The notes under the pieces were generated by a model. It did not search any database. It saw only the letters and a program-made list of their open reading frames with translations, and was not told where the DNA came from. The position numbers were made by a program, and so were the translations under genes. This document shows, piece after piece, positions 1 to 64,000 of a DNA stretch of 64,000 nucleotides (within the stretch, counting starts at the first letter, position 1; each line of letters begins with the position of its first letter). This stretch comes from Hymenobacter setariae. Lineage in GTDB: Bacteria > Bacteroidota > Bacteroidia > Cytophagales > Hymenobacteraceae. The DNA is taken from the NCBI RefSeq assembly GCF_007713685.1, contig NZ_VMRJ01000006.1, forward strand, positions 286,660 to 350,659, given 5' to 3'.

Positions 1-1509
1 GCTGCTCTTGACCCAGGCGCTGAGCGAGTAGGTGCCGTTGGCCAGGCCTGTCACGGTCTGGTAGGTGTAGACCTCGTAGGCGCCGGAGTTGCGCCAGTGC
101 GTGCCGTGGTAGGTGCCGGAGTGGGCCCCGCCGTAGGCCTCGGTGTAGTCCACGCTGGTGGGGCTGCCGTTGCCCACCGACGTGAGCCAGCCCGTGGGCG
201 CGTCCACCTCGGCCCCGTCTTGCTCGAAGCTCGGGTTTACTATCTGCCCTTTACCAGTGGCCGGTACCGTAACGACTGGCGGTGCCGGCGTGGTAGCGCT
301 TATGGGGCCCACCGTCACGCCCGCCTGCTGCAGCTTGGTTTGCCACAGGGTTGCTTCGGCATCTTCCGTAGCCGTCGTGATAGGGTTAGGCAAGTGGATA
401 GTACCTGTGCAAGGAGCGCAGGCACCCGGGCTCAGGTCTAGGCGGTCGGTATAAGGAAAGTTAGAGTTCCAGCTTACGTAGCCTATCGTATTATTCTGTA
501 TACGATTGTTGAAGTAAACGCTGGAAGGCTGGTTGTAGTAGTTGAAGACCCCTAGGGCGGCCCAGCCAGCATTGAGGCGCTGGCCATTGGGCAGGTAGCC
601 GCTGGTTACAAGCCGGTTGTCGTGGTAATAGATGTCGTGGCCAGCAGCAATGTTCATGGCTGCGTTGGCCGTGCCTACAAACTGGTTGTGGTCGGCCTCG
701 ATATAGCCAGCTGCTTCGGCTAGGGTGCTAGCGTCGCCATCGGTAGTGAGGCCGGTGCCCGTAAACTTATTGGCAGTAGCTGGAAAGGGGTAGGCGCCGC
801 GCACAAAGTTGTCGTGTATGCGGATGGCGCTCTGGCTCGTGCCTGACGAGTTGTAGAGGTTGATATTATCCTCTACCAGACTCTCGTTGGCGGTGTTGAT
901 TACCTCATTATACGATATGTCAACCCCCGGTATGTGCGTTACCGTATTCAGAATTAGGAAGCTGCTGCGAGTGCTGCCCCCGTTGCGCCAGCGGCCATCA
1001 ATGTTGCGTACCCGGTTGTAGCGTACCGTTAGGGTTTGGCCGGGCTGGCCCGAGCCGCTCCAGCGGTTTACTACGATACCACTGGTTTGGGTAAAGGCAT
1101 TGTGCTCGATGGTTAGCTGCTTGGCCCGGTACGTATCGAGAAAGCGGCCAGGGGCTTGGTCATTGACGGTAGGCGTTAGGCCCTGCCCAATGCAGTTGCG
1201 CACGGTTAGGTCGGCGCCTTCGCCTGCTTCAATCAAATTTCCTGCACCCGAAAAAGTACAACCTTCCAAAATGACGGGCTCGGAAGTGGCGATGCGCACG
1301 CAGGGCGTTCCAGAAGACAAGCTCTGATAGTTGCCCGTATACGTGCCCCCTTTAGTGATAACGATGGGCGCCGCGTAGCTCACGGCTTGGGCGTGGCTGA
1401 GGGTGGGCAGCCCTCCAGCTAGTAGCGTAAGCAAACTGGCCGATAGCAAAGACTTGCGTGTAGAATACAGTCGAGCTAATCCGGCGGGCTTAATAGCCAT
1501 TGATGTCAT
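1..1509 (-). CDS. Secreted parallel beta-helix protein with C-terminal CBM-like domain (partial)
   Basis: This gene enters from the right and runs off the left edge, so the C-terminus is missing. Reading from ATG at 1509 (or the in-frame ATG at 1500), the first ~37 residues form a signal peptide ending in SHAQA. A run of NNQF/HNRL/HNA-type turns follows, as in right-handed beta-helix (pectate-lyase-like) proteins: EHNAFTQTSGIVVNRWSGS, NYNSSGT-like and AGHDIYYHDNR segments. It is closely similar along its length to the protein at 5304-6503, but carries an extra C-terminal domain (from about position 230 down to 1: NPSFEQDG, SGTYHGTHWRNSGAYEVYTY). That domain resembles carbohydrate-binding modules of the galactose-binding fold. 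In an exopolysaccharide locus a polysaccharide lyase, hydrolase or binding role is plausible, but no catalytic residues can be assigned. The beta-helix call is fairly sure; the enzyme function is not. Confidence 0.75.
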   Translation of the reverse strand, partial: MTSMAIKPAGLARLYSTRKSLLSASLLTLLAGGLPTLSHAQAVSYAAPIVITKGGTYTGNYQSLSSGTPCVRIATSEPVILEGCTFSGAGNLIEAGEGADLTVRNCIGQGLTPTVNDQAPGRFLDTYRAKQLTIEHNAFTQTSGIVVNRWSGSGQPGQTLTVRYNRVRNIDGRWRNGGSTRSSFLILNTVTHIPGVDISYNEVINTANESLVEDNINLYNSSGTSQSAIRIHDNFVRGAYPFPATANKFTGTGLTTDGDASTLAEAAGYIEADHNQFVGTANAAMNIAAGHDIYYHDNRLVTSGYLPNGQRLNAGWAALGVFNYYNQPSSVYFNNRIQNNTIGYVSWNSNFPYTDRLDLSPGACAPCTGTIHLPNPITTATEDAEATLWQTKLQQAGVTVGPISATTPAPPVVTVPATGKGQIVNPSFEQDGAEVDAPTGWLTSVGNGSPTSVDYTEAYGGAHSGTYHGTHWRNSGAYEVYTYQTVTGLANGTYSLSAWVKSS

Positions 1510-1869
1510 AGAGCGATGCGGAGTTAATTAAAAATATTATAAAAGCAGAAAGTCTAATATGGCAAATATAATCACAGCTTTCAATTCGTAACCTATTGAC
1601 TAAGTATGTAGTATAAATTAAAAATGGACGTTGGAGCTAAAGCCTTGTAAAATTCCATGATTGTTAAGTTGGAATATTACAAAATTCGGCCGTTTTATAT
1701 ATTCAGCTTTTTTTATAATTAAGGGTTGGTTTAACCGGCAAATAGTGCCTGAAAGCGACAGGTAACTATTCAAAAAGTATAACTTGATAACACATTGCAT
1801 AACTGCCACATTTACTGTAATTTTGCTATTATTAGGGCTTTGCCCGTTAGCGAGTAGAATGGCCAGCTT
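1510..1869. other. A+T-rich divergent intergenic region
   Basis: This 360-bp gap separates the minus-strand beta-helix gene from the plus-strand deacetylase gene and is clearly richer in A+T than its flanks. It holds the rightward promoter listed separately. It also holds a minus-strand TATATTTG (1570 to 1563) that fits the Bacteroidota -7 element and lies about 54 nt before the beta-helix start, without a well-spaced TTG. I see no RNA gene. Confidence 0.5.
1795..1825 (+). promoter_or_regulatory. Bacteroidota-type promoter for the deacetylase gene
   Basis: TTG at 1795-1797, a 20-nt spacer and TAATTTTG at 1818-1825 fit the TTG/TAnnTTTG pattern of Bacteroidota primary sigma factors. The predicted transcript would start near 1832, leaving a leader of about 38 nt before the ATG at 1870. 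Confidence 0.5.
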
Positions 1870-2835
1870 ATGCCCAGTATTTGGAGGCGCTTTTTCAATC
1901 AAATAGACCAACAGCTTGCCCTTGCCCACGCGGCGCTGGTACCCGAGCGGCCCGCAGTGTTAATTTTTATGTTTCACGTCCTTTTTGAGGACGAAGCCGC
2001 CATGACGCGGCAGTTGGTCGACCCGCAGCAGCACATTACCACCCAGATTTTTGCGGAGTTTATCGCTTACTATCAAACACACGGCTACACATTTGTGACG
2101 CCGGCCGAGGTGCTGCGCGGCCTAAACCCAGCAGGCCGCTTCGTACTCATTACTTTCGACGATGGGTACTACAATAACCACTTGGCCTTGCCGATTTTAC
2201 GCCGCTTTGGGGTGCCTGCCACGTTCTTTATCTCCACGCATCACGTGCAGGCTAACCACGCCTTTTGGTGGGATGTAGTGTACCGCGAGCGGCTGCGGCA
2301 ACCCTTGTCAGCTGCCGCTCAACAGGCCGAATATGCACTGCTGAAAGGGATGCGCCATGAGGAGGTCGATGAATATCTGCTCACGCACTTTGGGCCCGAT
2401 GCACTGCGGCCGGTCAGTGACCTAGACCGGCCATTCACGCCCGACGAGCTTCAAGCCTTCGCCCGCGAGCCAGAAGTAGTGCTAGGCAACCACACTGCGC
2501 ACCACGCGGTGCTCACCAACTACCAGCCTACCGCTGCCCAGCAGGAACTAGCTGAATGCCAACAGTACCTGGCTCATCTCACGGGCAGCGAGCCAGTGGC
2601 AGTGGCTTACCCAAATGGCAATTACTCGCCGGCGGTAGTAGCGGCGGCGGCCCATGTAGGCCTGCAGCTGGGCGCTACAGTAGAAGCTGGCAAAAACTAC
2701 TTGCCCCTGCCACCAACCAGCAGCTTGCAACTCAAGCGGTTTCTGCTTTGGGGCGACCAGGATGTGCAAGCGCAGTGTGCCCTTTTTCGTACCGATTTCC
2801 ACCTCAAGCAACTGTTGCGCCCTGCTCGAGCTTAA
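1870..2835 (+). CDS. Polysaccharide deacetylase family protein (NodB/CE4 fold)
   Basis: The 321-residue protein has the two core motifs of carbohydrate esterase family 4: TFDDGY at residues 95-100 (catalytic and metal-binding Asp pair) and NHTAHH at 207-212 (metal-binding HxxxH). A YPNG segment follows further on. No signal peptide is visible, so it may act in the cytoplasm or be attached to the membrane by partners. Family members remove N- or O-acetyl groups from polysaccharides. The gene starts about 55 nt before a GT4 gene on the same strand and lies inside the exopolysaccharide locus, so modification of the locus product is the likely role (inference). Confidence 0.85.
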   Translation: MPSIWRRFFNQIDQQLALAHAALVPERPAVLIFMFHVLFEDEAAMTRQLVDPQQHITTQIFAEFIAYYQTHGYTFVTPAEVLRGLNPAGRFVLITFDDGYYNNHLALPILRRFGVPATFFISTHHVQANHAFWWDVVYRERLRQPLSAAAQQAEYALLKGMRHEEVDEYLLTHFGPDALRPVSDLDRPFTPDELQAFAREPEVVLGNHTAHHAVLTNYQPTAAQQELAECQQYLAHLTGSEPVAVAYPNGNYSPAVVAAAAHVGLQLGATVEAGKNYLPLPPTSSLQLKRFLLWGDQDVQAQCALFRTDFHLKQLLRPARA

Positions 2836-2889
2836 TTTGGTGCCGTAGAGCTACTAGCAACTTTTAATTCTGCCTTTTCTGATTCAGTA

Positions 2890-4059
2890 GTGAGAATACT
2901 TTGGCTCGCCCCTTGGCCGCACCCACGTCAGGCCACGGCGCACCCCGTGCCTTGGGTAGGTGCCTTGGCCCAACTGCTGCGCCAGCAGCCTGGCCTCTCG
3001 CTGACCGTATTGCACTGGACCCCTAAGATTACAAGCGAGGTCGAAGAATTTGAGCGTGATGGTATTCGCTTTATTTATCTGAAAGCGCCCTCGGTACGAG
3101 TTGATATTTTGACGCTTCATCGGCGACGCGTCGCGCTAGTAAAGTCTTATTTACAGCACCACTACCAGCACTACGACCTGCTACACCTGCACGGGTCGGA
3201 GCTGCAAGCGCCAGCCATGGCGGCCGGCTTGCCAGTGCCAATGCTGCTATCGGTGCAAGGGCTGGTGTCGCAGTATCCGCCCTATGTACCTCGCTCGGAA
3301 AGATGGCTGAAAGCCCTGTGGACGCTGTCTGGCTACTACGAGCGGCGATACTTGCCTGCCGTGCAGCATTTTGTGTGTCGCACGCACTGGGACCAGGCCT
3401 TGATGCGGCAGCTTAGTCCCGGCTGCACTGTTCACCATAATTGGGAAGTTATTCGCCCCGCCTTCTTCCGGCCAATAAGCCCCCTAGCCGCCAGCCGCTT
3501 ACAGGTAGTTTTCCTAGGTGGTATGCAGGTAATGAAAGGCTTCCGTGAGGTGCTGGCCGCGGTAGACCTCTTGCGGCAGCAAGTAGACGTCACGCTTGTT
3601 ATCGCGGGCCAGGCTAGTGCCGAGCTAGTGCGGGTGGCGGTGCAAGCGGCCGGTTTGCGCCACCTAGGCCCGGCCGCTATCGAGTGCAGAGGGCAGTTAT
3701 CTGCCGAAGAGCTAGCGCAGCTATTCAGCGAGTCGCTGTGTCTACTGCACCCATCTTACGTCGACAACAGCCCCAATAGCGTGTGCGAAGCGCAAGTGGC
3801 AGGCCTACCCGTGGTGGCCTCTAACGTAGGCGGTGTGCGCTCGCTCATCGAAGACGAGGTAACGGGCCTGCTCTGCACCCTGGCACCCGCCAGTATTGCT
3901 CAGCAAGCACTACGCCTGCACCAGGACCCAGCCCTGCGACAACGCCTCGCTACCCAAGCCGCTGCTGTGGCCCGCCAGCGCCACGACCCCGCCGTAATAG
4001 TAGCGCGTACCCTGGCCATTTACGAGGAGGTGGTAGCCGATTTCTGTGCTCGTAGCTAA
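2890..4059 (+). CDS. Glycosyltransferase family 4 protein
   Basis: A 389-residue GT-B fold transferase starting at GTG 2890; no in-frame ATG gives a better N-terminus. The N-terminal half (MRILWLAPWPHP, then LLHLHGSEL and LLSVQGL) is the acceptor domain. The C-terminal half has VVFLGGMQVMKGF and the family's donor-binding region LLHPSYVDNSPNSVCEAQVAGLPVVAS with the conserved Glu. It would move a sugar from a nucleotide-sugar donor to a growing lipid-linked glycan at the inner membrane face. It follows the deacetylase and converges with the GT4 at 4107-5294. Donor and acceptor cannot be read from sequence. Confidence 0.88.
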   Translation: MRILWLAPWPHPRQATAHPVPWVGALAQLLRQQPGLSLTVLHWTPKITSEVEEFERDGIRFIYLKAPSVRVDILTLHRRRVALVKSYLQHHYQHYDLLHLHGSELQAPAMAAGLPVPMLLSVQGLVSQYPPYVPRSERWLKALWTLSGYYERRYLPAVQHFVCRTHWDQALMRQLSPGCTVHHNWEVIRPAFFRPISPLAASRLQVVFLGGMQVMKGFREVLAAVDLLRQQVDVTLVIAGQASAELVRVAVQAAGLRHLGPAAIECRGQLSAEELAQLFSESLCLLHPSYVDNSPNSVCEAQVAGLPVVASNVGGVRSLIEDEVTGLLCTLAPASIAQQALRLHQDPALRQRLATQAAAVARQRHDPAVIVARTLAIYEEVVADFCARS

Positions 4060-4106
4060 GTTGACGCCTCTAGGTAGTTTGCTGTTAATTAGATTACAAA
4101 AAGACC

Positions 4107-5294
4107 TTATTTCTTAGCCAAGCACTGCTCATAGAGGGCCAGGTACTGGTCGGCTATCGTGGCCAGCGGAAACCGCTCGGCCACGATAGCTACTGCCCGC
4201 GCCGATAGCTGCGCATATAGTGCCGGGTCGGACAGCAGCCGGTTGACGGCGCCCGCAATGGCTTCTACGCTAGTGACATCAACCAGCAAGCCGCCGTCGG
4301 CCACTACCCACGGTACGGCGCCGCTGGCTTGGCCTGCCACCACGGGTACACCATAGGCCATGGCCTCTACGAGCACCATGCCAAATGATTCTTCGAGCGA
4401 AGTGTGTAGCACCAAGGTGCTGGCAGCTATCTTTTTCAGCACTTCGTCGTGGGGCGTGGGACCCAGGAAGACAACGTTCTGTATACGGTGCTCGCGGCAA
4501 AAGGCAGCGGCCTCCTCATCGGGCACAAAGGCGGTGCCCATGGCCCACAGCACCGCGGCCGGGTGCTGCTGCTGCACCGCTTTGAAAGCCAATAAGGCAT
4601 TTTTACTGTTTTTGCGGTCGTCCCAGCCGTTCACCACCACACTGATAACAGGTTGGCTTAGTGGCGCCTTTACCAAGCTGGCGCGCTCCGGAATGACTAC
4701 GGGGTTGGCTACTACTGCCACCTTGGCCTTGGTCCAAGGCTGCACCGAATCAGCCATGTAGGGCGATACGGCTGTGAACCAATGCCCCTTGCGAAACACG
4801 TAGCGCGCCATCAGTAGGTGAAACAGCCGGTTGAGCGTGCGCACGTACCGATAAATAACCAGCGCATTATCGTGCACCGTCACGATGGTTTGTGGGTCGT
4901 AGGCCAGGCCCGCTAGGGCAAATTCGTAGGTCCAGTGGGCGTGCACCACCTCGGGGCGGTAGCGCCGGAGTTGGGCCAGCATGCGGCGGCGTTCATACCA
5001 AAAGAAGTCGGCTGTGCGACCTAGGCGCCGGCCATTGAGCCGAAAGGTGCGGCTGCGGGCCGGCACTACCACGTAGGTTAGCTGGGGGCTTTCGTGCACG
5101 AAGGGTGGGTCATCATCGCCCATCTGGTCGTCGAGAGTGATGGCTACCACGCGGTGCCCACGGCGCAAATACTCCTTTATGAGGTTGCTAATCAGCGGTG
5201 CCCCTTCGCGCCCCCTAGGGTAGGGGCCAGCGTGCCGCTCGGCCAGGGGTAGCAAATCATTCGTGGCAATGGGGGCTACTACTCCAATATACAT
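4107..5294 (-). CDS. Glycosyltransferase family 4 protein
   Basis: A 395-residue GT-B protein and the last gene of the long minus-strand polysaccharide run. Visible landmarks are the N-terminal MYIGVVAPIATNDL strand-loop, VVHAHWTYEFALAG and TVHDNALV in the acceptor domain, VVVNGWDDRKNS at the domain hinge, and LEESFGMVLVEAMAYGVPVV, the EX7E donor-binding motif. It begins 9 nt downstream of the beta-helix gene at 5304 and is probably co-transcribed with it. Substrate unknown. Confidence 0.88.
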   Translation of the reverse strand: MYIGVVAPIATNDLLPLAERHAGPYPRGREGAPLISNLIKEYLRRGHRVVAITLDDQMGDDDPPFVHESPQLTYVVVPARSRTFRLNGRRLGRTADFFWYERRRMLAQLRRYRPEVVHAHWTYEFALAGLAYDPQTIVTVHDNALVIYRYVRTLNRLFHLLMARYVFRKGHWFTAVSPYMADSVQPWTKAKVAVVANPVVIPERASLVKAPLSQPVISVVVNGWDDRKNSKNALLAFKAVQQQHPAAVLWAMGTAFVPDEEAAAFCREHRIQNVVFLGPTPHDEVLKKIAASTLVLHTSLEESFGMVLVEAMAYGVPVVAGQASGAVPWVVADGGLLVDVTSVEAIAGAVNRLLSDPALYAQLSARAVAIVAERFPLATIADQYLALYEQCLAKK

Positions 5295-5303
5295 GCGTGC
5301 TAC

Positions 5304-6503
5304 TTACGGCCGAGCCGTTTTTTTGAGGGGCAAAGGTCCGACGACGACGTCCTTTTGCCTAAGTTTTTGTTGCCAGCTCTGCCATTCCCGCGCTTCCGTG
5401 CCCGGCGTGATGGGACCTGGTAGGTGCACTGTGCACGTGCATGGCGCGCAGGCACCATCACTTAGGTCCTGGCGGTCGGGGCCGGGCGCGTGGCCGCCCC
5501 AGCTTACGTAGCCCACCGTATTTTGCTCTACTCGGTGGTTAAAAAATACGCTCGGCGGCTGGTGGTAGTAGTTAAATACCCCTAGGGCGGCGTGGCCCGC
5601 CCGAAAGCGCTGCCCGCCCGGTAAGGTGCCACTCGTCACGGCCCGGTTATGGTGGTAATAGATGTCGTGGCCGGCGGCTAGGTTCATGGCTGCATTACCG
5701 GTGGCCACAAACTGATTGTGGTCGGCCTCGATAAATGCGGCAGCTTCTTCCGCCGTCTTGGCATCGCCATCCGAGGTCAGGCCAGTGCCCGTAAACTTGT
5801 CGGCCGTGGCCGGAAAGGGGTAGGCGCCCTGCACAAAATTGTTGTGCACGTGCAGCGGACTCTGGGCCGTGCCTGACGAGTTGTAAAGATTGATGTTGTC
5901 CTCTACCAAGCTTTGGTCGGGCGCATTAATGACCTCATTGAACGCGATATCGACCCTAGGAAGGTGCTGCACTGTGTTTAGTATCAAGAAGCTGCTGCGC
6001 GTGCTGCCCTTGCCATCGCGCCAGCGCCCATCGATGTTGCGCACCCGGTTGTAGCGTACGACAAGGGTGGGGCCAGTGGGGCTGCTACCGCTCCAGCGAT
6101 TGACCACAATGCCGCTGGTTTGGGTGAGGGCATTGTGCTCGACCACTAGGCGGCTGGGCCGGTACACGTCGAGAAAGCGGCCGGGCGCCAGTTGGTCGGC
6201 AGTGGGCGGTAGGCCCTGGCCGCGGCAGTTGCGCACCGTCAGGTCGGCGCCCTCGCCAGCTTCAATCAAATTGCCCGGCCCAGTAAGGGTGCAGCCTTCG
6301 AGCACTACGGGCTCGGTGGTGGCTACGCGCACGCAGGCCACACCCGAGAAAGCGCTACGATACGTGCCCGAGTAAGTACCGCCGTGTGTGATAACCAAGG
6401 CCGCCTCGCCACCTAGGTGGTGGTGGGTGCAGGCCGCCAGCCCATGCGCGGCGCTGGCCCACGCCAGCCAAAGCCAGCCCGTAATGCGCGTGGTGGCCGT
6501 CAT
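5304..6503 (-). CDS. Parallel beta-helix protein, probable lipoprotein
   Basis: A 399-residue paralogue of the gene at 1-1509, with nearly the same order of segments (LEGCTLTGPGNLIEAGEGAD, VVEHNALTQTSGIVVNRWSG, AGHDIYYHHNRAVTSG). The N-terminus has a hydrophobic stretch followed by GLAAC at residues 21-25, which could be a lipobox, so it may be anchored in an envelope membrane. The paralogue has an ordinary signal peptide instead. Unlike the paralogue it lacks the extra carbohydrate-binding-like domain. It sits in the operon 3 nt after the GT2 gene. Role unknown; lyase or hydrolase action on the exported polysaccharide is an inference from the fold and location. Confidence 0.78.
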   Translation of the reverse strand: MTATTRITGWLWLAWASAAHGLAACTHHHLGGEAALVITHGGTYSGTYRSAFSGVACVRVATTEPVVLEGCTLTGPGNLIEAGEGADLTVRNCRGQGLPPTADQLAPGRFLDVYRPSRLVVEHNALTQTSGIVVNRWSGSSPTGPTLVVRYNRVRNIDGRWRDGKGSTRSSFLILNTVQHLPRVDIAFNEVINAPDQSLVEDNINLYNSSGTAQSPLHVHNNFVQGAYPFPATADKFTGTGLTSDGDAKTAEEAAAFIEADHNQFVATGNAAMNLAAGHDIYYHHNRAVTSGTLPGGQRFRAGHAALGVFNYYHQPPSVFFNHRVEQNTVGYVSWGGHAPGPDRQDLSDGACAPCTCTVHLPGPITPGTEAREWQSWQQKLRQKDVVVGPLPLKKTARP

Positions 6504-6506
6504 CAG

Positions 6507-7346
6507 CTAGTGTAGAAAATAGCCTACTAGCCGCCGGGCGTACCCGTTCAGCAGGAAGTAGGGTAGGTACGGCTTGGGGCAGTTCTTGAGGGCAAAATGG
6601 GTGAAGTTCACCATATTGCCGCCGCCTCGAATACTGAATAGGTGCTGAAAATAACCCTTTAGGCTGCGCTGCTTGCGCGTGAGGGTCTGGCCGCTTTCCT
6701 CGGGGTACGTGCTCAGCTTGGCGTCGTAGTTGCAATATACCGGAAAGCCCGCCCGGCGCGCCACGCTGGTGTAGTCGAAATCGGCGAGGTAGTGTGGCAG
6801 GCGCTTTTCGTCAAACAAGCCAATCTTATCGGTAACGGCTTTGGGGATGAGTAGCCCGCGCCCCGGCAGGTAAGTGACTGGGTGCAGCCCGGTACGCTTA
6901 TTAGCTGGCAGTTCCTCTAGTAGGTCGTAGCGCGTATTGGTGCGAAAATCCAGTCGCTCGCCACCGTAGATGGTTTCGCCGGTGTTTGCATCAAACTCCA
7001 GTGCGCCGAGCACGGCATTAGGGTGCTGGTCGGCGGCAAGTAGCATTTGGGCCACGAAGTCGGGCGCGGCCACTACGTCGTTGTTCAGCGTCATCACGCG
7101 GTCGGCACCTAGGGCCAGTGCCCGCCGGATGCCCGCGTTCACGCCAGCCGTCCAGAAGAGGTTGCCGTCGCCGGTCACTACTTCTACCTCAGGGTAGTCA
7201 CGGGCCAGCGCGGCGGCGGTTTCGTCGGTCGAGCCATCGTCTACTACCACGGTGCGAAAGTCTTGGCTGGTTTGGCGGCGCAGCGACTCTAGGCACTCGC
7301 GGGTGTAGTGCCAGCGGTTGAAAACTGGGATAATAATGTACAGCAT
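6507..7346 (-). CDS. Glycosyltransferase family 2 protein (GT-A fold)
   Basis: A 279-residue transferase beginning MLYIIIPVFNRW. It contains the GT2 signature VVVDDGSTDETAA near residues 34-46 and MTLNNDVVAAPD, where the DxD-like metal/nucleotide-sugar motif is expected. The overall form resembles rhamnosyltransferase-type GT2 proteins. The gene lies between a GT4 gene (33 nt upstream) and the beta-helix gene (3 nt downstream) in the exopolysaccharide operon. The sugar transferred is not predictable. Confidence 0.87.
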   Translation of the reverse strand: MLYIIIPVFNRWHYTRECLESLRRQTSQDFRTVVVDDGSTDETAAALARDYPEVEVVTGDGNLFWTAGVNAGIRRALALGADRVMTLNNDVVAAPDFVAQMLLAADQHPNAVLGALEFDANTGETIYGGERLDFRTNTRYDLLEELPANKRTGLHPVTYLPGRGLLIPKAVTDKIGLFDEKRLPHYLADFDYTSVARRAGFPVYCNYDAKLSTYPEESGQTLTRKQRSLKGYFQHLFSIRGGGNMVNFTHFALKNCPKPYLPYFLLNGYARRLVGYFLH

Positions 7347-7378
7347 AACGTAAGCGAAAGTGAGCGGTAGTAGCGAGC

Positions 7379-8668
7379 CTAGACAGGAGTCGCAGCGGCT
7401 ACTGGCTTAGCTTGGGGGGCCAGGCCGGCTAGCTCTGGGGCCAGCTCGGCAGCTTGTTGGTAGAGGCCCGCTACCAGCTTTTGCTGGGTGTATTGGGCGG
7501 CAAACACGATGCCGGCGCGGCCCATCTGAGCTAGCTCATCGGGGTGGTCGTAGAGGTGCTCCACGGCGCGCGCTAGAGCGGCCGTGGTGGCTTCGGCCGA
7601 CTGCACGGGCACTTTGATGCCTGCCGCATCCGGAATAAAATCGGCTGCGCCGTGGTGGTCGAGCGTCAATATTGGCAGGCCCAGTGCCATCGACTCTAGG
7701 TACTGATTGGCGTAGGTATCGCGCAGGCTGCACAGCATAAAGAGGTCGTGCGAGAGGTAGGCCGCGCGGGTGGTGGCGTAGGGCACGCTACCGTGCCAGG
7801 TCACGCGGTCTTGCAAGCCGGCCTCGGCAATCCAACCGTGTACTAGATGCCCCGACGGCCCATCGCCCATAATATCGAGGTGAAACCGAACGCGCTTATC
7901 AACCTGCCCGAGGGCGGCCAGCGTGAGGTGCAGGCCTTTGCGCGGATAAATGCGAGCCAACCACAAAATGCGCAGCTCGCGGCCTGCCAGCGGCGCGCGC
8001 GGCTCGTAGGCAGCCGGAATAAAGCTGGCGGGCAGGGCGGCACTCATCGTCAGGGCTACTTTGTGGGCACCTAGGCGGCGGGCCAGCGCCGCGGTGTCGC
8101 TGTTAGCCGTCATCACCAGCGCGGCGTGGCGCATCGATTGCCGCACGTTAGGGTCGAAGGTGCTTAGCAGGCTGCTGATAAAGGTGCGGACGGTTTCGGT
8201 CTTAAACCAGTCGGGCAGGTAGCGGCGCAGTGCCTTGGGGGCCACCATGCCGCCCCCCAACGGACCTAGGAGGAGTGGTTTTTTGAGGCGCCACAGCCAC
8301 GACGCCATTTGCAAGCTGTTATAGGTAACGTGGTGCACAGCACCAAAATCTTCCTGCGCATCGAGCTGGCGCGCGGCCCGCCACGCCCGGTACTGCCACA
8401 CAATGTAGTGGAGGTACACGCCTGGCTGCCAGCGATAAGCAAACTCAGCAAACCTGGGCGCCGCCACATACACCGGGTGAATACGCCGGGCAATAGGGTC
8501 GGCGGCACGGTCGGCCAGTACTTTGGTAAGGTCGGCCTGACCGCGCGGCGTGGTCAGGCACCACACCTCGTGGCCCAGCGCCGCCGATTCCCAGAGCCAG
8601 TTAAAGCCGTTGCCCTCCTCACTACCGTGGTTGGGGTTGCAGGCATACGCAGAAAGAAGCAGCTTCAT
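7379..8668 (-). CDS. Glycosyltransferase family 4 protein (tandem paralogue 2)
   Basis: A 429-residue GT-B protein. MKLLLSAYACNPNHGSEEG at the N-terminus, LLGPLGGGMVAP in the acceptor domain and ILWLARIYPRKGLHL before the donor domain are shared almost position by position with the upstream neighbour, showing a tandem duplication. The donor site is CSLRDTYANQYLESMALGLP. Its ATG overlaps the stop of the neighbour by 4 nt (ATGA), so translation is probably coupled. Confidence 0.88.
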   Translation of the reverse strand: MKLLLSAYACNPNHGSEEGNGFNWLWESAALGHEVWCLTTPRGQADLTKVLADRAADPIARRIHPVYVAAPRFAEFAYRWQPGVYLHYIVWQYRAWRAARQLDAQEDFGAVHHVTYNSLQMASWLWRLKKPLLLGPLGGGMVAPKALRRYLPDWFKTETVRTFISSLLSTFDPNVRQSMRHAALVMTANSDTAALARRLGAHKVALTMSAALPASFIPAAYEPRAPLAGRELRILWLARIYPRKGLHLTLAALGQVDKRVRFHLDIMGDGPSGHLVHGWIAEAGLQDRVTWHGSVPYATTRAAYLSHDLFMLCSLRDTYANQYLESMALGLPILTLDHHGAADFIPDAAGIKVPVQSAEATTAALARAVEHLYDHPDELAQMGRAGIVFAAQYTQQKLVAGLYQQAAELAPELAGLAPQAKPVAAATPV

Positions 8669-9948
8669 AAGCGGGAGTAACTAGCCTGCCTGGCGACTAC
8701 GCCGGGCTGGCTAGGCGCCACAGTGGGCGACAGGTCAGTTAGCAATTGCTGGAGGCGTAGACTACGTAAATACCAAGTTTGGGTACAGGCGAAGGCATAG
8801 CCGACGCGGCCCATGGCCACGCGCTGCGCGGGGTTGTCGTAGCAAACCTCGACGGCGTGGGCCAGGGCGGCCACCGTTTCGGCGGGAGTGGTCACGGGAG
8901 CTTTGAGGGCCGCCGCGGTCGGAATAAAGTCGCGGGCGCCCTGGTGGTCGAGGGTGATGATGGGCAGGCCGGCGCCCATGGCCTCCAGCAGCTGCATAGC
9001 AAACGAGTCGCGCAAGCTAGCGAACATGAATACATCGTGGGTGAGGTACATCTCGCGCACTTCTAGCCAGGGCAGTGTGCCGGTCCAGGTCACGCGCCCT
9101 TCCAAGCCATAGTGCCGAATGAGGTCAGGCAACTGCGGCCCTAGGTAGCCGTCGCCCACGATGGTGAGGTGAAACGGTACCCGCGGGTTTACTTGCCCTA
9201 GGGCCTCCAGCACCAGCGGCAGCGCCTTGCGCGTCACGAGCCGCCCCAGCCACAAAATGCGTAGCACCTCGCCCTCGGCTCGCACCGGAAATTGCTCTGG
9301 TAGAAAGTTATCGGGCAAGCCGGAATCCACAAACATCTGTACTCGTTGCCCACCCAGCTGTTTTACTTTGGTGGCAGTTTCGGTATTAGTAGTAAGTACT
9401 AGTGTTGCATGCTGTAAGGATTTGCGGACGTTGGGGTCAAATGTGGTAAGGAGCCAAGCGATGGCATTGCGTAGTGTTTCGGTTTTAAACCAGTCGGGCA
9501 CGTAGCGCTTAAACGCAGCCGGTGCGTGCTGCCCGCCGCCCAGCGGCCCGATAACCATGGGCCGGCCCAGCCGCCACAGCCACGACGCCATCTGGAGGCT
9601 GCCGTAGGACGCATGGTGCACCAAGTCAAAGTTTACTTGCTTGGTGAGGCGCTGGGCAGTGCGCCAGGCCAAAAACTGCCACACGATGTAGTGCAAGTAC
9701 ACCCCAAACTGCCAGCGGTAGAGGTAGTCAATAACCTTGGGCACCTGCACGTACTCGAAGTGCATACGTGCTTGTCCTTCGGAGCCTAGGTGGTCCACGT
9801 AGGCATCGAGCGCAGGGCGGCCGGCGGGGGTGGTGAGGCACCACACGGCGTGCCCCGTATGATGCCACTCGTGCATCCAGTTAAAACCGATACCCTCCTC
9901 GCCCCCGCGGGCGGGATTGCAAGCGTAAGCGGAAACTAAAACGTTCAT
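8665..9948 (-). CDS. Glycosyltransferase family 4 protein (tandem paralogue 1)
   Basis: A 427-residue GT-B protein. It starts MNVLVSAYACNPARGGEEG and has VIGPLGGGQHAP and RILWLGRLVTRKALPL. The donor-binding segment is DSFAMQLLEAMGAGLPIIT. It is paired with the gene at 7379-8668 by duplication and joined to both neighbours by 4-nt stop/start overlaps, so it is certainly part of the same operon. After divergence the two copies may add sugars to different acceptors (inference). Confidence 0.88.
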   Translation of the reverse strand: MNVLVSAYACNPARGGEEGIGFNWMHEWHHTGHAVWCLTTPAGRPALDAYVDHLGSEGQARMHFEYVQVPKVIDYLYRWQFGVYLHYIVWQFLAWRTAQRLTKQVNFDLVHHASYGSLQMASWLWRLGRPMVIGPLGGGQHAPAAFKRYVPDWFKTETLRNAIAWLLTTFDPNVRKSLQHATLVLTTNTETATKVKQLGGQRVQMFVDSGLPDNFLPEQFPVRAEGEVLRILWLGRLVTRKALPLVLEALGQVNPRVPFHLTIVGDGYLGPQLPDLIRHYGLEGRVTWTGTLPWLEVREMYLTHDVFMFASLRDSFAMQLLEAMGAGLPIITLDHQGARDFIPTAAALKAPVTTPAETVAALAHAVEVCYDNPAQRVAMGRVGYAFACTQTWYLRSLRLQQLLTDLSPTVAPSQPGVVARQASYSRL

Positions 9949-10967
9949 GATGGTACTGCGTTAGCTAGTTTGGGCGCAGGCTGTTTTGGGCTCTGCAAAC
10001 CCGAAGCTACGGGCTTCTGCCCAGCAAACAAGCGCCGCAGTATCGTAGAAACACGGCTCATCAAAAACTCGTTGAAGCGGCGGTTATCGCGCTTGCGGTC
10101 CTGGGCCACCGCGGCTGGGTGGCGCAGCGGGAAGGCAAGGTCGCGGGCGGGCACGGCGCTCATCACGTCGTCGCCGTCGTGGGTGTGCGTCGAGCCATTG
10201 CCAAAGCCGATGTTACCCACTAGGTTCACCGCGGGCACTATGTAGAGACCTTTGTGCCGGGCAATGGTGTATTCCCACTGGTAGTCCCACACGTCGGGCG
10301 GCTGGGGCAGGGCCAGCACACCGGCCATTTTACCCATGCGGTAGCGCTTTTCGAGCGGGCCCGTGAAGGTGCTGTCGAGTTCGCCCGAGGCTTTTACGCG
10401 TTCAAAATCAGTGAGGTGATAGTCGTAGAGCTGCCAGGCGCGGCGCCAGGTGGCCCAGCCCCAGCTGTTGCGCTGCGTCGAGAAGTGATACGACGGGTCA
10501 TTGGGACCTAGGGGCTTGCTGGCCTCCGAGCCAAAGTTGTTGCCGCCGATGTGCATCACGCGGGCGTCGTCGCGGTAGCGGGCCAGCAGCTCGGCGCAAA
10601 ACCGGAAAAAGCTCGGCGACGGCACGCAGTCGTCTTCCAGGATAATGCCCTCGGGCTCGTGCTCAAAAAACCAGTTCATGGCCGTCATCGGGGCCAATCC
10701 GCAGTTCAAATTTTCTTCTTGAAAGAGCGTAAATACTTCGCACGGCCAATCGACTTCTTGCACTACGGCGCGGGTTTCGGCGCAGCGCACGGCATCGGTG
10801 GGGTGGCCGGCACGCGGGCCATCGGCAGCCACGTAGAGCCGGGTGGGCCGGGCCTGCCGAATGGTGTCAAACACGCGCCGAGTAGTATCGGGGCGGCTAA
10901 AAATCAGGAGCAGCACCGGGGTAGTCAACGCTTCTGCAGAGGCAAGGGAAGGGGCAGCTTGGGCCAT
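9945..10967 (-). CDS. Nucleotide-diphospho-sugar transferase (GT-A, DDC motif)
   Basis: A 340-residue protein with a GT-A like core. LLIFSRPDTTRRVFDTIRQ forms the first Rossmann strand and helix, RLYVAADGPRAG follows, and GIILEDDCVPSPSFFRF carries the acidic metal-binding motif. It resembles the GNT-I/HlpA-like transferases found in bacterial polysaccharide loci rather than the standard GT2 family. The stop overlaps the downstream GT4 start by 4 nt. Exact family and sugar are uncertain. Confidence 0.78.
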   Translation of the reverse strand: MAQAAPSLASAEALTTPVLLLIFSRPDTTRRVFDTIRQARPTRLYVAADGPRAGHPTDAVRCAETRAVVQEVDWPCEVFTLFQEENLNCGLAPMTAMNWFFEHEPEGIILEDDCVPSPSFFRFCAELLARYRDDARVMHIGGNNFGSEASKPLGPNDPSYHFSTQRNSWGWATWRRAWQLYDYHLTDFERVKASGELDSTFTGPLEKRYRMGKMAGVLALPQPPDVWDYQWEYTIARHKGLYIVPAVNLVGNIGFGNGSTHTHDGDDVMSAVPARDLAFPLRHPAAVAQDRKRDNRRFNEFLMSRVSTILRRLFAGQKPVASGLQSPKQPAPKLANAVPS

Positions 10968-11036
10968 AACTAGCTTGGCTTTATAGAGATATAATTCTTG
11001 AACCTAGGGGTGGCGCAGCGCGCGGGCCACCTGGAT

Positions 11037-12326
11037 TTACGAAGCCACTAGCGTGGCCGGTTCAGCGGCCCACTTCGGCGCCTCGTAGGCGGGTAGCGGT
11101 TCGGCTTGGGGCTCGGGCTCGGCCACGGCGGCCAGTAGTAGTCCCAGCAGCCCAAAGTGGTAGGTAGACCAGTCGTAAGACGTACCAAAAACCAGTAAGC
11201 AGCCAAAATAGGCAATCAGCAAAGCCGTATCGGCGCGCATGGGGCCGCGCTGAAAGAGGCGCTGCACTACCCTGATGATGGGAATTAGCACGACCATGAG
11301 GATACCTAGGACGCCAAAATAGAAGGCGCGGTCGAGGTAGAAATTGTGGAAGTGGTGGCCGGTGTGGTCAGGCCACATGGGTTGGTCATTGCTAGGGTCG
11401 TAGAACTGCATGGGTAGCTCAAAGCCTTCGAGCCGCCAGCCCGCGACGGGGCGGTCTTGCACATAAGGTATATATGATTCGAGCTGCTTGAGGCGCCAAC
11501 TGCCGGTACCTTGCTTGTCGGCGTTGGCCATGTCCTCCACGTTGGTTTGCATGCGCGTCACCACCTCGGGGTTATTCAGCACCACCATCGTTACGCCCAG
11601 CGAACCTAGGATGGCGGGCAGGGCCACCAGCATCACCACTTTGGTGAAAGAAAACTTGGCGCCCGGCGTGCGCAATAGTAGCAGCAAGTCGAGCGGTACG
11701 GCGATGGCCGTGGCAATCCACACCGAGCGGTGCTGCAAGAAAATGATGAGCGGCAAACACACGAAGAAGCTCAACAGCATCAGGATGTTGCCGTGAGTGA
11801 GATAGCGGTTGAGGCAGTACAGCGTGACCGGCACAAATAAATAGGCCGCCGCCGAGCCGAAGCCACGCTCGTTTTCAGCAAAGGCCGACAAGCTCAAGGA
11901 ATCGCGGTGGAAAACTAGCAGGTTGGCCAGCAGCACGAACACCAGCGCGCCAATCAGCTGGCTCAGCGACGGCAGCCCAAAGCGCCGGTGAAAAGCATAC
12001 ACCCCGAACATGATAAGCAGCACAAACAGCTTACTAAACACGTGCGGATAAGACATCCAAGAGCCTTGGTCGGCATACGATTCCAACATCAGCCCCCCGA
12101 TGCAGGCTAGCACCACGTACATCCACTTGCGAATAAGGGGCTCCATGTAGCGCCCATAAAACACAATGGATGCCACCGACAGCGCAAATAGCAGGTAGGT
12201 ATATAGCTTGATACCCTCCGGCTCTTGGTCGACCTGCGGCCCATAAATAAATTCCCAAAAAGCCGCATTGGTGGCCAGCACGGCCAGCAAGGGCAAAATC
12301 AGGATAAAGCGCAAGTTAATTTTCAT
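11037..12326 (-). CDS. O-antigen polymerase/ligase-like membrane protein (Wzy type)
   Basis: A 429-residue polytopic protein with about ten hydrophobic segments and a large loop between the later ones. The loop carries QHRSVWIATA (the R-S-x-W pattern of the Wzy_C/WaaL superfamily) and GWRLEGF with GHHFHNFYLDRAFYFG, where ligases keep a functional His. The enzyme would polymerise lipid-linked repeat units or ligate glycan on the periplasmic side of the inner membrane. As the only polymerase-like gene in the locus, it is the likely Wzy. The C-terminal tail is soluble and Pro/Glu/Ala-rich. Confidence 0.82.
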   Translation of the reverse strand: MKINLRFILILPLLAVLATNAAFWEFIYGPQVDQEPEGIKLYTYLLFALSVASIVFYGRYMEPLIRKWMYVVLACIGGLMLESYADQGSWMSYPHVFSKLFVLLIMFGVYAFHRRFGLPSLSQLIGALVFVLLANLLVFHRDSLSLSAFAENERGFGSAAAYLFVPVTLYCLNRYLTHGNILMLLSFFVCLPLIIFLQHRSVWIATAIAVPLDLLLLLRTPGAKFSFTKVVMLVALPAILGSLGVTMVVLNNPEVVTRMQTNVEDMANADKQGTGSWRLKQLESYIPYVQDRPVAGWRLEGFELPMQFYDPSNDQPMWPDHTGHHFHNFYLDRAFYFGVLGILMVVLIPIIRVVQRLFQRGPMRADTALLIAYFGCLLVFGTSYDWSTYHFGLLGLLLAAVAEPEPQAEPLPAYEAPKWAAEPATLVAS

Positions 12327-12391
12327 GCGTTTGCGGGCTAACTACTGGATAACTAGCGGGAAAGGAATAGATAGAGCGAGGTAGTAAAGCG

Positions 12392-13606
12392 CTAGGCGTG
12401 CGCGGCCATGGGCTGCGGCTGGGGCGGGCTGAGCGGCGCCAGCCCCGCCGCCTCGCAGTAGAAGGCTAACGTATGCCGCACCATCGCGGCCACGTCGAAG
12501 CGAGTGTGGGCGTAGGCATACTGGCGCTGCTGTAAGTCGCGCAGCGCGGCCGGGTCGGCGAGCAGCGTGGCTAGCTGAGTGGCCAGCGCAGCGGGCGCCG
12601 TATTCTGGGGCACCGAGGCCTCGGGGGTAGCCGCCAGCAGCTCGGGGCTGCCCCCAGCGGCTAGGGCCACAGTGGGGCACCCCGCCGCCATGGCCTCGAT
12701 AACGGCGTAAGGGCAGTTTTCGCGGGCGGCGGTGTGCACGTACACATCGGCGCCGTGCAGCAAGACTGGTATCTGGGTTTGGTAGCCGAGCAGCACTACA
12801 TCGTTCTCTAGGTTCTGCGCCGCGATAAGAGTACGCAGCAGCGCCTCGTCTTCGCCTTTACCGACTAGCACTGTCACGCAGCAGGGGTGCAAATGCCGCA
12901 GTTCAGCCGCCACCGCCACGAGGTAGCGCTGGTTTTTGCGAGCTTCGAGCTGGCCAATATTGAGGATAATGGGCCGCCCTGGAAATAAGGCCCGTAGGTC
13001 GGGCGCAGTGCTTTGGGTTGACCTAGGCACAGGTGCAAAGGCCGCCATATCTACGCCATTGTGGGCTACCGCTGTGCGGGCTCCGGCCGGTAGAAACGGC
13101 AGCGTAAGCCGCAGCGCATACTCCGAGATACCTAGGAAAAACTTGGTGCGGCGCAGCAAGAAATTATACCAGCTTACTTCAAAGCGGGCGGCCCAGCTAG
13201 TAGGGGAGAGGTTGAGCTGCTTCACCACCTCTTCGCCGGGGTGGTCGTTGTAATGGCCGGTCACCACCACTGGCACCCGGTCGCTAAGGGCTAGGCGGGC
13301 GGCCCAGCCACTGCTCACGTCCTGCGCATTTACTACATCGTAGGGCTGGTTGCGGTCGATGGCGCAGAAGATTTCGGCCACGTTGCCGAGCTCGATGCCC
13401 ACGCGCTCACCTAGGTGGCCGGGTAGCAGCCCCAGCGCCCGGCGCACTACCCCAATAGACCGCCGCACCCACGGGCGCAGGCTGTCCTGGGTCACCACCG
13501 TTACCTGGTGTCCCTGGGCGCGCAGTAACGCAGTCAGCCGCTCGTAGTGCACCCGCACCCCCGAGGCCGCGCCCGGCACCTGCAACGAAGTCAGCAAAAT
13601 GTTCAT
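12392..13606 (-). CDS. Glycosyltransferase family 4 protein
   Basis: A 404-residue GT-B transferase. N-terminal MNILLTSLQVPGAASGVRVHYERL is typical for the acceptor domain, with GHYNDHPGEEVVKQL in the middle. LNIGQLEARKNQRYLV opens the donor domain and TAARENCPYAVIEAMAAGCP carries the EX7E motif. Its start overlaps the end of the flippase gene by 4 nt. It is the first transferase after the Wza-Wzc-Wzx export genes. Confidence 0.88.
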   Translation of the reverse strand: MNILLTSLQVPGAASGVRVHYERLTALLRAQGHQVTVVTQDSLRPWVRRSIGVVRRALGLLPGHLGERVGIELGNVAEIFCAIDRNQPYDVVNAQDVSSGWAARLALSDRVPVVVTGHYNDHPGEEVVKQLNLSPTSWAARFEVSWYNFLLRRTKFFLGISEYALRLTLPFLPAGARTAVAHNGVDMAAFAPVPRSTQSTAPDLRALFPGRPIILNIGQLEARKNQRYLVAVAAELRHLHPCCVTVLVGKGEDEALLRTLIAAQNLENDVVLLGYQTQIPVLLHGADVYVHTAARENCPYAVIEAMAAGCPTVALAAGGSPELLAATPEASVPQNTAPAALATQLATLLADPAALRDLQQRQYAYAHTRFDVAAMVRHTLAFYCEAAGLAPLSPPQPQPMAAHA

Positions 13607-15183
13607 GGTACGAGGGGTTGTTCGAAGGCGTCCCAGGCTGCTAATACGCCGGGCCGACGGTCCAAGAAGTCGGTGTAGCGCGCCAGGCTAGGCTGAACGG
13701 AGGCGGGCAAGGCCCGCATTCCACGCAGCTTGCCTAGGCCTTGCTGCAGTATAGGCCGCAGCTCGGTAGAAGGCCAGCGCAACACTACCACCCCAAGCAC
13801 CACAGCGCCAGCTGCCATCAAGGCAAGCAGCGCCAGCAGTGGTGGCAGGTTTAGCGGGCGAATGGCCATAGCCACCACCAGCAGCCCGAGGCCCACTGCC
13901 GCGGCATTCAGCAGGCCGGGCTTGTAAATAGCCAGCAGCCGCAGATACGGAATGTCGATGTCGCGGTGCGTGATGCGCATGTAGAGAAAGGTGCGCACCA
14001 CCTCGCCCGTGCCAATGGCCCCCGCTATGCCGGCTAGGCCGTAGCCCTTCAGCAGCCAAAACAAGCCACCTAGGAGCGCCATGAACTCAAGGTTGAGGAT
14101 TATTTTCTGCTGCAGGTTGGCGCGCGCATCAGCTACTACGCCCGCAAACAGGGTGGTCATGCTGAGCGGAATAGACAGGCAGAGTACCCGCAGAATCGGC
14201 ACCGAAGCTGCCCAGCGTGGCCCCAGCAACACCTGCACCAACTCGGGCGCCGCCACGGCCACGCCTGCGCACACGGGCAGCACCACGGTGGCTACGAGCG
14301 TGCTGCTAGTGAGGTACAGTGCCCGCACCCGGGGCAGGTCGTCCTGAATCTTGCTGAACGCCGGAAAAGCTACCCGCGCTAAGCTGTTGGTCAGGAAGTA
14401 CATGGGCAGATACAGCAGCATGTAGGCCCGGTTATAAATGCCTAGCAGCACCGAACCCAGAAGCCGCCCAATGAGCAGCGTATCGAGGTTGCCGTTGATG
14501 AATTCGAGAAAGCCGACTACTGATACCCGGCTGCCATAGCCCAAGAGCTTAGCATAAGGCTCGCGGCGGAAGATGAACCGAAGCGAATGGCGGGCCACCG
14601 CGTAGTTCAGCGCCGCCGCAAAAAACTGCTGGGCCAAGCTGGCTACTACCAGGCTCCATACACCCGCCCCTAGCGTGGCTAGCGTGATGCCCACCCCGCC
14701 GTAGCCCAGTACGTAGGCTGCCACCTCAATCTTCGCGATGGCCTCGAAGCGCATTTCGCGGCGCAGCAGGCTAGTGGCCGTAGCGCCCAGGCCTACCAAG
14801 ATGAACCCTAGGGCTTGTACCCGCACCAGGGGTATTACAGCCTTATTCTCCAGGAAAAGCACTGCCAGCGGGGCCGCCAGCCAAGCCACCGCCGCCACCG
14901 CCAAGCCGAGGCCCAGCGAGGCGGTGAAGGTGGCGCGCACGTCATCAGCGTCGATGTCGGTGCGCTGTACCAGCGCGTGGCCTAGGCCCATCTCGGCAAA
15001 GTAGCTGCCGAAGCGCAGTACCACGCCCGCCATAGCTACCAAGCCAAAAGCGGCAGGGTCGAGCAAGCGCGCCATCACGGCGGTGTAGCCGATTTGCATC
15101 ACGGCCGTGAGCACAGTGGCGGCCGTAGTCCATTGCACGCCTCGCACCGCAGTGGAGGCGAGGTTTTGAGTTGTTACTGCCAT
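13603..15183 (-). CDS. Lipopolysaccharide/exopolysaccharide flippase (WzxC-like, MOP superfamily)
   Basis: A 526-residue membrane protein with 12-14 predicted helices and the polysaccharide-transporter start (GVQWTTAATVLTAVMQIGYT, then LLDPAAFGLVAMAGVVLRF). It would flip undecaprenyl-linked repeat units across the inner membrane. A soluble C-terminal tail of about 50 residues follows the last helix. It lies 32 nt after the autokinase gene and overlaps the next GT4 by 4 nt. The family call is firm; the substrate is unknown. Confidence 0.87.
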   Translation of the reverse strand: MAVTTQNLASTAVRGVQWTTAATVLTAVMQIGYTAVMARLLDPAAFGLVAMAGVVLRFGSYFAEMGLGHALVQRTDIDADDVRATFTASLGLGLAVAAVAWLAAPLAVLFLENKAVIPLVRVQALGFILVGLGATATSLLRREMRFEAIAKIEVAAYVLGYGGVGITLATLGAGVWSLVVASLAQQFFAAALNYAVARHSLRFIFRREPYAKLLGYGSRVSVVGFLEFINGNLDTLLIGRLLGSVLLGIYNRAYMLLYLPMYFLTNSLARVAFPAFSKIQDDLPRVRALYLTSSTLVATVVLPVCAGVAVAAPELVQVLLGPRWAASVPILRVLCLSIPLSMTTLFAGVVADARANLQQKIILNLEFMALLGGLFWLLKGYGLAGIAGAIGTGEVVRTFLYMRITHRDIDIPYLRLLAIYKPGLLNAAAVGLGLLVVAMAIRPLNLPPLLALLALMAAGAVVLGVVVLRWPSTELRPILQQGLGKLRGMRALPASVQPSLARYTDFLDRRPGVLAAWDAFEQPLVP

Positions 15184-15215
15184 AAAAATGCTAGCAAAAT
15201 GGGAGCGCGCTCGCG

Positions 15216-17603
15216 CTACGCTCCGTATTTATAAGCATTGGCTTTATAGCGGTACTCGTAGGTGTTGGCAAAGTGCACATCGTTGATAACCATGTACAAC
15301 TGCTTCACATTGTGCTCGCGGTGCATTTCGGCGATTTGCCCCACCAGCGCACGGTCGGTATAGTTCTGGCGCACCACGTAAATCTTGGCATCTAGGTACT
15401 GTAGCAGCACCAAGAACTCAGATACGTAGCCCAGCGGCGGAATATCAACCAGAATGTAGTCGTACTCTTCGCGCAGTTGCTGCATCAGCTCAGCCAAGCG
15501 CGGGCCTTCGATGAGGCGGGTAGGGTTCTGCGGAATTGGGCCGCAGCACATCACGTCGAGGCTAGCAATGCTAGTGGTGTGGCGCGCTTGGTCGAGCGTG
15601 CTGTCGCCGGCTAGGTAGGTGCTCAGGCCGTGCTCGCGGCGCGGGTCAATATCGAAATAGCTAGCTAGCGTGGGCCGCCGCATATCGCATTCCAGCACTA
15701 TCACGCGGCGCCCGCTTTGGGCCAGTTCGGCGGCCAAGTTCACGGTGCAGAAGCTTTTGCCTTCGCCGGGTACCGACGAGGTCACGCCAATCACGCGCTT
15801 GTCGAGGCCAGCGGCTAAGTACTGCATGTTCACGCGCACTGCCCGGAACGCCTCCGCAATGGGGCTGCGGGGGTCGTGTAGCATGGTTTGCTTGTCTTGG
15901 CTCGTGCCGTGCGGAATAACCCCCAGCATCGGAATGTTGGTGAGGCGGGCCAGGTCTTCCTTGCTTTGCACGCGGCTATTTGTTTTCTCTTGCATCAGCA
16001 CAATGCCAGCGGGCAGTACCAACCCCGCCAGCAGGGCCAGCAGGCCTACTAACAGCGGCTTAGGCGACGAAGGGCCAGTACCACTTTGTTTGGCTGCATC
16101 CACCACCTTTTTATCGGTTGTGTTAGTAGCCAAAGCAATGGCAGCTTCATTACGCTTTTCTACCAAGTAGCTGTAGTTCTTCTCGTTGAAGGTGCTAGTA
16201 GTCGTGAGGGTGCCTAGCTGCCGCTCATTTTCGGGTATGCGGCTGAGTTCACCGCGCACAGCACCTAGGCGCTGGTCGGCATCGCGCAGGGCACTGGCCG
16301 ATGCATCTACTAGGCTAGTCAGGTTTTGAATGAGCAGTTCCTTAGTGGTTGCTATTTTCTCATCCACCACCCTCACAATGGGGTTGATGTCACTGGCATT
16401 CACTGTTAGTGCCGAGCGTTGGCTGTTTAGGTCAGACAGCTGCTGGATGAGGCCAGTCGTTGCTGGGTCCTCCACACCATTGCTGCTGAGGGCCACTGCA
16501 TCATTGGCAGCACGGTGGGCCTTTAAGTAAGACAGCAGGTTCTGATACACGCGGCGGTTGGTCACTAGGCGTGCCCGGTCGGCGTTTAGAGCGCTTTGCT
16601 GTTGAATGCCCGCGCCCGACTGAGCATTTACATCCACAACGTTATTTGAAGCGCGAAAGGAGCTTAGGTTTTGCCCAGCTTTCGATTTAGACTCGGCTAG
16701 CTTAGCAATTTCATTATCCAAGAAAGCTACTGTTTTGCCACCTACCTGGTTTTTCTGCTTCAGGTCGTCCTGCACGTAGGTGGTCATCAGCGTGTTCAGA
16801 AACTGCGTTTCTTTGGTGGGCACCGTGCCTTGGGTCGTAAGCTCCAGAATGCGTGACTCGTGGTCGGTGGGCTTCACTTTCAGGCGCGACTGATATTCGC
16901 CCACTAAGCTGTTGATGTCATTAAGCTTAAAGAAATAGTGGCCCCCCTGGCCGTTGAGCTGGTCGGGCTCGGGACGGAAAACCAGCGTTAGCAGCGCGCT
17001 GCGCAATGTGTCGCCGGCTGCTACCACTTGGTCAAACTTCACATCTTGCACCTCGCGTATGAGGTCGCCGGTAGCAAGCTGGCGCAGCTCGCCACGCTTG
17101 GCGTCGGCGTGCACCCGAAATTTGTTATCGGCCAGCGGTTCTACGTAGATGGGCACGCCCGTGAGCTGGGGCCGGTTGGGCACGGCCACTACCCAGAAGG
17201 GCATATCGCCTGCCGCCCGCTCACGCACTTGCAGCGGCTTCACGAGGTTCAGCCACGAGTCGGGCTCCACAAAGTAGCTTACCGTAAAAGGCAACTGGGC
17301 TAGCGTGCGCCGCAGCATGTCCGACGAGGTAAGCAAGCCCACCTCATCTTCTAGCTTCAAGCCCTTAGGCTTGCTGTCAAGCAATTGTAGCAGCTCCTGA
17401 GCTTGCTTTGAGCCCGTCGACTGGTCGCCGATGAGTAACGTGGCCTTAAAATCGTAGGTAGGTGATTTCACCTTCAGGTAGGTCCAAGCCAGGGCAAGGG
17501 CTACCAGCAGCGATACCACAAACACTGGCCAGCGACGGCGCAGGTTGAAGAATAGCTCGTTCAGGTCTAATTCGGCAGAGAAAGGTGCAGGGCGTGTGTC
17601 CAT
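15216..17603 (-). CDS. Polysaccharide co-polymerase / bacterial tyrosine autokinase (Wzc-like)
   Basis: A 795-residue inner-membrane protein. The N-terminal Wzz-type chain-length domain has one membrane helix near residues 30-46, a long periplasmic coiled-coil region, and a second helix near 525-545 (PKPLLVGLLALLAGLVLPAG). The cytoplasmic BY-kinase domain follows, with Walker A SSVPGEGKS (~605-613), Walker A' VIVLECDMRRP (~637-647), Walker B DYILVDIPP (~718-726) and a C-terminal tyrosine cluster YEYRYKANAYKYG. Such proteins control chain length and export by cycles of tyrosine phosphorylation and work with the Wza-like protein encoded just upstream. The usual Thr after GKS is Phe here, a small variation. 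Confidence 0.93.
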   Translation of the reverse strand: MDTRPAPFSAELDLNELFFNLRRRWPVFVVSLLVALALAWTYLKVKSPTYDFKATLLIGDQSTGSKQAQELLQLLDSKPKGLKLEDEVGLLTSSDMLRRTLAQLPFTVSYFVEPDSWLNLVKPLQVRERAAGDMPFWVVAVPNRPQLTGVPIYVEPLADNKFRVHADAKRGELRQLATGDLIREVQDVKFDQVVAAGDTLRSALLTLVFRPEPDQLNGQGGHYFFKLNDINSLVGEYQSRLKVKPTDHESRILELTTQGTVPTKETQFLNTLMTTYVQDDLKQKNQVGGKTVAFLDNEIAKLAESKSKAGQNLSSFRASNNVVDVNAQSGAGIQQQSALNADRARLVTNRRVYQNLLSYLKAHRAANDAVALSSNGVEDPATTGLIQQLSDLNSQRSALTVNASDINPIVRVVDEKIATTKELLIQNLTSLVDASASALRDADQRLGAVRGELSRIPENERQLGTLTTTSTFNEKNYSYLVEKRNEAAIALATNTTDKKVVDAAKQSGTGPSSPKPLLVGLLALLAGLVLPAGIVLMQEKTNSRVQSKEDLARLTNIPMLGVIPHGTSQDKQTMLHDPRSPIAEAFRAVRVNMQYLAAGLDKRVIGVTSSVPGEGKSFCTVNLAAELAQSGRRVIVLECDMRRPTLASYFDIDPRREHGLSTYLAGDSTLDQARHTTSIASLDVMCCGPIPQNPTRLIEGPRLAELMQQLREEYDYILVDIPPLGYVSEFLVLLQYLDAKIYVVRQNYTDRALVGQIAEMHREHNVKQLYMVINDVHFANTYEYRYKANAYKYGA

Positions 17604-17663
17604 ACTTTATAGCAGAGTAAGTGGCGTCCCGGAAGGAGGGGCCAGTAGTAAAGAGCTGGTGTA

Positions 17664-18446
17664 TTAGCGGTTGACGATGTAGCTAAGCAGCAACACCACC
17701 GCCGAAATGCCCGCGAATACGATACCTAGGTTAGTCGCATTGCCGCGGCTGGTGCGCGCCTTCATGGGCTCGACGTACAGCGCATCGTTGGGCAGCAGGT
17801 AGTAGTAAGGCGATTTCAGTAAGTTAGCGTCGGTCAGGTTGATGAGCACTACCTCCGAGCCTTTCGGCGTTTGGCGGATAAGCTTGATGTTCTCACGGTT
17901 GCCAAACTCGGTGAGGTCGCCCGCCATACCTAGGGCCTCAAATACCGTGGCCTGCGGGTTGTAGATGAAGTAGCGGCCCGGCGAGCGTACTTCGCCTAGC
18001 ACCGTAATCTTGAAGCTCAATAGCTTCACTAGCACGTTGGCATCGCGCACATAGGCGGTTACTTTTTGCTGTAGGAAAGCTTGGGCTTCTTCCATGCTTA
18101 GGCCTTGCACCTTCACGCGACCCACGGTGGGCAGGTTGATGCTACCCGTGTCGTCTACTGCATAGCCAGTGAGGTAGAGGGTGCCGGGGTCGCTGGAGGT
18201 GATGGTCTGCGGACCGGGTACGTTAAAGATGTCGCTTAGTACGGGCTGCACACTTTGTACCCGAATGCTTAGTACATCGCCGGCCTGCAGCTTATACACG
18301 GGGCGAAGATTTTCGGTTTGAAGTGGCTTTTGCGTCGAGTAAGTGCCAGTTTGTAGATAAGGCAGCTTGCTCTGGGTAACGCAGCTGCCCAGGCCTAATA
18401 GTAACCCCCCTAGAATAAGTAAGTGCAGTCGGAAACGTGAAATCAT
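17664..18446 (-). CDS. Polysaccharide export outer-membrane lipoprotein (Wza-like)
   Basis: Starting at ATG 18446 gives a clean lipoprotein signal (hydrophobic stretch ending LGLGSC), so I prefer it to the upstream ATG at 18506. The 260-residue product has a Poly_export domain (YKLQAGDVLSIRVQSVQP, GSINLPTVGRVKVQGL), an SLBB domain (ITVLGEVRSPGRYFIYN) and a C-terminal hydrophobic segment (GIVFAGISAVVLLLSYIV), common in Bacteroidota members. It would form the outer-membrane exit channel together with the Wzc-like kinase, whose gene starts 60 nt downstream. It is the first gene of the long minus-strand run. Confidence 0.9.
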   Translation of the reverse strand: MISRFRLHLLILGGLLLGLGSCVTQSKLPYLQTGTYSTQKPLQTENLRPVYKLQAGDVLSIRVQSVQPVLSDIFNVPGPQTITSSDPGTLYLTGYAVDDTGSINLPTVGRVKVQGLSMEEAQAFLQQKVTAYVRDANVLVKLLSFKITVLGEVRSPGRYFIYNPQATVFEALGMAGDLTEFGNRENIKLIRQTPKGSEVVLINLTDANLLKSPYYYLLPNDALYVEPMKARTSRGNATNLGIVFAGISAVVLLLSYIVNR

Positions 18447-18815
18447 ACGGGAGCGTGTTGTGCCAAAGTGATGGAAATTAGGCTTGAGCACATTTGTAAT
18501 ATTCAAATACTAAATTACTACTTTATTTGTATGGAACAAAACAAGTAGGCTCTAAAGTAAAGGTGCAGGTACCAAGCTTCGGCGGCAGATACGGAACTCG
18601 GGGTGGGTAAGGTTGTGGGCCGCTACGTTGGGCAGCGCGCTAGGTTGAATAGGAAATAAGAATAAACAAAGTGCCTAGCCTGAGGCAACTCCTAGTCTTA
18701 GGTTGCCGTAAGCGGCTGCTGGCGGGCTAAGCAGCTGAGGCTATGCCGGCAGGGGGCGAGCTCCCATACCTAGCTGCACTGTTCCTAGTAACCGCATCAG
18801 TACAATTTAATTTTT
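18447..18815. other. Divergent intergenic region upstream of the export operon
   Basis: This 369-bp gap lies between the Wza-like gene (minus) and a small lipoprotein gene (plus). The part nearest the operon (18470-18545) is A+T-rich, as expected of a promoter region, but I find no convincing TTG/TAnnTTTG pair on the minus strand. A weak hairpin (GGCAAC...GTTGCC, about 18682-18705) is present. Nothing else is recognised. Confidence 0.35.
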
Positions 18816-19373
18816 ATGAAACAAGCGATTGCGTTGGCTGGGCTGCTTATGGCTGGCAGTTGCAGCTCGCCGTCGGCTCCTACCACAGTTGCCCCGCCGG
18901 TCACTACCCCCGCTGCTACTCCTGCACAGCCTGCGGCCGACTCCGTGCAGCAGGCTGTGGCTAGTTATATAAAAGCTAATAGGGCGGCCTTTGTAGGCTA
19001 TGAGCCCGTGCGCTGGGGGCAACCTGTAACTTACACCAAAGCAAACGAAGCTGCTATAAAAGGTGTGTTGGCCATGCAGCTTTTTGATGATGCATTAGTT
19101 CCTCGTAATAAGGCGCTTGCCGAGTATAAAGCTTCGCTGGCTCGCCACGATGCTCCAGCCAAAACGGAGGCTATAAAGGCCCGCTATGGCAAAGCCAATA
19201 AGTACAACGATTCACTGCTCGCCATTGCCAATAGCTTTATTGGTAGCAAGGACACTACGCGCTTAGGTACTCAAATTGCACATATCTATCGCACGAAGGC
19301 CAAGAGTGGCGTCATGGTGCTCGATAGCGCCACTTTTTTAGTTTATCGAACGGGTAAAGTGGAGCAAATGTAG
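18816..19373 (+). CDS. Small lipoprotein of unknown function
   Basis: A 185-residue protein with a lipoprotein signal (hydrophobic stretch then LMAGSC, lipid-attachment Cys at residue 16). A Pro/Thr/Ala-rich linker to about residue 45 and a charged, mostly helical domain follow. I recognise no domain family. It is divergent from the export operon, and no operon partner is obvious, since the OmpA-like gene follows after 267 bp. Confidence 0.65.
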   Translation: MKQAIALAGLLMAGSCSSPSAPTTVAPPVTTPAATPAQPAADSVQQAVASYIKANRAAFVGYEPVRWGQPVTYTKANEAAIKGVLAMQLFDDALVPRNKALAEYKASLARHDAPAKTEAIKARYGKANKYNDSLLAIANSFIGSKDTTRLGTQIAHIYRTKAKSGVMVLDSATFLVYRTGKVEQM

Positions 19374-19640
19374 CTAATACGGATACAGTGTAAAAATACA
19401 AAGTGATTCCTTACTTACTCATTGTGTGGTAAGTCGAGAAAACAACTCACTAGGTTATCCTAGGTAGATGGTGGTTCTCTATATCGAAAGCTTTTGCGCT
19501 GTCTTTGGTGTGTGAAGTTGACTTGCGGGTTTTGTATAATTAAAGGTTGTTAATCTATTGTACTAATTATTCACGTAACTAGTAAATATTATTTGAATTA
19601 AAAACGCCCCTTCCCCTCACTTCTGCTAATTGTTTGTCTT

Positions 19641-20861
19641 ATGGTATCGCTACAAAAAGTACCGGATGAAATAACCAATTTCGTCTCGCGGCATAATTTG
19701 GTACGAGCCGACATACTAGCCACCGAGCAGCCAGCGCCGCTACAACAAGCCATAACACAAGTAGCTGCCTTAGCCATGCGCGGCTTTGCGGAGCTAGCAG
19801 GCCAGCCTAGCAGCCGTGAGCAGTTATGGAACGCCACCCGCGAAGCGGCAGCCGCCGGGCCAGGTGCCACTACTACAGCAACTGTAGGGGGCGACCTGCT
19901 ACGGAAAGTGCTTGATGACCGCTACCACGGTACAGTAAGCACGACGGCAGCGGCAGCAGGTGTGTCGGCGGCCACGATAAGCCACTTACTCGAACTGGTG
20001 CCTGCCACTGCACTAGCCGTCATCGGCGACGCGGTAGCCGAGCAGCACTGGACGGCCAAGCAACTCGCCGACTGGCTACGGCCGCGCCAGCATGTTCCTG
20101 TAGTGCCCACGCCGGTGCCGGCCCCTACGCCTCGGCCAGTATCCGGCGTAGTGCCCAGCCCTTCTTCGTGGTTTGCAAAGCCCGCCAATGCGTTGCTAGT
20201 AGTAGTAAGCATCGTAGCCGTTGCCGAGTTTGGGTATATTCTCAATACTCGGTCGGGCGATGTAGTAGCTACTGCTCCCGTAACAACCACCAGTACCCCA
20301 GCTGCCACGCCAGTCGATGGCCCGGCCGCACCTGAAGGGCAGTACTTAGCTATCCCGGCCGTTAGTAGGTCGGCAGCTCGCCCTAAGGCAGCGGTGCCGG
20401 TAGTGCTCAAGCTCAAAAACGGAGTGCGACAAGTTATTGGGGCCAACTCGACCGAAAGCAAGCTTTACCAATTCTTGATTGACCCTAGTAAAGAAGTAGA
20501 CCCCAACGACCCAACCAAAGACTGGATAGGATTTGACCGCATCTACTTCGATACCAATAAGGCGACGCTCACCAATGAGTCGCTTTGGCAGCTGTCCAAC
20601 GTGGCCAGCATTCTGAAGCGCTTTCCGGACGCCAAGATTAAAATTGGCGGCTATACTGATAATTCGGGCAAACCTCTTGTCAACTTGTTGCTAAGTAAGC
20701 ACCGGGCCGAGGCTGCTAAAGAAGCGCTAGTTAGCCTAGGGGTAGCTGCCGACCGCCTAACGGCTGCTGGCTACGGAACCATCGACAACATTGCCCCTAA
20801 CGATACCGAAGAAGGCCGTGCTCTCAACCGCCGTGTTAGTCTGCAAGTGACCCAGAAATAA
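19641..20861 (+). CDS. DUF937-like / OmpA-domain envelope protein
   Basis: A 406-residue protein. Residues 1-150 are alpha-helical and Ala/Gly/Thr-rich, ending in AAAAGVSAATISHLLELVPA, which resembles DUF937. A Pro-rich linker and one membrane helix follow (NALLVVVSIVAVAEFGYIL, about 185-205). The C-terminal OmpA-like peptidoglycan-binding domain has FDRIYFDTNKATLTNES, IGGYTDNSG and EEGRALNRRVSLQV. The topology implies a cytoplasmic N-domain and a periplasmic OmpA domain bound to the cell wall. A strong hairpin terminator follows the stop codon. The N-terminal family assignment is less certain than the OmpA part. Confidence 0.82.
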   Translation: MVSLQKVPDEITNFVSRHNLVRADILATEQPAPLQQAITQVAALAMRGFAELAGQPSSREQLWNATREAAAAGPGATTTATVGGDLLRKVLDDRYHGTVSTTAAAAGVSAATISHLLELVPATALAVIGDAVAEQHWTAKQLADWLRPRQHVPVVPTPVPAPTPRPVSGVVPSPSSWFAKPANALLVVVSIVAVAEFGYILNTRSGDVVATAPVTTTSTPAATPVDGPAAPEGQYLAIPAVSRSAARPKAAVPVVLKLKNGVRQVIGANSTESKLYQFLIDPSKEVDPNDPTKDWIGFDRIYFDTNKATLTNESLWQLSNVASILKRFPDAKIKIGGYTDNSGKPLVNLLLSKHRAEAAKEALVSLGVAADRLTAAGYGTIDNIAPNDTEEGRALNRRVSLQVTQK

Positions 20862-20906
20862 TCAGTTATTACTACTGGGCTATCTTAATATTTTCTTCTT
20901 ACGTCA

Positions 20907-20934
20907 CAAAGAGCGACCCTTAGGTCGCTCTTTG
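20907..20934 (+). terminator. Hairpin terminator after the OmpA-like gene
   Basis: A perfect 12-bp stem (20907-20918 with 20923-20934) with a 4-nt loop lies 46 nt after the OmpA-like stop. The 3' arm ends in a short T run. It overlaps a possible upstream TTG start of the next gene, which argues that translation there begins at 21016. Confidence 0.75.
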
Positions 20935-21015
20935 TATGTGCGGATGGCTTCCGTCAGTGACTGTGCGCTTTCTCATGGCGCTCGGCCCAAATGCTTCCGC
21001 TTCTCTTTATACCAT

Positions 21016-22632
21016 ATGACCGTTCTCTCTACTCGTTGGCAAGCCAACCGGCTAAGCATTACAATCCTGATTATCCTGGCAGCGGGCCTGATAAGTTCGC
21101 TCTTCTTTAAGGAGCGGTGGCTGTGGATGGATGAAGTGAGCAGCTACGTGCTGCTCTCAGACCCTTCGCTCGGCCACGCTAACAAGGCCGTGGTGAGTGG
21201 CCTGGAGGCTAACCCGCCCCTCACCATGAATGCCTACTGGCTGTTGGGCCACGGCATCAGCATGAGCCCTATGTTTTTGCGCTCGTGCTCGGTGTTGTTT
21301 TTTGCGCTCACTGTGGCGCTGTTTTACCGCTACACCACGCGGCTCCTAGGTCGGCCGATTGCCAACTTCGTGGTGCTAACGGTCTTTGTGTGCCTCACCT
21401 ATCTCAATTTTACCCTCGCCACCCAAGTGCGGAGCTACGCGCTGTTTTCGCTGCTCCACATGCTGTTTTTTCTCAACTCGCACCGCCTCGCTACCGCGCC
21501 CAAGCGCCTAGGAGTGCTGCTGACCGAAGTAGTGCTGGGTACGGCTGTGGTGTACGCCCACAATTTTGGCCTGCTTTACGTGGCCACAATGGCGGCCTTC
21601 TTCTTTGGTCTTTTGGTGTGGTCGCGTCGCCTAGAATACCTGCGCGTGCTGGGCGCGCTGGCGGCTGTGGGTGGCATCTGGTTTATAGGCTGGTTTGCCA
21701 ACTTCCGCCTGCAATCGCAGATAGGCAAGCCGCACTCTTGGATTCCGCTGCCCACGTTTCAGTCGTTCTTCCACACCGTCGGCGACTTGCTGCCCACCGT
21801 GTCAGCTAGCCTTGAGGCTAAGCCCTATTTGCAGTTTTTGCCCATGCTGCGGGTGGTGGCCATTCTGGGTCTCATAGTATACCTAGGGCTGCCGCGCCTG
21901 CGCCAAGGCTACACCGACCTAGTAAAAGACCCGGCTGCGATGTTCTTTATCCAGGCCAGCTTTGTGGCTGTGGGTACTACGGTGCTCACACTGATAGCCT
22001 CGTTCACGGTAGCGTCGGTGTTCTTAAACCGCTACATGTGGCCCAACCACCTGCTGTTCGCGGCCGTGGTCATTTATGCTTACCACTACTTCTTTAGGGC
22101 AGGCACGGTGCCGGGGCGGCGCATTTGGCTGCCCGCGTATGCGGTGCTGCTGCTGCCGTTCATCTTCTACCAAAATCGCAAGGTGGTCATTTTCCCAAGT
22201 GTGATTTTGCCGCCACTAGCAGGGCTCAACCCGCAGTACCCCATGTTCTTCGAGTCGGCCGACTACTTCTTGCCGGTGTGGTACCAGCACCTACGCCCCA
22301 ACAGCTACTTCCTGCTCGACTGGCCGGCGGCCCTAAAATCACCTACGCTTAGCTCCACCATCGACTACGGCATTATTGTCTCGCTGCGCGATATCTACCA
22401 CGTGCCGCAGGTAGTCCGCCTCAACGAGTTCAATGCCAAGCGCTTCCCGCACTTCTACGTGATGGACCAGCATAGCCATTACCAGATTGAGGAGTTTTTG
22501 GAGGCGGGCCGTGTGCGCGTGGTGCGCACCATTCCCACCAGCATTGCCGGGCACCAAATTCTTGAATGCACGTTTGCCGAGCCGGCGATGGCGGGCGGAG
22601 CAGGCCAGCCCGCTACCGCTGGGATTTACTAG
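21016..22632 (+). CDS. GT-C type membrane glycosyltransferase (GT39/ArnT-like)
   Basis: A 538-residue polytopic protein starting at ATG 21016; an extended frame back to TTG 20932 would overlap the preceding terminator and adds no conserved sequence. After the first helix, the luminal-side WLWMDEVSSYVLLSDPSL carries the acidic DE pair typical of polyprenyl-phosphate-sugar-dependent (GT-C) transferases, followed by about ten further helices. The C-terminal ~120 residues are soluble. It would transfer a sugar from a lipid-phosphate donor on the periplasmic face. It is not adjacent to the polysaccharide operon, so its acceptor is unknown. Confidence 0.75.
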   Translation: MTVLSTRWQANRLSITILIILAAGLISSLFFKERWLWMDEVSSYVLLSDPSLGHANKAVVSGLEANPPLTMNAYWLLGHGISMSPMFLRSCSVLFFALTVALFYRYTTRLLGRPIANFVVLTVFVCLTYLNFTLATQVRSYALFSLLHMLFFLNSHRLATAPKRLGVLLTEVVLGTAVVYAHNFGLLYVATMAAFFFGLLVWSRRLEYLRVLGALAAVGGIWFIGWFANFRLQSQIGKPHSWIPLPTFQSFFHTVGDLLPTVSASLEAKPYLQFLPMLRVVAILGLIVYLGLPRLRQGYTDLVKDPAAMFFIQASFVAVGTTVLTLIASFTVASVFLNRYMWPNHLLFAAVVIYAYHYFFRAGTVPGRRIWLPAYAVLLLPFIFYQNRKVVIFPSVILPPLAGLNPQYPMFFESADYFLPVWYQHLRPNSYFLLDWPAALKSPTLSSTIDYGIIVSLRDIYHVPQVVRLNEFNAKRFPHFYVMDQHSHYQIEEFLEAGRVRVVRTIPTSIAGHQILECTFAEPAMAGGAGQPATAGIY

Positions 22633-22663
22633 CTTAGCTGTCACTCTCGACAGAGCTAGTCTG

Positions 22664-22693
22664 CGCCCCCTAGACGCAGGCGCCTAGGGGGCG
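22664..22693. terminator. Hairpin between convergent genes
   Basis: A perfect 10-bp stem (22664-22673 with 22684-22693), both arms made of a C- or G-run next to CTAG, lies 31 nt after the GT-C gene. It faces the convergent small gene at 22833. There is no strong T tract, so the terminator call is moderate. Confidence 0.5.
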
Positions 22694-22832
22694 AACATCT
22701 GCAAGGCGGGAGCGAAAGGCTTATCGCTTGCTACGGCTTGCAAGTGGTGCTAGGTGCCGACCTAGGGGCCGGCGCTGGGCTTTGAAGTGAGTATAGGTAG
22801 TAGTTGCTGCTACGGCAACGGTGGCGGGTGCT

Positions 22833-23045
22833 TTAGCGAGCTAGGCCTTTCGCCGTTTGCTCATCAGCTCGGGCCTGGCTTACCTGGGTCCAGCTAAGCT
22901 CACCAGCCACGTAGCGGGCGTAAAGCTGCTGAATGTACGGGCTAGCCTTTTTGAGCACAGGTATGATGCGCTGCATCTGCTCTAGCACCCAGGCGCGCTG
23001 CTCGGGGGTTTGCGCGGCTGGGCCAAACTTTGGGTTGTGAGACAT
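22833..23045 (-). CDS. Small hypothetical protein
   Basis: The preferred start is ATG 23045, giving 70 residues; an extended frame to 23093 adds an unlikely N-terminus. The protein is hydrophilic and predicted helical (TPEQRAWVLEQMQRIIPVL, then SPYIQQLYARYVAGELSWTQ). No family is recognised. It has no signal peptide and no close operon neighbour. Confidence 0.5.
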   Translation of the reverse strand: MSHNPKFGPAAQTPEQRAWVLEQMQRIIPVLKKASPYIQQLYARYVAGELSWTQVSQARADEQTAKGLAR

Positions 23046-23311
23046 AAAGGATAGCCAATAGAGTACACTGCAAAAGTCTGAAGTGCCAGGCAACCCTAAA
23101 AGAGAATTAGTGCTGATTTATATTAATATAAACACTTAATTATACTACCCGCTACGTAGGTATTTATTCCTAGGTGGCTGCTGGCGGCAGTTAGCACCTG
23201 CTGGCGTGGCTGATAGCTATTGCCGCACGCTAGTAATTGTCTGCCAACATGTTGGGGAGAATGTTTCTATAATGCATTGATTGGACGCCTGGGGCACAGC
23301 TAGCGCCAGCA

Positions 23312-25681
23312 TCAGGAGGATGGAGGCAGGGGCAACCGAATAAAGCACTGAGCGCCTTGGCCCGGCGCACTGGTCACGTGCACTTCGCCCCCAAGCAGGG
23401 CCACCCGGCTGCGTAGGGTGCGCAGGCCCAGCCCATCGCTAGTGCGCGTGGGGTCGAAGCCACGGCCGTTGTCTTCGACGCGCAGCACTATCCAGGAAGC
23501 CAGCACCTCTACCTCGAGCGTGGCCTCAGTGGCATGGGCGTGCTTGAGCACATTCTGGGCTAGCTCCTGGGCCAGCCGGTACACGGCCAGCTGCAGCAAA
23601 CCAGATAAGGGCGGCTCTTCGCCAATGACTAGGTGGCAGTGCCAGCGCAGGGTAGGGGTATTAAGCGATTGGCCAATGCTCTGCAGGGTGGCCTCCAGGC
23701 CAAACTCCTCCAGCAGCGCCGGAGTTAGCTCGTGCGAGAGCTCACGCGTTTGCCGGATGGCCTCGCTCAGCAAGCGTGCCGCCTCCTGGCGCGGTGCCAG
23801 CTCGGGGCTGCTGGGCAGGCGGTCGAGTTGCAGCTTAGTGGCGTAAAGCAGCTGCCCGATGCCGTTGTGCAGGCTTTCGGAAATGCGGCGACGCTCTTCT
23901 TCCTGCGCCTCCTGCACAGCTTCAAATAGTGCTTGCTGCTGGCGCAGGCGCAAACGCAGATTGTCGGCCTCGAGCTGCTGCACCCGGCTGATATCGAGGT
24001 CGACGCCCAGCAGGCGCAGGGGCTGGCCCGTCTCATCGCGCACTAGTACCGCTTTGAGGCGCAGGGTGCGCACCTGGTTGCCCACCCACAGGCGCAGGGT
24101 TTCTTCAAAGTCGGCAGGGGCAGCGGCTAAGGCCTGCACTATGCGTTTGGCCACGGGCCGGTCTTCGGCTACCACGTGGTCGAGATAGATGGTGGGCCGC
24201 AGCGCGACGCCTGGCGCCAGGCAGAAGAGGCGGTACATGCCTGCCGACCACTGCAACTCGCCAGTGGCTAGCTCATACACCCAGCTGCCTAGCCCGGCCA
24301 CTTGCTCCGATTGCTCTAGCAGCCGCAGGTTTTGCAGCAGCTCTTGCTCGGCGTGCTTGCGCTCGGTGATGTCGACCGTGGTAGTGGCTATGCCGTCGCG
24401 CAGCTTCACCACAGACTGATGAAACCAGCCATGAAACTGCTCGCCGGTATACTGCCGCTCTCGTTGGTCGGGCTGCCCGGTTTCAACTACTCGCTTGAAC
24501 GTATCAAAAATACCAGCCTCGACCACGCCGGGGTTGCACACCAGCAAGCGCTGGCCGATGACATCGCCGTAGCTATCTTCTGAAATCTTGTTATTCAGAA
24601 TCCAGATAAAATCGACTATCTCGCCCTGGGCATCGCGCACGGCCTTGAACACCTGCACCATATTGGGCGAGCTGTCGAGCGTGGCTCGCAGTAGCTCGCG
24701 GCTAGTTTGCAGCGCCTGCTCGGCTTTCTTGCGGGCGCTGATGTCCTCGGTGTGCATCACGAAGCCATCGCCCATTTTCACCAGTGTTTGGTGAAACCAG
24801 CCGTTGAACTGCTCGTGCGGGTAATAGTACTCGTGGTCGACGGGCACGCCGGTCTGGGTCACCTGCACAAACTTCTCAAACAGCCCACTGGTCACCACGC
24901 CAGGGTTTTCCGTCAGTACGCGTTTGCCCACTGGCTCGCCATACTGGTCGGTCCAGGCTTTATTGGCAAATATCCAAATGAAGTCTATGATGCGCCCGCT
25001 CTCGTCGCGCACTGCTTCGAAGGCCTGCACCACGTACAGCGTGCTGTCTAGGGTCACTTGTAGGCGCTCTTTAGCCAGCAGCAACTCTTGCGCCGCTTCG
25101 TGCTCCTTGGTTTTGTCTTCCACCACGCCCTCCAGCTTGATGGCCACCCCGGCCTCATTGCACACCACGCGGCCGTGCGACTCGATAAGGCGCCATTGCC
25201 CATCGGCCCGCAGGATGCGGCGGGTGTAGTGGTAAGGCTGCCGGTCGGCCAGCGCTTGGTCGAGGATGTGCCGCACGGCGGCCACATCCTGCGGGTTCGT
25301 GCGGGCATCGAGCCATTCTAGCGAGGGCCGGAAGGCGTGCGGCGTTTCGCCAAACAGTCGGTATAAGCCCTCCGAAAAGTGAAAGGCGCCGCTCACTAAA
25401 TCCAGTTCGTAGCTGCCGATGTTGGCCACCGCTTCAGCCGCTTTTAGGCGGGCTTCGCTGGCAGCCAGCTCTTGCCGGGCCATTTGCAGCTCCTGGTTTT
25501 CAAGCAGCAAGGCTTGCTGCTGAGCGCGGGCTTCCGCCAGTGCGGCCTGGGCCTCGGCCAGCGTGGTAACAGGGGCACCCGTGTAGGCCGGGGGGGCAGT
25601 GCGGGCTAGGGGCGGGGCGTCTTTCATCGTGTCGTCTAGGCTACGGCCGGCACCGCCGCTGTTAAGTACCGCTTGCGGCAT
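23312..25681 (-). CDS. Multi-PAS sensor histidine kinase (HisKA_3/NarX-type)
   Basis: A 789-residue protein with no membrane segment. A short coiled coil (residues 40-80, AEAQAALAEARAQQQALLLEN) is followed by four PAS domains (about 80-195, 200-320, 325-445 and 455-570). PAS 2 and 3 are near-duplicates (GWFHQTLVKMGDGFVMHTEDIS / GWFHQSVVKLRDGIATTTVDIT). Next comes the dimerisation/phosphoacceptor helix EERRRISESLHNGIGQLL with the phospho-His, and a HATPase domain (AQNVLKHAHATEA N-box, VEDNGRGFD, DGLGLRTLRSRV). It is likely a cytoplasmic sensor of redox state, light or small molecules. No response-regulator gene lies next to it, so it is an orphan here. An internal ATG at 25627 is an alternative start. 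Confidence 0.88.
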   Translation of the reverse strand: MPQAVLNSGGAGRSLDDTMKDAPPLARTAPPAYTGAPVTTLAEAQAALAEARAQQQALLLENQELQMARQELAASEARLKAAEAVANIGSYELDLVSGAFHFSEGLYRLFGETPHAFRPSLEWLDARTNPQDVAAVRHILDQALADRQPYHYTRRILRADGQWRLIESHGRVVCNEAGVAIKLEGVVEDKTKEHEAAQELLLAKERLQVTLDSTLYVVQAFEAVRDESGRIIDFIWIFANKAWTDQYGEPVGKRVLTENPGVVTSGLFEKFVQVTQTGVPVDHEYYYPHEQFNGWFHQTLVKMGDGFVMHTEDISARKKAEQALQTSRELLRATLDSSPNMVQVFKAVRDAQGEIVDFIWILNNKISEDSYGDVIGQRLLVCNPGVVEAGIFDTFKRVVETGQPDQRERQYTGEQFHGWFHQSVVKLRDGIATTTVDITERKHAEQELLQNLRLLEQSEQVAGLGSWVYELATGELQWSAGMYRLFCLAPGVALRPTIYLDHVVAEDRPVAKRIVQALAAAPADFEETLRLWVGNQVRTLRLKAVLVRDETGQPLRLLGVDLDISRVQQLEADNLRLRLRQQQALFEAVQEAQEEERRRISESLHNGIGQLLYATKLQLDRLPSSPELAPRQEAARLLSEAIRQTRELSHELTPALLEEFGLEATLQSIGQSLNTPTLRWHCHLVIGEEPPLSGLLQLAVYRLAQELAQNVLKHAHATEATLEVEVLASWIVLRVEDNGRGFDPTRTSDGLGLRTLRSRVALLGGEVHVTSAPGQGAQCFIRLPLPPSS

Positions 25682-25792
25682 TCTGCAAGCCAGGGGCCTT
25701 ACTACTGTAAGCCGGCATTAAAAATAATAGCTGCGGCAAGATTGATGCGCCCGCGCGGCTACCAACTGCCGAACCCACTATGCCAGCAACAT

Positions 25793-25835
25793 AAAAAACC
25801 GGCCAGGCTGCGCTGTGCGCGACCCAACCGGTTTT
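25793..25835 (-). terminator. Hairpin terminator of the GT2/flippase pair
   Basis: AAAACCGG at 25795-25802 pairs with CCGGTTTT at 25828-25835, with a smaller GCGC/GCGC stem inside. Read on the minus strand it follows the GT2 stop and ends in six T residues, a standard intrinsic terminator. Confidence 0.7.
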
Positions 25836-25865
25836 GAATTCAAAAGGCTTAGACGTCGCCCTAGG

Positions 25866-26774
25866 TTACTTATGATTACGCTTGTACAGCTGCAAGGTGC
25901 GGATGGTATCGGGGCGCTTGCGGAAGTTATTGGTGAGGCTGTCCAGCGTAGCCTCGCCATAAAGCAAGAAGTTGTAGAAGCGATTGGTGCGCTTCGACAT
26001 GGCTTGCTGCAAAGTGGCTTTGGTGGCCCAGCTGGCAAAAAGCACGCGCCCTAGGGTGTTGCCAAACTGGTTTTGAAGCACGCGGCGCTGGTTGCGCACG
26101 GCATAGTACTGCTTCCAGGCGGCTGGCCACGGAATACCGTCGCGGTCGAAGGAAGCGGGGTGGTAGAAAACGCTGCTAGGCACCGTCACCACCGGAAAGC
26201 CCATCTTTTGAGCCCTGGTCATGTACTCGACCTCATCGCCCCAAATGAACAACTCCTTGTCGGGAATGCCAATGACCTTCACGACATCCGTGTGTACCAG
26301 CGTGCCATTGAAGAACGAGGCCACACCATATATTAGGTCGAGGCCCGCCATGTCGCTCACCTTGCGGTATGAAACGTTGGGGCGGTCTACGAAGAACGCT
26401 AGCTCGTCGCGGCTGTTCACGCTCACCGACATCGAGTTCTTGATGCACGGCCCTAGGTTGGGCGAGTTCAGCAGGTTGGCTAGCGCGTCGGGCGCGGCCA
26501 GGCAGTCGTCGTCCATGCACCACAGCCAAGTATAGCCCGCCTTATAGGCCGTGTCGATGCCCGTGGCGAAGCCGCCCGCCCCGCCTAGGTTAGCCTGGGT
26601 GGTCACGCGCAGGTCGGGCTGGGTAGCCAGCCACTCCTCGGTGCCGTCGGTGCTTCCGTTGTTGATAACGAAGATGGTATCGAGCGAGCGGGTTTGCTCG
26701 CGTAGCGTATCGAGACACTTCTTGAGGTCGGCGAGGCGGTTGTAGGTAACTACTACAGCAGCAACAGTTTCCAT
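25866..26774 (-). CDS. Glycosyltransferase family 2 protein (GlfT/rhamnosyltransferase-like)
   Basis: The start is ATG 26774, 2 nt after the flippase stop; the same frame stays open upstream to 27182 but there it is only the shadow of the flippase gene. The 302-residue protein begins METVAAVVVTYNRLADL and has FVINNGSTDGTEEWL and WLWCMDDDCLAAPDAL (the DDD metal/donor site). FIWGDEVEYMTRAQKMGFPV lies where GlfT2-like transferases place the catalytic Asp/Glu. It pairs with the flippase at 26777-28150, forming a small satellite polysaccharide operon. Confidence 0.87.
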   Translation of the reverse strand: METVAAVVVTYNRLADLKKCLDTLREQTRSLDTIFVINNGSTDGTEEWLATQPDLRVTTQANLGGAGGFATGIDTAYKAGYTWLWCMDDDCLAAPDALANLLNSPNLGPCIKNSMSVSVNSRDELAFFVDRPNVSYRKVSDMAGLDLIYGVASFFNGTLVHTDVVKVIGIPDKELFIWGDEVEYMTRAQKMGFPVVTVPSSVFYHPASFDRDGIPWPAAWKQYYAVRNQRRVLQNQFGNTLGRVLFASWATKATLQQAMSKRTNRFYNFLLYGEATLDSLTNNFRKRPDTIRTLQLYKRNHK

Positions 26775-26776
26775 GG

Positions 26777-28150
26777 TTATAAAGAACTTGATTTGCGATT
26801 TAATAAGGTTTGAGCACGGGCCTTGGCAAACGCCAGGCCTTCGCGCAAGTGCGAAAGCTGCATCAGGTCGATGCCGCGCCAGCGCAAGTACAGGTACATG
26901 GCGGCGGTGATGTAGAGCTCGGTGAGAACTAGCGCGTAGGCCGCGCCTAGGTGGGCATAGGGCCGAATAAGCAGCCAGTTGAGGCCTAGGCCCACTACCG
27001 AGCCCCCGGCCGTAATCCAGAAGAAAGCACGGTCGAGGCGCAGGTTGAGCATGGTATGCAGGCCCAGCAAGCTGCTCAGCCCAATCAGCAGCGGCAGCAC
27101 CGACACCACCCGCAGCACCGACCCTGCTTCCTGGAACTTGGCGCCGTACAGGATATTCAGCGCCAGCGGCCCCACCAGCCACAGCCCAATGGCCACTAGC
27201 ACCAGTAGGATGGCCAGCGGGAAGAAGACCTGCCGCACCATGCGCAGCCCCTGCTCGCGCCCCTGCCCGAAGGCCTGCGCCACAATGGGGAAAAAGGCCT
27301 GATTGAGCGCCAGCCCCACAAAGGAGTCAGCCATGCTTTCGAGCCGAGTGCCAGCGGCGTAGATGCCCACATTGTAAGGCAGGCTCAACAGCCCCAGAAT
27401 GAAGGTGTTGGAGCTGGCATAAATGGTGATAGAGACGTTGGAGAAAAACAACGTGCGGTCTTCGCGGAAGCGCCCGCGTAGCTCGGCCCAGCTTGGCCAG
27501 CGCAGGTGCACGCCAAAGCGCCGCAAAGCCACACCTAGGGCCACCATGCTCACCAAAATTTGCGCTACGCTAATGGCTAAATTCTGGTAGATGTAGTCGT
27601 CGGCCTTGCGAATGAGCAGCAGCACCGACATCGAGAACAGCAGCTTGACGGCCAAATTGAAGATGGAGACCCGCCCTAGGTCCTCCATGGCCTGGTACAA
27701 CCACAGCGGCGACAGCACCGTGCCGATGCACACCAAGTAGGTGCACACGTGCAGCCACAAGTGCGCTCGAAACTCAGGAGCACTCAGCGAAAGACTCACA
27801 AAAATGACCGTTGAAAGCCCCCATAAGAGCGTTTTGCCGGCCAGCACCTGGCTCACAATGCGGCTGGTAGCTTCCTTATCATCGCGGTTGGCCGCGATAG
27901 AGCGCACGGCGGCCATGTCGAAGCCGTAGTTAATCAGCAAGCTGAAATACGTGACGTAGGCTTGCGAAAAATTCAGCAAGCCCAGCTTGTCGGGGCCGAT
28001 GATGCGCACCACGTAGGGTACCGTCAGCAGCGGTAGTAAGAAGTTGGCAATCTGAACGCTAAAGAGCGATGCCACATTAACGGCAAAGCGCTTCATGGTG
28101 GGCTTGGCCACGCCCGCCTCGTTTTTTACAATGGTAACGTCGTTGCTCAC
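26777..28150 (-). CDS. Oligosaccharide flippase (Wzx/RfbX-like, MOP superfamily)
   Basis: A 457-residue membrane protein with about 12-14 helices and the typical beginning FAVNVASLFSVQIANFLLPLLTVPYVVRIIG followed by LGLLNFSQAYVTYFSLLINYGF. It is distinct from the WzxC-like flippase in the main locus, so a second glycan repeat may be exported. The next gene (GT2) starts 2 nt after its stop. Upstream is an A+T-rich 431-bp gap. Confidence 0.87.
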   Translation of the reverse strand: MSNDVTIVKNEAGVAKPTMKRFAVNVASLFSVQIANFLLPLLTVPYVVRIIGPDKLGLLNFSQAYVTYFSLLINYGFDMAAVRSIAANRDDKEATSRIVSQVLAGKTLLWGLSTVIFVSLSLSAPEFRAHLWLHVCTYLVCIGTVLSPLWLYQAMEDLGRVSIFNLAVKLLFSMSVLLLIRKADDYIYQNLAISVAQILVSMVALGVALRRFGVHLRWPSWAELRGRFREDRTLFFSNVSITIYASSNTFILGLLSLPYNVGIYAAGTRLESMADSFVGLALNQAFFPIVAQAFGQGREQGLRMVRQVFFPLAILLVLVAIGLWLVGPLALNILYGAKFQEAGSVLRVVSVLPLLIGLSSLLGLHTMLNLRLDRAFFWITAGGSVVGLGLNWLLIRPYAHLGAAYALVLTELYITAAMYLYLRWRGIDLMQLSHLREGLAFAKARAQTLLNRKSSSL

Positions 28151-28581
28151 TAAGCAGCAGAAATCAGGGGTGAAATAGTAGAATAGCTGAGGTGGTGGGC
28201 GGGATTGAATATATAATTATTCATATTAAAATAATTATTAATCAAGCACATATACGGTAAGTTGTAGGGTCTGGTAACCCAATCGGTATGTTAAGTAATT
28301 GTTAACACATCCGTCCCGCGCTATATTAACGAGGAGCTTATCTCATTAGTTGGCAGCGCTAGGAAGTTGATAGCCTTAGGCTGTGCCTCATGCCAAGTAG
28401 GGCTTGGGTGGCAGCTGACGCCAGCAAATTGGCAGCTGTTTTTTAGCGGTAGCTCAGCGGTATAGACCTAGCTTACTTTAGGGTAAGCGTGGCACCGCAA
28501 GTAGGCAATGGCCAAAAAACAAAAGCGGGCGGCCCCTAGGGAGCCGCCCGCTGTGCTAGCCGTAGCCGCGCGCTAATCGCG
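28151..28581. other. A+T-rich intergenic region between two minus-strand units
   Basis: This gap holds the promoter side of the flippase/GT2 pair and, at its right end, the terminator of the large T9SS gene (listed separately). The stretch 28205-28260 is very A+T-rich. I find no -7/-33 pair that fits the consensus, and no RNA gene. Confidence 0.35.
28524..28552 (-). terminator. Intrinsic terminator of the T9SS protein gene
   Basis: A perfect 10-bp G+C-rich stem (28524-28533 with 28543-28552) encloses a CCTAGG site. Read on the minus strand it lies about 30 nt after the stop at 28582 and is followed by a T-rich tract. Confidence 0.8.
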
Positions 28582-31500
28582 TTATCGAATCAATTCGACC
28601 CAGCCCTTAATAGCGGGGCGGCCATCGGTAGGGGTGAGCAGGAAGTAGTATATGCCGGCTGCTTGGCCCCCGCCATCCCAGTTATTGAAGTAAGCCGGGC
28701 TTTCGTACACCTTTTGGCCCCAGCGCGTAAACACTTGCAGCTTGGGTTGGCAGCCACCTAAGCGGGGCGCAAAGAAATCGTTCTGGTTGTCGCCATTGGG
28801 CGTGAAAACATTGGGAATGAGCGGTTCCTGCACTTGCACGGGCGCCAAAGAAACCTGAATTGAGCAGATGCTGCCACTGTAGCGCAGGGTAGCTATGGGC
28901 TGGAAGCTGCCGGCTGCAGTGTAGGTATGTGTCACGTTGAGGCCGGTAACCGGCGCGCTGCCATCGCCAAAGTCCCAGGTCATTACCGCATCGGCTAGTA
29001 GGGTAGCAATGGGCTGGCTGAAGCGCACCGTGTAGGGCGCCACGGCTGGGGCTGACGAGCTAGCCCGCGACGAATCGAGGCGGCATACCAGCGGCTGCTC
29101 GGCTGGGGCTAGCGTGGGCGCGGCCAGCAGCGTGATGCGCCTCGTGGCCGAGGTGGCGCAGGGCGTGTTGCCACCCATGGTGTAGAGCATGGCCACGGTG
29201 CCCGGCGTAGCTGGCGGCGTAAATAGACCGCTGGCCGTGACACCCGGGCCGCTCCAGACGCCCCCCGCTGGCAGGGCATGCAGCTGAATGGTGCGGGTGC
29301 TGCCGGGGCACAGTGCCGTGTCAGCGGGCATGGTTACTCGCACGGCAGCCGGCGATACCTCCACGGTCATCGTGGCTTGGCCCGTGCAGCCTTGCAGCGA
29401 TGCTACGTTGTAGGTCAGTGTTTGAATACCAATAAGGCTAGCGCTAGGCGTGAAAAAGTAGCCGCCCGCGGCCGACCCACTGACGCCAGGGCCCGACCAC
29501 GTGCCGCCCGCCGGCTGGCCTGCCGTGAGGGCTACCGCGGCGCTGCCCACGCACATGCCTGGCAAGTTCGGCACACTCACTTGGGGCCGGGCCAGCACCG
29601 TTACGGCCTGGGTGGTAGTGGCGGCGCACGAGCCATCGGGCGCGGGCACGCTGTAGGTTAGGGTCTGGGTGGTGCCGCTCATGGCAGCGGTGGGCGTGAA
29701 GAAGTAGCCGCCCGTGGCCGAGCCGCTTACGCCGGTGCCCGACCAAGTGCCGCCCACTGGCTGCCCGCTAGTGAGGGCTACCGCTCCGCTGCTAGCGCAC
29801 ACCGTAAGTGCCGTCCCGGCTGTGGCTTGCACCACCGTTACCACACGGGTAGCAACACTGGCGCAGGGCGTGCCTGCGCTGATGGTATAAGTGATAGTAT
29901 GCCGGCCTGGCCCGGCCGCAGCGGGCGAAAACTGACTGCCCGTAACCCCTGGACCACTAAAAACGCCGCCCGCTGGGCTGCCTACCAGCGCAACCGGGGC
30001 GATGGTGCTGCCCGGTTGCAAGCAGTACGCCGCTTGGGGCAGCGCGCTGAGCGCTGCTGGCCCCACCGGCGCCACCGTAATGCGCTGCTGGCCCGTGGCC
30101 GTGCACACTGGAATAACTCCGGCCAAGGTATAAGTCAACGTTTGCACGCCGATGAGTGCCGCGCTGGGCGTAAACACGTAGCCCCCGGTTACGGAGCCTG
30201 TGACGCCGGGGCCCGTCCAGACGCCGCCGCTGGGCGTGCCCACCAGCGCTACGGCCGCCGCATTGGAGCATACCGTCTGGTCGAGGCCCACGGTGGCCGA
30301 TTGCGGCTCAAAGTTCAGCTTAAACGCCGCGTTGTTGCAGTTCGAGCTGTTGTTGGTGGATGAGTAAGTGTAAGCGCCCGCTGGCACTGGAAAAGCAGAA
30401 TAATTGGCGCACGAGCACACCGCCGAATAAGCCACCCCGCGTGGGTCGAAGCGCGACGTGCCGCCGTCCACGTGGTCGCCAGTCGAGTTGGTGGTCGCAT
30501 TGCCGTAGAAAGTGCCGTAGAGCAGACGGGTAAGGCCGGGCGCAAACTGGGCCAGGTAAAAATCAGAGCCCGCACCTGGTGTATCGGGCGTGCCGCGCAC
30601 GGCATTAGAAGTCACTGGCAGGCCGTGCGTGTAGCCATTAAAATTGAGCGTGCTGGAGCTGTACACCCCTAGGTTGTTGTTGCCGCCCCAGCCGCATACG
30701 TACACCCGGTCGCACTGGTCAACCAGGAAAGCGGTAGGGGAGATGTCGATGGTGTTGCGGCCGCTGCCAAATACTGTGCTCAGCAGGCGTTGGTCGAGGT
30801 CGGCATTGAGCTTCTGGATAAATTGCCGGCTGCCCGCGTTGCTGTACGCGCCCGCCGTCACGGGCCAGGCGCCCATTGTTTGGCCCAGCAGATACACGCC
30901 ACCATCGGCCCCGAGCTGCAAGAAGTAAGACTGGTCGTAGCTGCTAGTACCTAAGTAAGTAGCTTTTTGGATGGTGGCGCCGTTGGCGGCAATACGCGCC
31001 ACAAAGCCATCAACATTGCCCTGGGCCGTGGTGAGCAGCGCGCCGCTGGTCACCGGAAAGTTCGGGCTGAGGGTGCCACCGGTCACGTACACGTTGCTGT
31101 TGGCATCGAGCTGCAGCGAGTAGGCGGCATCGGCCGCATTGCCGCCTAGGTAGCCGCCCCAGGTCATGGTATTGAGCGCGGCGGGGAGCTTCAGCACAAC
31201 AGCGTCGCTGCTGCCCCCCCGGTTGCTGCTGCCAAAGCTGCCCGCCGTTATTGGAAAATTGGCTGAGCTGGTCACCGAGGCCACGTAGATATTACCGGCT
31301 GCGTCGGTCAGGATATCACCTCGGAAAGCATCGCCATAATTTTGAGGTAATTGACGCACAGCCGAAGTTTTAGCGTAAGGCACTAGTCCATCGGTGCCGC
31401 TGCCGCCTAGGTAAGTGGAGGCCGCCAGGCCGCCACTGCTGGTGAGGCGAGTCACTACGATGTCGGTGCCGCGCGAGATGAGGTAAAAATCATCGCTAGC

Positions 31501-32703
31501 GGCGTCGCCAAACGGGTCGGCCGATGTGCCGCCGTTGAAGCTGCGCTGCAAAGCGTCGCGGCTAACGGGGTAATTAGTAGAAGAAGTAGTTCCGAGCATT
31601 ACCAGCTCGTTTTGGTTGTTCACCACTAGGCTGCTCGGGTAGTCGTGCGAATTGCCGCCTAGGTACGTGGCCCACACCCGCGAAGCCGCCCCGTTTACTG
31701 AGGTATTGTACTTAATAATGGCGATGTCAATAACCCCACCAAACGTGGTTTGAAATGCGCCAACGGTGGTCGGAAAGTTGGTGACCGACGAGCCAAATTG
31801 ATTAAGCACAATGCCGCCCGAATACATGTTGCCCGCCGCGTCGTAGGTAGCTGTAAAGCCCCAGTTATCACTCAGCGCCCCGGTATAGGTCGAAAACTGC
31901 ACCGTAGGGTCAATGACCAGTGGCCGGCTGTGGTCGTACTGCCCTAGGGAAAAGGTCACCGTGGAGTCGGCCAGGTTTAGGCGGTAGCGGCAGGCCACGG
32001 GCTGTGGCTGCCCGGTAGCAGGGTTGGTTTGGTAGGCCTGCGGCGCTAGCTCGGTGAGGTCGCCCACGGTAGTGCCCACGTGCAAGCGGCCATCGGCACC
32101 TAGGCGCAGGCTGCTGGCACCTTGATACTTGAGCTTTACCAGGGCCGGGTTGGCGCCAGCGGCTAGCTCGAAATCATATTCCAACTGCTGCTGCTTGTTC
32201 TCATAAAACCGCGCCCCAATGCCCGGCCACGGCGCTTGGTAGCGCACCTGCTGGTAGCTGGGTACGCCCTTAGCCCAACGGGCCGGGTCGTTGCCCTGCA
32301 AGTAGTTGAAAACTTCGCCTGTAGCCTCGGCTGGCACCAGCGGCGTAGCCACGTCGGCTCCCACAAAGCGCACGCGCAGTTGGTGGCCTCGCACGGGGCT
32401 TTCGGGCGCCGGTAGGTGCGGCGCGGCCGAGGCCGTGCGCGAAAGCTGGGTGGTTTTGGGGGCGTGGCCGCCGTGCTCGTGCGGGTGCCGAATACTCTCT
32501 AGTAATACGTAATGCAGTCCGGTGGGCTCTAGGTAGAGGTGGCCGCCTGGCACCGCGCTAGAGTAGCGCACCGCCGCTGGCCATTGGCCCTGGTTCGGGA
32601 TAAACCGCAGTGTCCGTCCGTCGGAAGCAGGCGTGGTTTGGGCCATCGCCAAGCGGCTTGCGAACAGTAGGATGCAGGAGAGAAAGTAAAGAATTTTTTG
32701 CAT
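28582..32703 (-). CDS. Giant secreted protein with T9SS type B (gliding-motility) sorting domain
   Basis: A 1373-residue protein from ATG 32703 (a TTG 9 nt upstream is less likely). The signal peptide (QKILYFLSCILLFASRLAMA) is followed by an N-terminal domain (RFIPNQGQWPAAVRYSSAVP) of the type that precedes SBBP beta-propeller repeats. The propeller region follows (repeated THLGGNSHDYPSSLVVN-like blades, SSANFPIT). Next come five ~80-residue Ig-like repeats built on GGxWSGPGVTGS...GYFFTPSA...QTLTYxV, and a PKD domain (TWDFGDGSAPVTGLNVTHTY). The CHU_C domain at the end (IPNVFTPNGDNQNDFF, FTRWGQKVYES, GIYYFLLT) directs export by the type IX system and surface attachment. It is probably an adhesin or matrix protein; ligand unknown. 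Confidence 0.9.
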   Translation of the reverse strand: MQKILYFLSCILLFASRLAMAQTTPASDGRTLRFIPNQGQWPAAVRYSSAVPGGHLYLEPTGLHYVLLESIRHPHEHGGHAPKTTQLSRTASAAPHLPAPESPVRGHQLRVRFVGADVATPLVPAEATGEVFNYLQGNDPARWAKGVPSYQQVRYQAPWPGIGARFYENKQQQLEYDFELAAGANPALVKLKYQGASSLRLGADGRLHVGTTVGDLTELAPQAYQTNPATGQPQPVACRYRLNLADSTVTFSLGQYDHSRPLVIDPTVQFSTYTGALSDNWGFTATYDAAGNMYSGGIVLNQFGSSVTNFPTTVGAFQTTFGGVIDIAIIKYNTSVNGAASRVWATYLGGNSHDYPSSLVVNNQNELVMLGTTSSTNYPVSRDALQRSFNGGTSADPFGDAASDDFYLISRGTDIVVTRLTSSGGLAASTYLGGSGTDGLVPYAKTSAVRQLPQNYGDAFRGDILTDAAGNIYVASVTSSANFPITAGSFGSSNRGGSSDAVVLKLPAALNTMTWGGYLGGNAADAAYSLQLDANSNVYVTGGTLSPNFPVTSGALLTTAQGNVDGFVARIAANGATIQKATYLGTSSYDQSYFLQLGADGGVYLLGQTMGAWPVTAGAYSNAGSRQFIQKLNADLDQRLLSTVFGSGRNTIDISPTAFLVDQCDRVYVCGWGGNNNLGVYSSSTLNFNGYTHGLPVTSNAVRGTPDTPGAGSDFYLAQFAPGLTRLLYGTFYGNATTNSTGDHVDGGTSRFDPRGVAYSAVCSCANYSAFPVPAGAYTYSSTNNSSNCNNAAFKLNFEPQSATVGLDQTVCSNAAAVALVGTPSGGVWTGPGVTGSVTGGYVFTPSAALIGVQTLTYTLAGVIPVCTATGQQRITVAPVGPAALSALPQAAYCLQPGSTIAPVALVGSPAGGVFSGPGVTGSQFSPAAAGPGRHTITYTISAGTPCASVATRVVTVVQATAGTALTVCASSGAVALTSGQPVGGTWSGTGVSGSATGGYFFTPTAAMSGTTQTLTYSVPAPDGSCAATTTQAVTVLARPQVSVPNLPGMCVGSAAVALTAGQPAGGTWSGPGVSGSAAGGYFFTPSASLIGIQTLTYNVASLQGCTGQATMTVEVSPAAVRVTMPADTALCPGSTRTIQLHALPAGGVWSGPGVTASGLFTPPATPGTVAMLYTMGGNTPCATSATRRITLLAAPTLAPAEQPLVCRLDSSRASSSAPAVAPYTVRFSQPIATLLADAVMTWDFGDGSAPVTGLNVTHTYTAAGSFQPIATLRYSGSICSIQVSLAPVQVQEPLIPNVFTPNGDNQNDFFAPRLGGCQPKLQVFTRWGQKVYESPAYFNNWDGGGQAAGIYYFLLTPTDGRPAIKGWVELIR

Positions 32704-32847
32704 AAAAATCAACTAGCCAAACCACTGGTAAAACTACGCCAAGCCTGCCAACGCCTCACCACCAAATGAAAATTAAGTTAGCACCGCCGCCGGGGCACGG
32801 CGTAGTTTTGCAGCTCCGGTGGCTACTCGGCCGGCGGCCTGATTGCG

Positions 32848-34023
32848 TTGGTGCGCCGCTTGTTTCGTTATCGTTTTACCTGGGTAGTGCTCATTGGCTT
32901 GGCCTTGAGCGTGCTGTTGGGCGAGCGGGTACCCGCCGGAAGTTGGTCGCTGGCGCCGCTGCTGGCCCTCACGGTGCCCTTCTGGCTGGTGCTGGCAGCG
33001 CTGCTCACGTTCTATTGGCTGCGCCGAAGCTGGCGCGTGGCGCTGCTGCCACTGGCCGCGCTGGTACTGGCGTGGCCGCAGGTGCAGCGCGGCCTGCCCT
33101 TGCACCTAAGCAGTACTGCGCAAGATGGACTGGCCGAAAAGGCGCCCAACGGTCCCCACGCACTAAGCCCCAAACCCCAAGCCCCGACACTGCGCCTGCT
33201 GTCTTACAACGTGCGCATATTCAACGTGTACCCGCAGCTGCGGCGGCTCGACCCGGCTGCGCCGGCTAAGGCCATTAAGTGGCTGGCGGCCAGTCCGGCC
33301 GATGTGCTGTGTTTGCAAGAATACTACCAGGAGCCGCCCGGCGCGCATTCGCCCGATGGGAAGCTGTTTCAAGTAGGCGAGCGGCTAGGGCATGGTAGCG
33401 GCCGGCAGGTTTTTGTATCCAAAACTCTCACCAACAGCATTGGGGCCGAGTTTGGGCTAGCTATTTTTTCGCGGCTGCCCATTGTGGGGCGGGGCGAAAT
33501 CTCGTTTGGCCGCCTCACTCAAAACCACGCTATGTGGGTCGATGTGGTAGGGCCCGGCCGCGGCGACACGGTGCGCATTTTTAATACCCACTTGCAAAGC
33601 ATGAGCCTCGATGAAGGCGACATCGTGGCGGCGGGCTCGTCGCGGGCGGGCTTCAAAAGCAAAGGCCGCAGCCTCCTAGGGCGCTTTGTGCGCGGCGCAG
33701 CGGCCCGTGCCTGGCAGGCCGATACGCTGCTCGCCCACGTGCGCCGCTCGCCCTACCCGGTGCTGCTGGCCGGCGACCTCAACGACCTGCCGTATTCCTA
33801 CGCCTACTCGCAGCTGGCCAGTGAGTTGCAAAATGCCTGGGCCACCGTCGGCTTTGGGCCCGGCAACACCTACCACGGGCGCCTGCCGCCGCTGCTGCGC
33901 ATCGACCAGCAGTTTGCCGGCCTGCAGTGGCGAGTGCTAGGCTGTCGTATTCATTCCGAAATTCCGTATGCCGACCATTTTCCCGTGGAGGGACTGTATC
34001 AGTTAGGCCAGGAACACAAGTAG
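32848..34023 (+). CDS. Endonuclease/exonuclease/phosphatase-fold membrane protein
   Basis: A 391-residue protein with a TTG (32848) or GTG (32851) start and no upstream ATG in frame. Three hydrophobic segments occupy residues 10-85, then a linker, then an EEP domain: LLSYNVRIFN (metal-binding Asn), DVLCLQEYYQE (catalytic Glu), TVRIFNTHLQSMS, LLAGDLNDLPYSYAY (DxN motif) and PYADHFPVEGL (terminal DH). The catalytic domain probably faces the periplasm. Family members cut DNA, RNA or phospholipids; the membrane N-domain form is common in Bacteroidota, but its substrate is unknown. Divergent from the T9SS gene. Confidence 0.83.
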   Translation: MVRRLFRYRFTWVVLIGLALSVLLGERVPAGSWSLAPLLALTVPFWLVLAALLTFYWLRRSWRVALLPLAALVLAWPQVQRGLPLHLSSTAQDGLAEKAPNGPHALSPKPQAPTLRLLSYNVRIFNVYPQLRRLDPAAPAKAIKWLAASPADVLCLQEYYQEPPGAHSPDGKLFQVGERLGHGSGRQVFVSKTLTNSIGAEFGLAIFSRLPIVGRGEISFGRLTQNHAMWVDVVGPGRGDTVRIFNTHLQSMSLDEGDIVAAGSSRAGFKSKGRSLLGRFVRGAAARAWQADTLLAHVRRSPYPVLLAGDLNDLPYSYAYSQLASELQNAWATVGFGPGNTYHGRLPPLLRIDQQFAGLQWRVLGCRIHSEIPYADHFPVEGLYQLGQEHK

Positions 34024-34176
34024 CAAGCAGAGTAACCTACGCTAGCTAATTAATCCTGAACTTTGCGGCCCGTTCGGCGTTGGGTACTACTTGGTTTTGC
34101 CAGCAAATTTCTGGTTTTTCTCCCGACCTCCGAAAGCAAGGGCGCTTTGCTACTTGCTCATTGTTAATAATTTGTC

Positions 34177-35709
34177 ATGCCGCTGACGCTCTATAATACG
34201 CTTACCCGCCAAAAGGAAACCTTCGAGCCGCTGCACCCGCCGCAAGTGGGCCTCTACCTCTGCGGACCCACCGTGTACAACGACGCCCACCTGGGCAATG
34301 CCCGCGGGCCCATCGTGTTCGACGTGCTCACGCGCTACCTGCGCCACCTAGGCTACCAGGTGCGCTACGTGCGCAACATCACCGATGTGGGCCACCTCGA
34401 AAGCGATGCCGATACTGGTGAGGATAAGCTCGAAAAAGCGGCCAAAGCAAAGAAGCTGGAGCCTATGCAAGTGGCTCAACATTATACCAATAGCTATCGC
34501 CAGGCAATGGCCGCCCTAGGGTGCTTGCCGCCCGACATCGAGCCCCAAGCCAGCGGGCACATCACCGAGCAGATTGCGCTGACTGCCGAAATTTTGGAGC
34601 GCGGCCTAGCTTACGAATCCAACGGCTCGGTGTACTTCGACGTGCCCAAGTACAACGCTGAAGGGGGGCAGTACGGCCGCCTGTCGGGCCGCGTGGTGGA
34701 GGAGCTGCTGGCCGGCACCCGCACCGAACTGGCCGGGCAAGAAGAAAAGCGCTCGCCCGCCGACTTTGCGCTCTGGAAAAAGGCTTCGCCGCAGCATATT
34801 ATGCGCTGGCCCTCGCCCTGGGGCGAAGGGTTTCCGGGCTGGCACCTGGAGTGCTCGGCCATGAGCCGCAAGTACCTAGGCGCCGAGTTTGACATTCACG
34901 GCGGCGGGCTCGACCTCATGTTTCCGCACCACGAGTGCGAGATTGCGCAAAACGAAGGCTCGCACACGCCCAGCCCAGGCGCTCGTTTCTGGCTGCACAA
35001 CAATATGTTGACCGTGAACGGGGCCAAGATGAGCAAGTCGCTGGGCAACTTTATCACCCTGCCCCAGATGTTCAGCGGCCAAACGAGTGCCTTATCGCAG
35101 GCCTACTCGCCCATGACATTGCGGTTTTTCTTCCTGCAAGCACACTACCGCTCGCCTATCGACCTCAGCGATGATGCCCTGCAAGCCGCCCGCAAAGGCT
35201 ACCGCAAGCTGATGAATGGCCTGCGCCTGCTTGATAAGCTGACAAGTGACCTAGGTGAAGCGACTAGCGAGGAGTCGAAAGCAGAGGAAGCGCCCACCCA
35301 GCCTGGCCCACCCAGCCCGGCCCAACAGCTGCTAAACCAAGCGGCCAAGCCCTTCGCTTTCCTCGACGACGACCTGAACACGCCCCGCGCAGTGGCTGCG
35401 GTGTTTGACTTGCTCAAGCGCTTCAATACCTTGGCTACCAACCCGGCCGCGCTGGCCGAAGTAGGCCCCGCCGCCCTGCGAGAAGCCGCCGCTGCCTACC
35501 GCACACTGGTGCAAGACGTGCTGGGCCTGCGCGACGAGCCCCGCGCCAGCACCGAGGACCTACTGGGCCTCACCCTAGGTTTCTACCAAGAAGCCAAGGA
35601 GGCCAAAGCCTACGATAAAGTAGACCAGATTCGGGCGGCCCTCAAGAGCCAGGGCATCGTTATTAAAGACACTAAAACTGGGGTGGAGTGGGCCTATAGC
35701 GAAGAGTAA
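34177..35709 (+). CDS. cysS: Cysteinyl-tRNA synthetase
   Basis: A 510-residue class I aminoacyl-tRNA synthetase that charges tRNA-Cys. Clear marks are [19 protein letters not shown] near the N-terminus (zinc-binding Cys and the HIGH-type HLGN), [20 protein letters not shown] and [20 protein letters not shown] (zinc site), and KMSKSLGNF. The C-terminal DALR-type anticodon-binding region follows a Pro/Glu-rich insert near residue 370. Length is a little above the usual 460-500. It stands alone, followed by the glutaminyl-cyclase-like gene after 52 nt. Confidence 0.97.
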
Positions 35710-35761
35710 GCTGTCTTAAGCTCCCCCGAACTACCTTGCCTCTCATCCTGTTAGACCCCGC

Positions 35762-36790
35762 GTGAAAAACCTTCTGCCCCGGCTCGCGCTCCTCGGCGCT
35801 GCCACCGTTTTGCTCACCGCCTGCCCTTCCGAAAAGCCGGCCGAAACCGCTAGCCAGCCCGAGCGCGCCGACGCCACGCCCAAGGCCCCGGCCTTCAATG
35901 CTGATTCGGCCTACGCCTTCACGGCCAAGCAGGTAGCCTTCGGGCCCCGCGTGCCCAACACGGCCGCGCACGTGGCCTGCGGCAACTACTTGGTGGCTAA
36001 GCTCAAGCAGTTTGGCCTGTCGGTGCGCGAGCAGCCGTTCACGGCCATGACCTTCGATGGTACGCAGATTAAGGGGCGCAACATCATTGCCCAGTACCAG
36101 CCGCAGGCGGCGCGGCGGGTGGCCATTTTTGCCCACTGGGATACTCGCCCCTTTGCCGACGCCGAGCAGGACAAAGCCAAGCGCAAGCTGCCCATGGACG
36201 GGGCCAGTGATGGCGCCAGCGCCGTAGCCGTGGCCATGGAAATGGCCCGCACCCTCAGCCAGCAGTCCGAAAAGCTGGCGCCCAATGTGGGCGTAGACGT
36301 TATTTTGGTTGATGCCGAGGACTGGGGCTACGAGGCTGGCGCCATCGAAGGCCAGAAAAACATGCTCGAAGGCAACGGCGATGGCTGGTGCCTAGGCTCG
36401 CAATACTGGGCCAAAAACATGGTGCCGCCCAACTACAAGGCTGAGTACGGCATCTTGCTCGACATGGTGGGCGCCAAAGATGGCCACTTCACCCGCGAAG
36501 GCACGTCGCTGGAAAAAGCCCGCAGCGTGGTCGATAAAATCTGGAACACCGCCGCTAAGATTGGCTATTCCGATTATTTCCTCTTCAAGGATACGGGTGC
36601 CATTACCGACGACCACGTGTACATCAACCAAGCCGGCATTCCGACGGTGGACATTTACGACCACCCTGCCTACGGCGAAGACTACTTCCCGGCCTACCAC
36701 CACACTACGGCCGACAACATGAGCATTATCGACCGCAAAACGATGAAGGCAGTGGGGCAGACGGTGCTGCAAGTTATTTATAACGAGTAA
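35762..36790 (+). CDS. Lipoprotein of M28 fold, probable glutaminyl-peptide cyclotransferase
   Basis: A 342-residue protein with a GTG start and a lipoprotein signal (LLTAC, lipid Cys at 21). The zinc-enzyme core shows AHWDTRPFAD (~124-133), DGASDGASAVAVAMEMA (zinc-binding Asp at ~150), VDAEDWGYEAG (~184-193), WCLGSQYWAKN and a final YHHTTADN. These segments match the bacterial type II glutaminyl cyclases of Bacteroidota (such as the Porphyromonas enzyme, from memory) better than true aminopeptidases. Such enzymes convert N-terminal Gln of exported proteins to pyroglutamate in the periplasm. An M28 aminopeptidase remains the alternative. Confidence 0.82.
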   Translation: MKNLLPRLALLGAATVLLTACPSEKPAETASQPERADATPKAPAFNADSAYAFTAKQVAFGPRVPNTAAHVACGNYLVAKLKQFGLSVREQPFTAMTFDGTQIKGRNIIAQYQPQAARRVAIFAHWDTRPFADAEQDKAKRKLPMDGASDGASAVAVAMEMARTLSQQSEKLAPNVGVDVILVDAEDWGYEAGAIEGQKNMLEGNGDGWCLGSQYWAKNMVPPNYKAEYGILLDMVGAKDGHFTREGTSLEKARSVVDKIWNTAAKIGYSDYFLFKDTGAITDDHVYINQAGIPTVDIYDHPAYGEDYFPAYHHTTADNMSIIDRKTMKAVGQTVLQVIYNE

Positions 36791-36797
36791 ACTACAA

Positions 36798-36861
36798 GGA
36801 ACTACTTAAAAAAAGGCCTGCCATTGCTTCAGCAATGGCAGGCCTTTTTTTAAGTAGTTCC
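36798..36861. terminator. Perfect 31-bp bidirectional terminator
   Basis: The arms 36798-36828 and 36831-36861 are perfect reverse complements with only two unpaired bases between them. Each has seven A or T residues at the outer part of the G+C core, so it works in both directions between the converging cyclotransferase-like and DinB-like genes. Confidence 0.9.
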
Positions 36862-36869
36862 GCTTAGCC

Positions 36870-37457
36870 CTAGGTCGGCTTTGTAGCATTAGTAGCCAAG
36901 GCTTGCTCGGCCTGCTGCACGTAGCGCTTGTAGTGGGCCACGAGGGTTTCGAGCACGTCGGTGAGGCGCAGCTTGAGCCAGGGATGCAGCGGGTTGGGCA
37001 CGCGCACGGCGCCAGCATCAATTTGGCGGGCTAGCAGCAGCAGGCGCAGCAGCTCGTCGAGCTGGCGGGTGAATGCCTCCACCACCGTGCCCGTGAGCCG
37101 AACACCGGTGGGCGCGTATTGCTTGGGCACCCGAAAAACGGCATCCGAGTCATTGTCTTGCCGGGCGGCACTGGTGAAGCGCCGGCCCAGCCAGCCGCTG
37201 CGCACCGATTGGCGGGCTGCCGAGCCGCGGGCCTGCGCCAGCTTCAGGCGGTTTTTAACCAGGGGTAAATAGTAGCCGCTGAGAATGTTGAGGTGCTCTA
37301 GGCACTGGCCCACGCTCCACTTGTCGTAGCCGGGGCGGCGGTTGAGCTGCTCGTTGTTGAGCGGGCGCAGCCGCTGGTGAGAAGCCACGCGCAGGGCCAG
37401 CACCTGGTTGGTCAACTGGTCGAAAAAGTCGTTGGTATCGCGCGAAGAAGCACTCAT
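36870..37457 (-). CDS. DinB-like (YfiT/DinB superfamily) protein
   Basis: A 195-residue four-helix protein. DKWSVGQCLEHLNILSGYYLP carries the first metal-binding His of the DinB fold and LVAHYKRYVQQAEQ near the C-terminus the last. Superfamily members bind a divalent metal and act in thiol (bacillithiol-type) conjugation or other unknown detoxification reactions; no specific reaction can be named here. It converges with the cyclotransferase-like gene across a perfect terminator. Confidence 0.8.
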   Translation of the reverse strand: MSASSRDTNDFFDQLTNQVLALRVASHQRLRPLNNEQLNRRPGYDKWSVGQCLEHLNILSGYYLPLVKNRLKLAQARGSAARQSVRSGWLGRRFTSAARQDNDSDAVFRVPKQYAPTGVRLTGTVVEAFTRQLDELLRLLLLARQIDAGAVRVPNPLHPWLKLRLTDVLETLVAHYKRYVQQAEQALATNATKPT

Positions 37458-37556
37458 GCAGTAGGCAGCAGTCCAGCTTGAGAAAACATTAGGGTTGTAA
37501 TATTACGGCGCGGGCTGTAATCCGGTCGGCTGCTATTTACTATCCAGTGTCCACTT

Positions 37557-38555
37557 ATGTTGTCAACTTTATTCTCTAGGTGCCCCATGCAGCGGCTGAT
37601 GGCTTGGCTGCCGTGGCTGCTAGCTACGGCCTTAGGGGCCCAGGCCCAGGCCGTGCCCAACCCCGGCGAAAACATCGAATACCTCATTACGTTTGGCGCC
37701 AAAGCCGACCCTGCTTGGGGCGATGACGACTTCACGCAGACGTTCTTCTTCTTGGTGCCGCAAGGCCAGCGCCAGCCAGTGTACCTGCGCGTGTATGACC
37801 CCGACTGCGGCGGCAAGCTCGACTCGCAGAAAGGGGGTTACGATACACGCACCAGCTTTAGTATATATGGCGGGCCGGGGGCCCACTCGGGGGCCGGTGC
37901 CCGCGACCCGCGCCCAGCCCTCAAGCCCCTGCCCGTGACGGGCCGCTTGCTGCAAGAGAAGACCTTTGGCAGCGAGCCACAGTACGACGAGAAGTACTAC
38001 ACCTTCGGTCCGCTCAACCCGCTAGAGGGCGAGTTGGTGGAGGAGTTTAAAGGCTACGTATTCAAGGTAATAGTGCGGGGGCTAAGCGGCAACGACGGCA
38101 ACGTGTATCGCTTTTTCTTCAGCACCGAGCGTGCTGCCAATAATGCGGTGCCCGGCGGCAATGCCTTCACCTACGAGTATTGCTTCCGGTTGCCGCCCGC
38201 GCTGCGTAAAGCCACGGTGCATCTCTATCCTTTTGTTAATGACAAGGTGGTGAGCATGAAACAGAGCAACTACGATGTCGATAAATCGGCTACGCTCACA
38301 GTGTTCAGCGTTTCTAAAAACGGCCACCCTGGCGTGGTGAGTGGTGACAAAGAGTGGAGCAGCAACGTCATTCCGATTACCGATAAGGAGCGTGGCTTGT
38401 CACTGGATTTTCGCCTGACTAGCACGACCAAAACGCCCAATGATATGGTCTTCTACGTCACCGACCAGTACGATACGGCACTACCTTTCTTCGCCGTGCC
38501 TATCGGCGGGCCACCGCGCTACAAGTACGATATCGACATGAAAATACACCGCTAA
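37557..38555 (+). CDS. Secreted protein of unknown function
   Basis: A 332-residue protein. ATG 37557 opens the frame; ATG 37587 would give a more compact signal peptide (MQRLMAWLPWLLATALGAQA). After cleavage the protein is beta-rich (ENIEYLITFGAKADPAWGDD, YLRVYDPDCGGKLDSQKGG, VYRFFFSTE), with one segment resembling C2- or pre-peptidase-like beta sandwiches. No catalytic motif or known family is recognised. It is divergent from the DinB-like gene and followed by a hairpin terminator. Confidence 0.65.
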   Translation: MLSTLFSRCPMQRLMAWLPWLLATALGAQAQAVPNPGENIEYLITFGAKADPAWGDDDFTQTFFFLVPQGQRQPVYLRVYDPDCGGKLDSQKGGYDTRTSFSIYGGPGAHSGAGARDPRPALKPLPVTGRLLQEKTFGSEPQYDEKYYTFGPLNPLEGELVEEFKGYVFKVIVRGLSGNDGNVYRFFFSTERAANNAVPGGNAFTYEYCFRLPPALRKATVHLYPFVNDKVVSMKQSNYDVDKSATLTVFSVSKNGHPGVVSGDKEWSSNVIPITDKERGLSLDFRLTSTTKTPNDMVFYVTDQYDTALPFFAVPIGGPPRYKYDIDMKIHR

Positions 38556-38583
38556 GTAGGCTAGAAGCTTAGCGTATTTAATA

Positions 38584-38613
38584 AAAAAGGCTGCCTAGTG
38601 AGGCAGCCTTTTT
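38584..38613 (+). terminator. Intrinsic terminator after the secreted-protein gene
   Basis: A 13-bp perfect stem (38584-38596 with 38601-38613) with a 4-nt loop and T-rich 3' end lies 28 nt after the stop codon. It can also stop leftward transcription from the minus-strand gene at 38731. Confidence 0.85.
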
Positions 38614-38619
38614 ATATTG

Positions 38620-38715
38620 GTCATGCAGAGGGCAGCGAAGCATCTCGTGTACGAACGTCTGCTTGCGGTAGAGATTACTGTGCCACGCGAGATGCTTCGC
38701 TGCGCTCTGCACGAC
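38620..38715. repeat. Interspersed palindromic repeat (MITE-like)
   Basis: Left arm 38620-38650 and right arm 38685-38715 are inverted copies that match at about 28 of 31 positions (cores GCAGCGAAGCATCTCG and CGAGATGCTTCGCTGC), with a 34-bp spacer. Translated by chance it gives the QRSISRGTVIS...RCFAALCMT string familiar from spurious Bacteroidota ORFs, which marks a dispersed repeat family. It sits between a terminator and the 3' end of the disordered-protein gene. Confidence 0.75.
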
Positions 38716-38730
38716 AGACGAAATAGCTTC

Positions 38731-40035
38731 TTAATTGCTAGGCTCGTCACGGCCGGCGTTTCGGCGAGGCTCGGGGCCGTAGTCACCTTCCTCCGGCTTG
38801 TCGTTGCCTTCGGGCCGATAGTTATCGCGCTGACCTTGGCCGTAGTTTTTGGCTTTGTCTTGCTGCGTAAACTCGTCGTACTCGGGGCCGCGGGCACCAG
38901 GATTTTCGTCGTCGTAAGAGCCGCCGCGCGAGCCGTGGCCCTGGCTGGCATCGCCCTCCTTGGAGCCGCCCGGCCCGAAGCCACTGCGCGAGTCACCGGT
39001 TTTGGGGTTGCCGGGCTGTTCTTGCTCGCTGCGCTCGTGGCCATAGCCGTAGCCCTCGGTTTGGGGCGCGTCGGGCGAGTTGACGGGGGCCGGGGCTGCG
39101 CCATCGCCTGCGGGGGCACCGCCGGGCTGCTGGCCGTGACTGCGGCCACCTTGGCTGCCCTGGTTGTCGTAGCCGCCGCGCGACGAGTGCTGGTCCTCTA
39201 CTTCGCCGTGGCCGTTGGGGCCTAGGGGCAAGTGGCGGTCGGGGGTGCCGGCCGGTAGCCCGGCGCCACTGGTGTGGCCATAGTCGGCGGCGTAGGCCGG
39301 GCCCACGGTGGGGGCACCGTTATCGTTTTGGAAGGCGGCATCGGGACCCGTTTTATCGGGCAGGTTGCGGGTGTCTTGGGCGTTGCCACGGCCATCGGTA
39401 GGCGTAGCATTGGGCTGGCCCATAGTAGCAGCTTGAGAGGTGGGCGTGTCGTGCACCGCATGGCCCTGCTGGTCAGGCACTAGGTCGCGGCCATCATAGG
39501 CGCGGTAAGCATTGTGCTGCAGGCCGGGCTGAGCCGCGCCTTCGCCGTAGTATTTCTCCTCGGTAGCCTCGGCCCTAGGGTGTTCCACAGCCGGGTTGGT
39601 TTCTCGGTATTGGTTGCCGTAGCCGCCGTGGGTGGCGCCCTGGTTGTATTCCTGCTGTCCTAGCTCGCCGCGGTTGGCATCGGCGCGCTGGTTGCTGGCG
39701 CGGTCGTGGTCATGGTAGCTGGGCTGCACGTCGTTGCCGAAGTTGCCGCCATACACGTTGGCTTGGGTGCTATTGGAGGGTGGCGCGGCCGTGAGGTCGT
39801 CGGGATTGGCCTCTTTATTCTCTTGCTGGCCACCAGCTTCTACAGCGCCTTGGCCAGCATCCATCTCGCTGTCTACTAGCTCTTGGCTGGAGGGCGGCGT
39901 GTCGGTGGTCGATTTGTTAGGGTTGTTAGCCAGCGTGTTCTGCACGTCAATACCCATTTTGGTATTGGCCGTGGGCTCAGGGCCGCGGTTGCCCGCAATA
40001 GAGTTGGTGCCGGGGTTGGCTTCGTCGTTAGTCAT
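38731..40035 (-). CDS. Intrinsically disordered hydrophilic protein
   Basis: A 434-residue protein rich in Gly, Asn, Gln, Asp, Glu, Pro, Ala and Ser, with no Cys or Trp, no hydrophobic segment and no signal peptide. Runs such as SRGGYDNQGSQGGRSHGQQP, YGYGHERSEQEQPGNPKTGD and KNYGQGQRDNYRPEGNDKPE indicate full disorder. No domain is recognised. The composition is like hydrophilins/LEA-type proteins linked with desiccation tolerance in other organisms; that role is only an inference. Codon use is ordinary for the window and the longer antisense frames have no recognisable content, which supports this strand as coding. Confidence 0.7.
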   Translation of the reverse strand: MTNDEANPGTNSIAGNRGPEPTANTKMGIDVQNTLANNPNKSTTDTPPSSQELVDSEMDAGQGAVEAGGQQENKEANPDDLTAAPPSNSTQANVYGGNFGNDVQPSYHDHDRASNQRADANRGELGQQEYNQGATHGGYGNQYRETNPAVEHPRAEATEEKYYGEGAAQPGLQHNAYRAYDGRDLVPDQQGHAVHDTPTSQAATMGQPNATPTDGRGNAQDTRNLPDKTGPDAAFQNDNGAPTVGPAYAADYGHTSGAGLPAGTPDRHLPLGPNGHGEVEDQHSSRGGYDNQGSQGGRSHGQQPGGAPAGDGAAPAPVNSPDAPQTEGYGYGHERSEQEQPGNPKTGDSRSGFGPGGSKEGDASQGHGSRGGSYDDENPGARGPEYDEFTQQDKAKNYGQGQRDNYRPEGNDKPEEGDYGPEPRRNAGRDEPSN

Positions 40036-40154
40036 AAGAGGGAGGGCCAGAGGCGGTGGGAAAGGCGAAAGTGCTCTGGGCTATACGCCGCCGCCTAAAT
40101 AGGGGTTGACGCCTAGGCGGCTTAGCGCCCGCTGCGCCACCGGTAGTTCAGCTT

Positions 40155-40183
40155 TTGGCAACTAAGCGCTTGGCTTACATTTG
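40155..40183 (+). promoter_or_regulatory. Bacteroidota-type promoter for the amidase gene
   Basis: TTG at 40155-40157, an 18-nt spacer and TACATTTG at 40176-40183 fit the consensus closely. Transcription would begin near 40190, about 18 nt before the ATG at 40208. Confidence 0.6.
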
Positions 40184-40207
40184 AAATTCTGAACCTGCCC
40201 TCGATTT

Positions 40208-41866
40208 ATGAAGCGCCGCCAATTTCTACGCCAAAGCACCCAAGCTACTCTTGCCTCCAGCCTGTTGCCACTCGCAGCCAGCGCGTTGCCTGCCGCCTTG
40301 CCCACCACCGCACCTAGGAGCCCCGCCGCTCAGCCGCAGGACAAAGACCTGGACCTAAGCGAGCGCACCATCGCCGACCTGCAAACCTATCTGCAAAGCA
40401 GCCAGGGTAGTAGCCGCCGCCTGTGCCAGCTCTACCTCGACCGCATAGAAGCGCTCAATGCCAAAGGCCCGGCTATTAATGCCATAATCGAGCTGAACCC
40501 CGATGCGCTGAGTATTGCTGATGCTTTGGATAAGGAGCGCAAAGCCGGCAAGCTACGCGGGCCGCTGCACGGCATTCCGGTGCTGCTAAAAGACAATATT
40601 GACACTGGCGACAAGATGCAAACCACAGCCGGCGCGCTGGCGCTAGCTGGGCACCGCGCCGCCAAAGATTCTTTTGTGGCTAAGCAGCTGCGGGCTGCGG
40701 GCGCCGTGATATTGGGCAAAACCAACCTGAGTGAGTGGGCCAACTTCCGCTCGACGCACTCGGCCAGCGGCTGGAGCAGCCGCGGCGGCCAAACCCACAA
40801 CCCCTATGTGCTTGACCGCACGCCCAGCGGCAGCAGCGCCGGCTCGGGTTCGGCGGTGGCGGCCAGCCTGTGTGCGGTAGCTGTGGGCACCGAAACCAAT
40901 GGCTCCATTGTGTCGCCCTCGTCGGTAAATGGCCTCGTGGGCCTCAAGCCGACCGTGGGCTTGGTGAGCCGCACCGGCATCATACCCATCTCGGCCACCC
41001 AGGACACAGCCGGCCCCATGGCCCGCACCGTACGCGACGCCGCTATTTTGCTCGGCGGTATGGTAGGGATGGACACTGCTGACGCGCTTCACGCCGTCGG
41101 GCAGCCTAATCGAATGATAACAAGTACTATCAAAACAAACGATTACTATGTTAATAAACTGCGCCCCGACGCACTAAAAGGTCAGAAGCTCGGCGTCGAA
41201 AAAAGCCACCTCGCCAGCCAAACTGCTGCCGGCGAGCTGCTGCGCCAGGCCGTGGCCGTGCTCAAGGCGCAGGGCGCCACAGTGGTCGAGGTAGACGTGC
41301 GCAGCGCCGTGGCGCCCGTGGGCGAAGCCGAGTTTGACGTGCTGCTGTATGAGTTCAAAGATGGCGTAAATAACTACCTAGGTCAGACCAACGCGCCGGT
41401 TAAGACGCTCGCCGATGTTATTACCTTCAACAAGGCCAATGCTACCAAGGCAATGCCTTTCTTCCAGCAGGAAATCTTGGAGCAAGCCGAAAAAACTGAA
41501 GGCCTAGGTGCCGAAAAGTATAAGACGGCCCTACGCAAAGTAGTAGATACCTCGCGCCAAGCTTTGGACGCAGCTCTCAAAACCGATGGCGGGCTAGCTG
41601 CTATCGTGGGTATCACGACTGGCCCGGCCGCCTGCATCGACCTCGTGAATGGTGAGTATGGCACAGGCCCCGGCTTTGCTGGCCCGGCCGCGATGGCCGG
41701 CTACCCGCACCTCACCGTGCCAATGGGTAATATTCATGGCCTGCCGGTAGGCATCTCCTTCGTAGGTGGCCCTTACAAAGAAGCAGAGTTGCTAGGCCTT
41801 GGCTACGCCTACGAGCAGACTACCAAGCATCGCAAGGCCCCGACCTTCCGGGCGGTGATAGGGTAA
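40208..41866 (+). CDS. Tat-exported amidase (amidase-signature family)
   Basis: A 552-residue enzyme with a twin-arginine start (KRRQFLRQS) and a signal peptide ending near residue 35, so it is exported folded to the periplasm. The amidase-signature Ser-cisSer-Lys triad is visible: Lys128 in PVLLKDN, the cis-Ser near 209 in [10 protein letters not shown], and the nucleophile Ser233 in [12 protein letters not shown]. Family members hydrolyse amides of varied size; the substrate cannot be named. Length is normal for periplasmic amidases. A hairpin follows the stop. Confidence 0.9.
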
Positions 41867-41871
41867 GGTTG

Positions 41872-41918
41872 CCGCAAGGCGAAGCACTGGCTCCTGAAGC
41901 CAACGCTTCGCCTTGTGG
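41872..41918 (+). terminator. Hairpin between amidase and AraC genes
   Basis: A 14-bp stem with one mismatch (41872-41885 with 41905-41918) encloses a second small stem (41888-41892 with 41898-41902). It starts 6 nt after the amidase stop. There is no T tract, so it may only attenuate. Confidence 0.5.
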
Positions 41919-41955
41919 TGAGTGTACCTTTGAATTTCACAAAGCCGCCTTTGCT

Positions 41956-42897
41956 ATGACTGCCGCCCCGCTCACCGAATTTTACCAGGAAGTAACGGCC
42001 TGTACCGGGGCTGAGCTGAGTACCCTGCTGCCGAGTGGCATCCAGCAAGAGGTAGGGCACTTCAACGTGTTCGATGTGGCCGAAATTTGGCAGGCTACGC
42101 TGAAAAAGCCAACTGTGGCCTTGCCTTGCCGGGGCTTCTATAAAATCAGCTTGCTTCATGGTCGCAACCGGATTGAGTATCGCGACACGGCCATTGAGTT
42201 GGAAGGACCGGTTCTGATTTTTTCCTCGCCCAAGCTACTACATGCCTGGCTGCCCCAGCAACCGATGCAAGCCGGGCATTTTTGCGTTTTCACGGCCGAG
42301 TTTTTGCGCGCTACAAGTAGCGGAGTGGTGCTCGATGAATTGCCCATTTTTAAGTCGGAAAGCTTCCCGATGTTTCAGTTGTCGGCGGCGGAAGGTGCCC
42401 GCGCTGAAACCGTTTTTCAGCGAATGCAGGAGGAAATGGCCTCCGACTACGCCTACAAGTACGACCTGTTGCGCACCTACGCGCTTGAGCTCATTCACCT
42501 AGGGCAGAAGCGGCAGCCCGCCGCCGGGTTGCACCCGGCGCACAGCGCGCCGGCGCGGCTCACGTCACGGTTTATTGAGTTGCTAGAGCAGCAGTTTCCG
42601 CTCGAAAACCCCCGCCAGCAGCTGCGCCTGCGCACCGCCATCGCCTACGCCGACCGGCTGGCCGTGCACGTCAACCACCTCAATAAGGTGTTGAAGGAAA
42701 CAACTGGCCGCACGACCACCGACCTTATTATGGGCCGGATGGGGCAGGAGGCAGAGGCGCTGCTGCGCCAAACCCACTGGACCATGGCCGAAATTGCCGA
42801 CAGCCTGGGCTTTACCGATGTGGCGCACTTCTCGCACTTCTTCAAGCGCCACGCAGCGGTAGCGCCGGGCGCGTTCCGTGCCCATGCGTTAGTTTGA
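41956..42897 (+). CDS. AraC-family transcriptional regulator
   Basis: The start is placed at ATG 41956, because a -7-like TACCTTTG (41925-41932) and a hairpin lie upstream inside the longer open frame. The 313-residue protein has an N-terminal cupin-like sensing region (about 20-150) and a C-terminal double helix-turn-helix (about 215-313): LAVHVNHLNKVLKETTGRTT for the first HTH and WTMAEIADSLGFTDVAHFSH FFKRH for the second. It probably controls the SDR gene 90 nt downstream (inference), since AraC/SDR pairs of this kind are common in soil Bacteroidota. Confidence 0.88.
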   Translation: MTAAPLTEFYQEVTACTGAELSTLLPSGIQQEVGHFNVFDVAEIWQATLKKPTVALPCRGFYKISLLHGRNRIEYRDTAIELEGPVLIFSSPKLLHAWLPQQPMQAGHFCVFTAEFLRATSSGVVLDELPIFKSESFPMFQLSAAEGARAETVFQRMQEEMASDYAYKYDLLRTYALELIHLGQKRQPAAGLHPAHSAPARLTSRFIELLEQQFPLENPRQQLRLRTAIAYADRLAVHVNHLNKVLKETTGRTTTDLIMGRMGQEAEALLRQTHWTMAEIADSLGFTDVAHFSHFFKRHAAVAPGAFRAHALV

Positions 42898-42987
42898 ATT
42901 CTACATAAAACAGATTGGTAGGCGCAAGTGCTGCCCTAGGTGGCCGGGGGACCTTTGTCATGTTCTTAAACGCAACCGTTTACCCAC

Positions 42988-43740
42988 ATGACAACTTCCA
43001 AAATCGCCCTGGTTACCGGCGGCAGCCGTGGCCTGGGCAAAAACATGGCCCTCAGCCTAGCCCAAAAAGGCATCGACGTAATTCTGACCTACCACAGCCA
43101 GCAGGGTGAAGCGCAAGCCACGGTGGTCGAAATAGAAGCCCTAGGTCGCAAGGCGCTAGCTGTGCAGCTCAATGCGGCTGACCTCAGCAGCTTCGACGCT
43201 TTCTACGAGCAGCTAACTACGGCGCTGCCCGCCACTTTTGGCGCCAGCCGCTTCGATTTCTTAATCAACAATGCGGGCACGAGCCTCACTGCGCCTATCA
43301 CTGACACGACGGAGGCACAGTTCGACGACATGCTGAACATTCACTTCAAGGGGGTGTATTTTCTAACTCAAAAGGCGTTGCCGCTGCTCAATGATGGCGG
43401 ACGCATCATTAATATCTCGTCGGCAACTACGCGCAGCTCCTTTGCGGGTGCCTCGGCCTATGCTTCTATGAAAGGCGCGGTAGAGGTTTTCACGCGGTAC
43501 TTGGCAGTGGAGCTCGGCGCGCGAGGCATTGCAGCCAATGTGGTGGCGCCCGGAGCCATCTTCGGCGGCGGGGCCATGACGGATACACCCGAAATACGGG
43601 CCTACGTAGCCCAGCTAACTGCCCTAGGTCGGGTGGGGCTGCCCGACGACGTGGGCGGCATAGTAGCCTTCCTCTGCACCGAAGACGCCAAGTGGCTCAA
43701 TGGCCAGCGCATCGAAGCAACGGGCGGCATGAGCTTGTAG
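42988..43740 (+). CDS. Short-chain dehydrogenase/reductase (SDR) family protein
   Basis: A 250-residue classical SDR. The nucleotide-binding motif TGGSRGLG (residues 10-17), the NNAGT motif and the catalytic S...YASMK set are all present, as is the C-terminal GQRIEATGGMSL. The Arg after Ser in the first motif suggests NADP(H). Substrate unknown; this type often reduces small ketones or aldehydes. It follows the AraC-type regulator and ends at a strong convergent terminator. Confidence 0.9.
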   Translation: MTTSKIALVTGGSRGLGKNMALSLAQKGIDVILTYHSQQGEAQATVVEIEALGRKALAVQLNAADLSSFDAFYEQLTTALPATFGASRFDFLINNAGTSLTAPITDTTEAQFDDMLNIHFKGVYFLTQKALPLLNDGGRIINISSATTRSSFAGASAYASMKGAVEVFTRYLAVELGARGIAANVVAPGAIFGGGAMTDTPEIRAYVAQLTALGRVGLPDDVGGIVAFLCTEDAKWLNGQRIEATGGMSL

Positions 43741-43758
43741 CGCTCATCTTAGCAAACC

Positions 43759-43807
43759 AAAACGGCGCCGCTAGCCAGGAGTTACCTCCGGCTAGCGGCG
43801 CCGTTTT
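43759..43807. terminator. Bidirectional terminator between SDR and GlcD genes
   Basis: A perfect 18-bp stem (43759-43776 with 43790-43807) and a 13-nt loop, with four A and four T residues at the outer ends, lies between the two converging genes. Confidence 0.88.
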
Positions 43808-43826
43808 AGCGTGGACAAGCTGCTGC

Positions 43827-45236
43827 CTAGAATATCTTGCCGGGGTTTAGGATACCGTGCGGGTCAAATACTTGCTTGATGCCGCGCATCAGGTTGAGGT
43901 TGGCTTCGGCTAGGGCAATGTGCATGAAAGGCTTTTGCACCAGCCCGATGCCGTGCTCGCCCGAGATGGTGCCGCCGAGCTTCACACAAAGCTGGAAAAT
44001 CTCGGAGATGGGCTGGCGCAGACCTACGTTCCACTGCTCGTCGGTGAGCTCGCCGCGGATGATGTTGACGTGCAGGTTGCCATCGCCAGCGTGGCCGTAG
44101 CACACGCTCTTGAAGCCGTAGCGCTGGCCGATTTCCTTCACGCCCTTGAGCAGCGTGGGCAGCTCGGCGCGGGGCACCACGGTATCTTCCTCCTTATACA
44201 CCGAGTTGTAACGCACCGAATTACCGATGTTGCGGCGAATCTTCCACAGGTCGTCCTTTTGGCCGGCCGTGTCGGCCAGCAGGATTTCACCCACGTCGTA
44301 CTTCTCCAGCACTCCGTACACCTGCTCGGCTTCCTTATAAAGCTGGTCTAGGTCCTGGCCATCGAGCTCGATGAGCAAGTGCGCCGTGATGTCCTCAGGC
44401 AGCGTGAGCGGAATCTTGAGGTAATCCGACGACCAAGCAATGGCCTCGCGCTCCATAAACTCCATGCCCGACGGAATAATGCCCGCCCGGAACACTGCCG
44501 ATACTGCCTCAGCAGCCTGCGCCTCCTGGCGGAAGGGCACTAGCATCAGAATGTTGTGCTGGGGGTAGTGGAGGAGGCGGAACACTACGCGGGTAATAAT
44601 CCCTAGGGTACCCTCCGAGCCTACCATGAGCTGCGTGAGGTTGTAGCCGGTGGCATACTTAAGGGTGTTGGCACCAGTCCAAATGATGTCGCCGTTGGGC
44701 AGTACTACTTGTAGGTTCAGCACGTAGTCGCGGGTGGTGCCGTATTTCACGGCCTTGGGTCCGCCGCTGCTCTGGCTCAAGTTGCCTCCTAGAAAGCACG
44801 AGCCCTTGCTGGCTGGGTCGGGCGGGTAAAACAAGCCCACTTCTTTCACCGCATTTTGCAGGGCCTCGGTCACCACGCCAGGCTCGGTGGTCACTTGCAG
44901 GTTGCGCTCGTCGATGTTGAGAATCTTGTTGAAGCGCTCCATGCTCAGCACCACGCCGTTGTGGATGGGCAGCGCGCCCCCGCTTAGGCCCGTGCCTGCG
45001 CCCCGCGCCGTCACGGGTACGCGGTGCTCGTGGCACAGCCGCATAATGGCGCTCACTTCCTCCGTGGTGCCGGGGCGCAGCACTACATCGGGCGCGAAGT
45101 GAAAGTCCTCGGTGTGGTCGCGGCCGTAGGTTTCGTACTGAAGCGCCTCGGTGCGCTGGGCGGTGAGCACGTGCGCCGGGCCTACAATGCCCTCGAAGGC
45201 AACTACAAGCTCAGGGGTAAGCGGGGAGAAGGTCAT
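43827..45236 (-). CDS. FAD-linked oxidase, glycolate/D-lactate dehydrogenase type
   Basis: A 469-residue flavoprotein of the GlcD/Dld group. The FAD_binding_4 domain shows VVLRPGTTEEVSAIMRLCHE, TARGAGTGLSGGALP and LGGNLSQSSGGPKAVKYGTT. The C-terminal FAD-oxidase domain has CYGHAGDGNLHVNI (metal-binding His) and ISGEHGIGL. It would oxidise a 2-hydroxy acid such as glycolate or D-lactate to the 2-oxo acid. No GlcE or GlcF partner is adjacent, so it may work as a single subunit. A minus-strand -7-like TACTTTTG lies at 45270-45263. Confidence 0.88.
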   Translation of the reverse strand: MTFSPLTPELVVAFEGIVGPAHVLTAQRTEALQYETYGRDHTEDFHFAPDVVLRPGTTEEVSAIMRLCHEHRVPVTARGAGTGLSGGALPIHNGVVLSMERFNKILNIDERNLQVTTEPGVVTEALQNAVKEVGLFYPPDPASKGSCFLGGNLSQSSGGPKAVKYGTTRDYVLNLQVVLPNGDIIWTGANTLKYATGYNLTQLMVGSEGTLGIITRVVFRLLHYPQHNILMLVPFRQEAQAAEAVSAVFRAGIIPSGMEFMEREAIAWSSDYLKIPLTLPEDITAHLLIELDGQDLDQLYKEAEQVYGVLEKYDVGEILLADTAGQKDDLWKIRRNIGNSVRYNSVYKEEDTVVPRAELPTLLKGVKEIGQRYGFKSVCYGHAGDGNLHVNIIRGELTDEQWNVGLRQPISEIFQLCVKLGGTISGEHGIGLVQKPFMHIALAEANLNLMRGIKQVFDPHGILNPGKIF

Positions 45237-45262
45237 GGGAGAAAAATGCCGGTGTAAAGACC

Positions 45263-45276
45263 CAAAAGTATATTTG
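45263..45276. promoter_or_regulatory. Overlapping divergent -7 elements
   Basis: On the minus strand 45270-45263 reads TACTTTTG, serving the GlcD-type gene (start 45236). On the plus strand 45269-45276 reads TATATTTG, serving the NlpC/P60 gene. Both fit TAnnTTTG and they share two bases, so the two promoters may exclude each other. Neither has a well-spaced TTG. Confidence 0.4.
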
Positions 45277-45281
45277 TTCTA

Positions 45282-46007
45282 ATGCACAGTGAAGTAACGA
45301 AGGTACAGCGGATGATTTTAGGGCACCTAGCCACACGGCGTTTGCCAGCCACCACGGGGCTTTATTTCCTAGGTATAGTGCTGTTGCTGCTGAGTGCCAG
45401 CTGCCAACGCCAGCTCAATCAGCGCAACGGCCGCTACTACTCGGCCCGCGATATGGTGCGCATCAAGCGCGGCGAGCGCGTGACGACCCGCCCCGGCAGC
45501 CGGCCCGCCAGCCGCCCAGCTTTGGCCAAGAGCAAAGTAAAAACGAGCGTGCCCAGCGGCAGCGGCACGGTAGTAGCCAAAAGTGTGACGAAGCGCCCTG
45601 CGCGCATGGGCAATGCCACTGGCGCCTTAGCCAGCGTCATCGAAAACGCCCGTGCCTACTATGGCGTGCCCTATCTATTTGGCGGCACCACCCGCCTAGG
45701 TATGGACTGCTCGGCCCTGCTCCAGCTGTCCTTTGCTGATGCGGGCATCGACATTCCGCGCTCGTCCAACGAGCAAGCGGCCTGGGGCGAGCCGGTGAAG
45801 CCAACTGAGCTGCGGCCCGGCGATTTTTTATTTTTTGGCGCCTCACCGGGCTCGCCTATCATCACGCACGTGGGCATGGTGACGGTAGTTGACAGCGAAG
45901 GCGTCGAATTCATCCATGCCTCGACCTCGCTGGGCGTCACCGAAAACAGCTTTGAGCTAGACTATTACCTCAGTCGCTTCATTCGGGCCGTACGCCCTAG
46001 ACTGTGA
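45282..46007 (+). CDS. NlpC/P60 (C40) cell-wall peptidase, lipoprotein
   Basis: The 241-residue frame contains a lipoprotein signal ending LLSASC (lipid Cys 41 from this start). If transcription starts just after the -7 box at 45276, the in-frame ATG at 45312 is the more likely start. A basic linker (residues 60-105) leads to the C40 domain with Cys143 (MDCSALL), His196 (ITHVGMV) and His212 (FIHAST), the catalytic triad. It would cleave peptide cross-links of peptidoglycan, anchored in an envelope membrane. Confidence 0.88.
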   Translation: MHSEVTKVQRMILGHLATRRLPATTGLYFLGIVLLLLSASCQRQLNQRNGRYYSARDMVRIKRGERVTTRPGSRPASRPALAKSKVKTSVPSGSGTVVAKSVTKRPARMGNATGALASVIENARAYYGVPYLFGGTTRLGMDCSALLQLSFADAGIDIPRSSNEQAAWGEPVKPTELRPGDFLFFGASPGSPIITHVGMVTVVDSEGVEFIHASTSLGVTENSFELDYYLSRFIRAVRPRL

Positions 46008-46071
46008 AGTTCTGATGAACTATAGAAGTGGTAAGCTGTTGTTTAGTAGATTCTTAACACTAGGATAATAC

Positions 46072-46100
46072 TTGGGGGTAGGAGGTGCTGGTAACTTTGC
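46072..46100 (+). promoter_or_regulatory. Bacteroidota-type promoter for TonB receptor 1
   Basis: TTG at 46072-46074, an 18-nt spacer and TAACTTTG at 46093-46100 fit the consensus exactly. Transcription would begin near 46107, about 36 nt before the start codon. Confidence 0.65.
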
Positions 46101-46142
46101 GGTGCTATTTTTTCCGCTTTTTTTACCTTTTGTCAACCCCCT

Positions 46143-49100
46143 ATGAAGTTATTATACCTACGGCAAACGTTGTTGCTGCTGCTGCTCCTCACGGCCCACC
46201 TAGGCTGGAGCCAGGGCGCCACTACGGCTGCCATGAGTGGCACCATCACTGATAGCAAAGGCGAGAAGCTGCCGGGTGCCACGGTTGTGGCCGTGCACAC
46301 GCCCACTAACACGCAGTACGCCGCCCCAACCAACGCCGACGGCCGCTTCAATATCCAGAACATGCGTGTGGGCGGCCCTTACACTGTGAAGGTCACCTTT
46401 GTGGGGTTCCAGGACTACACCCGCACTGGCATCAACCTCACACTGGCCGAAAACTTCCGCCTCGATGCCAAACTAGGTGAAGCCACGACCCAACTGACCG
46501 AGCTCACCGTGACCGGCCGCCGCGACGTGGTGATGAACGCCGACCACACCGGCGCCGCCACTACGGTGCAGCGCGAGGCTATCGAGCGCCTGCCCACGCT
46601 GAACCGCTCGTTCAACGACTTCACGCGCCTCACGCCGCAGGCCAGCGGCCAGAGCTTTGGGGGCCGCAACACGGGCTTCAACAACATCACTATCGATGGG
46701 GCCATTTTCAACAACTCGTTTGGCCTTTCTTCTACCGTAGGTGGCCAGGCCAGCGCGCAGCCCATCTCGATTGATGCTATCGACCAGATTCAAGTAAGCA
46801 TCGCGCCCTTCGACGTGCGCCAGGGCTCCTTCACTGGTGCCGGCATCAACGCCGTGACGCGTAGTGGTAGCAACCGTGTATCGGCCTCGGTTTATGGCTT
46901 CTACCGCAACCAAGACCTAGTTGGCCGCAAAGTCGGCAATGTGTCGTCGGTATATCCTGATTTTAATCTCAAGAACTTCGGCTTTCGTGTGGGCGGTCCT
47001 ATTGTTAAGGACAAACTTTTCTTCTTCGTGAACGCCGAGCGTGAGCTACGCAACGCGCCGCCCGCCGGCAACTTCCGCGCCTCTAACGTAGGCGAAGCCC
47101 TGTCACCCACCTCTTCGGCCGCTACTAACCAAGACCTTACGGCTTTGTCGCGCTTCTTGCAGGAGCGCTATGGCTACACCACTGGTGCTTACCAAGACTT
47201 TCAACTGCGCCAGAACAGCGACAAGATTACGGCGCGCCTCGACTGGAACATTAGCACCAACAACCGCTTCAACATCAAGTACAACTACCTTAAGTCGTAC
47301 GCTGATATTGTACCCAGCGCCAGTGGCGCGGTGGGCGTGCGTGCCCCAAGCCAGTTTGGCCTGCCCTTCCAGTCGGCTTACTACACGATTAACAACAACC
47401 TGAATTCGATTATCGCCGAGTTGAATTCGACCCTAGGGGGCGGTAAGTTTTCGAATAACCTTACGGCTGGCTACTCAGCCTTCCGCGACTTCCGCAGCAC
47501 CACCTCGTCGGAGTTTCCGCTCGTGGATATCGGTACCAACGTGGGTCTAACGGCCTTCCCCACAGCGACCAATCCTAACCCGGCTTATTCGGCACCCACG
47601 GCCACGCTCACGGCGTTTGGCTACGAGCCCTTTACGGCCGGCAACTTGCTGGACACCGATGTGTATCAGGTGGGTGACAACTTCACGGCCTACCTAGGTA
47701 AGCACAACGTGACGGTAGGTACCTACAACGAGTTTTACAAGTTCAAGAACGGCTTCGCGCCCAACTACAACGGCTTGTACCGCTACAATTCGCTCGAAGA
47801 CTTCTACAACGCCAACGGCTACGCCTACGACCGCAGCACTGGCCAATACACGGCCTACTCGGCTAGCAACCCTAGCCCTGGCCGCGAAAACCCGTCAGTA
47901 TACCGCTTGCAGTACTCGGCCGATGGCAGCGGCCAGATTCCGTTTGCCTACGTGAATGCGCAACAGTACGGCCTCTACCTGCAGGATGAATATTCGCCGA
48001 TTCCGAACCTGAAAGTGACGGTTGGCATTCGGGGCGACTTGCCCGTGATTAGCAATAACCTGCCGCAGAACCCCTACGTGGGTGGCCCCGAGGCCGGCGG
48101 CACATCGGCAGCCCTTACGTTCCGCAACGGCTTGCAACTCAATACCGGTCAGATTCCGAAGCGCACCGTGCTGTACTCGCCCCGCATTGGCTTTAACTGG
48201 GACGTGAAGGACGACCGCAAAACGCAAGTGCGCGGTGGTACGGGCATCTTCACGGGCCGCGTGCCCTACGTGTTGATTTCCAACCAAGCCAGCAACAATG
48301 GCATCCTATTCGGAGCCGTCGACGCCTCCCCCAGCGGCAACCCTAACCTAGCCAATAGCCCTACGGTAGCCTACCCCTTCAGCCCCAATGTGAACCAGTA
48401 CCGACCTGCCACGGCCGCGGCGGCCCCCACCGGCTACAACCTAGCCGTGACCGACCGCAACTTCCAATTTCCGCAGGTGTGGCGCTCGAACCTGGCGGTG
48501 GATAAGGAACTGTTTGGTGGCTTAATTGCAACTGTAGAGGCCTTGTACACCAAGGATATGAACGCCTTGATGTTTGAAAATGTGAACCTGCCCAACCCCG
48601 TGCGCAATTCGGTGGGCACCGCTCAAGGCGGCGATACCCGCCCGATTTTTTACAACTTCAGCGGCACGCCCAACGCCAGCGGGCTTGTAACGAGCACGCC
48701 CTACAACCGCATCTACGGCCTCCTAGGTACAGCCGCGGCCCCCACCAACACCGCGACCAGCCCCAACATCACGGATGCCATCCTGATGCGCAACACCAAT
48801 AAAGGCTATTCATACTCGCTCACCGGCCAACTCCAGAAGAGCTTCAGCAACGGTCTATTTGCTAGCCTTGCCTATACCTACACCGATTCGCGCTCGGTAA
48901 ACGACGGCGGCTCTACCCCGACCAACATCTGGCGCGACCGCTACGTGAGCGGCGACCCCAACGGCGAAGCGCTTAGCTATTCGAGCTACCTGCAGCAGCA
49001 CCGCATCGTTGCGGCTCTTTCCTACCGCCGCGAGTACCTAGGGCACCTAGGTACCACGCTATCTGCCTTCTACGTAGGCGCGCCGGCCTTTGCCGGTCTC

Positions 49101-49736
49101 TCAAGCCGCTTTAGCTACACCTATGCTGGTGACATGAATGGCGATGGCCAGACGGTAAATGACCTCGTGTACATTCCGCGCAATGCCAGTGATATCAACC
49201 TGATTGATATCGCCATCAACGATACCCGTGCGCCGGGTGGTGGCACGGCTGCTCGCATTGGCACTTACACTGCCGCACAGCAATACGCCGACCTCGACGC
49301 TTACATCAACCAGGACCCTTACCTCAGCAAGCACCGTGGCGAGTACATGCAGCGCAACGGCGCCCAGAACCCCTGGCAGCACCAAGTTGATATCAAGCTG
49401 TTGCAAGATATCTTCACCAACATAGGCAAGGACCGCAATACCCTGCAGCTAACGGTAGATATCTTCAACGTCGGCAACTTGATTAACAAAAACTGGGGCC
49501 GCGCGCAGTTTGCTAACCGCACCGCCCTGCTCTCTTACCAGGGCTATAACGCGGCGGGCCAGCCCGTATTCACGTTCCCCTACCTAGTAGCCCCCACCGT
49601 GACGCGGGGCAGCGGCTCGACTCCTGGCGTAATTACAGCCGCCGGTACGCCCCTCTCTACTACCTTCCGCGACGATGTAACAGGCCTAGCTTCGCGCTGG
49701 CAAATGCAACTAGGGATTCGCTATATATTCAACTAA
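46143..49736 (+). CDS. Oar-like TonB-dependent outer-membrane receptor 1
   Basis: A 1197-residue protein with a signal peptide (to about GWSQG, residue 25), a carboxypeptidase-regulatory-like beta domain (SGTITDSKGEKLPGATVVAV, ~30-120) and a plug (RSFNDFTRLTPQASGQSFGG). A very long beta barrel ends in an aromatic outer-membrane signature (MQLGIRYIFN). There is no SusD-like partner, so it belongs to the Oar group rather than SusC. Oar-type proteins are TonB-coupled channels; some export or import peptides and proteins. It is paralogous to the next gene and ends at its own terminator. Confidence 0.88.
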   Translation: MKLLYLRQTLLLLLLLTAHLGWSQGATTAAMSGTITDSKGEKLPGATVVAVHTPTNTQYAAPTNADGRFNIQNMRVGGPYTVKVTFVGFQDYTRTGINLTLAENFRLDAKLGEATTQLTELTVTGRRDVVMNADHTGAATTVQREAIERLPTLNRSFNDFTRLTPQASGQSFGGRNTGFNNITIDGAIFNNSFGLSSTVGGQASAQPISIDAIDQIQVSIAPFDVRQGSFTGAGINAVTRSGSNRVSASVYGFYRNQDLVGRKVGNVSSVYPDFNLKNFGFRVGGPIVKDKLFFFVNAERELRNAPPAGNFRASNVGEALSPTSSAATNQDLTALSRFLQERYGYTTGAYQDFQLRQNSDKITARLDWNISTNNRFNIKYNYLKSYADIVPSASGAVGVRAPSQFGLPFQSAYYTINNNLNSIIAELNSTLGGGKFSNNLTAGYSAFRDFRSTTSSEFPLVDIGTNVGLTAFPTATNPNPAYSAPTATLTAFGYEPFTAGNLLDTDVYQVGDNFTAYLGKHNVTVGTYNEFYKFKNGFAPNYNGLYRYNSLEDFYNANGYAYDRSTGQYTAYSASNPSPGRENPSVYRLQYSADGSGQIPFAYVNAQQYGLYLQDEYSPIPNLKVTVGIRGDLPVISNNLPQNPYVGGPEAGGTSAALTFRNGLQLNTGQIPKRTVLYSPRIGFNWDVKDDRKTQVRGGTGIFTGRVPYVLISNQASNNGILFGAVDASPSGNPNLANSPTVAYPFSPNVNQYRPATAAAAPTGYNLAVTDRNFQFPQVWRSNLAVDKELFGGLIATVEALYTKDMNALMFENVNLPNPVRNSVGTAQGGDTRPIFYNFSGTPNASGLVTSTPYNRIYGLLGTAAAPTNTATSPNITDAILMRNTNKGYSYSLTGQLQKSFSNGLFASLAYTYTDSRSVNDGGSTPTNIWRDRYVSGDPNGEALSYSSYLQQHRIVAALSYRREYLGHLGTTLSAFYVGAPAFAGLSSRFSYTYAGDMNGDGQTVNDLVYIPRNASDINLIDIAINDTRAPGGGTAARIGTYTAAQQYADLDAYINQDPYLSKHRGEYMQRNGAQNPWQHQVDIKLLQDIFTNIGKDRNTLQLTVDIFNVGNLINKNWGRAQFANRTALLSYQGYNAAGQPVFTFPYLVAPTVTRGSGSTPGVITAAGTPLSTTFRDDVTGLASRWQMQLGIRYIFN

Positions 49737-49777
49737 TAATTCAATTTCAACAGCTGGTCTAATCTGACCTAGCTAAT

Positions 49778-49813
49778 AGAGCCAGCGGAATAAAATTCTG
49801 CTGGCTCTCTTTT
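49778..49813 (+). terminator. Intrinsic terminator after TonB receptor 1
   Basis: A stem of nine perfect pairs (49778-49786 with 49800-49808), extended inwards by GAAT/ATTC, is followed by a T run. It lies 41 nt after the stop. Confidence 0.85.
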
Positions 49814-49983
49814 TATATCCTTCAAGCACGCTAGGTAACAAAGGCGTAACATTGTACGCGGGCTTTGCTAACGCATACGTTATCTGATGAATAACGCTTA
49901 TAAGGAAGGCTGTCATCTTTGAAACAAAACTTTTTTTTGCTTTTGTGAAAGCCCTCTTAAGCCAGCGGCTTGCGAGCAGCATG

Positions 49984-49991
49984 TACCTTTG
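49984..49991 (+). promoter_or_regulatory. -7 element upstream of TonB receptor 2
   Basis: TACCTTTG fits TAnnTTTG and lies 44 nt before the ATG at 50036. A TTG 11 nt upstream is too close, so the -33 part is unclear. Its place inside the longer open frame supports the start at 50036. Confidence 0.4.
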
Positions 49992-50035
49992 TAAGTGTAT
50001 TGCCAATACGCGCTTTTTACCTTTTTACCTATTTT

Positions 50036-53000
50036 ATGAAAAAACTACATCTACGACACTTTGCTTGTCTGCTGATGTTGTTGTTCACCGCCCACTGGAG
50101 TTGGGGGCAAGGGACGACTACTTCATCCATGAGCGGCATTATTACCGACCAGAAGGGAGAAGGTCTGCCGGGGGCAACTGTTATTGCCATTCACACGCCG
50201 ACTAATACGCAGTACGTAGGGCCTACGAACTCGCAAGGTCGTTTCAACCTTCAGAATATGCGTGTAGGTGGCCCTTACACTGTGCGCGTTTCCTTTGTTG
50301 GTTTCCAGGAAGTTAGCCGTAATAATATCCAGCTGACAATTGGCCAAGACTACCGCCTCGATGTAAAGATGCTAGAGGCTACTACTGAGCTTGGCGCTGT
50401 AACCATTACCGCAGTTGACCCTCGCTCGACGCTCAACGCCGAGCGTTCAGGCCCGGTGAACAATATCAGCACCGAGCAACTGCAGCAATTGCCCACTATT
50501 CAGCGTAGCCTCAACGACTTCTTGCGTACTACGCCCCAATCTTCTCCAACCTCGCAAGGTGCTATTGGTGGTGGTAACTACCGTCAGAACAACATTACGA
50601 TTGACGGCTCGGACTTCAACAACAACTTTGGTATCGGCGGCAACCTGCCAGCCAACGGCTACCCGGTTTCGCTCGACGCTATCGAAGCGCTGACGGTAAG
50701 CCTCTCGCCCTTCGACGTGCGTCAGTCGGGCTTCGTGGGCAGCGCCGTAAACGCCGTTACCCGTTCGGGCTCCAATCAGGTAACTGGTTCGGTGTATGGC
50801 TTCTACCGTAATCAAAACTATATCGGTCGTAAGGTTGGTAGCAACGAGCTTCCTCCCCTCAACAATACGTCGGTAAAGCAGTACGGCTTCCGCCTAGGTG
50901 GTCCTATTGTAAAGGATAAGCTCTTCTTTTTCGTAAACGCTGAGCGTAACACCGAAGACGTCCTAGGTCAGCAGAATATTGCCTCTACTGGTGGTGCCGC
51001 AGGCGCAGCTATCGGCGCGACGTACGGCTCGGCTGGTAATATCGCGCGGCCCAACGCTGAATATCTCAACGGTATTAGCAACTATTTGCAGAGCAAATAT
51101 GGCTACGCTGCCGGCCCTTACCAAGGCTATAATTTCCAGAACGAGAGAACGCAAGTACTGGGCCGTATTGACTGGAACATCAACAGCAAGAACCACCTTT
51201 CGGTACGCTACAATCAGGTGACGAGCAAAACGCCTTCGTTTGTGAGCACCTCGCGTAGCCCCCTAACTAACTTCACCAACTCGCGAACCAGCCTGTTTGC
51301 GTTGCCATTCGCTAATGCGAACTATGCAACCAACTACAACTTCTACTCGGGCGCAATTGAATTGAACTCGACCATCGGCACGCGCTTCTTCAATACCCTG
51401 CGTGGCACGTACACGCACCAAAACGAGCCGCGTAGCTCGAATAGCTCGCCCTTCCCGTTCGTGGATATCCTGGATGGTTCGATAGGACGTAATACAACCA
51501 CTGGCGGCTTTGGCTCTTACAGCACTCCTTTCACGTCGTTTGGCTACGAGCCCTTCTCACTGGGTAACCTGCGCGACGTAGAAACCTATTCGGCAGTAGA
51601 CTTCATTTCGGCCACTTTCGGCAAGCACACTACTACCTTCGGTGGTCAGTTTGACCTGCAAAGCACGAAAAACGGCTTCCAACGCTTTGCTAGCAGCTAC
51701 TACACCTACAACACCTGGGATGACTTTGTAAACGGCGCCAATCCGGTTGACTTTGCTATCACCTACTCGCTGCTCCCCAATTTTGAGCAGGCATATCCGC
51801 GCTTCAAAACGGCGCAGTACTCACTGTACGCGCAGGATGAGTTCAACATCAACGACAACTTCCGTTTGACTTACGGCTTGCGCGCCGAACTGAACAACTA
51901 CTTGAACGTGCGTGAGGTACAAACCCACCCGCTGATTGCCCAGCGTACTTTCGTTGACAATCAGACTATCGACACGGGCGTACTACCTAAAAACCGCGTG
52001 TTGCTATCGCCGCGTATTGGCTTCAACTGGGACGTGAAAGGCGACCGCACCCTGCAACTACGCGGTGGCTCGGGCATCTTCACTGGCAAAGTGCCTACTG
52101 TATGGATTGTAGCCCAGTCGGGTGATGCTGGCTTGATTCAGATTACGCAAACCTACTCGACCGTTGGTAGCACTCGCACTTCTCCTACCACGACAATTCC
52201 CGGCGTGAACCCGACCAACGTGTATGGTAGCCTGCCTGGCTTTGCTAACGGCGTATTGCCCTTTAGCGCCGACCCCAGCGCTCACCGCCCAGCTACGCCA
52301 CCGCCCGCGGGTACGGTAGTGCCCAGCACGATTAGCGCCACTAACCCTAACTTCCGCAATCCGCAAACGTGGAAAAGCAGCTTGGCACTTGATGCTAAAC
52401 TGCCAGGTGGTGTCGTTGGTACTATCGAAGGTCTATACAATCGTGACCTCATCGTGGCCTACGGTCAGAACTACAACTTAAAAAACCCCACGAGCCTGAA
52501 CGTTAATGGCTATAACGACAACCGTGACATCTACCCTGCTGCTGCCGCGGATAAGTTCGTTAATCCTGTTTACAACGGTTCGTTTAATCAGAGTGGCACC
52601 GCAACTGCACAATCTCTCAACGCTATTGTGCTCTCGAACGGCTACAAAGGTTATAACTGGTCGGTTACGGGCCAGTTGCGCAAGCAGTTCCGCAATGGCA
52701 TGGAAGCCATGGTCGCTTATACCCGCAGCGATGCGCGTGTTATGTTTGACGGCACTGGCGACCAATTGCTGAACACGTGGTCGGGCAACTACATCGTAGG
52801 CAATGCCAACCACCCCCAGCTGAGCTATGCTAACTATGTAGTGCCTGACCGGGTAGTAGCTTCGCTGAACTACCGCAAGGAGTACCTCAAGCACCTAGGC
52901 ACGCAGATTTCGCTCTTCTACTCGGGCTCTATCCAGGGCCGCTACTCGTACATCTACGGCAGTGATTTCAACGGCGACGGCCAGACCAACGACCTGATGT

Positions 53001-53503
53001 ACATTCCAAAATCTACGTCGGAAATCAACTTCGCAGATATCACCACGGGTACCGGCACCAACCAGCGGGTACTGTTTACTGCGCAGCAGCAGAAGGACGC
53101 CTTCTTTGCTTATATCGCACAAGACCCTTACCTGAGCAAGCACCAAGGCGAGTATGCCCAGCGCAACGGTGCTACCCTACCTTGGCGCAACCAGATTGAC
53201 GTGCGCTTTGCCCAAGACATTTTTGTGGCTGGTGCAACCCGCAACACGCTGCAGTTTACCTTGGACATCTTCAACTTTGGTAACCTAATTAACCGCAACT
53301 GGGGTATCTTCCAAACCAACCCCATCCTGAGCGGTGGTGGTGCAACTCTGATATCGCCAACAGCGGTAGCTAATAACAGCGGTGCTCCTGCTTTCCGTTT
53401 GAATACGTTTGGTGGCGCGCTCGTAAGCAACTCGCTTATCAACACGGTATCGACGTCGTCGACTTACTACATGCAAATTGGCCTGCGCTATTCGTTCAAC
53501 TAG
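50036..53503 (+). CDS. Oar-like TonB-dependent outer-membrane receptor 2
   Basis: The start at ATG 50036 gives a standard signal peptide (MKKLHLRHFACLLMLLFTAH, ending GWSQG-like WSWGQG). The 1155-residue protein repeats the plan of its neighbour: carboxypeptidase-regulatory-like domain (SGIITDQKGEGLPGATVIAI), plug (RSLNDFLRTTPQSSPTSQGA) and barrel ending MQIGLRYSFN. Segments such as SPFDVRQ, SGSNQVTGSVYGFYRNQN and GGPIVKDKLFFFVNAERN are almost the same in both, showing a tandem duplication. The codons of this copy include more T-ending forms (for example GGT and CGT) than copy 1. Ligand unknown. Confidence 0.88.
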   Translation: MKKLHLRHFACLLMLLFTAHWSWGQGTTTSSMSGIITDQKGEGLPGATVIAIHTPTNTQYVGPTNSQGRFNLQNMRVGGPYTVRVSFVGFQEVSRNNIQLTIGQDYRLDVKMLEATTELGAVTITAVDPRSTLNAERSGPVNNISTEQLQQLPTIQRSLNDFLRTTPQSSPTSQGAIGGGNYRQNNITIDGSDFNNNFGIGGNLPANGYPVSLDAIEALTVSLSPFDVRQSGFVGSAVNAVTRSGSNQVTGSVYGFYRNQNYIGRKVGSNELPPLNNTSVKQYGFRLGGPIVKDKLFFFVNAERNTEDVLGQQNIASTGGAAGAAIGATYGSAGNIARPNAEYLNGISNYLQSKYGYAAGPYQGYNFQNERTQVLGRIDWNINSKNHLSVRYNQVTSKTPSFVSTSRSPLTNFTNSRTSLFALPFANANYATNYNFYSGAIELNSTIGTRFFNTLRGTYTHQNEPRSSNSSPFPFVDILDGSIGRNTTTGGFGSYSTPFTSFGYEPFSLGNLRDVETYSAVDFISATFGKHTTTFGGQFDLQSTKNGFQRFASSYYTYNTWDDFVNGANPVDFAITYSLLPNFEQAYPRFKTAQYSLYAQDEFNINDNFRLTYGLRAELNNYLNVREVQTHPLIAQRTFVDNQTIDTGVLPKNRVLLSPRIGFNWDVKGDRTLQLRGGSGIFTGKVPTVWIVAQSGDAGLIQITQTYSTVGSTRTSPTTTIPGVNPTNVYGSLPGFANGVLPFSADPSAHRPATPPPAGTVVPSTISATNPNFRNPQTWKSSLALDAKLPGGVVGTIEGLYNRDLIVAYGQNYNLKNPTSLNVNGYNDNRDIYPAAAADKFVNPVYNGSFNQSGTATAQSLNAIVLSNGYKGYNWSVTGQLRKQFRNGMEAMVAYTRSDARVMFDGTGDQLLNTWSGNYIVGNANHPQLSYANYVVPDRVVASLNYRKEYLKHLGTQISLFYSGSIQGRYSYIYGSDFNGDGQTNDLMYIPKSTSEINFADITTGTGTNQRVLFTAQQQKDAFFAYIAQDPYLSKHQGEYAQRNGATLPWRNQIDVRFAQDIFVAGATRNTLQFTLDIFNFGNLINRNWGIFQTNPILSGGGATLISPTAVANNSGAPAFRLNTFGGALVSNSLINTVSTSSTYYMQIGLRYSFN

Positions 53504-53518
53504 TAGCTGCTAGCAGTT

Positions 53519-53550
53519 AAAAAGGTGGAGATTACTCTCCACCTTTTTTT
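53519..53550 (+). terminator. Intrinsic terminator after TonB receptor 2
   Basis: A 12-bp perfect stem (53519-53530 with 53537-53548) with a 6-nt loop and a run of eight T residues lies 15 nt after the stop. Confidence 0.92.
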
Positions 53551-53665
53551 TATGTCTGATTTTCGGCTACTTACTAAAAAGATGAGCGCTGGTGCTTGCA
53601 TGAATCAATAATCGACGTACTTTTGCACAACCAAAACGCAAATGGCGCCGCGGTTATCAAAAGAA

Positions 53666-53739
<74 letters not shown>

Positions 53740-53756
53740 CTCCGTTTAACAAGCTA

Positions 53757-53798
53757 CAAAATAGGCAGTTATGACATCAGTCATGGCTGCCTATTTTG
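53757..53798 (+). terminator. Hairpin after tRNA-Ala
   Basis: A perfect 12-bp stem (53757-53768 with 53787-53798) contains a second 5-bp stem (53771-53775 with 53780-53784). It starts 18 nt after the tRNA. Probably the tRNA terminator, though it could also belong to the island's attachment region. Confidence 0.6.
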
Positions 53799-53847
53799 CT
53801 TTATGGAAGTTCCGGTGTAAACATGGTGTAAACAACGACTTTTTGCT

Positions 53848-54789
53848 ATGACAGGTCAGTACCTAAACACTCGTAAGCCAATAAACACTAAGCAGCTTTC
53901 GTATGAGAAATTTTTAGCAACAACTGACCGATTTGCCCTTTCACTTATTTTAAAAGCCAAGCGGACCTATCCTTCTCCTGGCGACCCTGCTTTTGCGCGG
54001 GAGTTTCTTCTACGTGGGCTTAGATTCTACATCAATGAGCCTAAGGATGGAATCGGAAAAAGTGTGATAGATATGTTCGATATGAGCTTTAAGCTTGGAA
54101 TATCATTAAGAGCAACTCTAATCCAGATACTCAGGTATGTTATCAAGGAGCAACAAAGAGTATTGACATACAAGCCACAAGTCACAAGAAAGGCTGTGCT
54201 GAAGAAGTGGGGTAGAATACCACTACCATGGTTTAGCCATGTGGAGCGTTACGAAGATGGAGTGCTGCACTCTAAGGTGTACCGTGTTAAAGGAGAAACC
54301 GTAGTCGAGTACGTCAAAGAAGGGGAAATACTAGGGCCTTATGAAAATCGCCTATTATCACATCCTTCCTTTTTAACGTTGTGGACATTCCTAATATCAG
54401 TTTATGCGTCACGTAAGCTGAACAAGCTCTATGATGAGTACGATACTGGCAAGCATCCTTTAGCTCTAGCTCACGCGACAATAAAGGAGATAGCACAAGA
54501 GGTGGAAGACACCTCACCTGTCGGCACTTCAAGTAAGGACACCAAAAAAATGGTCTGGCTTGGCACTCAGAAGCAGCTTGCTGAGCTATTCGCTCAGTTA
54601 GAAAGCAAGGGCTGGCTTAGAGCACCAGTTTCGAGTGCCATCAAAAGAGCATTCACGAAGTCAGATTCTATTCAGCAAATCTTAAAGCCAGGGGTAATTA
54701 AAGGAGGGACAAATCGACCATATCCCGAAATTTTTACTACAGAGTACACCGAATGCTTCGACGGCATTTCTAAAAATAAAAATCTGTAA
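53848..54789 (+). CDS. Mobile-element protein of unknown function
   Basis: A 313-residue basic protein, clearly richer in A+T codons than the chromosome to its left. It has no signal peptide or long hydrophobic run. KMVWLGTQKQLAELFAQLESKGWL near residue 230 resembles a segment that I know from proteins of Bacteroidota mobile elements and the RteC C-terminal region (from memory; weak). It is the first gene after the tRNA, where an integrase would be expected, but I see no tyrosine-recombinase catalytic R...HxxR...Y set. A regulatory or DNA-binding role is a guess. Confidence 0.55.
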   Translation: MTGQYLNTRKPINTKQLSYEKFLATTDRFALSLILKAKRTYPSPGDPAFAREFLLRGLRFYINEPKDGIGKSVIDMFDMSFKLGISLRATLIQILRYVIKEQQRVLTYKPQVTRKAVLKKWGRIPLPWFSHVERYEDGVLHSKVYRVKGETVVEYVKEGEILGPYENRLLSHPSFLTLWTFLISVYASRKLNKLYDEYDTGKHPLALAHATIKEIAQEVEDTSPVGTSSKDTKKMVWLGTQKQLAELFAQLESKGWLRAPVSSAIKRAFTKSDSIQQILKPGVIKGGTNRPYPEIFTTEYTECFDGISKNKNL

Positions 54790-54811
54790 GTTTTTGACAA
54801 TCATAGGGGGA

Positions 54812-54844
54812 AGTCATTACCGTAATGACTTTGGTAATTGCCAA
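54812..54844. promoter_or_regulatory. Two operator-like palindromes upstream of the HTH gene
   Basis: AGTCATTAC, one base, GTAATGACT (54812-54830) is a perfect 9-bp inverted repeat. TTGGTAATTGCCAA (54831-54844) directly after it is a 14-bp palindrome with one mismatch. Both lie about 50-80 nt before the HTH gene and may be its autoregulatory sites. Confidence 0.4.
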
Positions 54845-54891
54845 GGACAAAGAAATATTGCTAATAGGGGTCGTCAACAATCAACGACTCT

Positions 54892-55233
54892 ATGCAACTC
54901 ACTTTCATCAATCTCTCTCCCGACGACCTGCGACAACTACTTCGCGAAGAAGTTGAACGACTATTAAGGCAGGCACAGCCAAACCCAGTTGAAAAGCCTT
55001 ATCTGTCTATAACCCAAGCTGAACAACAGCACGGTGTAAGCAAGTCATTTCTTTATCGCCTTTCGTCCAACCGCGAAGTCAGTACCCGCAGGGTAGGCAA
55101 GAGCATTCAGTTTGACGCGAAAGAATTAGAAAATTACTTCGACAAGACAGCGAAGCGTTCTCACGCAGCTATAGAAGCTGACCTGAAAAAAGGCGGTGTT
55201 TTTCCCACTTTGAAAGGAAAACGCTATGTCTAA
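54892..55233 (+). CDS. Excisionase-like helix-turn-helix DNA-binding protein
   Basis: A 113-residue protein. PYLSITQAEQQHGVSKSFLY and RRVGKSIQFDAKELENYF match the HTH_17/excisionase pattern (N-terminal helix, recognition helix, then a wing and the R-x-G-K/x-F-x-x-x-E-L end). The N-terminal 35 residues are acidic and probably dimerise. Such proteins control excision or regulate mobile-element genes. The downstream gene overlaps its end by 8 nt. Confidence 0.8.
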   Translation: MQLTFINLSPDDLRQLLREEVERLLRQAQPNPVEKPYLSITQAEQQHGVSKSFLYRLSSNREVSTRRVGKSIQFDAKELENYFDKTAKRSHAAIEADLKKGGVFPTLKGKRYV

Positions 55234-55666
55234 TTCGATAAAAGAACTGATAGTAGACACTTGTATCTCTATTCCTAATAAGGATACTAACTATAGAAGG
55301 AACCTAAGACGAGAAGCCTCTAACGGCCTAGAAAGCGGCAAAACTGGTTTCTTAACTAGAGAAGATGACCTTCAATCTAGTGTCGAGAATGTATTACTGG
55401 GCTTGTTTGAAGCGGAACGTGACAAGCCTGTTACTTCAGCGCTGTTTAAAAAGACCAAGTACATCTTATGTTGTGTGCTAGGCTTGGTCCCAGGGTATCG
55501 CGTGTTAATGCATCTCTGGAGTGCAGTAGTACAACTGCGCAGCCAAGCGCAGCATGATTCTCATATTGGAGCAGCTCACATTATCGTGCAGCTGCCTGGA
55601 CGAGGAGAAACGGCTTTGGCATCTATACGCTTTGACATCTTAGATGATGCGCCCCATGGACACTAA
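55226..55666 (+). CDS. Small mobile-element protein of unknown function
   Basis: A 146-residue protein that overlaps the HTH gene by 8 nt and the VirE-like gene by 23 nt, so the three form one translationally linked unit. One moderately hydrophobic stretch is present (YILCCVLGLVPGYRVLMHLW). No known domain is recognised; it lacks the primase motifs that often precede VirE-type helicases. Confidence 0.55.
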   Translation: MSNSIKELIVDTCISIPNKDTNYRRNLRREASNGLESGKTGFLTREDDLQSSVENVLLGLFEAERDKPVTSALFKKTKYILCCVLGLVPGYRVLMHLWSAVVQLRSQAQHDSHIGAAHIIVQLPGRGETALASIRFDILDDAPHGH

Positions 55667-56855
55667 GCCCAATGAAATGGCGTCATTATCAACAATGGTT
55701 GAAACGACGGCCAGTAGACGTCACAAGCTAAGAGCTATTGAGGACCACTTAGCCCAAGCCTATCGCTTCCGCTATAATGTCGTCAAGGACGTTGTAGAGT
55801 GGGGACGGCTGAGCGAATCGCAAACGTTCTGCGTGCTGGATTCTTATCATCTCAATAGTCTAGTCCGCGAGTTGGAGCATGCCGGGCATGTGATAGGTGC
55901 TGACAGATTGTTGCGCTTATTGCAATCTGACTTTGTTCCAAGGGTAGACCCAATTCAAATCTACTTCGAGAGCTTACCATCAATAGCAGGTTTAAAAGCA
56001 ATTGCAGCGCTAGCTAATACTGTAACAGTAGAAGACCCAGAAGAGTGGGAAGCTTTCCTTACTAAGTGGCTTGTAGCCTGTGTAGCAAATGTGTTGGCAC
56101 TAGATGGCTGTCAAAACCATACTTGCCTAGTACTAATTGGCGGACAAGGCCTGTATAAGACTACATGGCTGAATCTGCTTTGCCCGCCAAGCCTATCAGC
56201 ACAATACTTGTTTACGGGCAAGATTGATCCAGATAACAAGGATACCTTAAGTCTATTGGCAGAGAACTTCTTGCTCAATATAGATGACCAATTGGCTGTA
56301 CTCACTGGGCGTAGTAGTGATGCGTTGAAAACGCTTATTACTTTACCGGCTATCAAGGTGCGGCGGCCTTATGCTCCTTTATTTACTCATTTGCCAAGAC
56401 GAGCCTCATTTATGGCTAGCGTTAATGAAAGCGGGTTTTTGACCGATTCTACGGGGTCAAGACGATTTCTGCCCGTTCACGCTCAGCAAATAGATATCAA
56501 AGCAGCTAAAAGTGCTGACATGGACAAAGTATGGGCCGAAGCTCACACGCTGTTTAGGCAAGGGTACCGGTACTGGTTCAATGCCGAGGAGATAGAGGTG
56601 CTGAATGCCCGTAATGATGCCTTTCGTCATACTACCATTGAGTATGAAGTGGTCGCGAAATATCTTACGCCAGGAAGTACACAGGTCACTTTGGCTGAGC
56701 TAAAAAGCGAGCTGCAAAGGCGTAGTGGACTGGCGGTGCTAGCAGATAGCAAGCTTGGTGCTGCTTTAAAGCAGCAGCAGTTCAGTATTGCACACCCTCG
56801 AACTGTAGGTACTGGCACTGCCCGCCCTCGCTTTTATGGTGTGCAATGGCGCTAG
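55644..56855 (+). CDS. VirE-like (virulence-associated E) helicase of a mobile element
   Basis: A 403-residue P-loop protein of the VirE family found in phage satellites and integrative elements. After an N-terminal helical part come FLTKWLVACVANVLALDGCQ, Walker A GGQGLYKT (166-173), a Walker B-like FLLNIDDQ, and SFMASVNESGFLTDSTGSRR FLPV, the family's conserved sensor region. The expected role is ATP-driven replication initiation of the excised element. The primase-polymerase part usually fused or encoded upstream is not visible, so this is a short form. One of the window's only two GATC sites is inside it (56226). Confidence 0.83.
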   Translation: MMRPMDTKPNEMASLSTMVETTASRRHKLRAIEDHLAQAYRFRYNVVKDVVEWGRLSESQTFCVLDSYHLNSLVRELEHAGHVIGADRLLRLLQSDFVPRVDPIQIYFESLPSIAGLKAIAALANTVTVEDPEEWEAFLTKWLVACVANVLALDGCQNHTCLVLIGGQGLYKTTWLNLLCPPSLSAQYLFTGKIDPDNKDTLSLLAENFLLNIDDQLAVLTGRSSDALKTLITLPAIKVRRPYAPLFTHLPRRASFMASVNESGFLTDSTGSRRFLPVHAQQIDIKAAKSADMDKVWAEAHTLFRQGYRYWFNAEEIEVLNARNDAFRHTTIEYEVVAKYLTPGSTQVTLAELKSELQRRSGLAVLADSKLGAALKQQQFSIAHPRTVGTGTARPRFYGVQWR

Positions 56856-56897
56856 TCGCTTTGTGGCCTTCAGGTGATAGTTCTACCACTATCTGGC

Positions 56898-57035
56898 TGT
56901 GCCACTCGTGCCATCTCAAAAGATTGGACGAACTGTGGCACGAGTGGCACATGTGCTTTGCCTTGAAAGTAGCTCAAAACGTTTTCCCAATCGTTTCCTC
57001 AAGTTCGTTTTGAGCGTTTGTGAACGCTCAAAACG
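56898..57035. other. Origin- or oriT-like non-coding segment with two inverted repeats
   Basis: Arms 56898-56913 and 56936-56951 are a perfect 16-bp inverted repeat, each arm holding two GTGCCA units 3 nt apart. Arms 57006-57018 and 57023-57035 are a second perfect 13-bp repeat built on CTCAAAACG, and a third CTCAAAACG lies at 56973-56981. The segment follows the helicase gene, the usual location of replication or transfer origins in such elements. Function not proved. Confidence 0.45.
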
Positions 57036-57062
57036 GTTAAAATCAACCTTTTTCTTATCACC

Positions 57063-57776
57063 ATGGCTTATTTAGAACTACAGTGCATTCAGTGCGGCGA
57101 ACAGATGGAAGGCCGCGCTAACAAGAAGTTTTGTTCAGCAGCTTGTCGAGCTCAACATTTCCGAGACAATCAAGATTCGGCAAACAACTATAATGATAGC
57201 GTTCAGCCATCCACGCCTGACATAGAACAGCCAGGATTGCCAGGAACACCAGCTTTCTTGAACGTTCAGCAAACGCAACCTTATGCAGAAGTTGTGCAGT
57301 GCCAAAGTCAGCAGTACCAAACTCCTCAATACCAAAGTCGGCAGTATCAAAGTGAAGTGGCTACTGGAAATTGGGATTGGGCTGTTCAGTTTATGCAAGA
57401 GCAGGATGCCAATAGGGAGCGCGAAAAAATTGCTGATATGCATAGGCTCTACAGCAATCTCGTTGTGAAATGTTTGAAAGTAGATGGCACTACTCTTGAC
57501 GACAATAACATTCAGACTTGGATTAATGAACTTGACTATGTAAGCAGTAGATACCGTACTAATCCTGCTTTGAGCCAAGCTGGAAACCAAGCACACGAAC
57601 GGCTAGAAGACTTATACTGGTTAATAGACAAGTTTCGTAGATTATTGGAACAATGGAAGGAGCAGCCAATCCTCTTACCCAGTAAATCTTATTATCCGCC
57701 TAACAAAGCTAAGCCGGTGCTATTCGAGCTATCCTCAAAGCGTAGAAATCGATTTCGTTCTCATCTGCTTCCATAA
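57063..57776 (+). CDS. Zinc-ribbon protein of the island, function unknown
   Basis: A 237-residue protein. Cys8, Cys11, Cys24 and Cys28 (CIQC and CSAAC) form a compact zinc-binding site at the N-terminus, followed by a polar Gln/Pro/Asn-rich linker with QSQQYQTPQYQSRQYQS repeats (~80-100). A helical, charged domain takes up the rest. The pattern suggests a DNA-binding or recruiting protein. The gene's stop codon lies inside the left arm of a 36-bp inverted repeat. No family recognised. Confidence 0.6.
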   Translation: MAYLELQCIQCGEQMEGRANKKFCSAACRAQHFRDNQDSANNYNDSVQPSTPDIEQPGLPGTPAFLNVQQTQPYAEVVQCQSQQYQTPQYQSRQYQSEVATGNWDWAVQFMQEQDANREREKIADMHRLYSNLVVKCLKVDGTTLDDNNIQTWINELDYVSSRYRTNPALSQAGNQAHERLEDLYWLIDKFRRLLEQWKEQPILLPSKSYYPPNKAKPVLFELSSKRRNRFRSHLLP

Positions 57777-57852
57777 ATTATAAGGTGGTAGCCAAGTAGT
57801 ATTCTCAGCTAAGAGCAATATTACTTGGCTACCACCTTATAATTTATGGAAG
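57768..57852. repeat. Long inverted repeat at the mobile/RM module border
   Basis: Arms 57768-57803 and 57817-57852 match at 35 of 36 positions, with a 13-nt loop. The left arm includes the last codons and the stop of the zinc-ribbon gene. There is no T run. It may be a very strong terminator or the scar of a recombination between the two modules. Confidence 0.8.
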
Positions 57853-58030
57853 TAGGTAGATAAAGTATGAAACAACTTATGCAGGGAGGGTTACTTAACA
57901 AATCGCACAGACTGTCAATCCCTTATAGCCTTCATTCTCTGTCTTTCTGACTCTTGTGCTGTGCTGTATCCTTGGTCGTTTTACCTTCGTGTTACTTCTA
58001 TGGCTACGGCCTATTTTATTTCTGAGATTA

Positions 58031-59704
58031 ATGCTCTTTCCTGTAGATAACCAACAATTTTTTCGGGAGCTGGACCGCCGGCTCTGGAATTCGGCCGACC
58101 AGCTGCGCTCTAACCTTGATGCGGCGGTGTACAAGCATATTGTGCTGGGGCTGGTGTTTCTCAAGTATGTATCGGACTCGTTTGAGGACCGCCGTAAGGA
58201 GTTGAAGCAACAGTTTCAGGACCCGGAGAATGACTACTACCTAGGTGGTGATGCCGACCTGCTGACTACTGAGTTGGAGGTGCGCGACTACTACACGGAG
58301 AAGAATATTTTCTGGGTGCCGGCGCGAGCACGCTGGAGGTTTCTGCGCGAGAATGCCAAGGTGGCACCGGGGGAGAAAATAACGCTGCCCGATGAGACGG
58401 TAGAGACGTTTAAGGGTCTGGATATTTTGTTGGACCGAGCGATGCAGGCGATTGAGGATGACAACCCGCGCTTGAAGAACGTGCTGACTAAGGACTTTGC
58501 CCGCTTGCAGCTGGATCCCGATAAGCTGGGGCGGTTGCTGGATTTGGTGGCGGGGATACCTTTTGACCACAACGAGCTGAAGGCTAAGGATATTCTGGGG
58601 CACGTATATGAGTTCTTCCTAGGTGAGTTTGCCAGCGCGGAGGGCAAGCAGGGCGGGCAATTTTATACGCCGCACTCGGTGGTGACGCTGATAGTGGAGC
58701 TACTAGAGCCGTACTCGGGGCGAGTTTATGACCCGTGCTGCGGCTCGGGAGGCTTCTTTGTGCAGAGCGAGAAGTTTATTGAGGAGCACTCGGACAACCA
58801 GACCTTCAACCACAAGGAGCGACATAAAGCGGTGGAGGCCCGCAAGCGGCAGATTTCGGTGTATGGACAGGAAAGCAACCCCACTACCTGGCGGCTGGCC
58901 CAGATGAACCTCGTGATTCGCAACATCGAGGCCGACATCAAGCTGGGGGATACACTGCTGCAAGACGGTTTCCCAGATTTAAAGGCCGACTTTGTGATGG
59001 CCAACCCGCCCTTCAATCTGAAGGACTGGGGGGGCGAGACCATCCGCGACGACCGGCGCTGGGAATACGCAGTGCCGCCGGCGGCCAATGCCAACTTTGC
59101 CTGGATGCAGCACATGCTGTATCACCTGGCCCCGACCGGACGCATGGGGTTGCTGCTTAGCAACGGCTCCATGTCGTCGAATACCAACACGGAGGGAGAG
59201 ATTCGGCGGGCCATAGTAGAGGCTGACCAGGTGGAGTGCATGGTAGCGCTCCCCGGCCAGCTCTTTACTAATACACAGATACCAGCCTGCATCTGGGTGC
59301 TGAGCAAGAGCAAAGCGGCCCGCGACGGGCGCCGCGACCGGCGCGGCGAAACTTTATTTATTGATGCCCGTGAGGTGGGCTACATGAAGGACCGGGTGCT
59401 GCGCGACTTTACCAAGGCAGACATTGAGCGGTTGGCTGAGACCTTCCACAACTGGCAGCGTGGCACCGGCTACGAAGATTTGCCCGGCTTCTGTAAAAGC
59501 GCGACCCTGGCCGACATTGCCGCCCACGACTACGTGCTGACGCCCGGTCGCTACGTGGGGGCCGAAGCTAAGGAGCGCCAGGGTGAGGCGTATGAAGTGG
59601 TTATGCCGCAGCTAGTAGCCCGGCTGCGGGAGCAGTTTGCGGAGAGTGCACGGCTGCAAGGAGTTATTGAGGAAAACTTAGTTGGGTTAGGATATAATGA
59701 GTAA
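58031..59704 (+). CDS. hsdM: Type I restriction-modification methyltransferase subunit
   Basis: ATG 58031 gives the standard start MLFPVDNQQFFRELDRRLWN; the longer frame to 57956 adds a hydrophobic stretch with no family match. The 557-residue N6-adenine methylase has the N-terminal helical HsdM_N region, then FYTPHSVVTLIVELL, DPCCGSGGFF (SAM binding, residue ~234 on) and ANPPFNLKDWGG (catalytic NPPF, ~325). With HsdS it modifies the host's recognition sites. Its stop overlaps the hsdS start by 8 nt. One of the window's two GATC sites is here (58514). Confidence 0.96.
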   Translation: MLFPVDNQQFFRELDRRLWNSADQLRSNLDAAVYKHIVLGLVFLKYVSDSFEDRRKELKQQFQDPENDYYLGGDADLLTTELEVRDYYTEKNIFWVPARARWRFLRENAKVAPGEKITLPDETVETFKGLDILLDRAMQAIEDDNPRLKNVLTKDFARLQLDPDKLGRLLDLVAGIPFDHNELKAKDILGHVYEFFLGEFASAEGKQGGQFYTPHSVVTLIVELLEPYSGRVYDPCCGSGGFFVQSEKFIEEHSDNQTFNHKERHKAVEARKRQISVYGQESNPTTWRLAQMNLVIRNIEADIKLGDTLLQDGFPDLKADFVMANPPFNLKDWGGETIRDDRRWEYAVPPAANANFAWMQHMLYHLAPTGRMGLLLSNGSMSSNTNTEGEIRRAIVEADQVECMVALPGQLFTNTQIPACIWVLSKSKAARDGRRDRRGETLFIDAREVGYMKDRVLRDFTKADIERLAETFHNWQRGTGYEDLPGFCKSATLADIAAHDYVLTPGRYVGAEAKERQGEAYEVVMPQLVARLREQFAESARLQGVIEENLVGLGYNE

Positions 59705-61073
59705 GTCACTATTTGTTCTTCAAAATGATTGGGAAGTCACCACACTTGCAGAAGCTTGTAATCGTGGTGGTGGAGAGATTCAGACTGGCCCTTTTGGCAG
59801 CCAACTACACGCGTCTGATTACGTTTTGGATGGTATTCCATCAATCATGCCTCAAAATATAGGCGACAACCGCATTAATGAACAAGGAATTGCTAGGATT
59901 ACATCAGAGGATGCGTATCGTCTAAGCCGTTACTTAGTCCGAGAGGGCGATATAGTATATAGTCGCCGGGGTGATGTCGAACGAAAAGCTCTCGTAAGAA
60001 GCCATGAAGACGGCTGGCTATGCGGAACAGGTTGTTTGCGAGTTCGATTCGGCAACGAAACTTCTATAAATCCACTGTACGCCTCTTTCTATTTGTCGCA
60101 TCCCGATGTACGGAAATGGATTGTACAGCACGCGCATGGAGCAACAATGCCCAACCTAAATACTTCAATCTTAGGTGCGCTTCCTTTTGTTATTCCTTCC
60201 GCTGACGAACAACACCACATTGCCCACATCCTAGGCACGCTAGACGACAAAATCGAGCTGAGCCGCCAGCTGAACGCCACGCTGGAACAGCTGGCGCGCG
60301 CGATTTTTCAGTCGTGGTTCGTGGATTTTGACCCGGTACGGGCCAAAGCCAGCGGCGAATCGGATGAAAGCATCTGTCGCCGCCTTGGCCTCACCCCGGA
60401 GCTACTGGCGCTGTTTCCGGCGGCGTTGGAGGATTCGGTGATGGGGGAAATTCCGGTGGGGTGGAAAATAAATGCTGTCGACGAATTAGCAAACCGGGTT
60501 GCAATGGGCCCTTTTGGCTCCTCAATAAAGGTTTCAACCTTTGTGCCGGAGGGAGTACCTGTAATTAGCGGCCAGCATCTTCGCACATTTATGCTCGAAG
60601 ACAGTACTTTCAACTTTGTAACAGAGGAGCATGCTCAACAGCTTAATAAAGCAGCTGTACAAAGGGGTGATATTGTCTTTACTCATGCAGGGAATATTGG
60701 TCAGGTCGCGCTAATTCCGAATAATTCGCAATATGACCGATACATTCTCTCACAACGCCAATTTTTTCTTCGACCTAACCCCTTGCTAACGTCAGGCAAC
60801 TACTTGACTTATCATTTTAGCTCAGCCTTAGGACAGCATCAATTATTAGCCAATGCCTCTTCATCGGGTGTTCCTTCAATTGCCCGTCCAGTCTCTTACC
60901 TGCGCTCAATCAAAGTGCTATCGCCCTCCAAAAGTATTCTTGACAAATTCGATAAGGTTATCGCGCCAATTCACTCCTCAATTGAAACTAGCCGTTCTGA
61001 AGCTAAAACCCTAGTCGCCCTACGCGACGAACTCCTACCCAAACTCTTATCCGGCGACCTCCGCCTGAAATAA
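59697..61073 (+). CDS. hsdS: Type I restriction-modification specificity subunit
   Basis: A 458-residue HsdS with two target-recognition domains (about 1-175 and 250-425), each followed by a conserved helical spacer: HHIAHILGTLDDKIELSRQL in the middle and ALRDELLPKLLSGDLRLK at the end. Motifs TGPFGSQL and MGPFGSSI open the two half-sites. It directs methylation and cleavage to a bipartite DNA sequence that cannot be predicted from sequence alone. The recognition domains are much more A+T-rich than the central spacer, a mark of domain exchange. Confidence 0.95.
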   Translation: MSKSLFVLQNDWEVTTLAEACNRGGGEIQTGPFGSQLHASDYVLDGIPSIMPQNIGDNRINEQGIARITSEDAYRLSRYLVREGDIVYSRRGDVERKALVRSHEDGWLCGTGCLRVRFGNETSINPLYASFYLSHPDVRKWIVQHAHGATMPNLNTSILGALPFVIPSADEQHHIAHILGTLDDKIELSRQLNATLEQLARAIFQSWFVDFDPVRAKASGESDESICRRLGLTPELLALFPAALEDSVMGEIPVGWKINAVDELANRVAMGPFGSSIKVSTFVPEGVPVISGQHLRTFMLEDSTFNFVTEEHAQQLNKAAVQRGDIVFTHAGNIGQVALIPNNSQYDRYILSQRQFFLRPNPLLTSGNYLTYHFSSALGQHQLLANASSSGVPSIARPVSYLRSIKVLSPSKSILDKFDKVIAPIHSSIETSRSEAKTLVALRDELLPKLLSGDLRLK

Positions 61074-61079
61074 CACCGG

Positions 61080-62135
61080 ATGAAGCGGCTGATACGCGAG
61101 TTTGAGGAGCAGGTGCGGGCTGATTTAACGGCCGATGGCGACGTGCAAATTGGCGGCGTAAAAATGAGCCCATTGGCTATTTTGGACCCTGGCTCCGAAA
61201 CCTACGACGCAGAATACCTGCGCTGGCGCGACGAGGAGTGGTTGCCCAGCCGCTTTGAGCGGCGGGATAGCATCCTGGCGCTGGTGCCCGACAACCGGGC
61301 GCGCTTTACCGACCTGAGTAATGCCCTGAAACGGCAGGTGGTCCTGCCTTTTGTAGGCGCGGGCATGTCGTTATCGTCAGGGATGAAAACCTGGGGACGC
61401 TTTCTGCACGATTTGCGGGAAGCCGGCTCGTGCCCCGAGGCTGACCTCCACGCTCTGCTAACCGGCTCCACGCCCAACTACGAAGCTGCCGCAGACCTAG
61501 TGCATTCCAGCATGAGCCGTAAGTTGTTTTTGAATCGCATGAACACGCGCTTTCAAGTAGCGGCTGAGCAGGTAGCTGGCCCGGTGCGCTTGCTGCCCCA
61601 CTTATTTGCCCAACGGGTATTTACCACCAACTTCGACCATGTGCTCGAGCACGTGTATACCGAGGAAGGAATGCCCTTTGAGTTTGTGTTGCGCGGCAAC
61701 CAATATCTAGAACGAGCCGCCCAGACCTACGACCGCACCCGCCCGTCTCTGTTAAAGCTACACGGAGACGAGCAAGCCCCCAGCCAACGTGTGTTTACGC
61801 GGGAAGAATACGACCGTGCTTATGCTGATGAAAGCTTTTTGCGGCGTGAGTTGGGACGAGCAGTTAGTGGCACTGACAGCTTGTTGTTTCTAGGGTGTAG
61901 CTTGACTTCAGACCGGACAATGGCCGTGCTGCGCGCTGTGGCGCAGGCCGATGCGGGTGAGCCCGAACACTACGCCTTTTTGCCTTATGATGCCAATACC
62001 CATCAAGTCCGCGAAAACTTCCTGGCCGACCACGGCATCTACCCCATTTGGTATGACGCCCCTACCCCTGCTGACCACGACGAGGCCATAGAAGCCCTGT
62101 TGGTGGGCTTACTACGCGAACAGCGTAAATTATAA
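61080..62135 (+). CDS. SIR2-like domain protein embedded in a type I RM operon
   Basis: A 351-residue protein with the SIR2 (SIR2_2) NAD-binding fold: VLPFVGAGMSLSS (GAGMS at 93-97), VFTTNFDHVLEHVY (TTNFD at 182-186), SLLKLHGDEQAP (LHGD, 227-230) and LLFLGCSLTSDRT (270-280). These are the motifs of bacterial defence-associated sirtuin NADases, not of deacetylases. Residues 1-80 are a separate charged region. It starts 6 nt after hsdS and ends 9 nt before hsdR, so it is part of the operon. The likely role is NAD+ depletion on phage sensing or when the RM system fails (inference). Confidence 0.85.
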   Translation: MKRLIREFEEQVRADLTADGDVQIGGVKMSPLAILDPGSETYDAEYLRWRDEEWLPSRFERRDSILALVPDNRARFTDLSNALKRQVVLPFVGAGMSLSSGMKTWGRFLHDLREAGSCPEADLHALLTGSTPNYEAAADLVHSSMSRKLFLNRMNTRFQVAAEQVAGPVRLLPHLFAQRVFTTNFDHVLEHVYTEEGMPFEFVLRGNQYLERAAQTYDRTRPSLLKLHGDEQAPSQRVFTREEYDRAYADESFLRRELGRAVSGTDSLLFLGCSLTSDRTMAVLRAVAQADAGEPEHYAFLPYDANTHQVRENFLADHGIYPIWYDAPTPADHDEAIEALLVGLLREQRKL

Positions 62136-62144
62136 TTCTCTGCC

Positions 62145-64000
62145 ATGTCTCTCTTGTCCGAAGAAGCCCTCGAAAAACTCGCCGGCACCTGGTTTGAAGA
62201 AACCGGCTGGGAAGTAGTGTACGGTCCCGACGTAGCGCCCGACACGACCGAGGCTCTGCGTACTGCTTTTCGCCAAACTAGTCTACCCAGTCGGCTGCTG
62301 GCTGCCCTGCGCCGTCTCAACCCCACCCTGCCCGAGGCCGTGGTGCAGGAAGTAGCCGAGCGCGTAGTGCGGGCGCAGCACCCCAAGGCCGTGGAAAGCA
62401 ACCAGCTGCTGCACGGCTGGCTGACCGACGGTGTGCCCGTAGACGTGCCCAGTGCCACAGGCGAGCTACGTGGCGACCGGGCCTGGCTGGTGGATTTTGA
62501 CGAGGTAGCTAACAACGACTGGCTGGTAATAAGCCAGTTTACGGTGAAGGCCAGCCGCCGCAACCGCCGGCCCGACCTGGTGGCCTTCCTCAACGGGCTG
62601 CCGGTGGCTGTGCTGGAACTGAAGAACCCGCTGGACCGCGAGGCCGATGTGTGGGCCGCCTACGAGCAGCTGCAAACCTACCGGCAGGAGCTACCCGACT
62701 TATTTCTGGCCAACGTGGCGCTGGTAGTGTCGGATGGCAAATTTGCCCGCGTGGGGTCGCTCACGGCCGACCGGGAGCGGTTTATGCCCTGGCGCACCAT
62801 CGAGGACGAGCGCGACCAGCCCAACCTGGAATTTGAGTTGGAAACAGTAGTGCGGGGCTTTTTTAACCGGGAGCTGTTTCTGGACTACCTGCGGCACTTC
62901 GTGCTGTACGAGCCGGGGTCGGACGGGGCGCTGATTAAGAAAATAGCCGCCTACCACCAGTTCCACGCCGTGCGTACGGCCGTGGCAGCCACCATTCTGG
63001 CCACCCAGAAGCCGGGCACGCTGCCGATGGTGCACGACGAGCCTGCACCATACGCCGGCCGGCTGCCGGGCCGAGGAGCAATAGAGCCGGGGTCGCGCAA
63101 GGGCGGCATCGTGTGGCACACCCAGGGCTCGGGCAAGAGCATTTCGATGGCTTGCTTCGCGGGAAAGCTGCGCCAGCAGCCCGAGATGCGCAACCCCACG
63201 CTGGTAATCGTAACCGACCGCAATGACCTGGACGGACAGCTGTTTCAGCAGTTTGTATATGCCCAGGGCGTATTGAAGGAAGTGCCGGTGCAGGCCAACG
63301 ACCGGGAGCACCTGCGCGCGCTGCTAGCCGACCGGCCCTCGGGCGGCATCTTCTTTACAACCATTCAGAAGTTCAGTCCGCTGCCGGGGGAGCACGCGTT
63401 TCCGAAACTCTCGGACCGCACCAACGTGGTGGTAATAGTGGACGAAGCGCACCGCTCGCAATACGGGCTAAGCAGCCGACTGGATAAGAAGACGGGCAAG
63501 TACAAGACCGGCTTTGCTAAGCACCTACGCGACGCGCTGCCGCTGGCTACGTTCGTAGGCTTTACGGGCACCCCGCTCGAAACCGACGACGTGGACACGC
63601 GCCAGGTGTTTGGGCCGTACGTGAGCGTGTACGATATTGAAGATGCCGTGCGCGACGGGGCTACCGTTCCCATTTACTACGAAAGCAGGCTGGCCCAGCT
63701 GCACTTAGTGGAGAGCGAAGAAGAGATAGCCGAGATAAACGAGGAGGTAGAAGAAGTACTAAATGATGAAGCGGACGTGGCCCGCCGCGAAGCGGAGAAA
63801 GCTTACTGGACCAAGCTAGAAAAAGTGGTGGGGTCGCAGGCGCGGCTGGACCTGGTGGCGGCCGACATTGTGCAGCACTTCGAGGCCCGCTCGGCGGCCG
63901 GCAACATCGCGGGCGGCGGCAAGGCTATGATAGTGGGCATGAGCCGCGAAATCTGCGCCCGGCTCTACGAGGCCATTGTGAAGCTGAAGCCCGAGTGGGA
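62145..64000 (+). CDS. hsdR: Type I restriction-modification endonuclease/translocase subunit (partial)
   Basis: The first 618 residues are present; the gene runs off the right edge. The N-terminal nuclease domain has RRPDLVAFLNGLPVAVLELK N (PD-(D/E)xK: Asp and ELK). The superfamily 2 helicase has Walker A HTQGSGKS (~325), LVIVTDRNDLDGQL, TTIQKFSP, VVIVDEAHRSQYG (~430) and GFTGTPLE. It translocates DNA and cuts unmodified molecules together with HsdM and HsdS. An acidic insert (LVESEEEIAEINEEVEEVLN DE) follows the helicase core. Confidence 0.95.
   Translation, partial: MSLLSEEALEKLAGTWFEETGWEVVYGPDVAPDTTEALRTAFRQTSLPSRLLAALRRLNPTLPEAVVQEVAERVVRAQHPKAVESNQLLHGWLTDGVPVDVPSATGELRGDRAWLVDFDEVANNDWLVISQFTVKASRRNRRPDLVAFLNGLPVAVLELKNPLDREADVWAAYEQLQTYRQELPDLFLANVALVVSDGKFARVGSLTADRERFMPWRTIEDERDQPNLEFELETVVRGFFNRELFLDYLRHFVLYEPGSDGALIKKIAAYHQFHAVRTAVAATILATQKPGTLPMVHDEPAPYAGRLPGRGAIEPGSRKGGIVWHTQGSGKSISMACFAGKLRQQPEMRNPTLVIVTDRNDLDGQLFQQFVYAQGVLKEVPVQANDREHLRALLADRPSGGIFFTTIQKFSPLPGEHAFPKLSDRTNVVVIVDEAHRSQYGLSSRLDKKTGKYKTGFAKHLRDALPLATFVGFTGTPLETDDVDTRQVFGPYVSVYDIEDAVRDGATVPIYYESRLAQLHLVESEEEIAEINEEVEEVLNDEADVARREAEKAYWTKLEKVVGSQARLDLVAADIVQHFEARSAAGNIAGGGKAMIVGMSREICARLYEAIVKLKPEW

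What the first reader, a model, noticed from the sequence alone, without database searches (positions are those of the whole stretch)
58031..64000. SIR2-type putative NADase inserted between hsdS and hsdR of a type I RM system
The gene order is hsdM, hsdS, SIR2, hsdR, with gaps of 6 and 9 nt around the SIR2 gene, so it is co-expressed with the RM subunits. GAGMS, TTNFD, LHGD and the FLGCSLTSD motif are all intact (seen directly). SIR2 NADases are effectors in several known abortive-infection systems (Thoeris, DSR, SIR2-HerA, SIR2-Argonaute). A two-layer design is possible: restriction first, and NAD+ depletion as a back-up when the RM complex is blocked or its target is modified. I do not know whether this exact arrangement has been described.
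Basis: partly seen in the sequence, partly recalled or inferred. Interest (0 to 1): 0.75.

Follow-up and report, generated by a model that had tools for sequence, protein, structure and literature searches.

The report
Restriction operon carrying a suicide NADase
A bacterial DNA-restriction operon carries an extra gene for a probable NAD-destroying suicide enzyme, and that enzyme shares a small, apparently undescribed domain with unrelated suicide enzymes found at the same spot in other restriction operons, which suggests a common plug that couples such enzymes to the restriction machine.

Summary
Confirmed: hsdM-hsdS-SIR2-hsdR on one strand, gaps of 6 and 9 nt, SIR2 active-site motifs intact. 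Of 15 loci of this SIR2 family whose surroundings I saw, 14 lie in type I RM operons, 11 of them between hsdS and hsdR. That link is known in outline: Makarova et al. 2012 state that Sir2 enzymes are linked to type I RM. The gap between hsdS and hsdR is a cargo slot: 45 of 49 relatives have an ORF there, usually other genes. What I did not find described: the ~65-residue N-terminus of the SIR2 is a mobile domain ('A2'). It also sits at the C-terminus of HEPN/Abi_C (RNase-type) proteins and at the N-terminus of a third protein in the same slot. Two plasmid Abi_C proteins in the slot carry it; 12 examined outside do not. Two slot proteins also carry an HsdR C-terminal piece (one below Pfam's cut-off). 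Best reading: exchangeable abortive-infection effectors docked on the RM enzyme as a second line of defence, like PrrC on EcoprrI. NADase activity, docking and trigger are inferred. The operon is cargo of a 19-kb tRNA-integrated element.

The parts
53666..53740 (+). tRNA-Ala gene at the left end of the mobile element (insertion site)
   Evidence: ARAGORN
53694..53742 (.). 49-bp direct repeat (left end of the element); identical copy at L002:14867-14915, i.e. window coordinates 72867-72915, beyond the window
   Evidence: exact match
53848..54789 (+). 313-aa element gene; look-alike at the same end of a sister element in G041 (L059:2511-3440)
   Evidence: likeness judged by eye from the first residues; no Pfam hit
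54892..55233 (+). HTH_17-like protein (excisionase-like)
   Evidence: E 3e-5, 24.6 bits, below the Pfam cut-off of 27
55644..56855 (+). VapE-like domain protein of the element
   Evidence: PF05272, E 2.8e-36
58031..59704 (+). hsdM, type I DNA methyltransferase subunit
   Evidence: HsdM_N, N6_Mtase
59697..61073 (+). hsdS, specificity subunit
   Evidence: Methylase_S, two stretches
61080..62135 (+). SIR2_2 protein, 351 aa, probable NADase effector
   Evidence: PF13289; homologues; model pLDDT 89.8 and PDB matches
61080..61277 (+). N-terminal 'A2' domain (residues 1-66), related to the C-terminus of HEPN/Abi_C slot proteins
   Evidence: weak for this diverged type in single-profile searches (see the Against line)
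61614..62048 (+). SIR2_2 domain as matched by Pfam (residues 179-323); N184 and H228 lie in it
62145..64000 (+). hsdR, motor/nuclease subunit, cut by the window end (complete in L002)

Best explanation
The SIR2 gene encodes an NAD+-consuming abortive-infection effector dedicated to type I RM enzymes. It sits in the hsdS-hsdR cargo slot, is probably translated with the RM subunits, and has no recognised domain besides SIR2_2 and a ~65-residue N-terminal A2 domain. I propose that A2 docks it on the HsdMSR complex, which keeps it inactive. When the complex is disturbed (a phage anti-restriction protein, or engagement that fails to stop the phage), the SIR2 is freed or assembles and depletes NAD+, so the infected cell stops supporting phage. 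Shown here: gene order, intact residues, fold match, recurrence with type I RM, and A2 shared by unrelated effectors of the same slot. Inferred: NADase activity, docking, repression, trigger, protection.
Against: No activity, interaction or phage data. Tight slot linkage could arise without contact: the slot is a general cargo site and most occupants lack A2 (10 of 49 have it). SIR2 is gained and lost on the HsdR tree. The window-type N-terminus is diverged: its likeness to Abi_C's domain rests on profile-profile comparison over 34 columns, and the Abi_C profile did not find it, nor L012, L020, L030, L031, L032, L033, at E 0.1. 22 of 120 SIR2 homologues did not reach E 1e-3 for A2. In one search the independent hits G297 and G101 (4.7e-4, 7.3e-4) score no better than two chance-like hits (G274 3.2e-4, G266 7.9e-4), and G201 resembles the training row L108. 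No structure of A2 or of a complex.
Confidence: 0.55

Rival explanations
1. Passenger in a cargo slot: the SIR2 is an independent antiphage gene that settled in the hsdS-hsdR hotspot and profits from the operon's promoter; no contact with the RM enzyme.
For: 45 of 49 relatives have at least one ORF of 110 aa or more in that gap, of many unrelated kinds (Fic, Shedu, Schlafen, TIR-STAND, YhcG and others). PMC12255303 (passages) calls the site a potential recombination hotspot; DarTG2 sits there, and TgvAB sits inside a type I operon (PMC11411939, passages). Near-identical HsdRs carry different slot genes.
Against: Does not explain why SIR2 and HEPN proteins of the slot share a small domain that the Abi_C relatives examined elsewhere lack (0 of 12), nor the HsdR-like C-terminal pieces on slot proteins.
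Confidence: 0.27
2. RM as sensor rather than guard: the SIR2 is switched on by the RM complex when it engages unmodified foreign DNA (for example during HsdR translocation), so NAD+ loss accompanies restriction.
For: Other SIR2 effectors are switched on by a signal or partner (ThsA with a cyclic nucleotide, DSR2 with the tail tube, KomC with KomB and dITP: structure titles; details recalled). Same anatomy as the best explanation.
Against: Ordinary restriction would then cost the cell its NAD+; PrrC works the other way round.
Confidence: 0.15
3. The SIR2 is a deacylase or ADP-ribosyltransferase that tunes the RM enzyme, not a toxin.
For: Sir2 enzymes can do this; PMC3506569 proposed mono-ADP-ribosylation or nuclease action for such Sir2 enzymes.
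Against: The best sequence and structure matches listed are antiphage SIR2 proteins, mostly named NADases or from NADase systems.
Confidence: 0.03

Closest known systems
Sir2 genes linked to type I RM (Makarova et al. 2012, PMC3506569; passages and a figure legend seen, not the figure)
   Same: Names Sir2 among toxin-like genes inside type I and III RM systems and proposes coupling of immunity and suicide
   Different: In the passages seen: no NADase reading, no slot census, no shared N-terminal domain
PrrC-EcoprrI (PMC3874165, PMC2610378, PMC3710099; passages seen)
   Same: Suicide enzyme encoded inside a type I operon, held by the RM enzyme and freed by an anti-restriction peptide
   Different: ABC-ATPase + HEPN anticodon nuclease; here a SIR2 with A2. 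Whether PrrC bears A2 was not tested
KomC (KomBC), ThsA (Thoeris), DSR2 NADases
   Same: SIR2 fold and active-site residues; KomC is also a short SIR2 that works with a partner
   Different: ThsA adds a C-terminal sensor and DSR2 a long C-terminal part, KomC pairs with KomB (recalled); A2 matches no PDB chain; the likely partner here is a type I RM enzyme
DarTG2 between hsdS and hsdR in the RRDM island (PMC12255303) and TgvAB in the VPI-2 type I operon (PMC11411939); passages seen
   Same: Defence genes nested in a type I RM operon
   Different: Toxin-antitoxin and type IV restriction; no SIR2 and no common domain in the passages seen
HEPN genes in RM operons (Anantharaman et al. 2013, PMC3710099; passages seen)
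   Same: At least 16 HEPN clades linked to RM systems; multi-pronged defence proposed
   Different: The terms SIR2, PF14355 and Abi-C do not occur in the main text; no adaptor shared with Sir2 in the passages seen

Membership tests
SIR2_2 / NADase-type SIR2 | SIR2_2 domain over curated cut-off | tested here: met
   PF13289 91.8 bits, cut-off 24.5
SIR2_2 / NADase-type SIR2 | NAD-site glycines and catalytic Asn and His | tested here: met
   G93, G95, N184, H228 invariant in 38 sequences and aligned with ThsA; that these are the catalytic ones is recalled
SIR2_2 / NADase-type SIR2 | NAD+ hydrolysis | not testable with these tools
   needs an assay
Type I RM system | HsdM, HsdS, HsdR with motor and nuclease domains | tested here: met
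Type I RM system | Restriction and methylation at a bipartite site | not testable with these tools
   needs methylome or plating assay
PrrC-type RM-guarded suicide module | Effector gene inside the hsd operon | tested here: met
   11 of 15 family loci between hsdS and hsdR
PrrC-type RM-guarded suicide module | Physical association with the RM enzyme and release by anti-restriction | not testable with these tools
   A2 sharing and HsdR-C-terminus fusions are indirect hints
PrrC/RloC family proper | ABC-ATPase + HEPN anticodon nuclease | tested here: not met
   only SIR2_2 found in the protein
Thoeris (ThsA) | SIR2 plus C-terminal SLOG sensor, with ThsB next door (recalled) | tested here: not met
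   351 aa, no Pfam domain after SIR2_2; neighbours are hsdS and hsdR. Sequence is related (PADLOC ThsA 1.9e-18)
DSR2 | About 1000 aa with long C-terminal region | tested here: not met
   351 aa; DSR2 chains are 1004-1005 aa
SIR2-HerA / SIR2-Argonaute | Adjacent HerA or pAgo gene | tested here: not met
   flanks are hsd genes
KomBC | Adjacent KomB (HAM1-type) gene (recalled) | tested here: not met

The most novel reading that the evidence does not exclude
A2 is an undescribed docking module through which type I restriction enzymes carry exchangeable suicide effectors: the same small domain is attached N-terminally to SIR2 NADases and C-terminally to HEPN RNases, and some slot effectors use a copy of HsdR's own C-terminal domain as a second kind of plug. 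Type I RM would then be a platform that holds a swappable NADase or RNase warhead.
Probability: 0.5. Interest if true: 0.82.

Novelty: new variant of a known kind. Interest (0 to 1): 0.62.

Why it matters
It would turn a 2012 conjecture (immunity coupled to suicide through genes inside RM operons) into a testable mechanism with a defined domain. It would explain how unrelated toxins can share one sensor, and it would give a sequence tag (A2, or the HsdR C-terminal piece) for finding RM-coupled effectors among the many genes parked between hsdS and hsdR.

Tried and rejected
Co-evolution: I expected a SIR2-bearing HsdR clade. In the tree of 75 rows SIR2 needs 6 changes (shuffled mean 9.6, as low in 0 of 500), Abi_C 7 (9.6; 2 of 500), A2-bearing against the rest 12 (18.7; 1 of 500). 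So the labels are clustered but repeatedly gained or lost; strict co-inheritance is rejected in favour of cassette exchange. I left out six rows (L063, L064, L065 too distant; L111, L119, L124 without visible hsdS); L019 (cut HsdR), L022, L035, L036, L171 and L173 (other or broken HsdR) are not in the tree either. Thirteen rows labelled 'none' have an unseen or unclear slot (L059, L061, L099, L100, L110, L113, L128, L134, L135, L136, L138, L144, L149), so the change counts are approximate.

A2 in Pfam and PDB: the two N-termini tried alone (window, L023) match no Pfam family at E up to 1, and the A2 profile matches no PDB sequence up to E 5. A2 as a profile for viral contigs: too weakly conserved. 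More A2 hits by class sampling: 217 genomes gave only the two known ones. L121 in viral contigs: none. Phage records: no SIR2 relative at E 1e-5. L114 protein in plasmids: none. The 79-aa ORF between SIR2 and the next gene in L019-L021 resembles the HsdR N-terminus; unexplained. SIR2 in G747 (1125 aa, with a STAND-like part, contig of 5.2 kb) is the one family-level hit without hsd genes in view. Weak SIR2 relatives L013 and L024-L029 show no hsd genes in the stretches held; surroundings of L037-L043 were not examined for hsd genes. In L035 and L036 the gene before hsdM (784 aa) did not match my HsdR profile; that it is an R subunit is inferred from place and size.

A SIR2-Hsd complex was not modelled: the tool folds one protein. 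One of three protein-database searches was not used.
Full report
WHAT IS THERE. The window ends inside a type I RM operon: hsdM, hsdS, SIR2, hsdR on the + strand with an 8-nt overlap and gaps of 6 and 9 nt. hsdR is complete in the host contig (1079 aa) and has the nuclease, motor and C-terminal domains. The SIR2 protein has one Pfam domain, SIR2_2, and no NCBIfam match at E 0.001; PADLOC's best match is ThsA at 1.9e-18.

THE ISLAND. A 49-bp direct repeat, which includes the 3' end of a tRNA-Ala gene (53666-53740), lies at 53694-53742 and again 19.2 kb further on (72867-72915 in window coordinates). Between them lie, among others, a 313-aa protein, an HTH_17-like protein, a VapE-like protein, the RM operon with SIR2, an AAA ATPase with a 338-aa neighbour, McrBC, and a tyrosine integrase. 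Another genome of the genus, G041, has a similarly built element (integrase 84.6% identical, 30 bases or more of the same repeat at both ends) with another type I system; no SIR2 relative was found in that genome. So the operon is cargo of a mobile element.

GENOMIC CONTEXT. I counted family-level hits (150 bits or more to the family profile) whose surroundings I saw: L002 (window), L012 (Hymenobacter montanus), L019, L020, L021, L022, L023, L030 (Ketogulonicigenium plasmid), L031 (Photobacterium plasmid), L032 (Vibrio plasmid), L033-L036 (viral contigs), L045 (G747). 14 of 15 are in type I RM operons: 11 between hsdS and hsdR, 3 behind hsdS in an R-M-S-SIR2 order (L022, L035, L036; in the last two the R subunit is inferred). 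L019-L021 come from one genus and are near copies. Queried with two other family members at E <= 1e-15, the plasmid collection of 72,556 records shows three records, the same three, all inside the operon. The family is rare: 5 of 395 genomes of the phylum sample at E <= 1e-30, 2 of 395 of the class sample at E <= 1e-20, own genome included in both.

THE CARGO SLOT. I took HsdR relatives (E <= 1e-200) from 395 genomes of the phylum: 69 places in 64 genomes. I fetched or already held 64 places; 5 were not taken (G256 twice, G280, G221, G142). In 49 of the 64 both hsdS and hsdR were recognised; in 45 of 49 at least one ORF of 110 aa or more lies between them on the same strand; the median gap is 1263 nt and only one gap is under 100 nt. 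These counts rest on my own ORF calls and profiles. Occupants include FRG, Fic, Abi_C, Shedu, Schlafen/AlbA, TIR-STAND and YhcG proteins (only part of the occupants was scanned). PMC12255303 (passages) already calls the hsdS-hsdR site a potential hotspot, and PMC11411939 (passages) describes TgvAB nested in a type I operon. SIR2 is an occupant in 3 of the 49, an A2-bearing protein in 10 of the 49.

A SHARED DOMAIN. A profile of the N-termini of six RM-linked SIR2 proteins hit, besides other SIR2s, Abi_C proteins of 230 aa at their C-termini (E 5e-8 to 3e-7), a 334-aa protein without Pfam match at its N-terminus (3.5e-7) and 249-aa Abi_C proteins (1e-4, 9e-4), among 776 ORFs of the neighbourhoods (first seen). 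All of these lie in the hsdS-hsdR slot. The alignment of 17 rows (A2) shows a common core: FN-E-(W/L), two short strands, S-x-I-L-(Y/F), D-x-x-x-Y. In the reverse direction a profile of 131 Abi_C C-termini finds SIR2 N-termini at 1e-12 (L023), 2e-8 and 9e-8 (L035, L036), 4e-3 (L034), the 334-aa protein at 3e-6 and the G101 protein at 2e-4, among 5558 ORFs; it does not find L002, L012, L020, L030, L031, L032, L033 at E 0.1. Reversed ORFs give nothing up to E 0.1 with any of three profiles. For the window's own, more diverged type of N-terminus the evidence is profile-profile: Prob 92.6, E 4.5e-7, 34 columns (91.8 and 90.6 with longer stretches); the rest of the SIR2 family (3 windows) reaches Prob 3.5 and 27 windows of HsdM/S/R reach 1.9. 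Those E-values are for one comparison. The L023-type N-terminus against Abi_C gives Prob 97.9, E 3.8e-13, 54 columns. Of the 120 listed SIR2 homologues (the window's own included) 98 carry A2 at i-E < 1e-3, but E is for 120 sequences only and the profile contains two rows of that type. Two separate structure models give the same order of elements: SIR2 H2-11, E22-24, E27-29, H31-34, H40-68, with an extra strand 14-16 (pLDDT 66-80 in the first 40 residues), and Abi_C H168-182, E184-187, E190-193, H194-201, H203-224 (mean pLDDT 75, pTM 0.56). The models were not superposed.

IS A2 TIED TO TYPE I RM? Scan of 395 phylum genomes with A2: 16 genomes at E <= 1e-3. Eight hits are training rows and two (G479, G260) copies of a training row. 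Of the other six, G201 (2.3e-13; Abi_C between hsdS and an AAA_13 gene, with only an hsdR remnant; close to training row L108), G399 (1.3e-8; the R-M-S-SIR2 locus), G297 (4.7e-4; Abi_C between hsdS and hsdR of a distant type I family) and G101 (7.3e-4; slot protein) are in type I loci; G274 (3.2e-4) and G266 (7.9e-4) are not and look like chance. So among the four weak hits two are in the slot, and both are Abi_C proteins. A further sample of 217 class genomes gave only the two known hits. In plasmids I compared Abi_C proteins in and out of the slot: one search listed 25 records, of which I looked at 14, not drawn at random. The two in the slot (Paraburkholderia, Picosynechococcus) carry A2 (3e-8, 1e-6 in 968 ORFs); the 12 others do not, nor does any other ORF of those stretches at E <= 0.1. 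By exact count that is 1 in 91 by chance. One of the 12 (Salipiger) stands behind a type I-like restriction gene, one (Arthrobacter) 3 kb before a methyltransferase and a helicase gene. Two viral contigs add two more slot cases with A2, but they were found with A2-bearing queries. Eleven listed records were not examined.

A SECOND LINK. The G101 slot protein (412 aa) is Abi_C + A2 + a stretch like HsdR's C-terminus (PF11867, 22.4 bits, under the cut-off of 26.8). A slot protein of L097 (407 aa) is FRG + PF11867 (46.7 bits, above cut-off). That slot effectors carry pieces of HsdR speaks for physical coupling; which partner is bound is unknown.

TURNOVER. In an HsdR tree of 75 rows the SIR2 label needs 6 changes, Abi_C 7, A2-bearing against the rest 12; all are fewer than in nearly all shuffles, so there is some co-inheritance (caveats under Tried and rejected). 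HsdRs of L002 and L012 (SIR2) group with L057 (FRG protein in the slot, no SIR2 relative found in that genome); L121, L125, L131 (Abi_C-A2) are mixed with L122, L123, L126, L127, L129, L130 (other slot genes) at end-branch lengths of 0.018-0.045; L030 (SIR2-A2) groups with L108, L112, L179 (Abi_C-A2). So effectors are exchanged on an RM chassis.

HOW IT LIKELY WORKS. PrrC is embedded in the EcoprrI operon, held inactive by the RM enzyme, and freed when T4 neutralises it (PMC3874165, PMC2610378, PMC3710099; passages seen). I propose the same logic with a NADase, with A2 as the plug. Steps shown: anatomy, residues, fold, linkage, shared domain. Steps inferred: NAD+ hydrolysis, docking, repression, trigger, protection.

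NOVELTY. The Sir2-type I RM link and the idea of coupled suicide are in PMC3506569 (passages and a legend seen). In ten full-text searches of an open-licence library I saw no account, in listings and the passages opened, of A2 or of a domain shared between RM-linked SIR2 and HEPN proteins; most subscription papers and all preprints are missing from that library. Hence: a new variant of a known kind.

Noticed in passing
window 53666-64000 and on to L002:14915: The operon is cargo of a 19.2-kb element inserted in tRNA-Ala, with 49-bp direct repeats and a tyrosine integrase; G041 (L059) has a similarly built element with another type I system.
   Followed up: partly
L002:7444-13491 (right of the window): AAA ATPase (615 aa) + 338-aa protein + McrB + McrC follow hsdR in the same element; McrBC also follows hsdR in L034, L057 and L064.
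   Followed up: no
L097:7096-8319 (-): FRG-domain slot protein fused to an HsdR-like C-terminal domain (PF11867, 46.7 bits).
   Followed up: partly
L105:3679-4917 (-): Slot protein made of Abi_C, A2 and a weak HsdR C-terminal match, next to hsdR.
   Followed up: partly
L108:4730-7021 (-), L171:9703-12006, L179:1388-3679: Abi_C-A2 gene followed by a large ABC-type gene (AAA_13 in L108 and L171; L179 judged by its first residues) before hsdR or its remnant.
   Followed up: no
L020:7700-7939 (-) and copies in L019, L021: 79-aa ORF resembling only the HsdR N-terminus, between the SIR2 gene and a YhcG-type gene.
   Followed up: partly
L034:8876-9835 (+): Slot holding two effectors in a row: SIR2-A2 and an Abi_2 protein.
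   Followed up: no
L045:1708-5085 (-): SIR2 matching this family's profile in a 1125-aa protein with a weak STAND-like match; no hsd genes on its 5.2-kb contig.
   Followed up: no
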